A stretch of 48,221 nt of DNA from Bacteroidota bacterium (GTDB lineage: Bacteria > Bacteroidota > Ignavibacteria > UBA10030), in assembly GCA_025454835.1 (NCBI GenBank), contig JALONQ010000020.1, positions 1 through 48,221 of the forward strand. The letters run 5' to 3'. How positions within the stretch are numbered: the stretch's first letter is position 1; each line of letters begins with the position of its first letter. The translations under genes and the position numbers were made by a program. Positions 1 to 48,221 of this stretch are shown here, piece after piece. Below the pieces are notes generated by a model. The model searched no databases. It was not told where the DNA came from and was given only the letters and a program-made list of their open reading frames with translations.

Positions 1-8
1 GGGATTCG

Positions 9-60
9 CAAATCGGCAGCGGACTTAGCTTCACTTCGTTCGTTACATCCGGCCGATTTG
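9..60. repeat. 9-bp inverted repeat at window start
   Basis: CAAATCGGC at 9-17 is the exact reverse complement of GCCGATTTG at 52-60, separated by 34 bases. It could be an RNA stem at the end of a gene lying to the left of the window. No function can be assigned. Confidence 0.4.
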
Positions 61-96
61 GAAGTTGGGGGTTCCCTTCGGGCGCACTTCAACCAG

Positions 97-126
97 CGGC
101 CCCCATGTGGGGCCGTTTCGTGTTCT
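97..126 (+). terminator. Rho-independent-like terminator of an upstream gene
   Basis: CGGCCCC (97-103) pairs with GGGGCCG (109-115) around a 5-base loop and is followed by TTTCGTGTTCT, a T-rich tail. It lies before the GIY-YIG reading frame, so it most likely ends a transcription unit left of the window. It also argues against the GIY-YIG gene starting as early as base 58. Confidence 0.5.
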
Positions 127-135
127 GGAGGGGGC

Positions 136-318
136 ACGTGGAGTGTGTACGCGCTGGAAGGTGACATCGGTGCCTTCCTTTACGTCGGGATGTCAGAGGA
201 CGTGCCAGGCCGTTTCAGAGATCACAAAAAGGGGAAGGTCCATTCCACGAAGGGACATCGACCTCTGAAGCTGGCGTATGTTGAGTTCGTCGGCCTGTTC
301 GGAAAGACTCGGCGTTGA
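136..318 (+). pseudogene. GIY-YIG endonuclease-like remnant (truncated)
   Basis: The reading frame encodes a recognisable GIY-YIG N-terminal half: SVY, then LYVGMSED, the arginine helix ending FRDH, a KGKVHSTKGHRP loop and the KLAYVEF strand. This is the small stand-alone type (UvrC N-terminal-like, about 80-95 aa) whose role is generally unknown. Two defects are visible. The expected initiator codon before WSVY is ACG at 136-138, directly behind a GGAGGGGG ribosome-site-like stretch at 127-134. A TGA at 316-318 cuts the protein before the helix with the catalytic glutamate; the same frame beyond it continues GARRRGQN, resembling the ARRRE-type tail of the family. Either ACG works as a rare start in a truncated protein, or the gene is dead. 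I favour a pseudogene. Confidence 0.55.
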
Positions 319-451
319 GGCGCAAGAAGGCGAGGTCAGAACATTCCGCACAGTATGCTGACACGATCTCGAACGCCGAACCGGGAAGATCGGAGAGGAA
401 TCGCCCTTCTGGTCGCTAGGTGCGGCCGGAGCAATGAAGTACCGAATTCTC

Positions 452-480
452 TTGCATGCTACGTGTAGAGGTCGTATCTT
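452..480 (+). promoter_or_regulatory. Candidate promoter of the cold-shock gene
   Basis: TTGCAT (452-457) and TATCTT (475-480) are spaced by exactly 17 bases. Transcription from about 487 would give a leader of about 175 nt before the cold-shock start at 664. Cold-shock mRNAs often have long, structured, temperature-responsive leaders, so the distance is plausible. The rest of the 319-663 gap holds no convincing gene. Confidence 0.4.
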
Positions 481-663
481 ATACCTGTCACGATACACCG
501 CTGTTCTCGCAGTTCCTCCGCTGTTGAGTCCCTCGATCGGTTCCTTTGGTTCCTTCCCGGGCTTCCTCAAACGCAGGATCAGCCGAAAGGCTTGACGAAG
601 ATCAGTTTGGCGAAAATCGCCTCGGGTTCGGACATACCATTTCCATCTTCAAGGAGTAGCAGT

Positions 664-864
664 ATGGAACAAGGAACCGTTAAATGGTTCAACGCCTCAA
701 AGGGCTTCGGATTCATCTCCAGGTCCAATGGCGCGGACGTATTCGTTCACTACCGGAACATCGTCGGTGACGGCTATAAGTCGCTCAACGACGGGGACAA
801 TGTCCAGTTCACAGTGACCGATGGTCCCAAGGGGCCCGCAGCCGAGTCAGTCGAAAAGGTCTGA
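664..864 (+). CDS. Cold-shock domain protein (CspA family)
   Basis: A 66-residue single cold-shock domain protein, the normal size for the family. It binds single-stranded RNA and DNA and acts as an RNA chaperone in the cytoplasm. The N-terminus reads [18 protein letters not shown], containing the RNP1 motif KGFGFI at residues 13-18, and RNP2 is VFVHY at 26-30. The domain ends with the usual [10 protein letters not shown]. The ATG at 664 is chosen because AAGGAG (651-656) sits seven bases upstream and the protein then begins exactly at the domain; longer in-frame extensions to 592 have no ribosome site. A candidate promoter lies about 185 bases upstream and a strong terminator follows, so the gene is probably a monocistronic unit. 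Confidence 0.95.
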
Positions 865-884
865 CGATCGTTGCTGTCCAACGC

Positions 885-917
885 AAAACCCTCGCTTCGG
901 CGAGGGTTTTGTGTTTT
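885..917 (+). terminator. Rho-independent terminator after the cold-shock gene
   Basis: AAAACCCTCGC (885-895) and GCGAGGGTTTT (900-910) form a perfect 11-bp stem with a TTCG tetraloop, followed by GTGTTTT. It lies 20 bases after the cold-shock stop codon. The A-run on the left arm means it could also work for leftward transcription. Confidence 0.9.
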
Positions 918-1099
918 CACCCACTTCGATCGCCTTGCTTCCCTCCCACCAAGCCCCCGAAAAAGCCTTCAGAAGGGAATCCCGCCACAACAATGTCTGC
1001 AAAGGGCCGGTCTTTCCAGTGCTTTGACGTTGCGAACGCTGCACACAAGTTGTCCAATGAACGCTGCGGTCGCTGCGCGAAACATCTTGTTTGCAACTG

Positions 1100-1552
1100 C
1101 TACGCAGGCTCGACAACAACCGCCGTGCCGTAGCACAGAACTTCCGTTACTCCATCCATCACTTCATTCGCATCGTATCGCACGCCGATCACGGCGTTCG
1201 CTCCCATCCGCTCCGCGTGCTGCGCCATCTGCCGGAAAGCCTGCAGGCGCGTCTCCTCACATAATTCCGTGAAGAGAGTAATATCGCCGCCGACGATCGT
1301 CTGCAGCCCAGCCCCGATCGTCCCGAAGATCGACCGCGACCGCACGGTGATGCCGCGGATGATTCCCATCGACCGCACGATACGATAGCCGTCGATGGTG
1401 AAAGCTGTCGTCGTCATCCGCTCGATGCCCTTGGGTTCGAACACCTTTTGCCGCTCCTTCGTGTCGAGTTTGCTGAAGCACGTCCGGCAGATCTCCTCGC
1501 TCACGAAGTAGTACTCTGAAGGATATTCATCGCCGCAATGCCCGCATCGCAT
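1100..1552 (-). CDS. YbjQ/UPF0145-like protein with N-terminal zinc ribbon
   Basis: A 150-residue protein. The C-terminal two thirds match the YbjQ (heavy-metal-binding-domain, UPF0145) family: a strand beginning YRIVRSMGIIRGITVRSRS, then GLQTIVGGDI, a helix with ARM-like QMAQHAERMGANAVIGVRYD and a closing CYGTAVVVE strand. YbjQ proteins form pentameric rings of unknown function. Residues 1-30 add a CGHC...CRTC pair typical of a small zinc ribbon, which the common family members lack. The ATG at 1552 is used because GGGAGGTG lies just three bases upstream on the minus strand; a longer frame to 1594 would bury that site. It is transcribed away from the GbsR-like regulator and converges on the cold-shock gene. 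The zinc-ribbon head suggests a protein or nucleic-acid contact, which is inference. Confidence 0.85.
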   Translation of the reverse strand: MRCGHCGDEYPSEYYFVSEEICRTCFSKLDTKERQKVFEPKGIERMTTTAFTIDGYRIVRSMGIIRGITVRSRSIFGTIGAGLQTIVGGDITLFTELCEETRLQAFRQMAQHAERMGANAVIGVRYDANEVMDGVTEVLCYGTAVVVEPA

Positions 1553-1667
1553 GGTCACCTCCCGAAGATGTCCACCACAAGGTACGAGGTTCACGCAACG
1601 AATCCAGCCCCGCCCACATTCCTATCCACGCATTCTCGTTCCTGCGAATCCGGCCGATCGACAATCA

Positions 1668-1703
1668 TTTCAGTCTTGACTGAAACTTCTAGAAATTGTA
1701 TTC
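1668..1703 (+). promoter_or_regulatory. Palindromic candidate operator and promoter of the GbsR/MarR operon
   Basis: TTTCAGTC (1668-1675) and GACTGAAA (1678-1685) are perfect inverted arms with a 2-base spacer. The -35-like TTGACT (1676-1681) lies inside the palindrome, and an AT-rich TTGTATT (1696-1702) is near -10 distance. A second palindrome TTCTAGAA (1687-1694) follows directly. A dimeric MarR/GbsR protein binding here would block the promoter of its own gene, 70 bases downstream, implying autoregulation of the whole operon. The binding protein is inferred from position. Confidence 0.55.
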
Positions 1704-1737
1704 CGTAGGTTTCAGGGAAACGACCACCTGACGACGT

Positions 1738-2214
1738 ATGCGCATGAACGAGGTGCTACGCTTCTCTGAGGATCTGGGCGTGATCATGGAACGCGCCGGG
1801 ATCCCCCGCATTGCCGGAAAGATCTTTGGACTCCTGCTTGTCTCCCCCGAGCCATATTTGGCGGCCGAAGAGATCTCTGAAAGGATCAAAGCGAGCCGGG
1901 CCTCGGTCAGTACGATGACCCGGACTCTGATTCAGTCCGGATTAGTCGAAAAGGTGGGCGTCACGGGCGAGCGTCGAAACTTCTTTCGCATCAAGTCCGG
2001 AGCGACGGCGGACCTCGTTCGCCGACGTCTGGCGCTCGTTTCCGAGTTCCGCCGGACGTTCGAGGACGGACTCACCCTGGTCAAAGACCATGCGTCCCCG
2101 GCCGGTCAACGATTGCGCGAACTGGTTGAGTTCTATACGTTCTTTGAGCGGGAATTCCCCCTGCTCATTGATCGATTCACATCACGATCCATGAAGACCC
2201 GCAAGAGAGGCTGA
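1738..2214 (+). CDS. GbsR/MarR-family transcriptional regulator
   Basis: A 158-residue cytoplasmic regulator. Residues about 25-85 form a winged helix-turn-helix: KIFGLLLVSPEPYLAAEEIS, the recognition region ASRASVSTMTRTL, and a wing containing VTGERRNFFRI. This arrangement is typical of GbsR-type MarR relatives (COG1510), which often repress membrane-transport genes and respond to small ligands. The C-terminal half is helical and probably serves for dimerisation. Two starts are possible, ATG at 1738 and at 1744; neither has a clear ribosome site. It is the first gene of a six-gene operon with one base between its stop and the next start, and a perfect palindrome covers the presumed promoter. 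I infer that it represses the transporter genes that follow; the ligand is unknown. Confidence 0.85.
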   Translation: MRMNEVLRFSEDLGVIMERAGIPRIAGKIFGLLLVSPEPYLAAEEISERIKASRASVSTMTRTLIQSGLVEKVGVTGERRNFFRIKSGATADLVRRRLALVSEFRRTFEDGLTLVKDHASPAGQRLRELVEFYTFFEREFPLLIDRFTSRSMKTRKRG

Positions 2215-2215
2215 T

Positions 2216-2974
2216 ATGTCGACTCGCCTTCTGCTACGATCGACACTGTGGTGGCTTGTGGCCTCTGCATCGCTGACGGCACAGACGGCGGAGCAGATCG
2301 TCCGTCGGTCGGAAGACCTGCTCAAGGGCAAGTCTTCCCGCGGCACGTTCTCCATGACGATCAAAACCCCGGACTACGCTCGCACCATGCAGATGGACAG
2401 TTGGTGGGTCGGCGACGAGAAGGCGCTTATCGTCGTCACCGCGCCCCGCCGAGAAGCCGGCAACAAGACGCTCAAGATCCGCAACGAACTCTGGATGTAT
2501 CTCCGGAATACTGAGACGACCATCAAGGTCCCTCCGTCGATGATGCTCCAATCCTGGAACGGGTCCGACTTCACGAATGATGACCTCGTCCGCGAATCGA
2601 GCCTGATCGACGACTACACGATGCGGATCGTGACGCGCGATTCCGTGGCCGGCGCTTCGACCTGGCAGCTCGAACTGATCCCGAAGCCTGACGCGCCCGT
2701 CGTCTGGGGACGCATCCTCTACTGGGTCCGCGTGGCCGACTACCTGCCAGCACGGGCGGAATACTTTGATGAACGCGGCGTCCGGACCCGCACCATGACC
2801 TTCGACAACTTCCGACGATTGGGGGGGCGGCTCATCCCCGCCCGGCAGAGCATCGTCAACGAATTGAAACCGGGACACCGCACGACCTTTGAATACATCA
2901 GCGTCGAGTTCGATGTCGCGATCAGCGACCGGATCTTCTCATTCCGCGAGCTTGAGAAAGGAACGACGCGGTGA
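2216..2974 (+). CDS. LolA-like outer-membrane lipoprotein-sorting family protein
   Basis: A 252-residue exported protein. Residues 1-22 are a signal peptide (MSTRLLLRSTLWWLVASASL, cut near TAQ). The mature part belongs to the LolA-like/LppX fold group (COG2834): GKSSRGTFSMTI, the DSWWVGDEKALIVV strand, KTLKIRNELWMYLRNTETTIKVPPSMML, then a repeated strand pattern ending with ISVEFDVAISDRIFSF. Proteins of this group bind a lipid or lipid anchor in a half-barrel in the periplasm. AGAGAGG (2204-2210) five bases before ATG supports the start. Its stop overlaps the next permease by GTGA. Next to FtsX permeases and a LolD-type ATPase, the likely job is to receive a lipophilic substrate from the ABC complex and pass it towards the outer membrane. 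It is not close enough to true LolA to name it so. Confidence 0.8.
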   Translation: MSTRLLLRSTLWWLVASASLTAQTAEQIVRRSEDLLKGKSSRGTFSMTIKTPDYARTMQMDSWWVGDEKALIVVTAPRREAGNKTLKIRNELWMYLRNTETTIKVPPSMMLQSWNGSDFTNDDLVRESSLIDDYTMRIVTRDSVAGASTWQLELIPKPDAPVVWGRILYWVRVADYLPARAEYFDERGVRTRTMTFDNFRRLGGRLIPARQSIVNELKPGHRTTFEYISVEFDVAISDRIFSFRELEKGTTR

Positions 2975-4209
2975 AACTCCTGCTGAAGCTGGCTTGGCGT
3001 AACATCTGGCGAAATCGACGGCGGTCGATCCTGACGATCCTGGCCGTGATCTTCGCGTCGTTCCTGTCACTGCTCCAGCGCGGCCTGGCGACAGGTACGT
3101 GGGAGGTCAACGTCCGGAATACTGTGGAGATGGTTGCCGGGTACCTCCAGGTGCAGCGCACGGGCTACCAGGACAATCCTTCTCTGACGAAGAGCCTCGC
3201 ATATCCGGCGACTCTCCGATCGATCCTGCAACAGACGGACGGGGTCTCGGGATTCGCGCCCCGCATTCAGGGCGATGGTCTTGTCAGCTTTCGAGATCGC
3301 TCGTCCGGCGTCTTGCTGATGGGCCTTGATCCCGAGGCCGAACAGCGGGTCTCGCGCTTCCATCGCCGGGTGATCGAAGGCCGGTATCTTTCCACGGGCG
3401 CACAGGATGAGGTCGTCGTCGGGACGACATTGCTGACGAATCTCGGCGCCCGCGTCGGCGATACGATCGTCGTGCTGGCGCAGGGCTACGACGGCGTCCT
3501 GGGCAATCTGAAGTTCCGCGTCGTCGGCAGTATTCGCATGGGGGTCCAGAGCTTCGATGCGGGCACCATCCTCATGACCGTCGGCGCCGCCCAGGAATTG
3601 CTGGCGATGGAAGGACGCGTGAGCGTGGTGGCGATCTCCATCGACGACCTGAACGAGCTGGAGGAGGTCCGTACGCGTCTCCAAGGCGGCATCGACTCGG
3701 CACCGATCGGCCAGACGTCGGTCCTCACGTGGGACGAGGTCATGCCCGACCTGGCGCAGGCGATGGCCTTCGACCGTATCGGCGACTACTTCTTCATGGT
3801 CGTCCTGATCGTCATCGTCACCTTCGGCATCCTGAATACCGTCCTCATGTCGGTGACCGAGCGCTTTCGCGAATTCGGCGTCTCGCTCGCCGTCGGGATG
3901 CGCCCGTTCCAGCTCGTGGTCCAGGTGCTCGTCGAGTCGTTCTACATGATCGCGATCGGCATTGTCACCGGCAGTTCTCTGGGCTACGCCATCAATGCGT
4001 ACGTCAAGGCGCACCCGATCATCTTCTCGGGGGATTTCGAGGATATCTACGCTCAGTACGGATTCCTGCCGCAGATGGTAGGATCGACGGAACTCTGGGT
4101 CCTGGGACAGGTGGTGGCCGTGATCGCTGTCGCCTCTCTCCTCTCCCTCATCTATCCCCTGTATCGGGTGGCTCGACTCGAGCCGTTGAAAGGGATCCGA
4201 CACACATGA
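2971..4209 (+). CDS. FtsX/LolCE-family ABC transporter permease (first copy)
   Basis: A 412-residue inner-membrane protein of the MacB/LolE/FtsX type. It begins with LAWRNIWRNRRRS on the cytoplasmic side and a first membrane helix at about 17-35. A long periplasmic domain (about 40-265) contains the paired VGDTIVVLAQ and FRVVGSIRMGVQSFD strands of the MacB periplasmic core. Three further membrane helices follow at about 270-292, 315-345 and 372-397, with the coupling segment TERFREFGVSLAVGM between the first two. The GTG start overlaps the stop of the LolA-like gene (GTGA), and its own stop overlaps the second permease (ATGA), so the three are probably translationally coupled. Such permeases act mechanically on periplasmic or membrane-embedded substrates rather than through a classical pore. 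It is related to the following gene and likely forms a heterodimer with it, like LolC with LolE. Confidence 0.9.
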   Translation: MKLLLKLAWRNIWRNRRRSILTILAVIFASFLSLLQRGLATGTWEVNVRNTVEMVAGYLQVQRTGYQDNPSLTKSLAYPATLRSILQQTDGVSGFAPRIQGDGLVSFRDRSSGVLLMGLDPEAEQRVSRFHRRVIEGRYLSTGAQDEVVVGTTLLTNLGARVGDTIVVLAQGYDGVLGNLKFRVVGSIRMGVQSFDAGTILMTVGAAQELLAMEGRVSVVAISIDDLNELEEVRTRLQGGIDSAPIGQTSVLTWDEVMPDLAQAMAFDRIGDYFFMVVLIVIVTFGILNTVLMSVTERFREFGVSLAVGMRPFQLVVQVLVESFYMIAIGIVTGSSLGYAINAYVKAHPIIFSGDFEDIYAQYGFLPQMVGSTELWVLGQVVAVIAVASLLSLIYPLYRVARLEPLKGIRHT

Positions 4210-5423
4210 TGCTCCTCCGGCTTGCATGGCGCAACATCTGGCGGAATCGTCGCCGCTCGCTGATCATCCTGACGTCGGTCGTGGTCGGACTGATCGCCAT
4301 CGTGTTCATCGAGGCGGTCGTCCGTGGGTTCATGCGACAATCGCTCGACAATCAACTCGGCACGCACACGGCGCATATTCAGGTCCATCGCATGGGATAC
4401 CACGACAACCCCGCCATCGACCGGTTCATCGCCCGGCCCGAGGTCGTGGATGCGGCCCTGGCCGCCGATGCGCGCATCGCCGCGTCGTCCCGCCGAGTTC
4501 TTGCCACCGGCCTCCTGAGCAGCGCCCGCAACTCGTCCGGCATCATGCTCGTGGGGATCGAACCGGAACGTGAAGCCCGGGTCACGATCATCCAGCGCTC
4601 GATCGTGGCCGGTCGCAACCTGGGCCTCGAACCGCGCGAGATCCTCATCAGCGAGCGGATGTCGAGAACGCTCGACGTCGGGCTGGGCGACAAGGTGGTT
4701 GCGATGTCGTCCACGCGCGAAGGTAAGGTCGGATCCGAGCTGTTCCGGGTCGTCGGGCTCTTCCGCACCTCGATCATGGAATTCGACCGGGTGCATGCCT
4801 ACATCCCCCACGCCACGGCTCAGTCGCTGATCGGGGCTGGCGCGGAAGCCGCCGAGTTCGCCATGGTGCTCCACGCAACCACGGACCTGAACGCCGTCCG
4901 TGATTCGCTCCGCGTCGTCCTCGGTCCGGAATATGAAGTGCAGTCGTATGAGGACCTGATCCCCACGATGGCCGCCATGGTCGAATTGACCGAGCGGTCG
5001 ATGATCATCTACTACGTCATCCTGGGCCTGGCCATGATCTTCGGGATCATCAACACGATGATGATGTCGGTCTACGAACGGATCCGGGAATTGGGCGTGC
5101 TGAAAGCGGTGGGCATGCAGGACCGTATGCTCTTCTGGATGGTCTTGCTCGAGGCGGCGATGCTGGGGACGGTGGGCACCTCCGTGGGTCTCGTGCTCGG
5201 GAACGCGCTGAACGCATGGATCGCCGTGTCGGGACTGAACTTCTCCTGGTTCTCCGAAGGCCTGTCATCTTGGGGTACCGGAGCGATCATCTATCCCGTG
5301 CTCGATCCACTCGGCTCCGTCCGGGGCGGTCTGCTGATCGTTGCGATGTGTGTGCTGGCCGCGCTCCAACCGGCGTTGAAGGCGGTACGTCTGCACCCCA
5401 TGGACGCCATCCGGCATCTTTGA
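4206..5423 (+). CDS. FtsX/LolCE-family ABC transporter permease (second copy)
   Basis: A 405-residue paralogue of the preceding gene with the same architecture: MMLLRLAWRNIWRNRRRS, one N-terminal membrane helix (about 20-40), a periplasmic MacB-core domain with VGLGDKVVAM and LFRVVGLFRTSIMEFD, and three C-terminal membrane helices with the coupling motif YERIRELGVLKAVGM. Start: ATG at 4206 overlaps the previous stop by ATGA; the open frame extends upstream to 3729 only by chance read-through. The duplicated permease fits a heterodimeric Lol-type transporter. The 16-base gap to the ATPase gene keeps all three parts in one operon. The periplasmic domains of the two copies are clearly divergent, suggesting each has its own contact surface. 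Confidence 0.9.
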   Translation: MMLLRLAWRNIWRNRRRSLIILTSVVVGLIAIVFIEAVVRGFMRQSLDNQLGTHTAHIQVHRMGYHDNPAIDRFIARPEVVDAALAADARIAASSRRVLATGLLSSARNSSGIMLVGIEPEREARVTIIQRSIVAGRNLGLEPREILISERMSRTLDVGLGDKVVAMSSTREGKVGSELFRVVGLFRTSIMEFDRVHAYIPHATAQSLIGAGAEAAEFAMVLHATTDLNAVRDSLRVVLGPEYEVQSYEDLIPTMAAMVELTERSMIIYYVILGLAMIFGIINTMMMSVYERIRELGVLKAVGMQDRMLFWMVLLEAAMLGTVGTSVGLVLGNALNAWIAVSGLNFSWFSEGLSSWGTGAIIYPVLDPLGSVRGGLLIVAMCVLAALQPALKAVRLHPMDAIRHL

Positions 5424-5439
5424 TGAACGAGGCCTCACC

Positions 5440-6138
5440 ATGACCATCCCGATCCTGCAAGCGGAAGCGCTTGAAAAGACCTATCACGACAACGGCGTCC
5501 CCGTCCGGGCGCTCGTGCCGATCGATGTCGCATTCGACCAGGGTGAGTTCACGGTCATCGCCGGTCCCTCGGGTTCGGGCAAGACCACGCTCTTGAACCT
5601 TCTGGGGGCGCTCGACGCGCCGACGGGGGGGCGCGTGCTCTTCAACGGAAGGCCGCTCGAAGGGCTCAGCAAGACCGAGCTCTCGAAGCTGCGCCTGCAC
5701 CAGTTCGGATTCATCTTTCAGGCGTATAACCTCATACCGGTATTCACGGCCGTCGAGAACATCGAATTCGTCCTGACGCTGCAAGGCGTCGCCGAACGGG
5801 ACCGCCGCCGCCGGGCGCTCGAAGTGATGAAGGAACTGGACATCGAAGCGCTCGCTCACAAGCGGCCGAACCAGATGAGCGGCGGACAGCAACAGCGCGT
5901 CGCGATCGGGCGGGCCATCGCCACCAACCCGGCGATCATCTTGGCCGACGAACCCACCGCCAATTTGGATTCGGCCACCGGCGGGGTGTTGCTCGACCTG
6001 ATGACCCACATGAATCAGGAGCACGGCATCACGTTCCTTTTCTCATCGCACGATCCGCAGGTGATCGAACGCGGCCGCCGGGTCATACGTCTCCACGACG
6101 GCCGGATCGAGCGGGACGACCGTCGCCCCGGCGCCTGA
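5440..6138 (+). CDS. LolD/MacB-type ABC transporter ATPase
   Basis: A 232-residue cytoplasmic ATPase, full length for LolD/FtsE-type subunits. Walker A is GPSGSGKTT at 42-50, the Q-loop is FIFQAYNLIP near 91-100, the signature is MSGGQQQR at about 146-153, Walker B is IILADEPT at about 166-173, and the H-loop is SSHD near 203-206. All catalytic residues are intact. NLDSATGGVLLDLM matches the D-loop region of the family. A weak ACGAGG ribosome site precedes the ATG. It would power the two permeases just upstream. FtsE is excluded because no FtsX of cell-division type and no ftsX-like single permease is present; the context points to lipoprotein, lipid or hydrophobic-compound extraction from the inner membrane. 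Confidence 0.93.
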   Translation: MTIPILQAEALEKTYHDNGVPVRALVPIDVAFDQGEFTVIAGPSGSGKTTLLNLLGALDAPTGGRVLFNGRPLEGLSKTELSKLRLHQFGFIFQAYNLIPVFTAVENIEFVLTLQGVAERDRRRRALEVMKELDIEALAHKRPNQMSGGQQQRVAIGRAIATNPAIILADEPTANLDSATGGVLLDLMTHMNQEHGITFLFSSHDPQVIERGRRVIRLHDGRIERDDRRPGA

Positions 6139-6151
6139 CGGGGCAGGGTCC

Positions 6152-7285
6152 ATGCGCCGCCTCTCCGCGATCATCGCCGCCTGGCTCCTCCTTCCCTCCC
6201 TGGCCCCCGCCCAGTGGTCGCTGGACGGCTACGTCGTGACCTTTCCAATGGCGCTCCACCAACAGCCGTTGCTGGCAGGCCTGCTTGGCGCCGAGGAGCA
6301 GAGCTTCGCCGAGCTCACGCGACTCCGGCTGCGGCCGAGTGTGGAGCTATCACCCTCGACATTCGTGCGTCTGGAGTACGAACTGTCGGCTTCCTATTTC
6401 TCTTCGACCGGGGCCTTGCTGGCGCCCAGCGCATCGCGTGGCCAGGTCGCCGACCTCACATGGGACCTTCACTCCAGCGGACGCTGGACGTTCCTCCACG
6501 GCATCGACCGCTTCTTCTTGAAGACCATGGCCGGGAGCATCGACCTGACCCTGGGGCGACAGCGCATTGCCTGGGGAGCGGGACGTATTTGGAACCCGAC
6601 AGACCTGTTCAATCCGCTCAATCCGGCCAGCTTCAGCAAGATCGAAAAGGACGGCGTGGACGCTGCGACAGCGACGGTACGGCTGGGAGACTTGAGCGAC
6701 CTGACGGCGGTTTGGAACCCCCAGCGGAACGCCAGGAGCTCCGGCGGCATCCGGGCTCGCACGAACTGGGAAGGGATCGATGGGGCGGTGATGGTGGGAC
6801 GCTTCGAGGACCGTTGGGTGGTCGGCGGCGACATCACCGGAGACATCCTGGATGCCGGCGTGCGGGCTGAGGGGGTCTATGTGATGCCGGCGGTCGGTTC
6901 GGCTTTTCCGCGGATCATCGTGGGGGTCGACAATCAGTTCTCCGGCCGTTGGTACGGCATGGCCGAGTTCCTGTTCAACGGCGAGGGGTTCGACGAGGCG
7001 TCGCGCTACGAGTTGGGGCGACTGATGACGGGGCAGATCCTGCAGGTGGCGCGCCGCTATGTCATCTTCCAATCATCCTACCTCATCCATCCGCTCGTCA
7101 CGGCACAGGCTTCGTTGCTGCGGAACCTGGACGACGGAAGCGGCTTCGCGGGAGGGACGGTGTCGATCTCCCTGACCGACGAAGCGTCGTTGGCCCTCGG
7201 GGGTCAGTACACATTCGGACGTGAGCGATCGGAATACTGGTACTACCCGCGCAGCACCTATCTGCGGGCGGACCTGTTCTTCTGA
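6152..7285 (+). CDS. Outer-membrane beta-barrel protein of the Lol-like operon
   Basis: A 377-residue protein with a signal peptide at 1-20 (MRRLSAIIAAWLLLPSLAPA). The rest alternates short amphipathic strands and turns and ends in the aromatic pattern YLRADLFF, the usual C-terminal signature of outer-membrane barrels. The best landmark is GRQRIAWGAGRIWNPTDLFNP at about 135-155 followed by KIEKDGVDA, which resembles the porin-like proteins of the DUF1302/alginate-export type. It starts 13 bases after the ATPase gene, so it is the last member of the operon. I infer that it is the outer-membrane partner of the LolA-like protein and ABC complex, perhaps accepting the transported lipid or lipoprotein; the sequence alone does not show what passes through. 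Confidence 0.8.
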   Translation: MRRLSAIIAAWLLLPSLAPAQWSLDGYVVTFPMALHQQPLLAGLLGAEEQSFAELTRLRLRPSVELSPSTFVRLEYELSASYFSSTGALLAPSASRGQVADLTWDLHSSGRWTFLHGIDRFFLKTMAGSIDLTLGRQRIAWGAGRIWNPTDLFNPLNPASFSKIEKDGVDAATATVRLGDLSDLTAVWNPQRNARSSGGIRARTNWEGIDGAVMVGRFEDRWVVGGDITGDILDAGVRAEGVYVMPAVGSAFPRIIVGVDNQFSGRWYGMAEFLFNGEGFDEASRYELGRLMTGQILQVARRYVIFQSSYLIHPLVTAQASLLRNLDDGSGFAGGTVSISLTDEASLALGGQYTFGRERSEYWYYPRSTYLRADLFF

Positions 7286-7316
7286 GTCCGTGTTTTCCCG
7301 GACGCCAAGTTCTTCG

Positions 7317-7322
7317 TATATT
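7317..7322 (+). promoter_or_regulatory. Candidate -10 element of the tRNA gene
   Basis: TATATT at 7317-7322 lies 15 bases before the mature tRNA 5' end, a normal distance for a tRNA promoter. The matching -35 region is poor (TTTTCC near 7293-7298), so the call is weak. The tRNA could also be co-transcribed with the barrel gene 52 bases upstream. Confidence 0.3.
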
Positions 7323-7337
7323 GTGCGGTCGACATCT

Positions 7338-7412
7338 GCGCCCGTGGTGTAATGGATAGCACAAAGGCCTTCGGAGCCTTTTGTTCGGGTTCGAATCCTG
7401 ACGGGCGCACCA
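7338..7412 (+). tRNA. tRNA-Arg (anticodon TCG)
   Basis: A complete cloverleaf can be drawn. The acceptor stem is GCGCCCG (7338-7344) with CGGGCGC (7402-7408). The D arm is GTGT/GCAC with loop AATGGATA. The anticodon stem is AAGGC/GCCTT with loop CTTCGGA, giving anticodon TCG at 7371-7373. The T arm is TCGGG-TTCGAAT-CCTGA. A discriminator A and an encoded CCA (7410-7412) complete it. It reads CGA codons and, with A34-independent wobble, possibly other CGN codons. Confidence 0.95.
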
Positions 7413-7422
7413 CCTGCAACAG

Positions 7423-7462
7423 AACGGCCCCGCCTGAGAACTCTCAGAGCGGGGCCGTTTGC
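7423..7462 (+). terminator. Hairpin terminator after the tRNA
   Basis: AACGGCCCCGC (7423-7433) pairs perfectly with GCGGGGCCGTT (7449-7459), and an inner CTGAG/CTCAG pair (7434-7438 with 7443-7447) extends the stem. Only TTT follows, so the U-tract is short, but the stem is very stable. The symmetry allows action on both strands. Confidence 0.75.
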
Positions 7463-7485
7463 CTGTGAGAAGCGGAACCATGAAG

Positions 7486-7588
7486 GGCACGAAGACTCAC
7501 CCAGCGCAGCGAGAAAGGGTTGAGCCAACCTTCCTCTTACCCCAGCCCTGCCTTCCTCCCTCTCTGTGTCCTTTGTGCTCTTTGTGCC
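7486..7588. repeat. TTTGTG-type imperfect inverted repeat
   Basis: GGCACGAAGAC (7486-7496) is a 9-of-11 inverted match to CTCTTTGTGCC (7578-7588). The right side holds the periodic string TGTGTCCTTTGTGCTCTTTGTG. It fills the gap between the tRNA terminator and the convergent gene ending at 7612. Similar strings occur at four other places in this window (near 27433, 27568, 29803 and 31783) and a short one at 36099-36112. Confidence 0.5.
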
Positions 7589-7611
7589 AATTGTTCTTGT
7601 CTGACACGTCA

Positions 7612-8547
7612 TCACAACCGCTTCGCCAAGAACGACTTCCATGCGTCGAAATCATACATCGTCGCACGCGTTCCATGCTTCCCCTTCAATAGCGAACAGA
7701 TGGCCACCGAGGCCGGCAGGTTATTCGACCTTTGCAGAAGACTCCAGAGTTCCCTCTCCAGAACCTTGTCCATCGGTCGATCCCATAGCACCGACATGAC
7801 CTGGTGCACTTGCGAGAGGTTCGCTTCGGGCGAGCCCATGACGAAGACCAGTTCCGAGGATGAGAGCGCCGCCAGTCGCACCGTGGAATCTGCTCGAGAG
7901 ACGACCCACTCACCCACCCGGATGTTTCCCCGCTGCGGAGCCGAAAGAACGCTGTAGCGTGATGTGATCTGCCCGATCCGGCTTCGGGCGATGAGTCCGG
8001 CATCGTCCCTGCGCGCCGCCAGCTTTTGCAACTCCACGAAGGCCTGACGGGAGCCCGACATGGCCAGGTGTTCATAGCCGTAAAGGTTGACGAGCACCCG
8101 CTCCATCTCCGCTGCCTTCGTCATCATCTCCGATTGCCGTTCGACCGTCTGCTGAACCGGCTCTGTGCCTGCACGGATGGTTCGTGCCGTCGTCGAGGTC
8201 AACTCCGCCATCTCGTACGCGAGTGTATCTCGCACCGATGAGCCGATGCTCGACAACAGCATGATCGTCGCCAGGACGATGAGCGTTCCGATCGCTGCCA
8301 GGCCGACCGTTAAGATCCTCTGGAATCGTTGTCGCTCGTTTCGCTCCGCGATGATCTCCGCCGACAATTGCTGAAAACCGAGCGCTGCTTGTCGCATGAC
8401 CTCGTCGCGCAAACTGACGGAGGAAGCACTGACGGCGGCCTCGGGCGCCCTCTGCAGGGCCACCGTCCCGACCTTGACGTCTTCGGCCATCGGCTTCGAA
8501 GTCGGCTTTCGGGACCGGGTCGTGCGGGGGTTGGATGTTCGTGCCAT
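7612..8547 (-). CDS. Uncharacterised single-pass membrane protein at the end of the DUF11 locus
   Basis: A 311-residue protein I do not recognise. Residues 1-45 are basic and low-complexity (MARTSNPRTTRSRKPTSKP), residues 79-100 form one clear membrane helix (ILTVGLAAIGTLIVLATIMLL), and residues 105-155 are predicted helical with an acidic/hydrophobic heptad-like pattern, possibly a coiled coil. The remainder is probably a folded extracytoplasmic domain containing ELVFVMGSPEANLSQVHQVMSVLWD. There is no signal peptide. AAGGAAG lies about six bases before the ATG. It starts 26 bases after the barrel gene on the same strand, so it is likely the last gene of the DUF11 operon. The topology (short cytoplasmic tail, one helix, coiled coil, periplasmic head) would suit an assembly or sensing accessory factor, but that is inference. 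Confidence 0.75.
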   Translation of the reverse strand: MARTSNPRTTRSRKPTSKPMAEDVKVGTVALQRAPEAAVSASSVSLRDEVMRQAALGFQQLSAEIIAERNERQRFQRILTVGLAAIGTLIVLATIMLLSSIGSSVRDTLAYEMAELTSTTARTIRAGTEPVQQTVERQSEMMTKAAEMERVLVNLYGYEHLAMSGSRQAFVELQKLAARRDDAGLIARSRIGQITSRYSVLSAPQRGNIRVGEWVVSRADSTVRLAALSSSELVFVMGSPEANLSQVHQVMSVLWDRPMDKVLERELWSLLQRSNNLPASVAICSLLKGKHGTRATMYDFDAWKSFLAKRL

Positions 8548-8573
8548 GTTGGTCTTCCTTGAGTGGAACGTTC

Positions 8574-11500
8574 CTACTTCGAATCTGCGCCGAGGCCAAA
8601 GAGGTCCTCGCCGAACTTCACGTCGACCCCGATGAACGGCCCGCTCGACGAAAGCGAAGGGGCGACAAGGTCGCGCTCGTGGTAACCCTTGAAGCTGTAG
8701 CCCGACACCAGACGGATGTTGCGCATGACGGCATAGCCCACGCGCGCCGAGAGACCGTTGAGCAGGTCCCCCGCTTCGATCTGCCAGAGGCCGCGGTATT
8801 CCGCACCGACGCTCCAGGCCTCGGTCAGATCATAGTCCGCGCTGAGGAGCAGGAAATGCGAGTTCGTGGTCGCTTCGAGGAACGGAGAGGCCTCGCGGGC
8901 GTTCTTGAAGGCGTACTTGATGCCTACCTCGACGCGACGGACCGGCTCGACATAGGCGTGGACCGAGGCGATCGACGCCTGGTAGTCCTGGAACGGCGCC
9001 ACATACCGGTTCCGGTTCCCCTTCACTTCGAATTTGCCCAGGAGATTGAGGACGTTGTCCTCCACCGGCCGGTAGGCGACGCCGAAAATGAGGTGATACA
9101 GGTCCTGCGAACCGACCGAACGGCGCGATACGTCGCGGCCGAACCGGAGCTTGACGAGGGCGCTCAGGTCATCCACGAAGCGATAGTCGCCCGCAAGATA
9201 CGCGTTGAAACGCTCGGACGCCGCATTGCGGCCGAATTCTATCTTGCCCGCCGCTTTCACCGGTTCATCCTTTGGCAGGTATTCGAGGCCTGTTGAGATG
9301 GCCGTATTGTCCTGCGTCGGGGTCTCAATGGCGCGTCGTCCGAGGTTCTTCGTCCGCTCGAACGTCAGGTTGCCCGTCAACGACTCGGTCAGCTTCAGCC
9401 GATTGCGAAGCCCGATGCTCGCCGCGTTCCGGTAGCCGGCGGCCGCGTTGCCGATCTCGTACTTACCGTAGACCTCGGTCCCCTGCGCCACCGTCGATGT
9501 GGCCCCCATCGTCGTCGTGGTCCCGCCCGCCTCGAAGAACCGCTGCTGCAACGACAGCGCCAACCATTCCGTCGCGCGCCATTCTCCCGTGAGGGCTGTG
9601 GCATTCGGCTTCGCCGGGTCGAACGTCGACGACAGGTTGCGCTCGTGCTCCGCCGTAACGCGAACGTTGCCGGTGAGGGCGTAGACCGCCCCCACGGAGG
9701 CCAGCGTCGTGTGTCGATCGACCGACGACAGCGAGCTGTCGGGTGTACTGTAGGTCAGGTCCTCGATCCGGAACCGGCCTGTCAAGCCGTCCAGGATCCG
9801 ATGCTCGGCCCCTGCCGACATCGACGTGATCGTCGCCTGACCCAACGAAACGGTCTGTAGCGAGCGATAGGCTTCGGCATTCACCCGCGTCGCACCACCA
9901 GCCTGGTACTGCCCGCCGGCGCCGTACTTGATCGTCCCCAGTTCGCGACCGCCGCCCGACTGGGTCGTGTTCTCGAATCCGGCTTCCACACGGCGGTAGT
10001 AACTGCGCAATTGCAGTCCGGCTGCCGGCGAGCCGGCGGCCTCCATCTTGTAGGCGTATCCGTCCCCGGCGACGGACGACGAACGTGCGGCCTCACCCGA
10101 CACGGTCAAATGACCGCCGAGCGCCAGACGCGCATCGGCCCCCAGCAGGCTGTAATTCGACGGCTCGCGCTCTTCCACCACGCCGGTCAAGCCGACCGTG
10201 AGCATCTCTCCCAGGGCCCGCTCCACGCGTCCGCCCGCCACGTACGCATTGGCCGTCCCTGTCTGTGCCTCGAACGCGGCGACGATATAAATGGGATTGC
10301 CCATCGCATCGATCGACGGGACCGGCTGCTTGAAGAAGACCGTTCCCTGTTCGTAGTCGATGTCGTAGTCGGTGAAGCGGTATGCGTCACGGACCTGGAG
10401 TATCACCTCGGAGTGGAAGCGGTCGCGCGTTTCGATGCGGATCTTGTCGGTGCCGTAGGTGATGCGGGTGGCTCCGAGACTGTAGAAGCCCGAGAGGCCT
10501 TCACCGCGCCGTTCGACCTGCATCACCTTCCGGTCGGTCAACGAACCGAAGACATTCACGTCCCACACGCGGTCGCGGTGCAGCACCTTGGCGCCGTTCA
10601 GCGTCCGGTTGTAGCGCGTGAACTCCTGCTTTGTCAGTCCGGTCGTGTAGTCGCCGAGGTAGAGCGACGACTGGTTCCGTTCGAGTCGGAGGAAGAAGTT
10701 GCGGTTCGTCTGGGCGTCGTACGTCAGCAGGCTGTTGTCGCCCGTGATGGAATAGAGATAATCGGGGTCGAGCTCGCGGAAGTACCGTGCCCGATTGCGT
10801 CGGTCGGAGTCGTACGACGACGTCAGCAGGTACTCGTCACCGATGGTCCCACGGGCGTAGACCGCGAGACGGCCGTCAGCCGTGAGGCCTTCGTCGAAGG
10901 TCGAATTCGCACCGAGACGGCTCCGGTCGCCGCTGAAGGCGGACCCGCTGACCCGGCCTGTTGCCAGACCAACGAGCGTGAACGGCTCGAGCGGCGTTGT
11001 GGCCTGGAACGCGGCCGTTCCCTTCACGCCTTCGACCTCGGCCGTCACAGCGCCGACGCCGGAGACTCCGGGCACTTCGTACACGAAGGAGGCGCGGCCG
11101 TTCCGGAGGGCGACCTGAATACCTCGGCGGTTCGGGTCGATGTCATTCGCCACGATCGCGCCGCTGTCGGCGGAGAGCGTCACGATGAACTGATCGCGCA
11201 CGCGCATCATCCAGCGATCGAAGACCTCGACCGAGCCGTCAATGAGCGCTCCGCTTCCCGCCGGGGCCGATTCCCGGTCGAGGACCACCTGCACCACGGA
11301 CGGCGCGCCGAGGATGTGTACGGACCGTTCCTCAGACGTGATCGTCGAACCGTCAGGATTCAACAGCCGGACCTCATAGGTCACCGGGCCTTCGGGCACG
11401 GCAACGTTCAGGAAGTCGACGATGCCGTCGACCCTGATCTTCGTCTTCTTGACCTCCACGCCGTTCACGGCCAACGCCACGTCAAAACCCGGCCAGCCCT

Positions 11501-11687
11501 TCGCCGTCACCGACTGGGTGCGCAGCGAGAGCACGGCCTGGTCCTCGGGATGCGTGATCTGAAGCATCTGGGCAAACGCCGAGGCCATCGCCCCCGTCAA
11601 CAGGGCGACGAGCGCGAACGTCCGCACGAACCACGCCATGGCGGGGTACGAGCGAGCGGGGCGATATGTGGCGTTCAGCCGCAACAT
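8574..11687 (-). CDS. Very large outer-membrane beta-barrel protein with N-terminal Ig-like domains
   Basis: A protein of up to 1037 residues. A signal peptide sits at residues 17-40 (MAWFVRTFALVALLTGAM...), so translation may really begin at ATG 11639 (1021 residues); neither start has a clear ribosome site, and the ATG at 11687 lies one base after the previous stop. Residues about 45-260 look like two Ig-like/invasin-like domains (QSVTAKGWPGFDVALAVNG; VTLSADSGAIVANDI). From about 290 to the end, alternating strands with YLYSITGDNSLLTYD, LYLGDYTTGL and YDIDYEQGTVFFKQPVP indicate a barrel of many strands, ending in FIGVDVKFGEDLFGLG. Barrels with this pattern are seen next to DUF11/OmpA proteins in other Gram-negatives. 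I infer a surface anchor or export pore for the neighbouring DUF11 proteins; it has no TonB box or plug domain that I can identify. Confidence 0.8.
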   Translation of the reverse strand: MLRLNATYRPARSYPAMAWFVRTFALVALLTGAMASAFAQMLQITHPEDQAVLSLRTQSVTAKGWPGFDVALAVNGVEVKKTKIRVDGIVDFLNVAVPEGPVTYEVRLLNPDGSTITSEERSVHILGAPSVVQVVLDRESAPAGSGALIDGSVEVFDRWMMRVRDQFIVTLSADSGAIVANDIDPNRRGIQVALRNGRASFVYEVPGVSGVGAVTAEVEGVKGTAAFQATTPLEPFTLVGLATGRVSGSAFSGDRSRLGANSTFDEGLTADGRLAVYARGTIGDEYLLTSSYDSDRRNRARYFRELDPDYLYSITGDNSLLTYDAQTNRNFFLRLERNQSSLYLGDYTTGLTKQEFTRYNRTLNGAKVLHRDRVWDVNVFGSLTDRKVMQVERRGEGLSGFYSLGATRITYGTDKIRIETRDRFHSEVILQVRDAYRFTDYDIDYEQGTVFFKQPVPSIDAMGNPIYIVAAFEAQTGTANAYVAGGRVERALGEMLTVGLTGVVEEREPSNYSLLGADARLALGGHLTVSGEAARSSSVAGDGYAYKMEAAGSPAAGLQLRSYYRRVEAGFENTTQSGGGRELGTIKYGAGGQYQAGGATRVNAEAYRSLQTVSLGQATITSMSAGAEHRILDGLTGRFRIEDLTYSTPDSSLSSVDRHTTLASVGAVYALTGNVRVTAEHERNLSSTFDPAKPNATALTGEWRATEWLALSLQQRFFEAGGTTTTMGATSTVAQGTEVYGKYEIGNAAAGYRNAASIGLRNRLKLTESLTGNLTFERTKNLGRRAIETPTQDNTAISTGLEYLPKDEPVKAAGKIEFGRNAASERFNAYLAGDYRFVDDLSALVKLRFGRDVSRRSVGSQDLYHLIFGVAYRPVEDNVLNLLGKFEVKGNRNRYVAPFQDYQASIASVHAYVEPVRRVEVGIKYAFKNAREASPFLEATTNSHFLLLSADYDLTEAWSVGAEYRGLWQIEAGDLLNGLSARVGYAVMRNIRLVSGYSFKGYHERDLVAPSLSSSGPFIGVDVKFGEDLFGLGADSK

Positions 11688-11688
11688 G

Positions 11689-14600
11689 TTACCGGACCGG
11701 CTTCACGATCAGGGGACGACCGGTGATGGCAGATTCGACGCCAGACGACGAACGCCGAATGACAGCGAACTTCGAGATCCACGGGGCCTTGGAGCCGTCT
11801 CCCGATTCGACGCGGAACTCGAACATCAGACGATAGGCGGGAGCCGCGATGATGCCGCGCGCCCTCAGCGTGCGGGAGACGTCGACTGAATCCGATCCAT
11901 CCGACCGCACCGTGGAACGCTCGATCGTCATCCACGAGGGCAGGGTGTCCACGAGCGCGACCGCCGCAGGACGATTGCCGGTGCCGGCCCAGACCGCGAT
12001 CATCACGGCCAGATAGCGGCCTCCGACCTGCACGGCAACGGCCGAATCGGCGGCTGCACCAGGTGTCGGGACGACATTGATCCGCGCCTTTTCGGTCGAA
12101 TCCACGCCACCCTCTTTCAGCACCGAGGTCCAGAATTCGCTCCGGAACAGCCGCATCTCCACGCGTCGGTTCTTCTGCCGGCCTTCAGCCGTTAGGTTCG
12201 TGGCGATCGGACGATGCTCACCGAACCCGACGAACTCCATCCGGCCGCGGTCGATGCCGAACCTGGAGGCCAGCATCTCGACGATGGAGGCCGCACGAGC
12301 TTGCGACAACTCAAGGTTCGACGGGAACTGCTTCGTCCGGATCGGCCGGCTGTCCGTATGCCCTTCCACGATCATCGAGAGCGTCGGGTCCTCCCGCAGC
12401 ATGGCCGCGGTGGCTTCGAGTGCGCTCTCCGCGCCGGCGCGTAGCTCCGCCCGAGCCGTCTCATACAGGACGCTCGGCATGACGAAGTTGATCGCGCGAC
12501 CCTTGAGGGCCACTGCGGCCTGGTTCTCGGTCGACAAGACGTCCGCCATCGCGAACGTCGTATCGGCCGTGACCACACGCACGGCGGCGGTCTGCGACCG
12601 CAACGAAACGACGCGGACCGCCGGGCGCCCTGCCGCCATTTGATAGACCAAGGCCCCATCGAACGGCGACTCCAGGCTGTCGATCGTCCACGTCAGCGTG
12701 GGGCCAAGCACGGCGGGCTCAACAGATTGACCGCGGAAGCGCCCCGAACCGGCGACATACCGCAGTCCCTCGCCCAAACTATCGGTCCAGACGACGCGGT
12801 CGATCCGACCCGAGCCGTCGTACGACATCGGTACCGTCACCATGATCGCCACCGAATCACGCGGCTTCGGCGTTTCGGTGACCGGACCGAAGGCGAACTC
12901 GACGCGGCGGTTCAGCGCGCGGCCTTCACGCGTCTTGTTCTCGGCAACCGGGATGGTCTCGCCGTAGCCGATCGTGGCGATGCGCAACAGGTCGATGCCC
13001 TCCCGCTCGACGAGATAGGCCTTGACCGCCTCGGCCCGCGCGATCGAGAGAACCCGATTGTTCGGGAACTCCCGCGTGCTGATCGGCGAGGCGTCGGTGT
13101 GCCCCATGATCGTCACATCCTCGTCGGCGTTCTCCCGCATGATATTGGCCAGCTGATGAATGATCGGGAACGCTTCAGGCCGCAGGACGGCTTTGCCGAC
13201 CTCGAAGTTGAGTCCCGTCAGCTTCATGAGCGCCGGACGCTCGTCGTCGATGAACACGACGTTCTTGGGGGCGACGACGCGACGCAGCGACAGGCCGCCG
13301 ATGCGGAGGATCTGCTGACTCAGGACGAGCGAGTCTTCGGCGGGCGGACCGTCGAGATAGAAATCCGCCCGTACGATGCCACCCGCTGGAACGCTGACGA
13401 ACCGCGAGGACCCGTCGCCCGCAAAATCGTTGAAACCGGCATGCAGCGTCGTTCCGGCTGGAAGTGTGAACTCACGGACGCGGATCACGTGTTCGCCCGG
13501 AGCGATGTCTGGGATCGAGTATTTGCCGTCGGCTCCGGTCACGATCCGCGTGCCGTCCTCGGTGATCAACTCAACGCCCTCGACACCACCCTCGCCCGGA
13601 TCCTGGTAGGAGTTTCGGTTGGGATCGTAGAAGACCTTGCCGACCACCAGACCACGGTCGGTGAAGACGCCTTTCTGGACCTCGACGCGGGCTTCAGACA
13701 CGGCCGACCTCAGCGGGAAGCCGTTCGGAGCGGACGCGGAAGCGAAGGCACGATTGACTCCGTCGCCTTCGGCCGCGCCCGCCCCGACGATCATCCGGTA
13801 GGTGACGCTCCGCGAGGCGCCGGCCAGCAATGAATCGGCGAGCATCCACTGCAGCACGATGCCCGACCCTGTCCTGACAATCGCCGGGTCCGGCAATCGG
13901 GCGGTGTCGCGGTGGCTCGAGCCAGCCAGGTACGTGAAGCCGACCGGAGGACGATCCTCGAGCACAACGTTGCGCACCAGCATGGCCGGCGTGGCGTTGC
14001 GAACGGTGACGGTATAGATCGCCTGGTCGCCGATCTCAACGATCGGACGCGCCGTCGACTTCTCCACGACGAGGTCGGCCTCGAAGATCTCCGTCGTTAC
14101 GGTCACGCTCGTGTCAATCGTCTGGTCGGAAACGAACCGTGCCGTATTCGTGAGCATCCGGCCGATCGTCGTCGTATCCACGAACCGGACCTGCACCAAG
14201 ATGCTGCGAACGCTCGCCGGACTTGCCGCAGAATCGAACCGGCCGAAGTTCCATCGCAGGATGCCGGCAACGGTGTCGAGGAACGACGGCGCCGGCGCCG
14301 ACGAGACGAACCGCATCGACCGGTCGAGAGAATCGGTCAGAACGGCAGACGTCATCGACAGATTGCCGACGTTCCGCACGGTGATGGCATATCCGACGGT
14401 GTCGCGACGATACGCCCGTACGGGACCCGCCTTCGACAGCTCCAGGGTCGGATTCAGCGTGATCGGGATATTGACATCGGTGACATATGTCCCCGGCTCG
14501 AGCGGCGCGACAGAGACGGAACCGCGGAGGAACGCATCATCGATGCTGACGCTGTACTGGTTCCCCGCCGGCAGTCCGCTGAACGTGTACGAACCCGTCG

Positions 14601-16290
14601 TGTCCGTGAAGGTCGAATCGATCGCCATCCGGCCCGTCCGGTAGCTGTCATCCGCCGCCCGGCCTCCTCCGCCCGCGAGTTGCGTCAGGACGACCTTGAT
14701 CCCGGCGGCCGCGACCGGTTGCCTCGACACGAGGTAGTAGACCTTGCCCGAGATGACGATCAGGTTCTTCACGGGTGGAATGCCTCCGATGCCCGGGACG
14801 GCGACGGACACCGTCGTCACCGTGTTCATCGGCAGGCCAAATTCATCGAGCGTCTGGATCCGCACGGTATAGTCGTCCGTCGTCGGGACAGGAATGATAT
14901 AGCTCCCATCCGCTCCCGTGATCGCGGTACCGATCAGGACGCCTGCCGACGAATAGACCCGGACGATGGCGCCCGCCTCGGGTTCGTTGGTGCTGTTGTG
15001 CACGACGATCCCCGTGAGCGCTCCCGGATAGAACACCACAGCGACCGACGTGGAGTCGCGGCAAACGCCGGCGTCGTCGACGCTGATCGTCGCCCGGGCG
15101 TAGACGACCGCGTTGCTGACGATGAGAGCCTTAAGGCTGTCGACGGCGAAGCCGCCGACCGTGGCCACGACGATCGAATCGAGCCCGTTCGAGAACGTGC
15201 CGACCGAGGTCCGGAAGACCACGGGCGTTCCGTCCGGCTTCGGAACGCCGAGCGTATCGGTCACCGTCGCGCGAAGCACGGTGGCGGCGATCCCGTTGCC
15301 GATGACCAACGACGGCGTCGCCGTCACCTGGACGCGGCAAGAGGTCGACGACCGCGCCCGCACAACGAAGGCCGCCGAATCGCTCACCGGGGGCGTCTGA
15401 TCGCTGGCAGCCCAGGCGACATTCTTCATGACGCTCCCGTCCGCCACATCGGGCCGGACGCGCACGGTCACCAGGACCGTATCCTCTTGTCCGACGCCGA
15501 AGGACATGACCGACCCGAAGATCCCCCGGGCCACCCTGCCGACGAAGCCGGCATTCTGCGAGACGACCACCGGGTCCACATCCAGCGCCAGACTGTCAAC
15601 GATAAAGACATTCGTCAGGGCAACGTCGCCGGTGTTCCGCACCCGGAGCGTGTAGGTGACCAATCCACCGGTCTCGACGGTGTCGCGCGACACCGATTTC
15701 GTGATCGTCAGCATCGGCCCCGAACCGGAACCGGCGCGAATGGCAACGACCGCCTGCGCCCGCACGATCGACGTGCCGGTCTCATTGCTGATCGCGTGCG
15801 CCGTGTTGGACAACTGCGAGCCGCCGGTCACGTCCGGCCGGACCCGAACGAAGATGAGAATGGAATCGACCCCGCCCGGAGCAAGGCGAGCGATCGCATG
15901 TCGCACGACGGGGCCGGAGACCTGTCCCGGCGAGGCGCCGAGGACCTCGAACCGTGACGCGTCGAGCGTGTCGAGTACCTCGACGTTCGTCAGCGCTTCC
16001 GGCCCCGCATTCTCGACCCGCACCGTGAAAACGAGGTCCTGACCCGGCGTCACCGTATCACGCGACGCGTACTTCGACAGCGTCAGCCGGTACGATGCCG
16101 CCTCCACGACCAGGCTGACCGTGGAGGACGACAGCGAGTCGGGAGTACCGTCGGCGTAACCGAAACGGAGCACGCCCACGTTGTCAATGCGCGTGCCCGG
16201 AACGGTCTGCGCCACGCCCGCCGCCGCGAGGAGCAGCAGCAGGAGTCCGACCGTCACGTGTCTTGCGATATATGGTGCGAAGTGTCGCAT
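11689..16290 (-). CDS. DUF11-repeat protein with carboxypeptidase-regulatory-like domains and two OmpA domains
   Basis: A 1533-residue secreted protein. Signal peptide: residues 1-27 (MRHFAPYIARHVTVGLLLLL..., cut near AGVA-Q). DUF11 (isopeptide/Ig-like) domains begin near 66, 193, 614 and 740, each with the GD/GQ...Y-T-hydrophobic-VxNxG pattern. Carboxypeptidase-regulatory/SdrB-like domains lie at about 420-490, 512-590 and 877-945; the last has the Ca-binding-like stretch DPNRNSYQDPGEGG. Two OmpA C-terminal domains follow, about 1015-1135 (GHTDASPI, LSIARAEAV, NRRVEFAF) and about 1268-1382 (GHTDSRPI, LSQARAASI, NRRVEM). Both keep the Asp and Arg that bind diaminopimelate in peptidoglycan. 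About 150 more residues follow. It could tether a surface structure to the cell wall. The next gene starts one base later, so it is probably co-translated with the barrel. Confidence 0.88.
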   Translation of the reverse strand: MRHFAPYIARHVTVGLLLLLLAAAGVAQTVPGTRIDNVGVLRFGYADGTPDSLSSSTVSLVVEAASYRLTLSKYASRDTVTPGQDLVFTVRVENAGPEALTNVEVLDTLDASRFEVLGASPGQVSGPVVRHAIARLAPGGVDSILIFVRVRPDVTGGSQLSNTAHAISNETGTSIVRAQAVVAIRAGSGSGPMLTITKSVSRDTVETGGLVTYTLRVRNTGDVALTNVFIVDSLALDVDPVVVSQNAGFVGRVARGIFGSVMSFGVGQEDTVLVTVRVRPDVADGSVMKNVAWAASDQTPPVSDSAAFVVRARSSTSCRVQVTATPSLVIGNGIAATVLRATVTDTLGVPKPDGTPVVFRTSVGTFSNGLDSIVVATVGGFAVDSLKALIVSNAVVYARATISVDDAGVCRDSTSVAVVFYPGALTGIVVHNSTNEPEAGAIVRVYSSAGVLIGTAITGADGSYIIPVPTTDDYTVRIQTLDEFGLPMNTVTTVSVAVPGIGGIPPVKNLIVISGKVYYLVSRQPVAAAGIKVVLTQLAGGGGRAADDSYRTGRMAIDSTFTDTTGSYTFSGLPAGNQYSVSIDDAFLRGSVSVAPLEPGTYVTDVNIPITLNPTLELSKAGPVRAYRRDTVGYAITVRNVGNLSMTSAVLTDSLDRSMRFVSSAPAPSFLDTVAGILRWNFGRFDSAASPASVRSILVQVRFVDTTTIGRMLTNTARFVSDQTIDTSVTVTTEIFEADLVVEKSTARPIVEIGDQAIYTVTVRNATPAMLVRNVVLEDRPPVGFTYLAGSSHRDTARLPDPAIVRTGSGIVLQWMLADSLLAGASRSVTYRMIVGAGAAEGDGVNRAFASASAPNGFPLRSAVSEARVEVQKGVFTDRGLVVGKVFYDPNRNSYQDPGEGGVEGVELITEDGTRIVTGADGKYSIPDIAPGEHVIRVREFTLPAGTTLHAGFNDFAGDGSSRFVSVPAGGIVRADFYLDGPPAEDSLVLSQQILRIGGLSLRRVVAPKNVVFIDDERPALMKLTGLNFEVGKAVLRPEAFPIIHQLANIMRENADEDVTIMGHTDASPISTREFPNNRVLSIARAEAVKAYLVEREGIDLLRIATIGYGETIPVAENKTREGRALNRRVEFAFGPVTETPKPRDSVAIMVTVPMSYDGSGRIDRVVWTDSLGEGLRYVAGSGRFRGQSVEPAVLGPTLTWTIDSLESPFDGALVYQMAAGRPAVRVVSLRSQTAAVRVVTADTTFAMADVLSTENQAAVALKGRAINFVMPSVLYETARAELRAGAESALEATAAMLREDPTLSMIVEGHTDSRPIRTKQFPSNLELSQARAASIVEMLASRFGIDRGRMEFVGFGEHRPIATNLTAEGRQKNRRVEMRLFRSEFWTSVLKEGGVDSTEKARINVVPTPGAAADSAVAVQVGGRYLAVMIAVWAGTGNRPAAVALVDTLPSWMTIERSTVRSDGSDSVDVSRTLRARGIIAAPAYRLMFEFRVESGDGSKAPWISKFAVIRRSSSGVESAITGRPLIVKPVR

Positions 16291-16342
16291 GCGGCGTAGG
16301 TCCGGAGCGGAGCGGCAAGCCCCGCCCCGGACAGGAGTGGCG

Positions 16343-18049
16343 TTAGTTGATCACCACCTTGAATCTGATCTGGCCCGTGTAGGTGGCGTCTCCGACGAAG
16401 GAGCCTCCCACCTGACCCAGGTTGACTGTGACATTGCCGCTGGCGACCGTCACCTCATCACTGTCCAAGGTGCCGTCACCCTTGACCGTGAAGACGTTGC
16501 CGTTCGCCGAATTCTTCAGCTCCACGCTTTCGCCCACGTATGTCGTGAAGGCAGGCTGGGTGTCCGTGATGACCACCTGCGTGGCATATCCGGAACCCGT
16601 ATTCGCGTAGGTGATGGTGTACGTCAGCGTGTCGCCCGGACGCGTCCGGTTCCCCGTGCTGCTCACGCCCTTGGTGATGGACATGACCGGTGCCTTGACC
16701 AGCGTGACCGCGTTTCCGTTCGCCGAAGCGCCGGCGGTCAACGACGTGAAGGTATAGCTGGCCGTGTCGCGCGAACGATCGGGCGTCAGGGTCGGGACAG
16801 TGGAGATCGCGAAGATCTTCACGGAGTCACCAACGGCGACGTTGTTGATGTTCGTGCCCATCGTGTAGGCGGCATCCGTACCGGAATCATAGACACCGTT
16901 ATTGTTGGTGTCGCGGTAGTACGCCCATGTCAGGGGCAGGGTCGTCGAGGCCGTCGTGACAGCTGTATCCGCACGGTTGCCCGTATTGATGAGCGTGATG
17001 GCATACTGGACCGCAAGGCCGACGTTGACGCTGTCGCGTCCCTGGTTTGTCCTGCCGGCCGAAGGAGGCTCGACGTAGACCGTCCATGAAGCCGCCTGAG
17101 CCACCGTGATGGGCGAGTTCGGCGATGTATACCGCTCCGTCCGGCCGCTGAGGCTGTCGGAGTAGGCGATCGAGGCCTCATTGTCCACGATCGTTCCGGC
17201 AGTGACGGCACTGTTCACCGTGACTTGGAATGTCGCCGAGCCGGAACCGCCGCCCGGGATGCTGCCCACCGTCCACGTGACAACGCCGGAGGCGAAGCTG
17301 ATGGTACCTCCGCCCGTCAGCACGGTGGCACTACCGCCGACGTAAGTAATATTCGGCTTCAGCGTGTCCCGAATGACCGTTCCGAGCGCCTTACCGGTAC
17401 CGCTGGAAGTGAAACCGAGCGTATAGGTGACCGTCGCACCCGGCTGGGGGGCGGAGTTGTTGTTGCTCTTCGTGACCGCGACATCGATCGTCGAGATCGT
17501 CGCGACGTTGTTCGAAACAGCGCTGACGCCGGGGTCGAAGCCGGAGGTGGCCGTGACCTTCACCGTGTCAAGGGTCCCGCTCGATGTGCCGAGCGGCACG
17601 AACACGGTCGCGATCAGCTTCAGTGAATCGTCCGCCGCGATGTTCGACGGTCCGGTGTAGACCGGTTCGCCGACATCAAGAACGCCGTCGCCGTCGGTAT
17701 CGACGTAGAGCACGGTCGTCCACCCCTGGGTCGACGTGGCTGTGAGCCCGATACCGTTATCCGTTCCGTTACCGGTATTGACAAGGGTGATGGGATAGTA
17801 AAGCAGCGTGCTGTCGCTCGACGTCACGTTCCGGATGGACGGACTGATCGCGAGCGCCGCGACCTGCTCCACGGTGACCGTCACCGAGTCTTTCAACTCG
17901 GCGAAGGAATTGCCGCCAGCGTCCTTGTAGTTCAGCTTGGCGACGTTTTTGATCTGGGTACCAGCCGGGGTTCCTTCGGCGTAGCCCGTCGCAGGAAGCA
18001 ACAGGACCAATCCGAGGACCGCCAGCACCAGTATGGATGAGAACCTCAT
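16343..18049 (-). CDS. Secreted DUF11-repeat surface protein (568 aa)
   Basis: A 568-residue secreted protein. The ATG at 18049 is used because AGGAGG lies five bases upstream and the protein then opens with a clean signal peptide (MRFSSILVLAVLGLVLLLPA, cut after TGYA). The N-terminus of the mature protein, TPAGTQIKNVAKLNYKD, is the standard opening of DUF11 proteins. Several DUF11-like domains follow (for example DVAVTKSNNNSAPQPGATVTYTLGF and MSITKGVSSTGNRTRPGDTLTY). Two Ca-binding-like loops are visible, DTDGDGVLD and DTNNNGVYD. The last strand, IRFKVVIN, ends the protein. Its ATG overlaps the stop of a 44-codon histidine-rich reading frame by ATGA. It is probably a structural surface subunit; no enzyme motif is present. 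Confidence 0.85.
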   Translation of the reverse strand: MRFSSILVLAVLGLVLLLPATGYAEGTPAGTQIKNVAKLNYKDAGGNSFAELKDSVTVTVEQVAALAISPSIRNVTSSDSTLLYYPITLVNTGNGTDNGIGLTATSTQGWTTVLYVDTDGDGVLDVGEPVYTGPSNIAADDSLKLIATVFVPLGTSSGTLDTVKVTATSGFDPGVSAVSNNVATISTIDVAVTKSNNNSAPQPGATVTYTLGFTSSGTGKALGTVIRDTLKPNITYVGGSATVLTGGGTISFASGVVTWTVGSIPGGGSGSATFQVTVNSAVTAGTIVDNEASIAYSDSLSGRTERYTSPNSPITVAQAASWTVYVEPPSAGRTNQGRDSVNVGLAVQYAITLINTGNRADTAVTTASTTLPLTWAYYRDTNNNGVYDSGTDAAYTMGTNINNVAVGDSVKIFAISTVPTLTPDRSRDTASYTFTSLTAGASANGNAVTLVKAPVMSITKGVSSTGNRTRPGDTLTYTITYANTGSGYATQVVITDTQPAFTTYVGESVELKNSANGNVFTVKGDGTLDSDEVTVASGNVTVNLGQVGGSFVGDATYTGQIRFKVVIN

Positions 18050-18180
18050 GGGTTCCTCCTGTGGTGAAGTGGTGGATGATGGTGTGGATGATGATGCGTT
18101 TGTTTCAATCGTGTGTGCCGAGACGGCGGTGCATGCCCCAGCACGCCGCCGGGTGGCGGCTTGGATTTGTGCATATGCAT
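18046..18180 (-). CDS. Possible 44-residue histidine/proline-rich small protein
   Basis: Between the 377-aa and 568-aa genes, an ATG at 18180 opens a 44-codon frame ending at 18046. GAGGAG (18186-18191) lies five bases upstream, a strong ribosome site. The product starts MHMHKSKPPPGGVLGHAPPS and contains 12 histidines, including HHHPHHHPPLHH at residues 29-40. Its TGA overlaps the ATG of the 568-aa gene (ATGA), an arrangement typical of coupled genes. There is no signal peptide. It could be a metal-binding peptide or a translated leader controlling the next gene. Against it: the DNA also folds into GC-rich stems (GCCGCC/GGCGGC near 18145-18160), so the region may instead act as an RNA element, and it matches no family I know. 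Confidence 0.45.
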   Translation of the reverse strand: MHMHKSKPPPGGVLGHAPPSRHTRLKQTHHHPHHHPPLHHRRNP

Positions 18181-18207
18181 AGTGACTCCTCATAGTTGTT
18201 GGTCTTT

Positions 18208-19341
18208 CTATTTCAAGATCACTTTGAAGGAAGCCCATCGCTCCTCACCGGGTGCGATGGCGCCTTTGAAGGTCCAGCTCAAATTCGTCACTCTGCCGAC
18301 AGCCGGCGCTGTGGCCTTTTCCCGATCCACGGAAATATCACTGTCTGGTCCGGCTTCAGATCCTTCGAGGAACTCCGTCCCGTCCGGGATGGGGTTTGCC
18401 AATTGCACGTCCACCGCAGAGGCCGTGCCGATGTTGTAGTAGGTGAGGCTGTATGCCACGGTATCGCCGGGCCCTGCCTTCGGTCGATCGACCAACGTTC
18501 GAGCGACGAACTGCGGGCGTGCACCGTTGCCCTCGGCAAACTGATGCAGTGCGGCCGCCTGCGCCGCCTGATGCTCTGCGACCGGCGAGGTGGAACCGGC
18601 GATGCGGACCGACAGGACCTCTATCGACCCTTGGCCGGGAAGGTTGACCGCGCCGCTGCTCACGGCAAACATCTGGGGTTTGTTCGGCGAGGCCGGGTCG
18701 AGCCGAAGCATCGAGCCTTCCGACCAATGGAGCATCAGCGAGGCGTTCATGGGGACGTTCTTCTCGGCCGACGAGATGGAGAGAAGCCTCCCCTGCGCTC
18801 GTGCGACCCCCTCAACAACGCCGTGAAACACCGCCCGGAGCGATGGGACGGAAGACGTGCCGATCGAGATCGTCATCCGCAGCCCTTTTCCCAGCGGGAG
18901 GTAAGGAGCGGTAACGGGTTCCAGCGTTCGCGTGACCGTGAAGGAGGCATTGCCCTCCCGGACGGCGTAGACGTCGACGACCTTTTCCGGGGTGGAGGAC
19001 GACGCTTCGGGCAGCGGTTGCCACGTGGCTGAGGCGCGGCCTTGCCACTCATCCAGCGTGACGGTGGAGATGATCTTGCCTGTTGCGGCGTCGAGAAACT
19101 CGAGCACCGGCGTGCGGGCGGCTGTCTTGACTTGTTCGCGGAAAAGGACGCCGAACCGCGCTTGTCCGCGCTGCTTGGGGAGCGAGTCCAGTTTCGCCAC
19201 CACGATCCCGCCGTTCGCGGGCTCGATGAGGCCGCCCGCGATCGCAACGCGGTAGCCAGGCATGGCAAGTGACATGTCCTGTTGTGCCGGAAGGACCGAC
19301 ACGGCCAGGGACACGAGGAGCAGAAGAGTGAATGCGCGCAT
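18208..19341 (-). CDS. Secreted protein with C-terminal DUF11 domain (377 aa)
   Basis: A 377-residue secreted protein. The ATG at 19341 is chosen because AGGAGG lies eight bases upstream and it begins a clear signal peptide (MRAFTLLLLVSLAVSVLPAQ). Residues about 20-260 are beta-rich and not recognised; they contain GLRMTISIGTSSVPSLRAVF and a repeated hydrophobic/polar alternation. Residues about 270-377 are one DUF11 domain (ARTLVDRPKAGPGDTVAYSL, PIPDGTEFLEGS, ATAPAVGRVTNLSWTF) ending SFKVILK. It lies 20 bases after the 1774-aa gene and before the 568-aa gene, so it is one of three consecutive DUF11 proteins ending in the same type of strand. Function unknown; a minor subunit or chaperone of the surface assembly is possible. 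Confidence 0.8.
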   Translation of the reverse strand: MRAFTLLLLVSLAVSVLPAQQDMSLAMPGYRVAIAGGLIEPANGGIVVAKLDSLPKQRGQARFGVLFREQVKTAARTPVLEFLDAATGKIISTVTLDEWQGRASATWQPLPEASSSTPEKVVDVYAVREGNASFTVTRTLEPVTAPYLPLGKGLRMTISIGTSSVPSLRAVFHGVVEGVARAQGRLLSISSAEKNVPMNASLMLHWSEGSMLRLDPASPNKPQMFAVSSGAVNLPGQGSIEVLSVRIAGSTSPVAEHQAAQAAALHQFAEGNGARPQFVARTLVDRPKAGPGDTVAYSLTYYNIGTASAVDVQLANPIPDGTEFLEGSEAGPDSDISVDREKATAPAVGRVTNLSWTFKGAIAPGEERWASFKVILK

Positions 19342-19361
19342 AGAGTGCCTCCTGTGAAACG

Positions 19362-22300
19362 TCATTGAATACGAACTCTGAACGTGATCGTCCCGGAACC
19401 GCCGGGAACCACGCTTCCAACTGCAACTTGCACCACGCCGCCGCTGACAACGACCTCGTCGTCTCCCGATTGGTCCGTTCTTGGCACACCGTTCAGCACG
19501 ACGGATTGCTGGACGTAGGTCGTGTACATCGGGATGCCGTCCGTCACGATCACCATCGTGGCGAGCGATGTGCCGGTATTGCTGTAGGTCATCGTATAGG
19601 TCAGGGTATCGCCCGGCTTGGCCGTCGGGCGGTTCACGCCCTTCGCAAAGGTCATCAACGGGCGATTGACGGGCGTGAAGGAGGCCGTTACGACCGTCGT
19701 AGCTCCGTTTGCGGAGATCCGCGCCCGATTGACGGCCGGGACCTGCGATTGGATCGACGAGTCCACCCGCACGCTGTAGGTCAGGGTCACACTGTCGCCG
19801 GCGGCGAGGTTGAACCTCGCGAAAGTCAGGACGCCCGATGCCACCGAGGCACCCGGCGGCAACGTCGAAGAGAGGACCGTCACACCTGACGGCAGTGTGT
19901 CCGTGACAGCCACCGAGCGCGCGCGCGGCAGCCCTGAGTTGACCACATGGATGGCGTAGGCGAGAGTATCCGGAGGCAGGACAGAACCGCCATTCAGGTC
20001 GACGAGCGACTTCGAGGACGTGGCAAAATTGACGGCCAGGATCGGCACGGCGACCGTCAGGGTCTGGCGACCGCCGTCCTGCATGAGCGAGTCAATGTAG
20101 CTCGATCGGAGCGTGTCGCCGGGCGAGACCGTGAAGACCGAGTCGCCCGCCGCGCCGGGGCCTGCCCCAAACAATGTCCCTACCACGCGGGTGAAGACTC
20201 CCGTATTGGCGCCGGTTTCCACGAACCGGAGGTTCTCGGTCTCACCCGCCTTGCTGACCACGCTCAGGATGTAGAATTCGATGGTCCCGGAAAGCTTGTT
20301 CAAGTCGGCATCGGTCAGGGTCAGCACCGTCGAGTCGAGCGGCGCCAGCAGCGACGGCGAAGCCGTGAATGTGGCGGTGACGCCGCCGAGGACCCTCGTG
20401 AAGGACGTGAGGGTCGGTCCGGGCCCGCCATTGACGAGCAGCGTATCTCGATAGTAGGCGACGAGCGAATCCGAGGCCTTCACGGAGAACACGCCGTCGT
20501 TGTTCGAGCCGGCCCCGGCCCCATATACTGTGCGGATCCATCCGATGAAGATGCTGTCGTTGACGGAAGCTTCAGTGAGGGTGACGGTCTCCCATTCGCC
20601 GGTGACGCGATTTGTGTCCCGCACCGTGTACGACTCTGCCACACCAGCGTTCTTGTTCAGATCCAGATCCTTGATCAGGACGCGGATGGAATCGCCGGGG
20701 ACGATGGGCGTGGTGGTGGTCATCATGGCGGTGAAGCCGCCCCGCACCACGGTATTCGCCGTGAGGGTCAGGGCCCCTCCATTCGCACGCAGCGAGTCGC
20801 GGTAGGTGACCCGGAGCGTATCACCCGCCTTCACGGTCATGCTCCCACTGTTGTTCGCCCCCACCGTCGTGCCGAAGATGGACCGCAGCCACCCGCCGAA
20901 GATCCCCGTGTTGGGGCCTGTCTCCGTCAGCGTGACCGTCTCCCATTCGCCCGTCACCCTGTTCGTATCCCGGACGGTGTACGACTCCGCGACGCCCGGA
21001 AGCCTGTTCAAGTCCCTGTCCGAAACCGTCACCTGAAGCGAATCGCCCGGCAGGATCGTCGCGGTGGCCGTAAGGGTCGCGTTATGTCCCCCCTTGAATC
21101 CTGAGCCGGCTTTGAGGGTCGCACCGGGAGCGCCGTTGGTGGTCACCGTATCGCGATACGTCACGACGAGCGAATCGCCCACCTTGGCGTTGAAAATGCC
21201 GTCGTTGTTCGTGCCAGCCGTCAGGCCATACTGCGTCCGGACCCACGTCGTGAAGATGCCGGTGTTGTTGCCGGTCTCCACAACCGTGATGGTCTCCCAT
21301 TCGCCCGTGGTGATATTCGAATCACGCACGGCATACGATTCCGCGAGCGCGGCGTTCTTGTTCAGGTCGGCATCGGTGATCGTCACTTGGACGGAGTCGC
21401 CGGCGAAGATCGGCGTCGGTGATGCCGAAAGTGATCCCGGGTTCCCGCCCAACACGTTCGTCGTGGCCGTCAGTGTCGAACCGGGTCCGCCGTTGGCCTG
21501 CCGCGCATCGAGGTAGGAGACTCGTAGCTGTGCCCCCTGTTGCACGAAAATGTATCCGTCATTGTCGGCGCCGCGCACCAGGCCGTACCGGGTCTTGAGG
21601 TAGCCAACGAAGATGCCGGTGTTCAATCCCGTCTCCGTGAGGACGACATCCTGGTATTCGAGGGTCACGATGTTCGAATCGCGAACGGTGATGGATTCGC
21701 CAACGCCGGGAGAGAGATTGAGGTCGGCATCCGTCACCGTGACTTTGACCGAGTCCCACGGGTAGATCTGCGGCGTCACCGTCAGTGTCGCCGTCGCTCC
21801 GCCGAGGATGTTCGTTCGGACGCTCAACCAGCCGCCGTCCTGGCCCGCGGCATTGACGGTGTCGCGGTAGCGCAATGCCAGCGAGTCGAGCGCCTTCACG
21901 TTGAAGCTTCCGTTGAAATTCGCTCCCGCCGTCAGTCCGAACTGCGTCGCGATCTTGCCGGTGAAGATGCCGGTGTTCGCGCCCGTTTCCGTGAATACGA
22001 TCGTTTCTCGCTCATTCGTGACCCTGTTCGTGTCGGGGATCGAATAGGTCTCGACCACAGACGGATTGCGGTTCAGGTCGGCGTCCGTCAGCGTGTAATA
22101 GACACTGTCGCCCGGTAGCGCGGTCGTCGTCCCGACCAGTATGGCGGTGTTGCCCCCGACCACGGCCGTCCTCCACGAGCGGACCCGATTCACCGCGCCC
22201 GAGGAATCGAGCGCATCGATGTAGGTCACGAGGAGGGTGTCGCCGGGCCGCACGGCGAGCGTGCCGTTATTGTTGCCGTTGGACCCCGTGCCAAAGACGC

Positions 22301-24686
22301 TCGCCCGGGAGCCCGTGAAGACCCCGGTATTGACGCCGGTTTCCGTGAAGGCTATCGGCTCCCACTCGTTCGTTCGTACGACAAAAACGGAATCGTTGAA
22401 CGTCTGAACGGTTCCCGTATTCGTGTTCAGATCGCCATCGACAAGCGTAAAGACCGGTGTCTCTCCCGGCAGGATGGTCAACGGGCCCGTGACCCTGCCC
22501 GTTGCGTTTGCACGGATGTAGACATACGCGTTCGAAGTGTCGACACTCCGCTGGCTGTTCCGCACCCACGCCTTGTTGTAGATGTCCCGCGGCGCCGCAA
22601 GGGCCGTGATCTGGTACGTGATCGTGTCGGCCGCCCCAGGCGCCCTGGCCCCCGTCAACCCCACGATGATCCGCGCCGGCGGCCCGGCGATGTATCTAGT
22701 GCTGTCGGTAGGAAAGTCGTTCGCCTGAGTCTGGAGCACCCCATTGAGGCGAATGCTGTTGGCGACGTACGTGTAACCTGTCGTCGTGAGGAGCGTGTCG
22801 GTCACGACGCCGCCCGTTGATGTGAGCGACGTCGAGTTGTTCCGGACCACCAGGCGCACCGTGATGACGTCGCCTCCCTTCGTCTTGCCCGGATCGAACG
22901 ACTTCGTGATCGATAACGGCGGCGGCGGTCTGACTGTGCTCGTGACCACCTGGTCCACCGTCGAGGCCCGCACGTGCGCGATGTTGGTGAACGCCGTGTT
23001 CCCGTTGAAGGAAGGCCCGATCCTCACGCGGTACGTCAACGTCGTCGTCGCCCCGACGTTCAATGTGGTGATGGCACCGAAGGTGATCACCTGGCCGCTG
23101 ACGCTTGCACCAGGAGTGAGACCACCGGGCAGGATGGTGAAGCCCGAGGGGACGGAATCGATGACGGTGATCGGATTGAGGTTCGCCGGCGACACGTTGT
23201 AATTGCCCGTGTTGCGAACCGTGATCGTGTAGGCGAGTGTGTCTCCGATGACCGGGGGCAGGCCGTTGAGGTTTGCGAAGGTTTTCGTGCTTGTAACGAA
23301 CACGGGCGTCACGATCGTGACCGTATCGACGGAGACGTTGTTCCAGGGTCGCCGATCGAACTGAGGGCTCGACACGGTCGCCACGTTGCGCAGGATCGGG
23401 TAACTCGTCGCGTCGTACTTCGTTCCGACCGTCATCGAGATGTTCGGGGCCGTGGCTCCAACGCCCAGGACCGCACTGCGCGTGAACCGATAGACCGGCT
23501 TGAGGGAACTGTCGACCACCCAACCGGATCCGAGGCCGAGGGAGCTCAGGATCGCGCCGGCGGGCAGACTGTCACGCACGGTGATGGCTCCCGTCGGGTC
23601 CGGACCGTTGTTCTTCACGCTCAGCGTGTAGGTCATCGTGTTGCCCGCGATGACGGGTGTACCGCCCGAATGGGTCTTCGTGATCTGGAGGTCGGAGTTC
23701 GACGTGTCGGAGATCGAGATGACCTCGAGATTCAGGAGGACCAGGTCGCCTCCGGAGGAATACAACGACGTGGCCGTCGTATCGCCGGGAGTCAGAAGCC
23801 GCGTGATGTCGTACGTATCGATGTCGACGCCAAACGTACCCCCCTTGGCACTGTCCAGCTCGTTGCTGACTGAATTGAACTGATTAGCCGTCGGGTTGAG
23901 CGCGTCGGTGAGCTCGAATCCGTTGAAGGCGAGCCTCTCCGTGAAACCGCTCAAGGCCGCCGAGTTCTCCGCGTCACCTTCGAACGTCACATGCGTCACC
24001 TTCCCGTCGACCGTCCCGAAGGGGACGTAGAAGTTGTTGGGCTGGAGGATGATCTGAGAACCGCGGTACTCCTGGAACCCGTCGTAGATGTTGATCGTGC
24101 GCCGGACGCCGGCGGCATCGTTGTAGACCACGAGCAGAGACCAGCCAGAAACGACAGCCGACGACGTGGCGTATGGCCCGCCGTTGTCAACGGTCAGGTT
24201 GCTGAAGATGTACGCCCGGGTGGGGCTCGGAGGAGTGAAACTGGCGGTGATGTCCTTGAACGCCGCAAAGAAGTACAGCATGGTGCCGCCGTTGTTGTAA
24301 GAGGCGGAGAAGGTCCTGTCGGCGGTGTAGCTGGCGCCGTCGAAGGTCACGGTGTTGTCAGCGGTGGCGCCGGAACCGGCCCAGTACAAATAGGCCGCCA
24401 CCACGGAGGCGCCCCCGATATTGAGCGAGGTCGTGTCCGAGGTCTTGAGGGCCGTCGAACTCACGCTGTTCGGCTGCGACCGTAGCGTTCCTCCGATGAC
24501 GGCGTAGTCGTAGTCCCCCGAGAATGCGTTATAGAGACTCACCGGGCTCTGTGCGCGCGACACCTGGGCCGCAGCACTCACAAGGATGAGCGCGACCCAG
24601 ATCCGACCACGGATCGTCACGAGGGAAGTCAATATGGACTGTATGTGTTTCACGACACCGCTAGAAAAATCGCTCTGTTTCGGCAA
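19362..24686 (-). CDS. Giant secreted DUF11 protein with seven ~117-residue repeats (1774 aa)
   Basis: First gene behind the sigma-54 promoter. The longest frame begins with TTG at 24686; GTG at 24653 or 24620 are alternatives. The last gives the neatest signal peptide (MTIRGRIWVALILVSAAA, cut near SRA-Q). Residues about 46-335 form a beta-rich N-terminal domain (AAYLYWAGSGATADNTVTFDG; YDGFQEYRG) like the DUF3344-type region found in other DUF11 proteins. DUF11 domains follow to about 720. Residues about 725-1550 are seven tandem repeats of about 117 residues, each with DxDLN, a GEWETV-like strand, TETGxNTGIF, an NNDG loop, GDSLxVTYRD and a closing GG. Two more DUF11 domains end the protein (TITFRVRIQ). 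No enzyme, sortase or transmembrane motif is seen. It is probably the main extended surface subunit. Confidence 0.88.
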   Translation of the reverse strand: MPKQSDFSSGVVKHIQSILTSLVTIRGRIWVALILVSAAAQVSRAQSPVSLYNAFSGDYDYAVIGGTLRSQPNSVSSTALKTSDTTSLNIGGASVVAAYLYWAGSGATADNTVTFDGASYTADRTFSASYNNGGTMLYFFAAFKDITASFTPPSPTRAYIFSNLTVDNGGPYATSSAVVSGWSLLVVYNDAAGVRRTINIYDGFQEYRGSQIILQPNNFYVPFGTVDGKVTHVTFEGDAENSAALSGFTERLAFNGFELTDALNPTANQFNSVSNELDSAKGGTFGVDIDTYDITRLLTPGDTTATSLYSSGGDLVLLNLEVISISDTSNSDLQITKTHSGGTPVIAGNTMTYTLSVKNNGPDPTGAITVRDSLPAGAILSSLGLGSGWVVDSSLKPVYRFTRSAVLGVGATAPNISMTVGTKYDATSYPILRNVATVSSPQFDRRPWNNVSVDTVTIVTPVFVTSTKTFANLNGLPPVIGDTLAYTITVRNTGNYNVSPANLNPITVIDSVPSGFTILPGGLTPGASVSGQVITFGAITTLNVGATTTLTYRVRIGPSFNGNTAFTNIAHVRASTVDQVVTSTVRPPPPLSITKSFDPGKTKGGDVITVRLVVRNNSTSLTSTGGVVTDTLLTTTGYTYVANSIRLNGVLQTQANDFPTDSTRYIAGPPARIIVGLTGARAPGAADTITYQITALAAPRDIYNKAWVRNSQRSVDTSNAYVYIRANATGRVTGPLTILPGETPVFTLVDGDLNTNTGTVQTFNDSVFVVRTNEWEPIAFTETGVNTGVFTGSRASVFGTGSNGNNNGTLAVRPGDTLLVTYIDALDSSGAVNRVRSWRTAVVGGNTAILVGTTTALPGDSVYYTLTDADLNRNPSVVETYSIPDTNRVTNERETIVFTETGANTGIFTGKIATQFGLTAGANFNGSFNVKALDSLALRYRDTVNAAGQDGGWLSVRTNILGGATATLTVTPQIYPWDSVKVTVTDADLNLSPGVGESITVRDSNIVTLEYQDVVLTETGLNTGIFVGYLKTRYGLVRGADNDGYIFVQQGAQLRVSYLDARQANGGPGSTLTATTNVLGGNPGSLSASPTPIFAGDSVQVTITDADLNKNAALAESYAVRDSNITTGEWETITVVETGNNTGIFTTWVRTQYGLTAGTNNDGIFNAKVGDSLVVTYRDTVTTNGAPGATLKAGSGFKGGHNATLTATATILPGDSLQVTVSDRDLNRLPGVAESYTVRDTNRVTGEWETVTLTETGPNTGIFGGWLRSIFGTTVGANNSGSMTVKAGDTLRVTYRDSLRANGGALTLTANTVVRGGFTAMMTTTTPIVPGDSIRVLIKDLDLNKNAGVAESYTVRDTNRVTGEWETVTLTEASVNDSIFIGWIRTVYGAGAGSNNDGVFSVKASDSLVAYYRDTLLVNGGPGPTLTSFTRVLGGVTATFTASPSLLAPLDSTVLTLTDADLNKLSGTIEFYILSVVSKAGETENLRFVETGANTGVFTRVVGTLFGAGPGAAGDSVFTVSPGDTLRSSYIDSLMQDGGRQTLTVAVPILAVNFATSSKSLVDLNGGSVLPPDTLAYAIHVVNSGLPRARSVAVTDTLPSGVTVLSSTLPPGASVASGVLTFARFNLAAGDSVTLTYSVRVDSSIQSQVPAVNRARISANGATTVVTASFTPVNRPLMTFAKGVNRPTAKPGDTLTYTMTYSNTGTSLATMVIVTDGIPMYTTYVQQSVVLNGVPRTDQSGDDEVVVSGGVVQVAVGSVVPGGSGTITFRVRIQ
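20035..22500 (-). repeat. Seven tandem ~352-bp repeat units inside the giant DUF11 gene
   Basis: Corresponding GEWET/TETG segments recur near 22360, 22010, 21655, 21295, 20940, 20586 and 20235, a spacing of about 350-355 bases. Units 5 and 6 share the stretch AESYTVRDTNRVTGEWETVT exactly at protein level, but many third codon positions differ between them. The array is therefore conserved by selection on the protein and is not a recent DNA duplication. Confidence 0.8.
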
Positions 24687-24802
24687 TTCTCAGGTAGGAA
24701 TGGCTATGATTTGCTGATAGGCGGATTTCTGATTTGGACCTGAGTCTCATTCCGACCATAATCACTTGTACGCAAACGACTTCCGACTTCGTCTCATTAA
24801 TG

Positions 24803-24818
24803 TGCAATGAACGTGCCA
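24803..24818 (-). promoter_or_regulatory. Sigma-54 promoter of the DUF11 locus
   Basis: On the minus strand the sequence reads TGGCACGTTCATTGCA, a full match to the sigma-54 consensus TGGCACG-N4-TTGCW: GG at 24817-24816 (-24) and GC at 24805-24804 (-12), ten bases between them. Transcription would start near 24792 and give a leader of about 105-170 nt to the first DUF11 gene. The adjacent sigma-54 activator gene makes regulation by it likely. Confidence 0.85.
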
Positions 24819-24845
24819 AGTCGTTAGTGATATATTTATGAATAG

Positions 24846-24897
24846 CTTACGGCGATTTTGTTTTGTCAGACCGTTACGGAATGGACCTGACGTTACG
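24846..24897 (-). promoter_or_regulatory. Putative upstream activator sites for the sigma-54 promoter
   Basis: CGTTACG occurs exactly at 24872-24878 and 24891-24897, 19 bases apart, and a partial copy CTTACGG at 24846-24852. Each full copy is a short odd palindrome (CGT-T-ACG). They lie about 55-80 bases upstream of the -24 element, where activators of this class bind. An AT-rich tract (24829-24845) separates them from the promoter and would ease DNA looping. Confidence 0.45.
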
Positions 24898-24976
24898 AAA
24901 TTACACGTTCGGGCTGAGCGTAGCAATTCACTCTCTCCAAGATGACCAAGTTGATGATTGGGGGGGAATCGCTGGA

Positions 24977-26326
24977 CTACTCTAGGCCGTACTTCTTACG
25001 CTTTTCCCAGAGCGTCTTTCGGCTGATGCCGAGGATGGATGCGGCTTTGACGGTATCGCCGGCTGTATGCAGGAGGGTCTGCGTGATGACTTCGCGCTCC
25101 ATCTCGACCATCGAGCGGGGGCGGAATGCGGAGGTATGGGACGAGCTTGAGGGGACCCCCTTGCCGAGCACAAGGTCGGTCGCCGAAAGCGTTTGGCCGT
25201 CACTAAAGATCATGGCATGTTCGATCACGTTCTTCAGCTCCCGAACATTTCCCAGCCATGCATAACCGTTCAGCGCCTTCAATGCGTCCCCAGTCAGTCC
25301 TGTCACCGAGCGCCCAAATTGTCGGTTGAAGCCCGCGATGAACTTCATCGCCAGCGGCTCGATGTCCATCGGACGCGCGCGGAGGGGGGCGATCTCGATT
25401 GAGACGACGTTGATCCGGTAGTAGAGGTCGTCCCGGAATCCTTGACGGAACAGTTCTTCCTCGAGGTTGGCGTTCGTCGTGGTCATGATCCGCACATCTA
25501 TGTCGACATCCTCAGTGCTCCCCAGCCTGCGGAACGTCCGCTGTTCGAGAACGGTCAGGAGTTTCGCCTGCAACGCCGGGCTCATCGCATTGATCTCGTC
25601 CAACAGCACGGTCCCGAGGTTTCCCGCTTCAATTAGGCCCATTTTGGGGGCTCGCGCATCGGTGAAGGCTCCCTTCTCATACCCGAACAGCTCGGATTCG
25701 AGAAGTTGGTCGGGAATGGATGCACAATTGATATCCACGAAGCGACCGGCGGCCCGACTGCTGTTGTAGTGGATCACGCGAGCGACATGGTTCTTGCCGG
25801 TCCCGCTTTCGCCCCGCAGCAACAGCGTGGCGTCTGGGAACGCCACGACCCGTTCTACGAAGGCCCGCACCGCCTTCATCTGCGGAGAGTCACCGATCAG
25901 GCTCTCGATCGGATATGGGGCCGCTTGGTCCGACTGGATCGAAGTGAGGGTCGCCTTGAGCGTGGTGACCTCCAGCAGGCGGTTCACGGCCAAAGCGAGC
26001 TCTTCGGCCACCACCGGCTTGCGCAGGAAATCATTCGCCCCCGCTCGCAGCGCTTCTATTGCCACCTCGATCCGCGATTCGGCCGTCATGACGACGATCG
26101 GCACCTGCGTCGAGATCCCTCGGATCGCGCGGATGACGTCGATGCCGCTCATCTCCGGCATCCAGATGTCCACCACAAAGATCGCGGGGAGCCCCTCACG
26201 GGCCATCTGCAGCATTTCGCCGGGAGATTGGAAAGCAACAACCTGGAACCCCCGGTTCTCAAGGATGTTCCGCTCGAGCTGCAGAATGGTGGGCTCGTCG
26301 TCGACGATGTAGATGGTCTTTTTCAT
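24977..26326 (-). CDS. Sigma-54-dependent response regulator (NtrC/ZraR type)
   Basis: A 449-residue cytoplasmic activator with three domains. Receiver, about 1-120: acidic pocket VDDE (D9, D10), phosphoacceptor D53 in VVDIWMPEM, T81 and K103. AAA+ sigma-54 interaction domain, about 143-385: Walker A GESGTGKN (173-180, Asn in place of the common Glu after Lys), the sigma-54 contact loop GAFTDA (220-225, instead of GAFTGA), Walker B TVLLDEI, and FRDDLYYRI with the arginine fingers. Fis-type helix-turn-helix at the C-terminus: VKAASILGISRKTLWEKRKKYGLE region. All residues needed for phosphorylation are present. It lies immediately upstream of the sigma-54 promoter of the DUF11 operon and is divergent from a HisKA protein, so it very probably controls that locus. 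Confidence 0.93.
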   Translation of the reverse strand: MKKTIYIVDDEPTILQLERNILENRGFQVVAFQSPGEMLQMAREGLPAIFVVDIWMPEMSGIDVIRAIRGISTQVPIVVMTAESRIEVAIEALRAGANDFLRKPVVAEELALAVNRLLEVTTLKATLTSIQSDQAAPYPIESLIGDSPQMKAVRAFVERVVAFPDATLLLRGESGTGKNHVARVIHYNSSRAAGRFVDINCASIPDQLLESELFGYEKGAFTDARAPKMGLIEAGNLGTVLLDEINAMSPALQAKLLTVLEQRTFRRLGSTEDVDIDVRIMTTTNANLEEELFRQGFRDDLYYRINVVSIEIAPLRARPMDIEPLAMKFIAGFNRQFGRSVTGLTGDALKALNGYAWLGNVRELKNVIEHAMIFSDGQTLSATDLVLGKGVPSSSSHTSAFRPRSMVEMEREVITQTLLHTAGDTVKAASILGISRKTLWEKRKKYGLE

Positions 26327-26353
26327 ATGCTTGGCCGACCGGTCAGCGCATCG

Positions 26354-26965
26354 ATGGCTTTTCTGGCGAAATTGAGATACAATCGATGGATCATTGCCCT
26401 TCTACGACTCCCGCGAGTGACCCGCGTGAAAAACTTCCTCCACAACGTCCGGGACTTCTTCGTCACCTACCCGGCCGTCCTCTCCGGCTACATCATCTAC
26501 CTCTACTTCTTCCTGTCGACGATGAAGTACTACCAGGACTTCAAGGAGAAGTCCCTGGGCCTCGCCGACATCTTCCAGAGCTTCGACGCGTTGGCGTGGA
26601 TGTGGCTCCTTGCCGTGGCCCTCGTCAAGGTGATCCAGTACCGTGACAAGATCCACGAGGAGCAAAGGAAACGCGAGGCCAGTGAGCAAGAGCTCGCCCG
26701 GAACCGCTCACAGCTCGAGACGATGCAGCAGGTGACGCGCGCCCTCCAGCATTCGATCAACAACCCCCTCACCATCGTCCTGGCCTATACGACAAAGGCT
26801 CAGCGCAAGGTGAAGGAGGACCCAGACATGGAGAAATACCTGACCGAGGTTCGATCAGCGACGGAGCGGATCATCCAAGCCCTGAAGGACTACTCCACCT
26901 CACAGAGCTATCGTACGATCGATACGCCCGTCGGAAAGATGGCCGTGCCCGGAGAATCGGCGTGA
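26354..26965 (+). CDS. Membrane protein with HisKA phosphoacceptor domain but no ATPase domain
   Basis: Up to 203 residues. Two membrane helices lie at about 41-56 ([14 protein letters not shown]) and 79-94, joined by a short loop; a coiled coil at about 97-125 leads into a HisKA domain (126-182) with the H-box [13 protein letters not shown], phosphoacceptor H133. The residue after His is Ser, whereas most kinases have Glu or Asp. The reading frame stops at 26965, inside the tadA overlap, with no N, G1 or G2 box and thus no catalytic domain. ATG 26354 is only 27 bases from the divergent regulator start; GTG at 26417 or 26426 would leave more promoter room and fit the membrane topology. It may relay phosphate from another kinase to, or act as phosphatase for, the divergent response regulator. 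Confidence 0.75.
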
Positions 26966-27435
26966 CCGGACATGAACAGTGGATGCATCTGGCCCTGCGT
27001 GAGGCGGTCCGGGCGCTCGACGAGGACGAAGTGCCCGTCGGCGCCGTGGTCGTCCACCGGGGCAAGATCATCGGCAAGGGCTACAACCAGATGGAGCGAC
27101 TGCAGGATCCCACGGCGCACGCGGAGATGATCGCGATCACCGCCGCGGCAACTCATCTGCAGTCGCGCCGGCTCGAGGACTGTACGCTCTATGTGACCCT
27201 CGAGCCCTGTCCGATGTGCGCGGGCGCCATTGTGCTCGCCCGGATCCCCACGCTCGTCTTCGGCGCTTACGATCCCAAAGCCGGCGCGTGCGGGACGCTC
27301 TTTTCGATCCCCGAAGACCCTCGCCTGAACCACCGAGTGCATGTCGTCCCCGGTGTGTGCGACGCCGAGAGCGAGAGTCTTCTACGGTCGTTCTTCGGCC
27401 GCATCCGGTCAATCCCTCCTGAGGGAAAAGAATAG
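26962..27435 (+). CDS. tadA: tRNA-specific adenosine deaminase
   Basis: A 157-residue zinc deaminase that converts A34 to inosine in tRNA-Arg(ACG). The zinc and catalytic signature is complete: AHAEM (His ligand and proton-shuttling Glu, about 53-57) and EPCPMCAGA (two Cys ligands, about 83-91). GYNQME and [11 protein letters not shown] are also standard TadA features. The start is GTG at 26962, overlapping the stop of the HisKA gene by GTGA. The gene is therefore co-translated with a signalling protein, which is unusual but probably only a shared transcript. Length is normal for bacterial TadA. The tRNA-Arg in this window carries TCG, so it is not the TadA substrate. Confidence 0.93.
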
Positions 27436-27507
27436 CCACAAAGAACACAAGGAGCACAGAGAGAAGGTGTATTGGATGCTATCTCATCTCTGAGCGCTTT
27501 GTGGCTA
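27433..27507. repeat. TTTGTG-type inverted repeat between tadA and prfA
   Basis: TAGCCACAAAG (27433-27443, starting at the tadA stop codon) is an exact 11-bp inverted copy of CTTTGTGGCTA (27497-27507). Inner parts also pair imperfectly (GAGCACAGAGAGA against CATCTCTGAGCGC). It lies between convergent genes and could form a bidirectional transcript end, although no T-tract follows. Confidence 0.6.
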
Positions 27508-27567
27508 CGTTCTCATCTCCCGCGCCATGCCCAACGCACCTTCATCTGTACAATCACTCCCATCTTG

Positions 27568-27602
27568 ACTTGGCGTTCTTGGCGTCCTTTGCGTTCTCTG
27601 CG
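27568..27602. repeat. Periodic TTGGCGT/TTTGCGT string
   Basis: The stretch repeats units of about nine bases (CTTGGCGTT, CTTGGCGTC, CTTTGCGTT, CTCTGCGG). It is a second, diverged member of the same repeat type in the tadA-prfA gap, 60 bases from the first. No function is visible. Confidence 0.45.
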
Positions 27603-27620
27603 GCCATCTCTTTTCTTCTT

Positions 27621-28697
27621 CTACGACCCTGTCGACGCCTGCTCCATCCGCTCCGCCCGATCCGCCAATCGCAGCTGCTCGATCAACGCGTCCAGTTCAC
27701 CGTCGACGACGCGGTCGAGGCTGTACAACGTGAATCCGATCCGGTGGTCGGTCAGCCGATTCTGCGGAAAATTGTAGGTCCGGATCTTGTCGCTCCGGTC
27801 GCCGCTCTTCACCATCAGCTTTCGCTTGGCTGCCTGGGCCGACGTCTGCTCCTCGAGCTTCCGTTCATACAGTTTCGCGCGCAGCATCTTCATCGCCCGT
27901 TCCCGGTTCTGAAACTGCGACCGCTCCTGCTGGCACGCCACTACGATGCCCGACGGCGCGTGCGTGATCCGCACTGCCGTCTCCACTTTGTTGACATTCT
28001 GTCCCCCCTTTCCGCCGGCCCGATACGTGTCGAATTGCAGGTCCGCCGGATTGATCTCCACCTCGACGTCCTCGACCTCTGGCAGAACGACGACCGACGC
28101 CGCCGACGTATGCACGCGGCCCTGCGCCTCTGTCTCGGGAACCCGCTGGACACGATGGACGCCGCTTTCAAACTTCATGAACCCGTAGGCCCCGTCACCC
28201 GACACCGAGAACGAGATCTCCTTGAACCCGCCTTTGTCGGTCTCATTCCAATCGAGCAGCGCCACCGTCCAGCTCTTCCGCTCCGCATATCGCGTGTACA
28301 TCCGATAGAGATCCGACGCGAACAGCGCGGCTTCCTCGCCGCCCGTTCCCGCCCGGATCTCCATGATAAAATTGCGCGAGTCATTCGGGTCTTGCGGGAC
28401 CAGGAGAAGCTTCAATTCCTCCTCCATCTTCGGCACTTCGACCTTGAGACGGTCGTACTCCTCCTGCGCCATCTCTTTCAGCGCCGGGTCCGTCCCTGCC
28501 GCCAGGAGTTCCTTGCTCCCTTCCAGATCGTGGAAAGCCTTGATGTAGGTCTCGCCCAGCGAGACAATCGGCTCGAGCATCCTGAGCTCGCGGCCAAGTT
28601 CTCTGGCCTTGGGCTGGTCTGAAAGCACGCTCGCTTCGCTCAACAAGCGCTGCACTTCAGCATGGCGATCGATCACCTTGCGGATCTTGTCCTGCAT
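27621..28697 (-). CDS. prfA: Peptide chain release factor 1
   Basis: A 358-residue class-I release factor that reads UAA and UAG in the ribosomal A site and triggers peptide release. The PxT stop-recognition tripeptide is PET within [18 protein letters not shown] (near residue 187), and the hydrolysis motif GGQ lies in [13 protein letters not shown] (near 231). [15 protein letters not shown] identifies RF1 rather than RF2. Length is normal. The gene begins two bases after the DUF1385 gene, a pairing seen in many bacteria. Its 3' end converges on tadA with the TTTGTG-type repeats in between. Confidence 0.97.
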
Positions 28698-28699
28698 GG

Positions 28700-29731
28700 T
28701 CAGGCCGCCGCCGAGCTTGTTTCACGGTAGGGATAGCGCCCTGCGTCGTCCTGGCCGAGTGCGCACCTCAGCGCGACAATGGCAACCTCGATCTGCGACT
28801 CGTCGGGCTCGCGCGTCGTCACCGTCTGCAGCCACAACCCGGGCGCGACGAGGATCTTTCCCCACCAGGTCGTCGAATGCCGGGCGGAGAACTTGATGAT
28901 CTCATACGACACACCCGCCACGACCGGCAGAAACGGCAGGTGCGTCGCCAATCGCACGAAAAGCGTCAGTTCGCCGAGCCATGAGATCAGAACGGTGTCG
29001 AGGATCGCAAACGTCAGGATCGCGACGATCATGACGATGAGCAGAAAGCTCGTACCGCACCGGGGATGGAACCGGCTTTGGCCGGCCACGGCTGGCGGTT
29101 GCAGCGCGACGTTAAGCTCAAAAGCGAAGACCGACTTATGCTCCGCGCCGTGGTATTGGAACAAGCGCTTGATGTCCTTGATGAACGAGATGCCGATCAG
29201 GTACAGAAGAAACATCGTCACCCGCACCGACCCGGCGACCAGATTGAACTGCAGGGCGTTCTGCTCGATATCGAAGAAGACCGTGGTCAGCAGCAACGGC
29301 GTCACGAAGAACAGCAGAATGCCGAACCCCAGCGCGAACACCAGCGACAACGCAAGCGCCCAACGCGAGGGTTCCTCCCGTTTCGTTCCATTCACAGATG
29401 CATCAGCGGTCTCCGCGTCGCGCATGGCGACGTCGGCCGAAAAGTTCAGGGTCTTGATGCCGATGACCATCATGTCGACAAGGCCGATCGCCCCGCGTAT
29501 CACCGGCTTGTTCAGCCAAGCGTTCCGCTCGATGACCGAACGGTACGGCAGATGCTGCACCACGATGTCGCCGTTCGTTCGACGGACGGCCGTGGCCACC
29601 GAGCCGGGCGCCCGCATCATCACCCCTTCGATGACGGCCTGACCGCCGATCTGCATCGGCTTGTCCGGATCGTAGAGAGGGTTGGTGGGGACCCAGGAAG
29701 AACGTGAAGGTTCGCTCAAGGCGTGCTCCAT
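28700..29731 (-). CDS. DUF1385 (YqhQ-like) membrane protein
   Basis: A 343-residue DUF1385 protein. The diagnostic opening [20 protein letters not shown] is present, followed by [24 protein letters not shown], the central YHGAEHK motif and RCGTSFLL. About four or five membrane helices are visible between residues 85 and 285. The family is widespread and its function is unsettled; some members have been described as putative metal-dependent enzymes. It lies directly before prfA on the same strand. The start is uncertain: the frame is open from GTG 29812, ATG 29791 and ATG 29731. I choose 29731 because residues before it are low-complexity and an AT-rich TATTTTG promoter-like element lies at 29793-29800. 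Confidence 0.88.
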
Positions 29732-29802
29732 CAAATGAGATCGAGTCCCGCCCCGCGACGACCGCGGGTCGGGAGATGTTCTAGGAACCATCTCAAAATA
29801 GA

Positions 29803-29904
29803 ATCTCGCCACGACGCAACGACTGCAATAAAGACTGGTTTGGCTGTTTCCTAACGATTTGGCGGTACTTAAGACGCCGCCGTCGTCGCGGCGTTGCGAG
29901 AGAT
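29803..29904. repeat. Imperfect inverted repeat upstream of the DUF1385 gene
   Basis: ATCTCGC and GCAACG (29803-29821) pair, with a bulge, to CGTTGC and GAGAGAT (29892-29904). The left part contains ACGACGCAACGACTGCAA, which resembles the complement of the string at 31795-31820. It belongs to the same group of TTTGTG/TTGCG elements. It overlaps the presumed promoter region of DUF1385. Confidence 0.4.
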
Positions 29905-29944
29905 GATTTCTAAGACCACTTCTGATCCTTAAATATACGGAAGA

Positions 29945-29960
29945 TTGGGCCGGAGCCCAA
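29945..29960 (-). terminator. Candidate terminator at the end of the polysaccharide operon
   Basis: TTGGGC (29945-29950) and GCCCAA (29955-29960) form a perfect 6-bp stem with a 4-base loop, seven bases beyond the flippase stop codon on the minus strand. The following minus-strand sequence (TCTTCCGTATATTT) is only moderately T-rich, so termination efficiency is uncertain. Confidence 0.5.
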
Positions 29961-29966
29961 GGAGGG

Positions 29967-31451
29967 TCAGGCTGATCCGTTGCGGCGGGACCTGATCAGC
30001 GAGACGACCTCGCTCAATTCGTCGCGACGAAGGATCCGGAACAGGATGAGCCCACCCGCAAACAGACCGCAGAGCGCGAGATCGAGGATGATCCCTGACG
30101 CGGAGAGCGGGACCGGGGCCAGCCACGCGTCGGCGGCCACAATTCCAAACGAGAGCGCGAACAGGCCGCCAACACGGGCCCATTCGTACGGCACGCGATG
30201 ATAGCGACGACTGACCATGTACATGCCGGCCGCTTGCACGATATGCGCGACAGTCATTGCCAACGCCGCTCCGACGATCCCGAGCGAGGGGACCAGCAGA
30301 AACAGCAGGCCGATATCCACCGCCGCGGCGATCGTGCCGATCACCGGGATCATGCCGGTCTTCTTCTCCAGGTACGTACCCGACAGAAAGACCACATACA
30401 TCCCCGTCGCGATGTAGCCCAGAAGCACCAGCGGGATGATGACGCTCCCCTCCCAATAGAGCGACGGAATGAGCGTTCCGCCGCCGATCGGAAGTCGTAT
30501 GAGGTCATCGATGAAGAGGGACACGAGCACGAAGACCGAACCGAGCAGGATCATCAGGTAGGTGAAGACCCGCGCAAAGAGCCCCGGGGCATCTGCGTCG
30601 CGGGCATGCTGCAAGAAGAACGGCCGCCAGGCGAAGTCGAACATGCCCACAAACAGCATCATGAAGACGCCAAGACGGAAGTTGATCTGGTAGAGACCGA
30701 CGGTGGCGTCGTCCGTCAGCAAACGGAGGATCGGGCGGTCGACGACCTGCAGGGCGATACCTGCGAGTCCGGCGGGGATCAACGGAAGGCCGAAGCGCGA
30801 CAGGTCGGAGAACGAAGCGGCTCCCGGATCCGGCCCCTCTGGCCTCCACGCGTGACGCGTCACGGCGAGAAGAACGAACCATGTCCCCACCGAGGCAGCC
30901 GTATTGGCCATCAGCACACCCCGGATGCCGAGTTCTTCGACCGCCAGGAAGTACACGGTCAACAACAGCGTCGAGACGATGTTGGCGATCTTCAACGTCG
31001 CAAACGCCAGCGGACGACGTTGCATGCGCAACAGGGCGAACGGCACGGCCGCCAACGCATCAAAGGCCAGGATGACCGCGGCCCAGCCGATCAGCGGCGC
31101 CAGCTCGGGCGCAAAGCCCAGGACCTTCGCCACGGCCGAAGGGATCGTAAGCACCACGAGGGACACGATGAGGCCCGCCGCCCCGGCCGTGGCCGAACGA
31201 CGGAGCACATAGGGCCGTTCGGCCGTCGACGCATCGGCCCAGAATCGCATGAGCGATTGCTCCATCCCCAGCCCATACACGACAGCAGCGAACGCGATGT
31301 AGGCGTACAACGTCGCCAGCACGCCGTTCTCGTCGGGCAAAAGCAGATGGGCGTAAAGCGGAACGAGCAGGAAATTGAGCATCCGCCCGACGACGGTACT
31401 CAGTCCGTAGAGGGCGGTCTCCTTCCCAAGCCGGAGGATGCGATCGATCAC
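29967..31451 (-). CDS. Polysaccharide flippase (MOP/MATE superfamily), second copy
   Basis: A 494-residue inner-membrane protein with about 14 membrane helices. The N-terminus (MIDRILRLGKETALYGLSTVVGRMLNFLLVPLYAHLL) and LGMEQSLMRFW match the Wzx/RfbX-like lipopolysaccharide-flippase branch of the MOP superfamily. These carry undecaprenyl-diphosphate-linked oligosaccharides across the inner membrane. The start is GTG at 31451, 12 bases after the Trm112-like gene. It is the last gene of the minus-strand cluster and is followed by a hairpin. A second, only distantly similar flippase lies at 43064-44344, so the cell may export two different glycans, or this one may belong to a separate pathway. 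Confidence 0.85.
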   Translation of the reverse strand: MIDRILRLGKETALYGLSTVVGRMLNFLLVPLYAHLLLPDENGVLATLYAYIAFAAVVYGLGMEQSLMRFWADASTAERPYVLRRSATAGAAGLIVSLVVLTIPSAVAKVLGFAPELAPLIGWAAVILAFDALAAVPFALLRMQRRPLAFATLKIANIVSTLLLTVYFLAVEELGIRGVLMANTAASVGTWFVLLAVTRHAWRPEGPDPGAASFSDLSRFGLPLIPAGLAGIALQVVDRPILRLLTDDATVGLYQINFRLGVFMMLFVGMFDFAWRPFFLQHARDADAPGLFARVFTYLMILLGSVFVLVSLFIDDLIRLPIGGGTLIPSLYWEGSVIIPLVLLGYIATGMYVVFLSGTYLEKKTGMIPVIGTIAAAVDIGLLFLLVPSLGIVGAALAMTVAHIVQAAGMYMVSRRYHRVPYEWARVGGLFALSFGIVAADAWLAPVPLSASGIILDLALCGLFAGGLILFRILRRDELSEVVSLIRSRRNGSA

Positions 31452-31463
31452 GGGGACGCCGGA

Positions 31464-31631
31464 TCAGCCGGCGGTCTTCGGAGGAGGAGGCAGCAACATC
31501 GGTATCCCGTCGCGGACCGGGTACCGAGCGCCGCACTTCGTGCAGACAAGTTCCGACGTCGACGGCTCCTCGTGAAGGTCGGCGCGGCATTTCGGACAGC
31601 AGAGCAGTTCGAGCAGTTCAGGGGCGAGCAT
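31464..31631 (-). CDS. Trm112/YcaR-like zinc-ribbon small protein
   Basis: A 55-residue protein. The sequence begins MLAPELLELLCCPKCRADLH and has a CPKC pair followed by CTKC at about 30-33, then YPVRDGIPMLLP. This is the standard Trm112/UPF0434 (YcaR) pattern: two zinc knuckles and the closing Y-P-hydrophobic-GIPxLL strand. Bacterial members are of uncertain role; eukaryotic Trm112 activates methyltransferases. In bacteria the gene often sits beside lipid A or envelope genes. The ribosome site is weak. It lies 12 bases before the second flippase and about 225 bases after the thioesterase gene, and is likely co-transcribed with the flippase. Confidence 0.85.
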   Translation of the reverse strand: MLAPELLELLCCPKCRADLHEEPSTSELVCTKCGARYPVRDGIPMLLPPPPKTAG

Positions 31632-31782
31632 GGCTTTCGAGAAGGGTGCTAAAAGACGTTTCGCGCCTGCCGGCCACGTCCGCAGATCAGAAACTGAACG
31701 CGGTCCGCAACGGGCACATAGCGTCCGCGACCGTCGCCGGAGATTGTGGTCGCGAAGCCCACAACGTCAATAGTACGAGAAT

Positions 31783-31842
31783 CACCATTCTGCGTCCGTT
31801 GCAGTCTTTGCGTCGTTGCGTGATACTCTTTCAAGAATGGTG
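31783..31842. repeat. Inverted repeat with TTTGCG core upstream of the Trm112-like gene
   Basis: CACCATTCT (31783-31791) is an exact inverted copy of AGAATGGTG (31834-31842). Between them lies TGCGTCCGTTGCAGTCTTTGCG and further TTGCGT. It fills part of the 224-base non-coding gap between the thioesterase stop and the Trm112-like start. Confidence 0.5.
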
Positions 31843-31855
31843 TTTCGATATTGCG

Positions 31856-32272
31856 CTAGCGTAGAGACTTTTCGAAGATCTCGACGAGGCGACGAGGCGC
31901 GCGCGTCGGCCGACCGGTGGAGGCGTTCAGAAAGGAATGGACGGTGTAACCCTCGGCCAGCACATCGTCCGAGCCTTCCTTCGTGACCACGTAGTCGATC
32001 CGGATCCTCGCCGCAGGGACCTCGCGCACGATCGACTCGACCACGATCCGGTCGTCGTAACTGGCACTCCGATGATAGGTCGCGTGAGCCTCGATCACCG
32101 GTAGAAAGATCCCCTCCCGTTCCAAGTCGGCGTAGGCCAGACCCTGCTCCCGCAGGAGGTCTGTGCGCGCCTGTTCGAAGTACTCGAAGTAGCGCCCGTA
32201 GTAGACCACCTTCATCTGATCCGTCTCCGCATAGCGCACGCGGATCACGGAGCGATGGGTCACCGCCTTCAT
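31856..32272 (-). CDS. Acyl-CoA thioesterase, YbgC/4HBT hot-dog family
   Basis: A 138-residue hot-dog thioesterase (ATG 32272; a GTG three codons upstream is possible). The catalytic region reads [27 protein letters not shown], with the family's aspartate in ETDQMKVV and the central helix [15 protein letters not shown]. It hydrolyses short-chain or aromatic acyl-CoA or acyl-carrier-protein thioesters in the cytoplasm. The ATG overlaps the accA stop by ATGA, so it is coupled to fatty-acid synthesis. YbgC relatives are often found with Tol-Pal genes, but none is present here. The substrate cannot be read from the sequence. Confidence 0.85.
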
Positions 32273-33219
32273 TCCTTCCACGCACCCATCGCCGCAAACT
32301 TCTCCACTCTCTTCTGAAGCAGTTTTGGTACCGGGATCTTCTTGAGTTTCGTCAACTCCTCGATCAGGATCGACTTCAAGGTCGCCCCGGCGACATCCGG
32401 AAGCCGATGAGCCCCGCCAAGTGGTTCAGGCACGATCCGGTCGACGATCCCCTGCTCGATCAGGTCGGGCGCAGTCAGCCGCAGCGCCTCGGCGGCCTGC
32501 TCCTTGTAATCCCAGGAACGCCACAGGATACTCGAACATGATTCGGGCGCGATGACCGAATACCAGCTGTTCTCGAACATTAGAATGCGGTCACCGATGC
32601 CGATCCCCAGCGCTCCGCCCGATGCCCCCTCGCCGATGATGACAACGATGATCGGCACCGGCAGTCGCGACATCACGAACAGATTTCGGGCGATCGCCTC
32701 GGCTTGGCCGCGCTCTTCGGCCTCGAGGCCCGGGAACGCCCCCGGCGTGTCAAGGAGGGTGATGACGGGCCGGTTGAACTTCGCGGCGAGCTGCATCAGG
32801 CGAAGGGCTTTACGGTAGCCCTCCGGGTTCATCATCCCGAAATTGCGATAGATGTTCGACTTCGTGTCGCGCCCCTTCTGATGACCGAGCATCAGGACGG
32901 TCTGATGGCCGAGGGTCCCGAAGCCCCCCACGATGGCTTTGTCGTCCCCCTGATGCCGGTCGCCGTGCAGCTCCACAAAATCGGTCAGGAGCATGCCGAT
33001 GTAGTCGAGCGTGTACGGCCGGTCCGGGTGACGGGCCAACTGCACTCGCTGCCATCGGGTCAGGTTGTTGTAGACCGACCGGCGCAACTGGTCGACGCGC
33101 TGCTCGAGACTCTTGATCTCGTGCGCGATGTCGAGATTGTCGGAATACTTACGCATCTCCACGATCTTCTGTTCGAGCTCGAAGATCGGTCGTTCAAAAT
33201 CGAGGATGACTTTAGCCAT
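32269..33219 (-). CDS. accA: Acetyl-CoA carboxylase carboxyltransferase subunit alpha
   Basis: A 316-residue protein, normal for AccA. It joins AccD to transfer carboxyl from biotin to acetyl-CoA, making malonyl-CoA for fatty-acid synthesis. Diagnostic features are the N-terminal [16 protein letters not shown] helix, [11 protein letters not shown], the [19 protein letters not shown] region, [20 protein letters not shown] and [15 protein letters not shown], the crotonase-fold oxyanion glycines. The gene is separated by only 14 bases from the glycosyltransferase fusion gene upstream, so a core metabolic gene is being transcribed with the polysaccharide cluster. AccD is not in this window. Confidence 0.96.
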
Positions 33220-33233
33220 ACGAATGGTGTGGT

Positions 33234-35237
33234 TCAGACGGCGGCCGATTCCCGGCGGCGGACGATGGACTTCAGGAGGATCTCAAGATCGAGGAGCACA
33301 GACTGATTCCGTGCATACGAGACCAGAAAATGCTGCACCTCTTCCGGAGACAGCGACCGGCCCCCTTGGAGCTGGATCAGGCCGGTCAGGCCCGGCTTCC
33401 CGACGGGGGTCAGACCCGCCCCGATCTCGGAGGGAGGGCCGACGAGGCTCATGCGGCCGGAAAGCACCTGCCAAAGTCCTGAAAGTCGGAGGATCGGCTT
33501 TCCGCCAGAGCGGATGAAATATACGAAAGGAAACAACGTAATCAACAAAACGCCCACGATCAGGTCGAAGAGACGCTTGGAGACGCGGTTTCGGGGGCGT
33601 TCGATGTGATAGCTCACTTCGACGAGCGGCACATCCTGCAGGGATTCCACGCTCGCCTTGCCGATCAGGACCTCGACGGTACTAGGCACGATGTGGAAGG
33701 CCACGGGGAGCCGCGCGTGTTGCGCGATCAGGGCCAGCAGATCGCTGTTGGACAGGACGCCGGGAGCGACCACGACATCGGTGAGACGATGATCGCGCAC
33801 CAGTCGGCGCAACGAATCGACCGGACCCAGGACGGGAAGGTCGATGATCGAACCGCCGTACGTGCCTCCCGGTTCGGCGATGAATCCGCACACGTCGAAT
33901 CCGTCCGTCATGCGCGTGCGAAGCTTGGCCGCCACCGAGCGACCCGAGGGTCCGGTCCCGATCACCGCCGTTCGCCGCCCGAAGATCGTCGCGCGTCCCG
34001 TCGAACGTGACCGGCCCGCCATCCGCCACCATAATCGCCAGCCTGGGATGGCCGCCGCCGTGATCGCGCCCGAGATGACCACCATCATGCGGCTGAACGC
34101 ATATTCTTTGAAGAACGCCGTGAGCGCAGCGATGAGCAGGTAGGCGACGAAGACGGCGCTCAGCGAACGAGAGACAGACAGGGAGCGGACGGTATAGACA
34201 CCGACGCCGGCGATGGCGCCGAGAACGAGAAGGATGGGCACGACGAAGACGGTCGGATAGGCGTAAGACGGGTAGAGGAACATATCGCCTCGCCAGAGCC
34301 ACTCCGCCGCGAGAAAGCTGACGAACACGATGAGACCGTCGATGGCCGCCATCCAGAAGCGCGCGATCGCCGCCCGGAACCATGCCCCCATCGCCGCCGC
34401 TTGAATGCTCAGGCGCAGCGTCGCCAGGAGCGCACGCCGATGGCCGTAGTGCTTCTCGACGAAGAGCTCCATCGCACGATAGAACGTCCCGAGCTCGTCG
34501 ATCGAGCTGCGGCGCGTGCTCTCGCCCTTGAAATGGATGATCGAGGTCGCATGCACATAGCGCACCTTCCATCCGGCCTGGCCGATTCGATAGCACCAGT
34601 CGAGATCCTCTCCGTACATGAAGAACCGCTCGTCCAACCCGCCCACCGACTCGATGACCTCACGACGCACGAACATGAACGAGCCGCTCACGGCGTCGAC
34701 GTCGTACGTGGCATCGGGGTCGAGATACGTCAGATTGTACCGGCCGAAGCGGCGACTCTTCGGGAAGAGGCGGCTGAGGCCGAGGAGTCGCGAGGCCGCC
34801 ACCCAGGGAGTCGGGAAGCTGCGACGCGCCGCCAACTGAAAGGTGCCGTCGGGATTGAGGATCTTACAGCCGGCAAGACCGACGTCGGGATGCTCATCCA
34901 GATGCGCGCGCATGACCCGCACCGTGTCTTCCTGCACGACGGTGTCGGGATTCACCAGGAGCAGATACCGGCCGCGCGCTTCGCGCATGGCCAGGTTGTT
35001 GGCGCGGGCGAATCCGAGATTCTCCGGAGAAGCGATGAGGCGGATGCGCGGGAACGACTGTCGCAGCATGGCCACGCTGCCGTCGGACGAGGCGTTGTCG
35101 ACGACGATGACCTCCGACCGGATACCCTTCAGCGCCGGACGCAGAGATTCCAGCGCGTTCGCGAGATACTCACGGACGTTGTAGTTGACGATGATGACGG
35201 AGACGTCAACGCGCGGTCGTGCGGTGCGGCGGGCCAC
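33234..35237 (-). CDS. Fusion of family-2 glycosyltransferase with a degenerate WcaJ-type sugar-phosphate transferase
   Basis: A 667-residue protein. Residues about 10-270 are a GT2 rhamnosyltransferase-like domain: [23 protein letters not shown] as metal site, and the catalytic GEDLDW. Then come about five membrane helices (295-400), a Rossmann CoA-binding-like domain (about 415-540, [15 protein letters not shown]), and a short C-terminal remnant of a polyprenyl glycosylphosphotransferase. The remnant begins [15 protein letters not shown] near 550, jumps to [14 protein letters not shown] and ends [18 protein letters not shown]. The KFRSM and DE-PQ catalytic segment between them is missing, so this half is probably inactive. 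The start is GTG 35237, overlapping the preceding gene by 32 bases; the overlap is needed to include the first GT2 strand. Confidence 0.85.
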
Positions 35238-36069
35238 TGAAGATGCTGCGGAATTTCAGTTTCCAGACCATGAAGGCCGCCTCGTGGACGATGGCCTTCG
35301 ACATCTTCGACACGCCCACGCGGCGGTCGACGAACACGATGGGCACCTCACCCACCTTGAAGCCCAACTTCCACGCCCAGAAATTCGTCTCGATCTGAAA
35401 GCTGTAGCCGTTCGAACGGATGGCATCCAGGTCCAGGGTCTCCAGGACCTTGCGCCGGTAGCACTTGAAGCCGCTCGTGGCATCCCTCACCGGCATGCCG
35501 GTGACGATGCGCGTGTACACGTTGGCGTAGTAGCTCAACAACAGGCGTTTCATCGGCCAGTTGACGACGTTCACGCCCGATTTGTAGCGCGACCCGATGA
35601 CGAGGTCGTAGTCCTTGCTGGCCGCGCTGTAGAGGTCGTTGAGCGCCTTCGGATTGTGCGAGAAATCCGCGTCCATCTCGAACACGTGGTCGAACCCTTT
35701 CTGGATGGCGTACTTGAATCCGGCGACGTACGCCGTTCCAAGGCCCATCTTTCGCGGGCGTTCGAGCAGATGGACCCGATCGTTGCTCCCCTGCATCTTC
35801 TTGACGATCTCCGCCGTGCCGTCGGGCGAGTTGTCGTCGACGATGAGCACGTGGAACGCCTTGTTCTGCTGGAAGATCCTCGGCAGCAAACGGGGCAGGT
35901 TCTCCGCCTCGTTGAACGTGGGGATGACAACGAGGGCCTTGCCGGCGTATTCGCCGCGGCGTTCGGCCGGCCCCGAGCGATCGGGCCGTCGGCTTCTGCG
36001 AAAACCATGGTCCCGCCGCGGACCGCGGCGAGGCCGTCCCGATGAACTCTGTTGTGGTTGGTCCGTCAC
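35206..36069 (-). CDS. Dolichol-phosphate-mannose synthase-like glycosyltransferase
   Basis: A 287-residue family-2 enzyme of the DPM1/polyprenol-phosphate-sugar synthase type. The first 42 residues are basic and disordered (SSSGRPRRGPRRDHGFRRSRR). The catalytic domain then shows ALVVIPTFNEAENL, VDDNSPDGTAE, the metal-binding EMDADFSHNP and the GSRYKSG and RDATSGFKCY motifs. It has no C-terminal membrane helices, like soluble or peripheral DPM1. It would transfer a sugar from a nucleotide donor to polyprenyl phosphate at the inner membrane, making a lipid-linked donor. The GTG start at 36069 has AAGGTG five bases upstream. It overlaps the next gene by 32 bases. Confidence 0.9.
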   Translation of the reverse strand: MTDQPQQSSSGRPRRGPRRDHGFRRSRRPDRSGPAERRGEYAGKALVVIPTFNEAENLPRLLPRIFQQNKAFHVLIVDDNSPDGTAEIVKKMQGSNDRVHLLERPRKMGLGTAYVAGFKYAIQKGFDHVFEMDADFSHNPKALNDLYSAASKDYDLVIGSRYKSGVNVVNWPMKRLLLSYYANVYTRIVTGMPVRDATSGFKCYRRKVLETLDLDAIRSNGYSFQIETNFWAWKLGFKVGEVPIVFVDRRVGVSKMSKAIVHEAAFMVWKLKFRSIFSGPPHRTTAR

Positions 36070-36120
36070 ACTATCACCTTGAACGATGTTAAGGAGTCGT
36101 TTGTGCTTTGTGGTCTGGCC

Positions 36121-37218
36121 TCAACGCGCCGTGGTCAGGATCTGCAGGATGTGGTCTGCGGAGTGACCGTCTCCGTATGGATTGGGGGCAAAGTTCCATG
36201 GTCGGGGCGAACGCCAAGCCGAGTCGATGGCTTCGACGATCTTTCGACGATCGGTCCCGACCAACTCCGACATTCCAAGCTCGACGCTCTCCATTCGCTC
36301 GGTGACGCTGCGAAGCACGATGCAGTACTTGGCGAATGACGGCGCTTCCTCCTGGATGCCTCCTGAATCCGTGACCACGAAGGCTGCATGGCTCAGCAGG
36401 GTCAACAAGTCAAGGTACGAGACCGGCTCCAGAAGGAGCACGTTGGAGACCCCCCCCAGGATCGCCGTGACGGGTCCCCGCACGTTCGGATTCAAGTGGA
36501 CCGGATAGACGAACTGCAGTTCGGGATACCGCTCTGCCGAATCTCGGATCGCGCCGCAGAGCGACTCAAACCCTCCACCAAAACTCTCTCGTCGGTGGGC
36601 GGTGACGAGCACGAACGGCGCGTGGATCCGCTCATCGACCCGTCCCGGGTCTGCCAGGTCTTCGCGGTCAGAGAGAAGGCGCAACGCATCGACGACCGTA
36701 TTTCCGGTGACGAAGATCGATGACGCCGTGACCCCTTCGAGTCGAAGCTGTTCTGCCGCTTTGATCGTTGGCGCCAGATGTACGCTCGCGCATGTCGAGA
36801 TGGCCCGCCGGTTCCATTCTTCCGGGAAGGGTGCCGTCAGATCGTGGGTGCGGAGCCCGGCTTCAACGTGAACAACAGGGATGCCCGACTGGAAGCTGCA
36901 CATAGCCGCCGCCGCCGCGGTCGTCGTGTCTCCCTGCACCACAACGGCGTCGGGCGCCACCGACGACAGCACCGCTGGAAACCGCGCGAAGACGCGCTCC
37001 ATGATCTGTGGGAGTGTCTGCTGCGGCGTCATGATGGCGAGGTCGTGGTCTGCCGACAAACCGAACATACCCAGCGCCTGATCCGCCATGTGCCGGTGCT
37101 GTCCGGTCAGGCAAAGGATCGGCGTCACGCCAAACGCCGGCGCCCGCAGGATCACGGGAGCAAGCTTGATGATCTCGGGCCGCGTCCCCGCGACGAACAG
37201 GAGTCGTTTGGCGTTCAA
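36121..37218 (-). CDS. wecB: UDP-N-acetylglucosamine 2-epimerase (non-hydrolysing)
   Basis: A 365-residue cytoplasmic enzyme of normal length. It interconverts UDP-GlcNAc and UDP-ManNAc. Recognisable segments are FVAGTRPEIIKLAPVI at the N-terminus, VVQGDTTT, HVEAGLRTHD, GNTVVDAL, LVTAHRRESFG and TDSGGIQEEAPSF, which together form the UDP and sugar sites. It is coupled to the fused initiating transferase by an ATGA overlap at 37215-37218, implying that ManNAc or a ManNAc-derived sugar is built into the polysaccharide. UDP-ManNAc dehydrogenase (WecC-type) is not in this window. The symbol is by family similarity only. Confidence 0.93.
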   Translation of the reverse strand: MNAKRLLFVAGTRPEIIKLAPVILRAPAFGVTPILCLTGQHRHMADQALGMFGLSADHDLAIMTPQQTLPQIMERVFARFPAVLSSVAPDAVVVQGDTTTAAAAAMCSFQSGIPVVHVEAGLRTHDLTAPFPEEWNRRAISTCASVHLAPTIKAAEQLRLEGVTASSIFVTGNTVVDALRLLSDREDLADPGRVDERIHAPFVLVTAHRRESFGGGFESLCGAIRDSAERYPELQFVYPVHLNPNVRGPVTAILGGVSNVLLLEPVSYLDLLTLLSHAAFVVTDSGGIQEEAPSFAKYCIVLRSVTERMESVELGMSELVGTDRRKIVEAIDSAWRSPRPWNFAPNPYGDGHSADHILQILTTAR

Positions 37219-39698
37219 TGCGTCCCCCGGCCGGAGAGTGCGACGAAGAAGGTCCGGAGCATGATCTTGAGGTCGAGCGTCAGGGACATGTTCTCGAGAT
37301 AGTAGAGGTCGTACGTGATCTTCTTGCGTACATCGTCGAGCGACGTGTCGTACCGGTGCTTGACCTGCGCCCAGCCGGTGATCCCCGGCCGCACGAGCAG
37401 CCGCCTTCGGTAAAACACCACTTCGCGCTCAAGTTGATCGACAAAATAGGGCCGCTCGGGCCGCGGGCCGACGAGGCTCATCTCCCCCTTCAGGACATTG
37501 ATGAACTGCGGCACTTCGTCGATGCGATAACGTCGAATGAATCGGCCAAGCCGGGTGACCCGTTTGTCGTCCGGTGTCGCCCAGACCGGTCCGGTCTCTT
37601 TTTCGGCGTCGGTCACCATGGACCGAAACTTGTACAGCCTGAAGGCACGGCCTTTCTTTCCGACGCGTTCCTGTCGAAAGAGGATGGGACCGCGAGAATC
37701 CAGCTTGATCAGCAGTCCGACCACGGCCCAGACCGGGAGCAACGGCACGAGCACCACAACAGACACCGCTACATCGATGAGCCGCTTCACCCCCCACTGC
37801 CAACGGACCATATTCAGCGGGAAGAGCCGCATCAGGGGATGGCCGACGATCTCTTCCGTCCGAAATCCGCTGAGCACTTCGGCGTCCGTGGCCGCCACTT
37901 TGACGGCGGGGACGATCCCATCGCAGCGCGTGACAACATCGAGGATCTCCTCGCGCGACTCCAGACCGGCCACGATCAGGATCTCCTCGACGTTCATCCG
38001 ACGGACGAGCTCCGGGATGTCGAGATACGACCCGAGCACGGGGTATCCCTCGAACGTGCCGGACCGGGGCGAGCGTTCGACGAAACCGACAACCCCGTAC
38101 TGCAATCCCGGACGCAACCGGATCTCTTCCAGCAGATCTCGGGCGCTCGGGAGCGTTCCGGCGATGAGCGTGTTGCGACGCCGGAATCCGAGGATCTGCA
38201 GATGCCGCTCGAAAGAGACGATGGCCATGCGCATCAATGAAACGGTCGAAGCGATCGTGGCGCCATACACAAGTGCCGTCACTCGGCCGCCGAACGTCGG
38301 CGTGTCGGGGTCGAACGTGAAGACGAACAGCACCGCCGTCCCCACGATAGACGCCTTGAGGATCGAAAATACATAGTCGACGCGTGACACGTCCCACGGA
38401 ATGTCATAGAGTCCCGCCAGCCAGAACAGCGCCAGCCAGCCGACGACGAGGATGAGCATTCCCGGACTGATGAGGTAGGTCTCCAGCGACACGAAACCAT
38501 CGGGAGGCAGCCACCCGGAGTGAAATCGGAACCAGTACGAGATCAAGAAGGCCGCCACAAGCGCGACCGTATCTCCTGTCAGCAGGAACGCCCGGTCGAT
38601 GATCCGGGCAATACTCAGCGGCTGGATCGGCGGCCGCGGATCGCCCGACCGGGCTGCCATCTCTTCCACATACCCCAGTCGGCGGACGCCGGCGTAGATC
38701 GCCCCGAATGATATCACAAGCAAAACAAGCCCATACATCGCGTCGAGACGAGCCGTGAACAATGCCATCGTCCCCAAGAGCGCGGCGGCGGTGTATGTCA
38801 TCACCACCGTCTGGCGGTGCGTCAGCCCCAGGTCCATCAATCGATGATGGATATGCTCTTTGTCCGGCTTGAGCGGATGCATCCCTTTGCGGATGCGCCG
38901 AAAGAAGGCGATGGAGGTATCGACGATCGGCACAGCCAGGACCATCACCGGCAAGACGAGCGACGACGACAAACCCGACGGTCCTCCGCTGCCGCTCATC
39001 AGCATCAGCGAGATCGTCGCCAGAAAGAAGCCGAGGAAGAGACTCCCGGTGTCTCCCATGAAGATGGTGGCGGGGTGGAAGTTGAAGACGAGAAAGCCAC
39101 CGCAGGCCCCCACGAGAGCGAGCGACAGAACGACCACCGCGTCATTTCCTGCATACATGCCGAGCACCGCGAACGTAGCGGCGGCCACGGCGCTCACTCC
39201 CGCCGCCAGACCGTCAAGTCCGTCGATCAGATTGACGGCATTCGTGATGCCGACCAACCACAGGAGCGTGACCGGCAGCGCCAGTATCCCCAACGGGATC
39301 GGGTCCACGAACGGGACCCTGATCTGGTGGACCATCAGGCCGCCCGTGATGACAAAGCTCGCCGCCAGGATCTGGACCGACAGCTTGCCGAGCGATCCGA
39401 CTCCGCGCACATCGTCGTAGGCACCGAGCGCCACGATCAAGCCAAGCGAGAGCGCGATCCCGGTGGTCTCAGGCATGCCGGCGATGGCGCGCGAGCCGAA
39501 GGTCGCGTCGAGCACGACGGCCGCAGCCGTCCCCACAATGATGCCAACCCCCCCCATGCGCGGAATGAACCGGACGTTCACCTTCCGCTCGCCGGGATGG
39601 TCCCCGATGCCTCGGAGCGTGGCGACCCTTCGCACCACTGGCACGACCAGCGCTGAGACGGCGAACGCCACGACAATATGCAGAAGGTGGGAGATCAT
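37215..39698 (-). CDS. Fusion of WecA/MraY-type and WcaJ/WbaP-type initiating transferases
   Basis: An 827-residue inner-membrane protein with two complete initiating modules. Residues about 1-330 form a polyprenyl-phosphate N-acetylhexosamine-1-phosphate transferase with about 10 helices: GAYDDVRG (near 92), NAVNLIDGLDGLAAG (near 152), FMGDTGS (near 212) and KEHIHHRL (near 284). After more helices (about 370-490) comes a CoA-binding-like Rossmann domain, then from about 637 a polyprenyl glycosylphosphotransferase: KRLIDVAVSVVVLVPLLP, YKFRSM (near 690), RRYRIDEVPQFINVLKGEMS (near 720) and GITGWAQV. Both active sites look intact. Each module alone would load a sugar phosphate on undecaprenyl phosphate, so the protein might start two glycans or channel lipid carrier. 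Its stop overlaps wecB by ATGA. Confidence 0.9.
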   Translation of the reverse strand: MISHLLHIVVAFAVSALVVPVVRRVATLRGIGDHPGERKVNVRFIPRMGGVGIIVGTAAAVVLDATFGSRAIAGMPETTGIALSLGLIVALGAYDDVRGVGSLGKLSVQILAASFVITGGLMVHQIRVPFVDPIPLGILALPVTLLWLVGITNAVNLIDGLDGLAAGVSAVAAATFAVLGMYAGNDAVVVLSLALVGACGGFLVFNFHPATIFMGDTGSLFLGFFLATISLMLMSGSGGPSGLSSSLVLPVMVLAVPIVDTSIAFFRRIRKGMHPLKPDKEHIHHRLMDLGLTHRQTVVMTYTAAALLGTMALFTARLDAMYGLVLLVISFGAIYAGVRRLGYVEEMAARSGDPRPPIQPLSIARIIDRAFLLTGDTVALVAAFLISYWFRFHSGWLPPDGFVSLETYLISPGMLILVVGWLALFWLAGLYDIPWDVSRVDYVFSILKASIVGTAVLFVFTFDPDTPTFGGRVTALVYGATIASTVSLMRMAIVSFERHLQILGFRRRNTLIAGTLPSARDLLEEIRLRPGLQYGVVGFVERSPRSGTFEGYPVLGSYLDIPELVRRMNVEEILIVAGLESREEILDVVTRCDGIVPAVKVAATDAEVLSGFRTEEIVGHPLMRLFPLNMVRWQWGVKRLIDVAVSVVVLVPLLPVWAVVGLLIKLDSRGPILFRQERVGKKGRAFRLYKFRSMVTDAEKETGPVWATPDDKRVTRLGRFIRRYRIDEVPQFINVLKGEMSLVGPRPERPYFVDQLEREVVFYRRRLLVRPGITGWAQVKHRYDTSLDDVRKKITYDLYYLENMSLTLDLKIMLRTFFVALSGRGTH

Positions 39699-39710
39699 AG
39701 CATTGGCCGA

Positions 39711-40919
39711 TCAGGCCACTCGTGGGGCGCAGTTCAGGCAGCGGTCGACGTCGGCAGCGATCTGGTCATACACCGGATTCCATGAATAGCGCTCACGCAC
39801 CCTCCGCGCCGCTGACATGCCGAGGCGACGACGGAGTTCCGGGTCCGCCAGGCTCCTGGCGACCGCATCGGCGATGGCCTCCGGACCATCGGCCACGAGG
39901 AGATGGACTCCCGATTCGACCTCGAGCCCCTCCGCACCGAGCGTTGTGGTCACCACAGGCCTGGCCATCGCCATGCCTTCGAGGATCTTGTTCTGTACGC
40001 CCGCGCCGAAGATCATGGGCGCCAGAACGACCTTGGCCCGTCGCACGAATTCGAGCGGATCGGGGACCTCACCCGTCACGGTGACCTCTCCTTCCCGCGC
40101 CAGCGCACGGACATTCTCTCCTGGCTGGATCCCCACGATCGACAACGTCGGACGAAGACCACGTCGGTGCAAGATAGGGAGGACTTCTCTGACAAAGAAG
40201 ATGACGGCCGCCTGATTCGCCTGTGTTCCCATGTGGCCCACGAACACAAGATCGAGGTCTTGGACAACCGGCGTCTCCTGATCATCCCGCACGCCAACCG
40301 TTCCGTTTCCCAACACCTGCAATCGCTCCCCGCTCGCCCCCCGCTGAACGAGGTACTCGCGGTCGGCATCGGCGACGACGTAGGAGCGATCAAAACGGCG
40401 AGTCGTCTCCACCTCGTAGCGTTCGAGGCGAGGGATCTCGGTGCGATAGATCATCCTCCACGGCAACGAGAGCTGATGTTGAAGCGCGCGCCGATAGTTC
40501 ATCGAGATCGCATCGACGAGGTCCACCATCCTGGGTCTCGTCGTGGAGGCCAGGTAGTCGGTCATGCGCACATGGAAGGCAAAGGCCAGGTCACTCCGCT
40601 GGAGAGCTTCATCGACCCAGGCCTGCACGCTCGCGAAACGATAGTATCCCACTTGGATCGGCTCTCCGGGAGTCACGACCGCCCGCACGGCCTTGAGGCG
40701 AAATCGGAGCGGGTGGAATGGCAGGACGGTGACACGCGCGAATTGCTCGCGCAAGTGCGTCACGGCCGACGCATCCGGTGGACCCTCCGAAAGACTCAGA
40801 AGCTCGACGTCCCCCGCTCGCTGTAATCCACGCAACACATGATACACCCTCAACCGATCGCCACCGGCAAGAGGATACGGCACGCGCGACGCCAAGGCCA
40901 GGATGCGAGGCCGCGTCAT
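39711..40919 (-). CDS. GT4-type glycosyltransferase (first of two)
   Basis: A 402-residue GT-B-fold glycosyltransferase. The N-terminal half starts MTRPRILALASRVPYPLAGGDRLRV, the usual glycine-rich acceptor-side loop. The C-terminal half has VFVGHMGTQANQAAV and the donor-site motif FGAGVQNKILEGMAMARPVV, which corresponds to the E-x7-E signature of GT4 retaining enzymes. The ATG at 40919 overlaps the previous stop by ATGA; the longer frame to 40952 is unlikely. It lies 12 bases before the fused initiating transferase. It probably adds one sugar of the repeat unit on the cytoplasmic face; donor and linkage cannot be told. Confidence 0.87.
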   Translation of the reverse strand: MTRPRILALASRVPYPLAGGDRLRVYHVLRGLQRAGDVELLSLSEGPPDASAVTHLREQFARVTVLPFHPLRFRLKAVRAVVTPGEPIQVGYYRFASVQAWVDEALQRSDLAFAFHVRMTDYLASTTRPRMVDLVDAISMNYRRALQHQLSLPWRMIYRTEIPRLERYEVETTRRFDRSYVVADADREYLVQRGASGERLQVLGNGTVGVRDDQETPVVQDLDLVFVGHMGTQANQAAVIFFVREVLPILHRRGLRPTLSIVGIQPGENVRALAREGEVTVTGEVPDPLEFVRRAKVVLAPMIFGAGVQNKILEGMAMARPVVTTTLGAEGLEVESGVHLLVADGPEAIADAVARSLADPELRRRLGMSAARRVRERYSWNPVYDQIAADVDRCLNCAPRVA

Positions 40920-42091
40920 GAGGCGCCCACTGTCGATCTCGACCGACGACACAACGCATCGGCCTCAAGCACCTTCGACATGACCTCATCCGCGATCGCA
41001 CGCCACGAGTAGGACAGCGACCGGCGTCGTCTCAGGTCCGAGGCGCCATCCGATCGGTCAGCCAACGCGTCCGTCACGGCCTGAACGAACGATCCGGCGT
41101 CGCGCGTTACGGAGGCGACGTCGGCGAACTTGCGGACCTCCGGCAGGTCGGTCGAGACGACCGGAAGTCCGAGCGCGAGATACTCGAGCAATTTGAGGGG
41201 ATTGGAGGCCACGGTAAGCTCGTTCACCTCGAACGGGATGAGGCCGACGTCGAACCATTGTCCCCATGACGGCAGTTCAGCGTATGGCACCTCGCCGAGC
41301 AGATGGATATTCGGCTCCGCTCCCAGGCGCTCGGTCGTGGTGGAAACGCGCCCCAGAACGATCACAGATGCCGATGGGTGCCGCCGGGCGGTACTGACAA
41401 GCAGGCCTTGATCGATCCAGGGGGCCACAATGCCGAAGAAGCCGATCCAGGGTCGGGGCAACGCTCGGAGAGCAAGCGGCGGCTCGCCGCCCCGACGTTG
41501 AAAATGGTCCGTATCGACGCCCTGGGGCAAGAAGTACGAGCGGCCGGAAACGGGAACGCGCGTCTGGCGGAGAATGTCGGAGACGGAGAACACCGTTTCC
41601 GATCGCTCGACGAGAAGGCGTTCCGTCGTCGCGAGGCAGTCGAAGGCCCCTTTGAATTTCGTGAAATCGTCAAGACAGACATAATGAAAGGATGACTCTC
41701 CGAGCAACCCGGCCAGTTCCCCCACCAACGGCGAAGCGCTGATCACGATCGGTTCGACGAATCGTTGGCGTTCGGCTTCAGCTCGAACGGCGCGGACGAT
41801 CGATGCCATGTTCAGCCGACGCAGGCGGTCGACATCGTGAAAAGGCAGAACGAACGGATGGACCTGGATCACGGGGGAGCTTGGCTCGGCCGCGGGTTGG
41901 CGGAACCATCGCGACGCCTTTTCGGCGACCCGGGCGACATCCCGAAGGTGGAACTCCGGTTTCCGCAATCCAAGCGAACCGATCCATATGATCCGGTGTC
42001 GTTCGGCCAGGACGCGTCCCAGATACTGGATGGTGGACGGATAACGTCCCCAATCGTCGGCGAACACGATGAGATCGCGGCCGGTGCTCAT
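40916..42091 (-). CDS. GT4-like glycosyltransferase (second of two)
   Basis: A 391-residue GT-B-fold enzyme of the TuaH/GT1-like type. It opens MSTGRDLIVFADDWGRYPST, has FPQGVD-like YFLPQGVDTDHF at the inter-domain junction, then RPWIGFFGIVAPWIDQGLL, and the donor-site region LTVASNPLKLLEYLALGLPVVST containing the second Glu of the usual signature. ATGA overlaps link it to the genes on both sides (42088-42091 and 40916-40919). The ORF extends upstream to 42766 only by chance; the true start is fixed by the overlap. Substrate unknown. Confidence 0.87.
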   Translation of the reverse strand: MSTGRDLIVFADDWGRYPSTIQYLGRVLAERHRIIWIGSLGLRKPEFHLRDVARVAEKASRWFRQPAAEPSSPVIQVHPFVLPFHDVDRLRRLNMASIVRAVRAEAERQRFVEPIVISASPLVGELAGLLGESSFHYVCLDDFTKFKGAFDCLATTERLLVERSETVFSVSDILRQTRVPVSGRSYFLPQGVDTDHFQRRGGEPPLALRALPRPWIGFFGIVAPWIDQGLLVSTARRHPSASVIVLGRVSTTTERLGAEPNIHLLGEVPYAELPSWGQWFDVGLIPFEVNELTVASNPLKLLEYLALGLPVVSTDLPEVRKFADVASVTRDAGSFVQAVTDALADRSDGASDLRRRRSLSYSWRAIADEVMSKVLEADALCRRSRSTVGAS

Positions 42092-43062
42092 ACGATCTGC
42101 GGAATGACAGGGTGGCGCCTTGTGGCCCTCCCTCGGACGTAACCCACGAGGTACGAAATGTCCGAGACAGGCCGCAGCAAACCCATCAGAGGCAGCAAGG
42201 CCACATTCCGCGGACGCAGGACGCTCCTCCAACGTCGCCGAGCAGCATAGCTTCCCATCACGAATGGCATGGCCACCGACCATCCCCAGTGGATGAACAC
42301 GCCAGCGGCCACCAGCAGACAGGCCAGTGTGAGGCTCGCGAACGTCCCGAGAACATTCCGAGCGAGGATGCGGTTGAATCCATCTCCGAATCCATATCGA
42401 AACACCAATCGGGCGAACCTTCGGGCCGTCGGCGGGAGCTCCCAATTGACCAGCGCATCGCGAACGAGCAAGATCCGATGACCTTTCGAACGGAGATGCA
42501 TGATGAACATCGTGTCCTCGCTCGAAAGCGAGTTCTCCGGATATCCGCCGACCTCGGCCCACGCCGACCGCCGAAACGCCACCGACCGAGAAGATGGAAT
42601 GAAATGATCCTCGACGAGCTCTTCCGGCGTGACGATCCAGAACAGTGACAATGCCCGCTGTGTGGTGTTCGTTCCGCCGGGCAGATACCAACCACCCGCC
42701 ACTGTCACCGATGGGTCCTCGAACGGCCTGGTGATCGCGTCCAGCCATGTCGGCTCGACAGCGCAACCGGCATCGGCGCAGGCGATCAGGTCGTTCGATG
42801 CGGCGCGGATCGCGACATTGCGACCGCGGCCGATCGGACCCGGAGTCGCAGCTCGCGAACAGCTCGGATCCACGATGAGTTTGATCCGGCCCCCGCCCGG
42901 GCGCTGTTGCCAGAGGCGGATCCGCTCGATCGTCCCGTCCTGTGATCCGCCATCGACGATCACCAATTCGTCCGGCAATCGCGTTTGCCGTAGCACGGAT
43001 CCGAGGAACCGATCGATGGTCGATCCCTCGTTCAAGACGGTCGTGATGAGCGTGATCGACAT
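42088..43062 (-). CDS. Family-2 glycosyltransferase with C-terminal membrane helices
   Basis: A 324-residue GT2 enzyme. Residues 1-110 hold SITLITTVLNEGSTIDRFL, VDGGSQDGT and ACADAGC, where the metal-binding DxD is replaced by ADAGC. SSEDTMF carries the catalytic-base ED. Two or three helices follow near 230-290 (LTLACLLVAAGVFIHWGWSVAMPF), so the enzyme is membrane-attached. The ATG at 43062 comes one base after the preceding flippase stop. The neighbours make it one of the repeat-unit sugar transferases. Confidence 0.87.
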   Translation of the reverse strand: MSITLITTVLNEGSTIDRFLGSVLRQTRLPDELVIVDGGSQDGTIERIRLWQQRPGGGRIKLIVDPSCSRAATPGPIGRGRNVAIRAASNDLIACADAGCAVEPTWLDAITRPFEDPSVTVAGGWYLPGGTNTTQRALSLFWIVTPEELVEDHFIPSSRSVAFRRSAWAEVGGYPENSLSSEDTMFIMHLRSKGHRILLVRDALVNWELPPTARRFARLVFRYGFGDGFNRILARNVLGTFASLTLACLLVAAGVFIHWGWSVAMPFVMGSYAARRRWRSVLRPRNVALLPLMGLLRPVSDISYLVGYVRGRATRRHPVIPQIV

Positions 43063-43063
43063 G

Positions 43064-44344
43064 TCAGGTCGTTCCCGTCGCTTCCGAATTCCCGTTCGTA
43101 ACCGTCGCTTGATCTCCGCGCTTGGAACGAAGCGTCTGGATGATCATCCATCCGAATCCAGCAGCCATCGCCGCTTCGACGCCAACACGTACCGCCGCGC
43201 TCGAGACCGCCCCGAACTGCGGTATCAAGACCGCATTGAGCATCGTGGCCACAAGTGCCGCCGCGCCGGTGACTACGACCAAGACACGGTCCCGACGCAT
43301 CGCGACCACGGCCTGCGATGCAAGGAAATTGAGGAAGTAGAAGAAGAGCATGGGGCCGAGGATCTGCAGAACGACGCCCGAGCGAACAAAGGTCGGGCCG
43401 AAGAGGAGTTCGACGAGCCACGGCCCCCACAGTACAAGGAAGCCGCCCACCAAAGCCCCTGCCGCCGCCAGTAGCCACGCCGCGCGACGAAGCGAGGCAC
43501 GGAATGCGCTGGCATCGGTGTCAAACGATGAGGCCAGCAACGGAAAGACCGTGGACATCATCGAGAGGGGAATGAACATGAGCGCTTCGACGACCCGCAT
43601 CGCGGCGTTGTAGACACCCGCCTCCGTCGGCGAGACAAGCTGCTCGAGCAGTACGATGTCCAACCGGTAGTAGATCGTGCTGAGGAGACCGGCCAGGAGC
43701 AAGGGCAACCCTTGGACCGTCCCCTCACGAATGATGCGCCACGAAAACGGCGGCCATGACCATCCATAGTGCCGGCGGAAGGTTCGGAAGGCGACCAGGA
43801 GCATGATCGCTATCGAAGCCAGCGAGGCACCGGCCACCGCCCCCAACGTCGGGCGGATCGTCAGCGCGCTGAGGACCCAAACGGCGTACGAGACGCGTTC
43901 GGCAATGACGAAAGCGGTCACCCGACGCATCGCCTGGGGCACCTCGTGGGCACGCACCAGCATCGTGAACGCCGATTCGGCGAGAGAGGCCGCGACGAAA
44001 AGACCCAGCGTCGCCATGGGATATCCCATGATGAAGCCGCCGGCCATCAGGCTGGCCGCCGCCACGATCCCCCAGGTCAACCGGGGCCAGAGCGTTCGTC
44101 CAACGATCGACGCTTCGCGGCCGGACTGCTGGCTCATCCCGCGAAGGGTCGGCAACAGCATGCCGAAGTCGGAGATGAGCCCGGCAAACGTCGAGAACGC
44201 GAGCATCGTCCCGAGCAGCCCGAATTCTTCCAGCGACAGTCGCCGGGCCACGCTCAGGACAACCACCAGCGTCGCGATCTTCGAAACGACGCGTGCTCCG
44301 GCCAACAGCGCCGATCGCCCAAGCAGGTCGCGGAGTTCCTTCAT
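43064..44344 (-). CDS. Oligosaccharide flippase (Wzx-like), first copy
   Basis: A 426-residue membrane protein with about 12 helices. The start MKELRDLLGRSALLAGARVVSKIATL with SLEEFGLLGTM matches the polysaccharide-biosynthesis/MATE-like Wzx family. It would flip the undecaprenyl-diphosphate-linked repeat unit. ATG 44344 overlaps the polymerase stop by ATGA, and the long upstream open frame to 44620 is spurious. The pairing with polymerase, Wzz and export gene defines a Wzx/Wzy-dependent pathway. Confidence 0.88.
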   Translation of the reverse strand: MKELRDLLGRSALLAGARVVSKIATLVVVLSVARRLSLEEFGLLGTMLAFSTFAGLISDFGMLLPTLRGMSQQSGREASIVGRTLWPRLTWGIVAAASLMAGGFIMGYPMATLGLFVAASLAESAFTMLVRAHEVPQAMRRVTAFVIAERVSYAVWVLSALTIRPTLGAVAGASLASIAIMLLVAFRTFRRHYGWSWPPFSWRIIREGTVQGLPLLLAGLLSTIYYRLDIVLLEQLVSPTEAGVYNAAMRVVEALMFIPLSMMSTVFPLLASSFDTDASAFRASLRRAAWLLAAAGALVGGFLVLWGPWLVELLFGPTFVRSGVVLQILGPMLFFYFLNFLASQAVVAMRRDRVLVVVTGAAALVATMLNAVLIPQFGAVSSAAVRVGVEAAMAAGFGWMIIQTLRSKRGDQATVTNGNSEATGTT

Positions 44345-45717
44345 GAACGCGCAGGCACGGATGAAGTCGCGTGGAGACTGAGCCAGCGCAGGCTGACAGC
44401 CACGTTGACGCCGACCATCAAGAAGAGACGGACGAAGTCCGCGGATGAGACGAACGCACACAACAGTCCGATGAACCACCCCAGGAGCACTTGGGTTTCC
44501 CATCGGTCCCAGGGAAGCGATCGCAGACCGCGCAGGGTCGTCCGCAGGATGTGCCAGACCGCTCCCCAATAGACCACCATGGCCAACAGCCCAAGCTTCA
44601 GGAACTGCGTCACATACCACATGTGCGTGCTCTGGAATCGAGTCTTGTGCGTGAATCCGGACCCTCCATCGGGCAACAGACGACGGGCGCTGTCATCCCA
44701 CCACGCCCCTAAGCCCATCCCGTGCAAGAACGCGAAATGGCTCAAGACGTAGTCCCAGACGTTCACGATTTCCAACAGCTTGGTGGAATTTGATCGCTCA
44801 CCGTAGACCGACCAGTCGAAGATGGAAGCGAACTTGAAGTTCCACGCCAGTTCCAGGAATCGGGGGAAGAGCACCGAGATCACGGCAAGAGAGAGCGTCA
44901 GGCCGACGCCGATGACAGCCGAGAGTACTATGCGCGATTGCCGCGGCAACAAGATCAGCAGGGCCATCGTCCCCAGGATCAGCATCACCCATACGGTCCG
45001 GTAGATGCCCAGCAACGAGTTGACCAGGTAGATGGCCACGAGCAGGGCGAGCAAGAGACGGAGCAGAACCGAACCCCGACGGAGGAGGAGCAGCAGAAAC
45101 GGAAAGAACATCATCGGGAAATAGGCGAACTCGGAGTTTTGAGACGCCCGGAATGCCCAATCACCGATCGCTTTCCCCACACCGGAGAACGTATTGCTGA
45201 GGATGACAACGTTCTTGACGGCCATGACGGCGAGGATCGTCACCAGGAACAGCCGCCACCGGTTCTTCGTATCGACCAAGATGTACGTAATCAGAAAGAA
45301 CCCGGCCATATACAGCGTCTGCTGAAGATCTTGGACCCAATACGTGTAGTCGTATCGCAGACCGAAGCTGTAGAGGAAGCCCACGATGCCGGCATACAAG
45401 TAGGTTGCCAGCATGGCCATGATGGCCGTGTGCCCCGACGTCCACTCGAGCCGGTCCGTCAAGGCGGTCTTCAGAACGGCCAACAGAAACAGGGCCGCCG
45501 ACAAAAGGTCCATGATCTTGATGCCGGCCAATCGAACGTTGAAAACGGTCGGAACTTCCTGATCGGCGTGGACAAGCTGGAGGTCGTCACCCCAAAGGAT
45601 GGCGATCATCCCCACCAACAGCAGCAAGAAGCCGGCCCCTCCAGCGAGTCGCGCCAAAGGGAGTCGTAAGCCGCCAACCGGCTGGTCCGATCGTCTGTCA
45701 ACCGCGATCGCGTCCAC
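44341..45717 (-). CDS. O-antigen/exopolysaccharide polymerase-like protein (Wzy/WaaL type)
   Basis: A 458-residue protein with about 12 membrane helices and one long periplasmic loop between about 300 and 355 (ELAWNFKFASIFDWSVYGERSNST...HKTRFQSTHMWYVTQFLKLG). The NSLLGIYRTVWVMLILG segment and the loop with conserved His/Arg are typical of the O-antigen ligase/polymerase superfamily. The start is GTG 45717, overlapping the wzz-like gene by 20 bases. In this setting Wzy (polymerisation of flipped repeat units) is more likely than WaaL, but family similarity cannot separate them. Confidence 0.8.
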   Translation of the reverse strand: MDAIAVDRRSDQPVGGLRLPLARLAGGAGFLLLLVGMIAILWGDDLQLVHADQEVPTVFNVRLAGIKIMDLLSAALFLLAVLKTALTDRLEWTSGHTAIMAMLATYLYAGIVGFLYSFGLRYDYTYWVQDLQQTLYMAGFFLITYILVDTKNRWRLFLVTILAVMAVKNVVILSNTFSGVGKAIGDWAFRASQNSEFAYFPMMFFPFLLLLLRRGSVLLRLLLALLVAIYLVNSLLGIYRTVWVMLILGTMALLILLPRQSRIVLSAVIGVGLTLSLAVISVLFPRFLELAWNFKFASIFDWSVYGERSNSTKLLEIVNVWDYVLSHFAFLHGMGLGAWWDDSARRLLPDGGSGFTHKTRFQSTHMWYVTQFLKLGLLAMVVYWGAVWHILRTTLRGLRSLPWDRWETQVLLGWFIGLLCAFVSSADFVRLFLMVGVNVAVSLRWLSLHATSSVPARS

Positions 45718-46834
45718 GGAACAGCTCTTTCCAGATCTGGGACAACTCGGGCCGCTCAGAGATCATCCAGGCCCGGTATTCCATGAAGGCCACGGTCCCG
45801 AAGGCGATCACGAGGCTGAGAAACACGCTGATGCCAAGGACGAACAATCGCTTCGGCCGATCAGGCCGTTCCCCCGGCTTGGCCGCGTCCAGCACATAGG
45901 CGACCGGGACGTCCTTGTATTCATTGATCTTCGCCTGCTCATAGATCGGAACGATCAGCTCCATGATCTTCTGCTGGATCAACACCTCCCGATACCGCCG
46001 GAGCGAATTCATGCCGACGTCCGGGATCCGGGCGATCTTCTCGTCGATCGACCGGTATTCGAGCAGTGCCCTTTGATACAGAGGGCTGGCTCTCTCGACG
46101 GACTTGCTCAGGACCTCCAACTCGATCTCCTTCTGCACCTTCATCGCGTAAAGCTCGGCGATCGCACCCACGCCGCCGGACGACCCTTCGGGCAGAATGA
46201 TGAGGCCCTCCTGCTCCTGGTACTTCTTCAATTCCTGCTCGGCCCTGAACAGATCCTCTCGATTCTGTGCCACCCTCTGCTCGATGAACACCCGGTTGTT
46301 GCGGCCTTCTTGCGTCTGTAGCTCATAACTGCGTTGGTTCAGGAGCTGCACAAATGCATTGGCCATGTCCGCGGCACGCTGGGCATCTTCATCCCATACC
46401 CGGATCTCGAGCGTGTTCTCCTCGGTCCAATCCACTTCCACGTTCATCCAAAGGGCTTTGATCGTCCTCTCCATGGAGCTGTCGGACATCTCATAGACCG
46501 CCTTCAGGTTGAAACGATGCACGACCTCTTCTGAGATCGTGCGGCTCTTGAGCAGTGCGACGTAGTCGTACGCATCGGTGGCCCCTCCGAACTTCGTCAG
46601 TCCACCCGGCAGGTTCTTCACAAGGCTCGATAGACCTGCCAGCCCCGCCAAGGTGGGGCTCTCCTTCGGCGGCAGTATGCGTGTGACCGACTTGTAGTGG
46701 CGGGTGACCGTGAAGGCCAGCACCAAGCCGACAACCAAGCCCGTGAGCGTGACCCACCCGATCAGCCGTAGACGACGAGCGACCACCACGGCAAGGTCGG
46801 AAAAACGAACAGTATGAACGTCAGAGGCTGTCAT
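45698..46834 (-). CDS. Wzz-family polysaccharide chain-length regulator
   Basis: A 378-residue co-polymerase. Two membrane helices frame a large periplasmic region: 25-43 (GWVTLTGLVVGLVLAFTVT) and about 333-352 (VLGISVFLSLVIAFGTVAFM). The N-terminal Wzz domain contains the usual DAYDYVALLKSRTISEEVV and the periplasmic part is helical with KYQEQEGLIILPEG. AKPGERPDRPKRL just before helix two is the Pro-rich Wzz signature. There is no C-terminal tyrosine kinase domain. It regulates chain length with the polymerase gene that follows. Confidence 0.9.
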   Translation of the reverse strand: MTASDVHTVRFSDLAVVVARRLRLIGWVTLTGLVVGLVLAFTVTRHYKSVTRILPPKESPTLAGLAGLSSLVKNLPGGLTKFGGATDAYDYVALLKSRTISEEVVHRFNLKAVYEMSDSSMERTIKALWMNVEVDWTEENTLEIRVWDEDAQRAADMANAFVQLLNQRSYELQTQEGRNNRVFIEQRVAQNREDLFRAEQELKKYQEQEGLIILPEGSSGGVGAIAELYAMKVQKEIELEVLSKSVERASPLYQRALLEYRSIDEKIARIPDVGMNSLRRYREVLIQQKIMELIVPIYEQAKINEYKDVPVAYVLDAAKPGERPDRPKRLFVLGISVFLSLVIAFGTVAFMEYRAWMISERPELSQIWKELFRGRDRG

Positions 46835-46919
46835 GAGAAAACCCTGCAGAGGTCGTCATCGAGTGGTTCGGTGAAATGCGCAAGGGCAAGCGGTCGGCTT
46901 CGAGCGCCGCTGGCGACGA

Positions 46920-48221
46920 TCACTTGCCGATCTGGATCATTAGCAGGACGAGGGTCGCCGCGGCCGAGACGATCGACGCGACCTGGCCGACAAGCGTCAT
47001 ATTATATGCAAGGTCTCTCTCCACAACACGAGGGACCCAGACCATGTCCCCCTCCTCGATCGTCGTATCCTCCGGCGAAAGCCATTGCCGGGAGGCAGAC
47101 TTGATGACCACGACATCATCGTCCTTGGCGCGGGCGGTCAAGCCACCGGTGGCACGAAGGTACTCTTCGACCCTTGCTCCGCTGTTGAACGGTACGTGTC
47201 CAGGGCGACTGACCTGCCCGAACACATAGACCGTCCCCGTGCGTCGCGGAACGATGATGCGGTCGCCCGGCAACAGGACGATATCGGCCTCGCTCAGGGG
47301 TTCAGCAAGTGCCCGGACGACGTCGGCACTCAACGGCTCGCCGTAGAGTCGGGCCTCATTTTCCAGCCGCACAAAGGTCGTGTCTTCAAGTGCTGCATTC
47401 CCTCTCCCGAACGTCAGGAGGAAGAGTCGCCGCTCTCGGGCCGAGACCGAAGTTCGATAGATGCTCGACCCATGCACCATCGCCTCATGCGTCACTCCCC
47501 CCGCCATGGCGATCGCTTCCGATAGCCGCGTCAACCGACCCATGATCGGAAAGAGTCCGGGGTGACGGACCTCTCCCTCGATCGAGATGAGTCCCTCACC
47601 GCTCGGGGCGTGCACGGACCGCACGATGATCCGATCCCCGGGGTACACCGGCTCATCCGACGCGGCCTGAAGCCAATCGGCCTTGCCCAACGCCCGTATC
47701 AGCTGGATCGAGTCCGGATCGGCGTATTCTCGAAGTCCCTTGGCAAACGCCAGGAGATCCCGCAACCGGTCCCCCTCTTTCCATTCGAACGTGCTTGGCA
47801 ATGTTACGGCCCCGCCGACCGTCACCGTTGGCAGATCTGATGTTGCAGCCCGGAACACCACTTCATCCCCTTCCTGAAGATAGGGGCTCCAGCGGGGATC
47901 ACGCGTGGCCTGATACCGTTCCAGGTCGACCAGGATCGGGTCGGCGTGAGTCCGAAAGATCTTGATCGAACGGTTCGAGATCGTCGCAGGATCCGGCTGG
48001 AGTGAGATGAGCGACTGAACGCGGTCCGCCGCGGTGATAATGTTCGATCCTTCTGTCACGCTTTTCCCGCGGACCCGCACCACGATCCGTCGAGGAGCTA
48101 CAAGCGAAACCGTAGGGTCGCCCTGCAGATACCGCTGCTTGATCGCGGCGATCACGTCGGCCCGGAACGCCGCCAACGTCTTGGAAAGACCCTTGATCTC
48201 GCCCACCAGCGGGATCACCAA
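46920..48221 (-). CDS. Polysaccharide export protein with SLBB domains (5' end beyond window)
   Basis: The 433 residues seen are the C-terminal part of a Wza-like outer-membrane export protein; the frame runs off the window edge. It opens inside the poly-export domain with IPLVGEIKGLSKTLAAFRADVI. Several SLBB domains follow, each with a V(Y/F)VxGxVxxPG-like strand: ITVGGAVTLPSTFEWKEGD, LISIEGEVRHPGLFPIM and VYVFGQVSRPGHVPFNSGAR. The protein ends in an inner- or outer-membrane helix, MTLVGQVASIVSAAATLVLLMIQIG, where Wza itself has an amphipathic helix. It starts the visible part of the polysaccharide operon, 85 bases before wzz. More upstream genes are expected to the right. Confidence 0.9.
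   Translation of the reverse strand: MVIPLVGEIKGLSKTLAAFRADVIAAIKQRYLQGDPTVSLVAPRRIVVRVRGKSVTEGSNIITAADRVQSLISLQPDPATISNRSIKIFRTHADPILVDLERYQATRDPRWSPYLQEGDEVVFRAATSDLPTVTVGGAVTLPSTFEWKEGDRLRDLLAFAKGLREYADPDSIQLIRALGKADWLQAASDEPVYPGDRIIVRSVHAPSGEGLISIEGEVRHPGLFPIMGRLTRLSEAIAMAGGVTHEAMVHGSSIYRTSVSARERRLFLLTFGRGNAALEDTTFVRLENEARLYGEPLSADVVRALAEPLSEADIVLLPGDRIIVPRRTGTVYVFGQVSRPGHVPFNSGARVEEYLRATGGLTARAKDDDVVVIKSASRQWLSPEDTTIEEGDMVWVPRVVERDLAYNMTLVGQVASIVSAAATLVLLMIQIGK

Follow-up and report, generated by a model that had tools for sequence, protein, structure and literature searches.

Introduction

The first step of bacterial glycan building is performed by two unrelated superfamilies, the polytopic (PNPT, WecA/MraY-type) and the monotopic (PHPT, WcaJ/WbaP-type) phosphoglycosyl transferases. 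Fusions of monotopic with polytopic transferases are reportedly described in a 2021 abstract by O'Toole, Imperiali and Allen, and by that description they match the protein presented here in having both transferase types in one chain. The fusion architecture as such is therefore probably already in print, and the initial annotation, which knew of no established description of such a fusion, was probably wrong on this point. Our own search of the literature on these transferases, in which few subscription papers were covered, found no description of a PNPT-PHPT fusion, and within the same coverage nothing that joined the terms phosphoglycosyl transferase and pseudoenzyme. We know of no account of lineages in which either half of a fusion has lost its catalytic residues.

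Compared with WecA/TagO-type PNPTs (Glycos_transf_4), the fusion has the same DD, NxxDGxDG, GD and HxHH motifs and, in a predicted model, the same MraY-like fold, but adds a whole second transferase at the C terminus and falls under the WecA equivalog cut-off. With the large monotopic transferases WcaJ and WbaP it shares four transmembrane (TM) helices, CoA_binding_3, KFRSM, the Asp-Glu dyad and a TIGR03025 score over the cut-off, whereas in the fusion a PNPT precedes these elements and the WcaJ equivalog is under its cut-off.

Both transferases are encoded by one open reading frame

The window, which is the whole stretch of 48,221 nucleotides that was analysed, contains the following fused gene and parts thereof.

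37215..39698, (-): fused gene, 827 aa, polytopic (WecA/MraY-type) plus large monotopic (WcaJ/WbaP-type) phosphoglycosyl transferase (ORF, Pfam, NCBIfam, predicted model)
38664..39698, (-): PNPT half, residues 1-345 (Pfam, predicted model, motif table)
37809..38606, (-): four TM helices and the CoA_binding_3 (Rossmann-like) module of large monotopic transferases, residues 365-630 (Pfam, predicted model)
37218..37799, (-): PHPT catalytic domain, residues 634-827 (Pfam, predicted model, motif table)

The ORF list gives the gene as a single unbroken frame of 827 aa with an ATG start. Pfam places Glycos_transf_4 at residues 80-233 (E 2.1e-39, 135.5 bits against a gathering score of 27), CoA_binding_3 at 428-592 (E 4.1e-10) and Bac_transf at 638-821 (E 9.5e-69), the last two likewise over their gathering scores. 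Residues from about 365 to 827 make up a complete large monotopic transferase, with the four TM helices, CoA_binding_3 module and catalytic domain, and not Bac_transf alone. The initial annotation had recognised two unrelated superfamilies in one chain from the motifs GAYDD, NLIDGLDG, GDTGS, KFRSM and DEVPQ; all of these are present, and the Pfam domains bear the assignment out.

In the motif table, the PNPT half holds D95 and D96, N156, D159, D162, D216 and H282/H284/H285. We take the DD, NxxDGxDG and GD aspartates to be the PNPT catalytic residues, and HxHH to be an added mark of WecA types. The PHPT motifs are KFRSM at 690-694, the D727-E728 dyad and PRPE at 745-748; the Asp-Glu dyad is given as defining the monotopic superfamily in PMC10519829.

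Family models place the C-terminal half among large monotopic transferases (TIGR03025, residues 376-825, 401.1 bits against a cut-off of 295.55). The fusion falls short of both the WecA equivalog TIGR02380 (148.6 bits, cut-off 326.05) and the WcaJ equivalog TIGR03023 (360.6 bits, cut-off 410.75). Sugar assignment by this route failed for both halves, and because these two models score under cut-off, the sugars named below are guesses.

A predicted model of the whole protein (pLDDT 83.2, pTM 0.62) gives the PNPT half an MraY-like membrane fold, with residues 1-318 superposing on MraY 8cxr_A (Z 34.5, rmsd 2.1, 287 aligned). Modelled residues 631-824 match PglC 8e37_A (Z 20.9, rmsd 2.5, 177 aligned), and residues 362-822 match WbaP 8t53_A over 385 aligned positions with Z 21.2, but with an rmsd of 12.0. 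WecA proper has 11 membrane helices. The PNPT half has 11 in the predicted model against 10 segments in a crude hydropathy scan, and the latter count makes its topology unsure.

The fusion is real and occurs in four phyla

The same domain order, which the initial annotation had proposed to seek in other genomes, was found in 9 of the 98 genomes of the window's order and in three other phyla. The eight other genomes of the order carry proteins with 49-60% identity, seven of which match from residue 8 or earlier through 827; the eighth (G050) matches over 124-827, with a run of N ahead. Outside the order, scans with E up to 1e-120 found the fusion in at least 17 of 245 genomes of the phylum of G690 (relatives titled Neomarinimicrobiota), at least 33 of 40 of the phylum of G691 (Calditrichia) and at least 2 of 9 of the phylum of G692 (Calditrichaeota CLD3). 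These counts are a lower bound, since weaker fusions may lie beyond the E limits and a named scan counts only the matches listed. Draws from the class (391 genomes) and the phylum (395 genomes), at E up to 1e-150, had suggested restriction to one order, a view overturned by the named scan, among the matches listed, and by the scans of the three other phyla.

Misassembly, a frameshift or the chance joining of two neighbouring genes would be conceivable from two cases elsewhere: Hydrogenedentota contig L121 has the PNPT and the monotopic transferase in two unfused frames with an overlap of about 32 bases, and in the relative G951 the PNPT half is followed by an in-frame TAG. There is next to no chance that this explains the window's gene, as the relatives already refute it. 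Besides the window's protein, 59 other genomes supply 60 fusion proteins; 58 of these are uninterrupted frames of 783-857 aa, and the two shorter ones (L014 and L168) are cut by a run of N or a contig end. An assembly error at the join, raised in the initial annotation, is excluded, because relatives align across residues ~345-365 without a break. The fusion of two transferases in one protein is confirmed as real.

Either active site has been lost in related lineages

Motifs were tabulated for 61 fusion proteins, leaving out G951 and one duplicate (L157); two of the 61 were unreadable. Both sites are intact in 22: 8 proteins of the window's order, 12 of the phylum of G690 and 2 of that of G692. 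The monotopic Asp-Glu dyad is lost in 33, which are all 33 proteins read from the Calditrichia phylum (G691), and Tyr-Lys takes its place in 32 of them. The PNPT site is lost in the remaining 4, all from a Neomarinimicrobiota subgroup (phylum of G690). This PNPT-dead type is represented by G906, G908, G909 and G910. Judged from these residues, the two active sites are separable, which is new in this analysis. A Pfam hit alone misleads here, because in L077 the monotopic half, although dead, keeps a Bac_transf score of 133 bits, where the cut-off is 27.

Crude dN/dS values were obtained from codon counts for 11 pairs chosen by the analyst. For two pairs of the window's order, values lie at 0.016-0.105 across both halves. 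The dead PHPT gave 0.030-0.131 in four pairs and the dead PNPT 0.127 in one, values that point to continued purifying selection on the dead halves. Constraint is weaker on a dead half, as in the PNPT-dead group, where the PNPT half is 48% identical and the PHPT half 83%. Sequence constraint, by itself, hints at a non-catalytic role for the dead halves. With lineages in which either site is dead and the dead half is under selection, the question of why the two were joined becomes testable, and natural double-active, PNPT-only and monotopic-only versions of one protein are available for comparison.

On balance we favour reading the window's gene as a genuine double initiating transferase, a single scaffold that would offer two priming sites as alternatives, with halves that would also serve non-catalytically. 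The N-terminal WecA/TagO-like half would transfer N-acetylhexosamine-1-phosphate onto undecaprenyl phosphate, and the C-terminal WcaJ/WbaP-like half would load this carrier with another sugar-1-phosphate by ping-pong chemistry at its Asp-Glu site. The initial annotation had suggested that the protein could load two different sugars, and its interpretation as a whole is partly supported. The two sites would face the cytoplasm and draw on one shared carrier; the surrounding polysaccharide locus has Wzx-like and Wzz-like genes. They would act as alternatives and not as obligatory consecutive steps, since related lineages have lost one or the other; the same relatives lend support to the description of PNPT and PHPT as alternative first enzymes in the initial annotation. 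Retention of complete dead halves under purifying selection suggests that each half may, apart from catalysis, also serve as a scaffold, as a dimer contact or in control. Intact motifs are also compatible with an idle site, which is a point against double activity.

It is rather improbable that priming here is done by one half alone and that the other, with its motifs intact, is already regulatory or structural, as in relatives. One site is degraded in 37 of the 59 readable fusions, and one working site is therefore enough for the protein to be retained. A half without chemistry would, however, be expected to lose its catalytic residues, as happened elsewhere, whereas all 8 readable proteins of the window's order, from 6 genera, retain both sites, and dN/dS is low for both halves in the two pairs.

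The gene lies in a polysaccharide locus

The double-active fusion of the window sits in a polysaccharide locus with the following neighbours.

33234..35237, (-): family 2 glycosyltransferase fused to TM segments, CoA_binding_3 and a truncated monotopic transferase domain (Pfam)
35206..36069, (-): family 2 glycosyltransferase resembling polyprenyl-phosphate sugar synthases (Pfam; all NCBIfam equivalogs under cut-off)
36121..37218, (-): UDP-GlcNAc 2-epimerase, WecB type (Pfam; TIGR00236 over cut-off)
39711..40952, (-): glycosyltransferase, Glycos_transf_1 type (ORF list, Pfam, NCBIfam)
43064..44620, (-): Wzx-like flippase (Pfam, Polysacc_synt)
45698..46834, (-): Wzz-like chain-length protein (Pfam)

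The TTG start of the epimerase gene overlaps the stop codon of the fusion, and the Glycos_transf_1-type gene ends 12 bases ahead of the fusion's start codon. The truncated monotopic domain at 33234..35237 is without KFRSM and the Asp-Glu dyad, and relatives of this protein lie close to the fusion in other genomes of the order and in the Calditrichia phylum.

That the adjacent genes form one polysaccharide locus, and that both halves of one chain are expected to use the same carrier, would fit coupled sites, with one half controlling the other or supplying its carrier or product (substrate channelling towards one glycan). This is quite unlikely, and coupling would be at most optional, because in nature either site is lost while the other stays, and because, within the window's order, G044 (genome 62% complete) has a lone C-terminal half that groups with the fusions in a tree.

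Beyond the double initiating transferase, a composite reading is possible but, taken as a whole, doubtful. The fusion may be an evolutionary switch that holds two priming chemistries on one membrane scaffold; lineages might inactivate either half, the dead half becoming a pseudo-enzyme that docks or controls its partner; in the Calditrichia phylum, Tyr-Lys might be a site that is maintained for newly acquired binding or control; and the neighbouring glycosyltransferase, which bears a dead monotopic domain of its own, might pair with the fusion. If true, such pairing would put priming and later sugar transfer in one complex.

Origin of the fusion and other PNPT genes

Two of the trees, for the PNPT half (SH-aLRT 94) and for the middle module (85), favour a fusion that arose once. 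In the catalytic-domain tree, fusions of the phylum of G690 group with lone transferases (87), and a single fusion group is not rejected (AU p 0.405). Of the 33 rows of the G691 phylum, 14 were left out of the trees; the PNPT tree further omitted the four PNPT-dead rows, L014, L168 and 40 of 80 rows labelled standalone. One lone row was dropped from the PHPT tree, and the AU test was run without five lone rows and without any row of the G691 phylum. Standalone rows kept in the PNPT tree include L083 and L237, which are identical; they stop where the contig or locus stops and are probably truncated fusions.

Same-order PNPT proteins of about 650 aa (L049-L065) likewise have a WecA-type PNPT followed by TM segments and a CoA_binding_3-like C-terminal extension, which is related to the accessory module of large monotopic transferases. 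Unlike the fusion, they are without the PGT catalytic domain. Their PNPT halves form a separate clade (100*), so they probably represent an independent joining, and their derivation from the fusion by loss of that domain is not supported.

Besides the fusion, eight of the nine fusion genomes of the order have one PNPT gene of MraY-like length, and G078 has none (Pfam); the fusion therefore seems to be the only WecA-type gene in those genomes. Most fusion genomes of the phyla of G690 and G692 carry another PNPT gene, so the fused PNPT need not be the sole primer there.

The fusion protein and its locus

The initial annotation described a PNPT (WecA-type) and a PHPT (WcaJ-type) initiating transferase in one chain, which is borne out by an uninterrupted 827-aa frame with both domains recognised in Pfam; its worry about an assembly error proved unfounded.

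37215-39698, minus strand: fusion gene, single open frame, 827 aa

Glycos_transf_4, CoA_binding_3 and Bac_transf were all matched over their Pfam gathering scores. In NCBIfam, residues 376-825 exceeded the TIGR03025 cut-off, but the protein missed the equivalog models for WecA (148.6 vs 326.05 bits needed) and WcaJ (360.6 vs 410.75 bits needed). By sequence, the N-terminal half is closest to MraY among solved structures, and the C-terminal half to WbaP and PglC. In the predicted model (pLDDT 83.2, pTM 0.62), 11 membrane helices lie within residues 1-351 and four within 363-500; after these come a Rossmann-like module (~505-625) and, starting at 632, a domain resembling PglC. A crude hydropathy scan gave only 10 segments for the first part. 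An odd helix count would put the end of the PNPT half in the cytoplasm, the side on which large monotopic transferases presumably start if general models of WecA and WcaJ hold here.

A glycosyltransferase gene ends 12 bases ahead of the fusion start, and at the other end the fusion stop codon shares bases with the start of the gene for a UDP-GlcNAc 2-epimerase. Pfam matches nearby include a Wzx-like gene, a Wzz-like gene and further glycosyltransferases. No Wzy gene was identified in the locus, where one gene is a candidate by position alone.

44341-45717: 458-aa gene, no Pfam match

PNPT is matched at two places in the genome: in the fusion and in a 374-aa gene whose length and score suggest MraY. 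Bac_transf is matched at four.

Distribution of the fusion

Fusions of this kind have probably been published already. We see the fusion in 9/198 related genomes, all from the window's own order (98 genomes) and spanning seven genera in four families; among 391 class and 395 phylum genomes drawn, both halves occur together only in that order. Among the matches listed in a wider scan, it was found in two own-order records labelled Ignavibacteriae, and in single loci labelled Neomarinimicrobiota (L076, phylum of genome G690), Calditrichia (L077, phylum of G691) and Calditrichaeota CLD3 (L078, phylum of G692). Within these three phyla, for which the record titles serve as labels from here on, it is present in 17/245 (a count that includes G918 and G923), 33/40 and 2/9 genomes, respectively.

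Some related arrangements were also seen. On a Hydrogenedentota contig (L121:3451-6079), PNPT and monotopic transferase frames overlap by ~32 bases in the fusion's order, as an unfused counterpart. Separate frames on a Desulfobacterales contig (L091:5950-7131) match the PNPT and the middle module of four membrane helices and CoA_binding_3, and are perhaps a broken fusion. In the Calditrichia genome G951 (L180), the fusion is broken by one in-frame TAG behind the PNPT half, with sequencing error, split gene and decay not told apart. On the strand opposite a fusion gene runs an open frame of 940 aa (L042:12875-15694, minus strand), probably a base-composition effect.

Active-site losses among the fusions

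The PNPT motifs DD, NxxDGxDG, GD and HxHH hold residues with generally known catalytic roles. Fixed positions were read in 61 different aligned fusion proteins from 60 genomes, the PNPT half being unreadable in two (L014, L168) due to an N run or contig end. Both sites are intact in 22/61, namely eight from the own order, 12 Neomarinimicrobiota and two Calditrichaeota CLD3. For the PHPT domain, PMC10519829 gives the Asp-Glu dyad as the mark of active monotopic transferases. This dyad is lost in all 33 Calditrichia proteins read (from 32/33 fusion genomes, G951 omitted), being replaced by Tyr-Lys in 32 and Asn-Arg in one. The KFRSM motif is also eroded there, with the phenylalanine kept in 85% and the arginine in 14/33, and the PNPT site is intact in 31/33, with Glu replacing D216 in the other two. 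Four Neomarinimicrobiota proteins (from G906, G908, G909 and G910) have lost DD, NxxDGxDG, GD and HxHH, and keep KFRSM and Asp-Glu. In the open-licence papers searched, we found no description of the loss of either active site with the dead half retained.

Constraint on the inactive halves

Despite the lost dyad, 32/33 Calditrichia proteins are of normal length (810-857 aa), L198 being cut by a contig end; the four PNPT-dead proteins are likewise normal (813-817 aa). The dead monotopic domain of L077 (model pLDDT 82.8, pTM 0.57) has a predicted PglC fold, matching 8e37_A with Z 21.0 and rmsd 2.5 over 176 aligned residues. In the Calditrichia PHPT domain, Tyr-727 and Lys-728 are among the best-conserved positions (32/33), and G744, P745 and R746 are invariant (33/33).

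Mean pairwise identities for the PNPT and PHPT parts are 55% and 75% in the own order, 48% and 47% in Calditrichia, and 48% and 83% in the PNPT-dead group, values that show where constraint has relaxed. A simple codon count over 11 hand-picked pairs put the dN/dS of the dead PHPT domain at 0.030, 0.086, 0.091 and 0.131 in four pairs (a fifth had too few changes), and that of the dead PNPT half at a rough 0.127 in one pair with dS near 2. Two own-order pairs gave 0.016-0.105 over both halves; double-active Neomarinimicrobiota pairs gave 0.041-0.321 for the PNPT, the top value coming from few changes at dS 0.07, and 0.062-0.117 for the PHPT where countable. Taken together, these identities and ratios indicate that constraint on a dead half is weakened yet still present.

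Other initiating transferases in fusion genomes

In 29/33 Calditrichia fusion genomes only one PNPT match accompanies the fusion, whose intact PNPT half is thus apparently the sole WecA-type gene there. The 33 genomes hold 2-8 Bac_transf matches each, fusion counted, among the matches listed; most therefore have other monotopic transferases. As for the PNPT-dead genomes, G906 and G909 each have two further PNPT genes and G910 has one, and none was found in the genome search of G908. Most double-active Neomarinimicrobiota and Calditrichaeota CLD3 genomes hold an extra PNPT besides the fusion and a MraY-like gene.

Long PNPTs of the own order

Among the 98 own-order genomes, the fusion (830 aa) occurs in nine and PNPT frames of ~640-760 aa in 20 others (21 places), never together. 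Each of the 17 long PNPTs read (of 21 places) has ~280 residues past the PNPT part; the middle-module profile recognises this extension in 12/17, and CoA_binding_3 was over its Pfam cut-off in one of two scanned. PNPT fragments were seen in G055, G059, G083 and G090, no PNPT match in five genomes, and the remaining matches (281-465 aa) were taken for MraY by length and score. The recognisable WecA-type PNPTs of the order seem to carry some fused part. The products of loci L049-L065 are PNPTs of the WecA type, ~640-720 aa long, that end in a membrane and CoA_binding_3-like module and lack a transferase domain.

Phylogeny

Trees were quick, with SH-aLRT support values and without bootstrap. In the middle-module tree (78 rows), all fusions group with one lone transferase from the own-order genome G044 (85), and other lone large monotopic transferases fall outside. 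Calditrichia form one group (98), as do the PNPT-dead four (98) inside the Neomarinimicrobiota fusions (100). Fusions also group together in the PNPT-half tree (99 rows; 94), where the own-order ~650-aa PNPTs are separate (100) and Calditrichia fall into two groups (100, 98) at a fork without resolution. The PHPT tree, in which long branches were flagged, did not recover one fusion group, and Neomarinimicrobiota fusions join lone transferases (87); a single fusion group was not rejected on this domain (AU p 0.405; 54 rows, Calditrichia left out). Most simply, the double-active form is the older, and each kind of site loss occurred at least once.

The G044 transferase (L016/L045:2242-3654) groups with own-order fusions (99, middle-module tree) and has a similar gene neighbourhood, which suggests that it lost its PNPT half; the genome is 62% complete.

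A neighbouring gene with a remnant monotopic domain

A further gene in the window carries the fusion-type module.

33234-35237, minus strand: family 2 glycosyltransferase with fusion-type membrane/CoA_binding_3 module and shortened Bac_transf domain

Its Bac_transf domain has neither KFRSM nor the Asp-Glu dyad. Across 12 aligned proteins of this type, 11 have the remnant domain (L045 lacks it), with the dyad in 0/11. Such a gene lies beside or near the fusion in 5/5 Calditrichia regions examined and in 6/8 further own-order fusion regions, contig ends being close by in the other two; it was seen in 0/9 Neomarinimicrobiota and Calditrichaeota CLD3 fusion regions, some of them cut short. Since WbaP is a dimer with swapped accessory hairpins (PMC10942596), a mixed dimer of the fusion and this product would be conceivable, as speculation by analogy.
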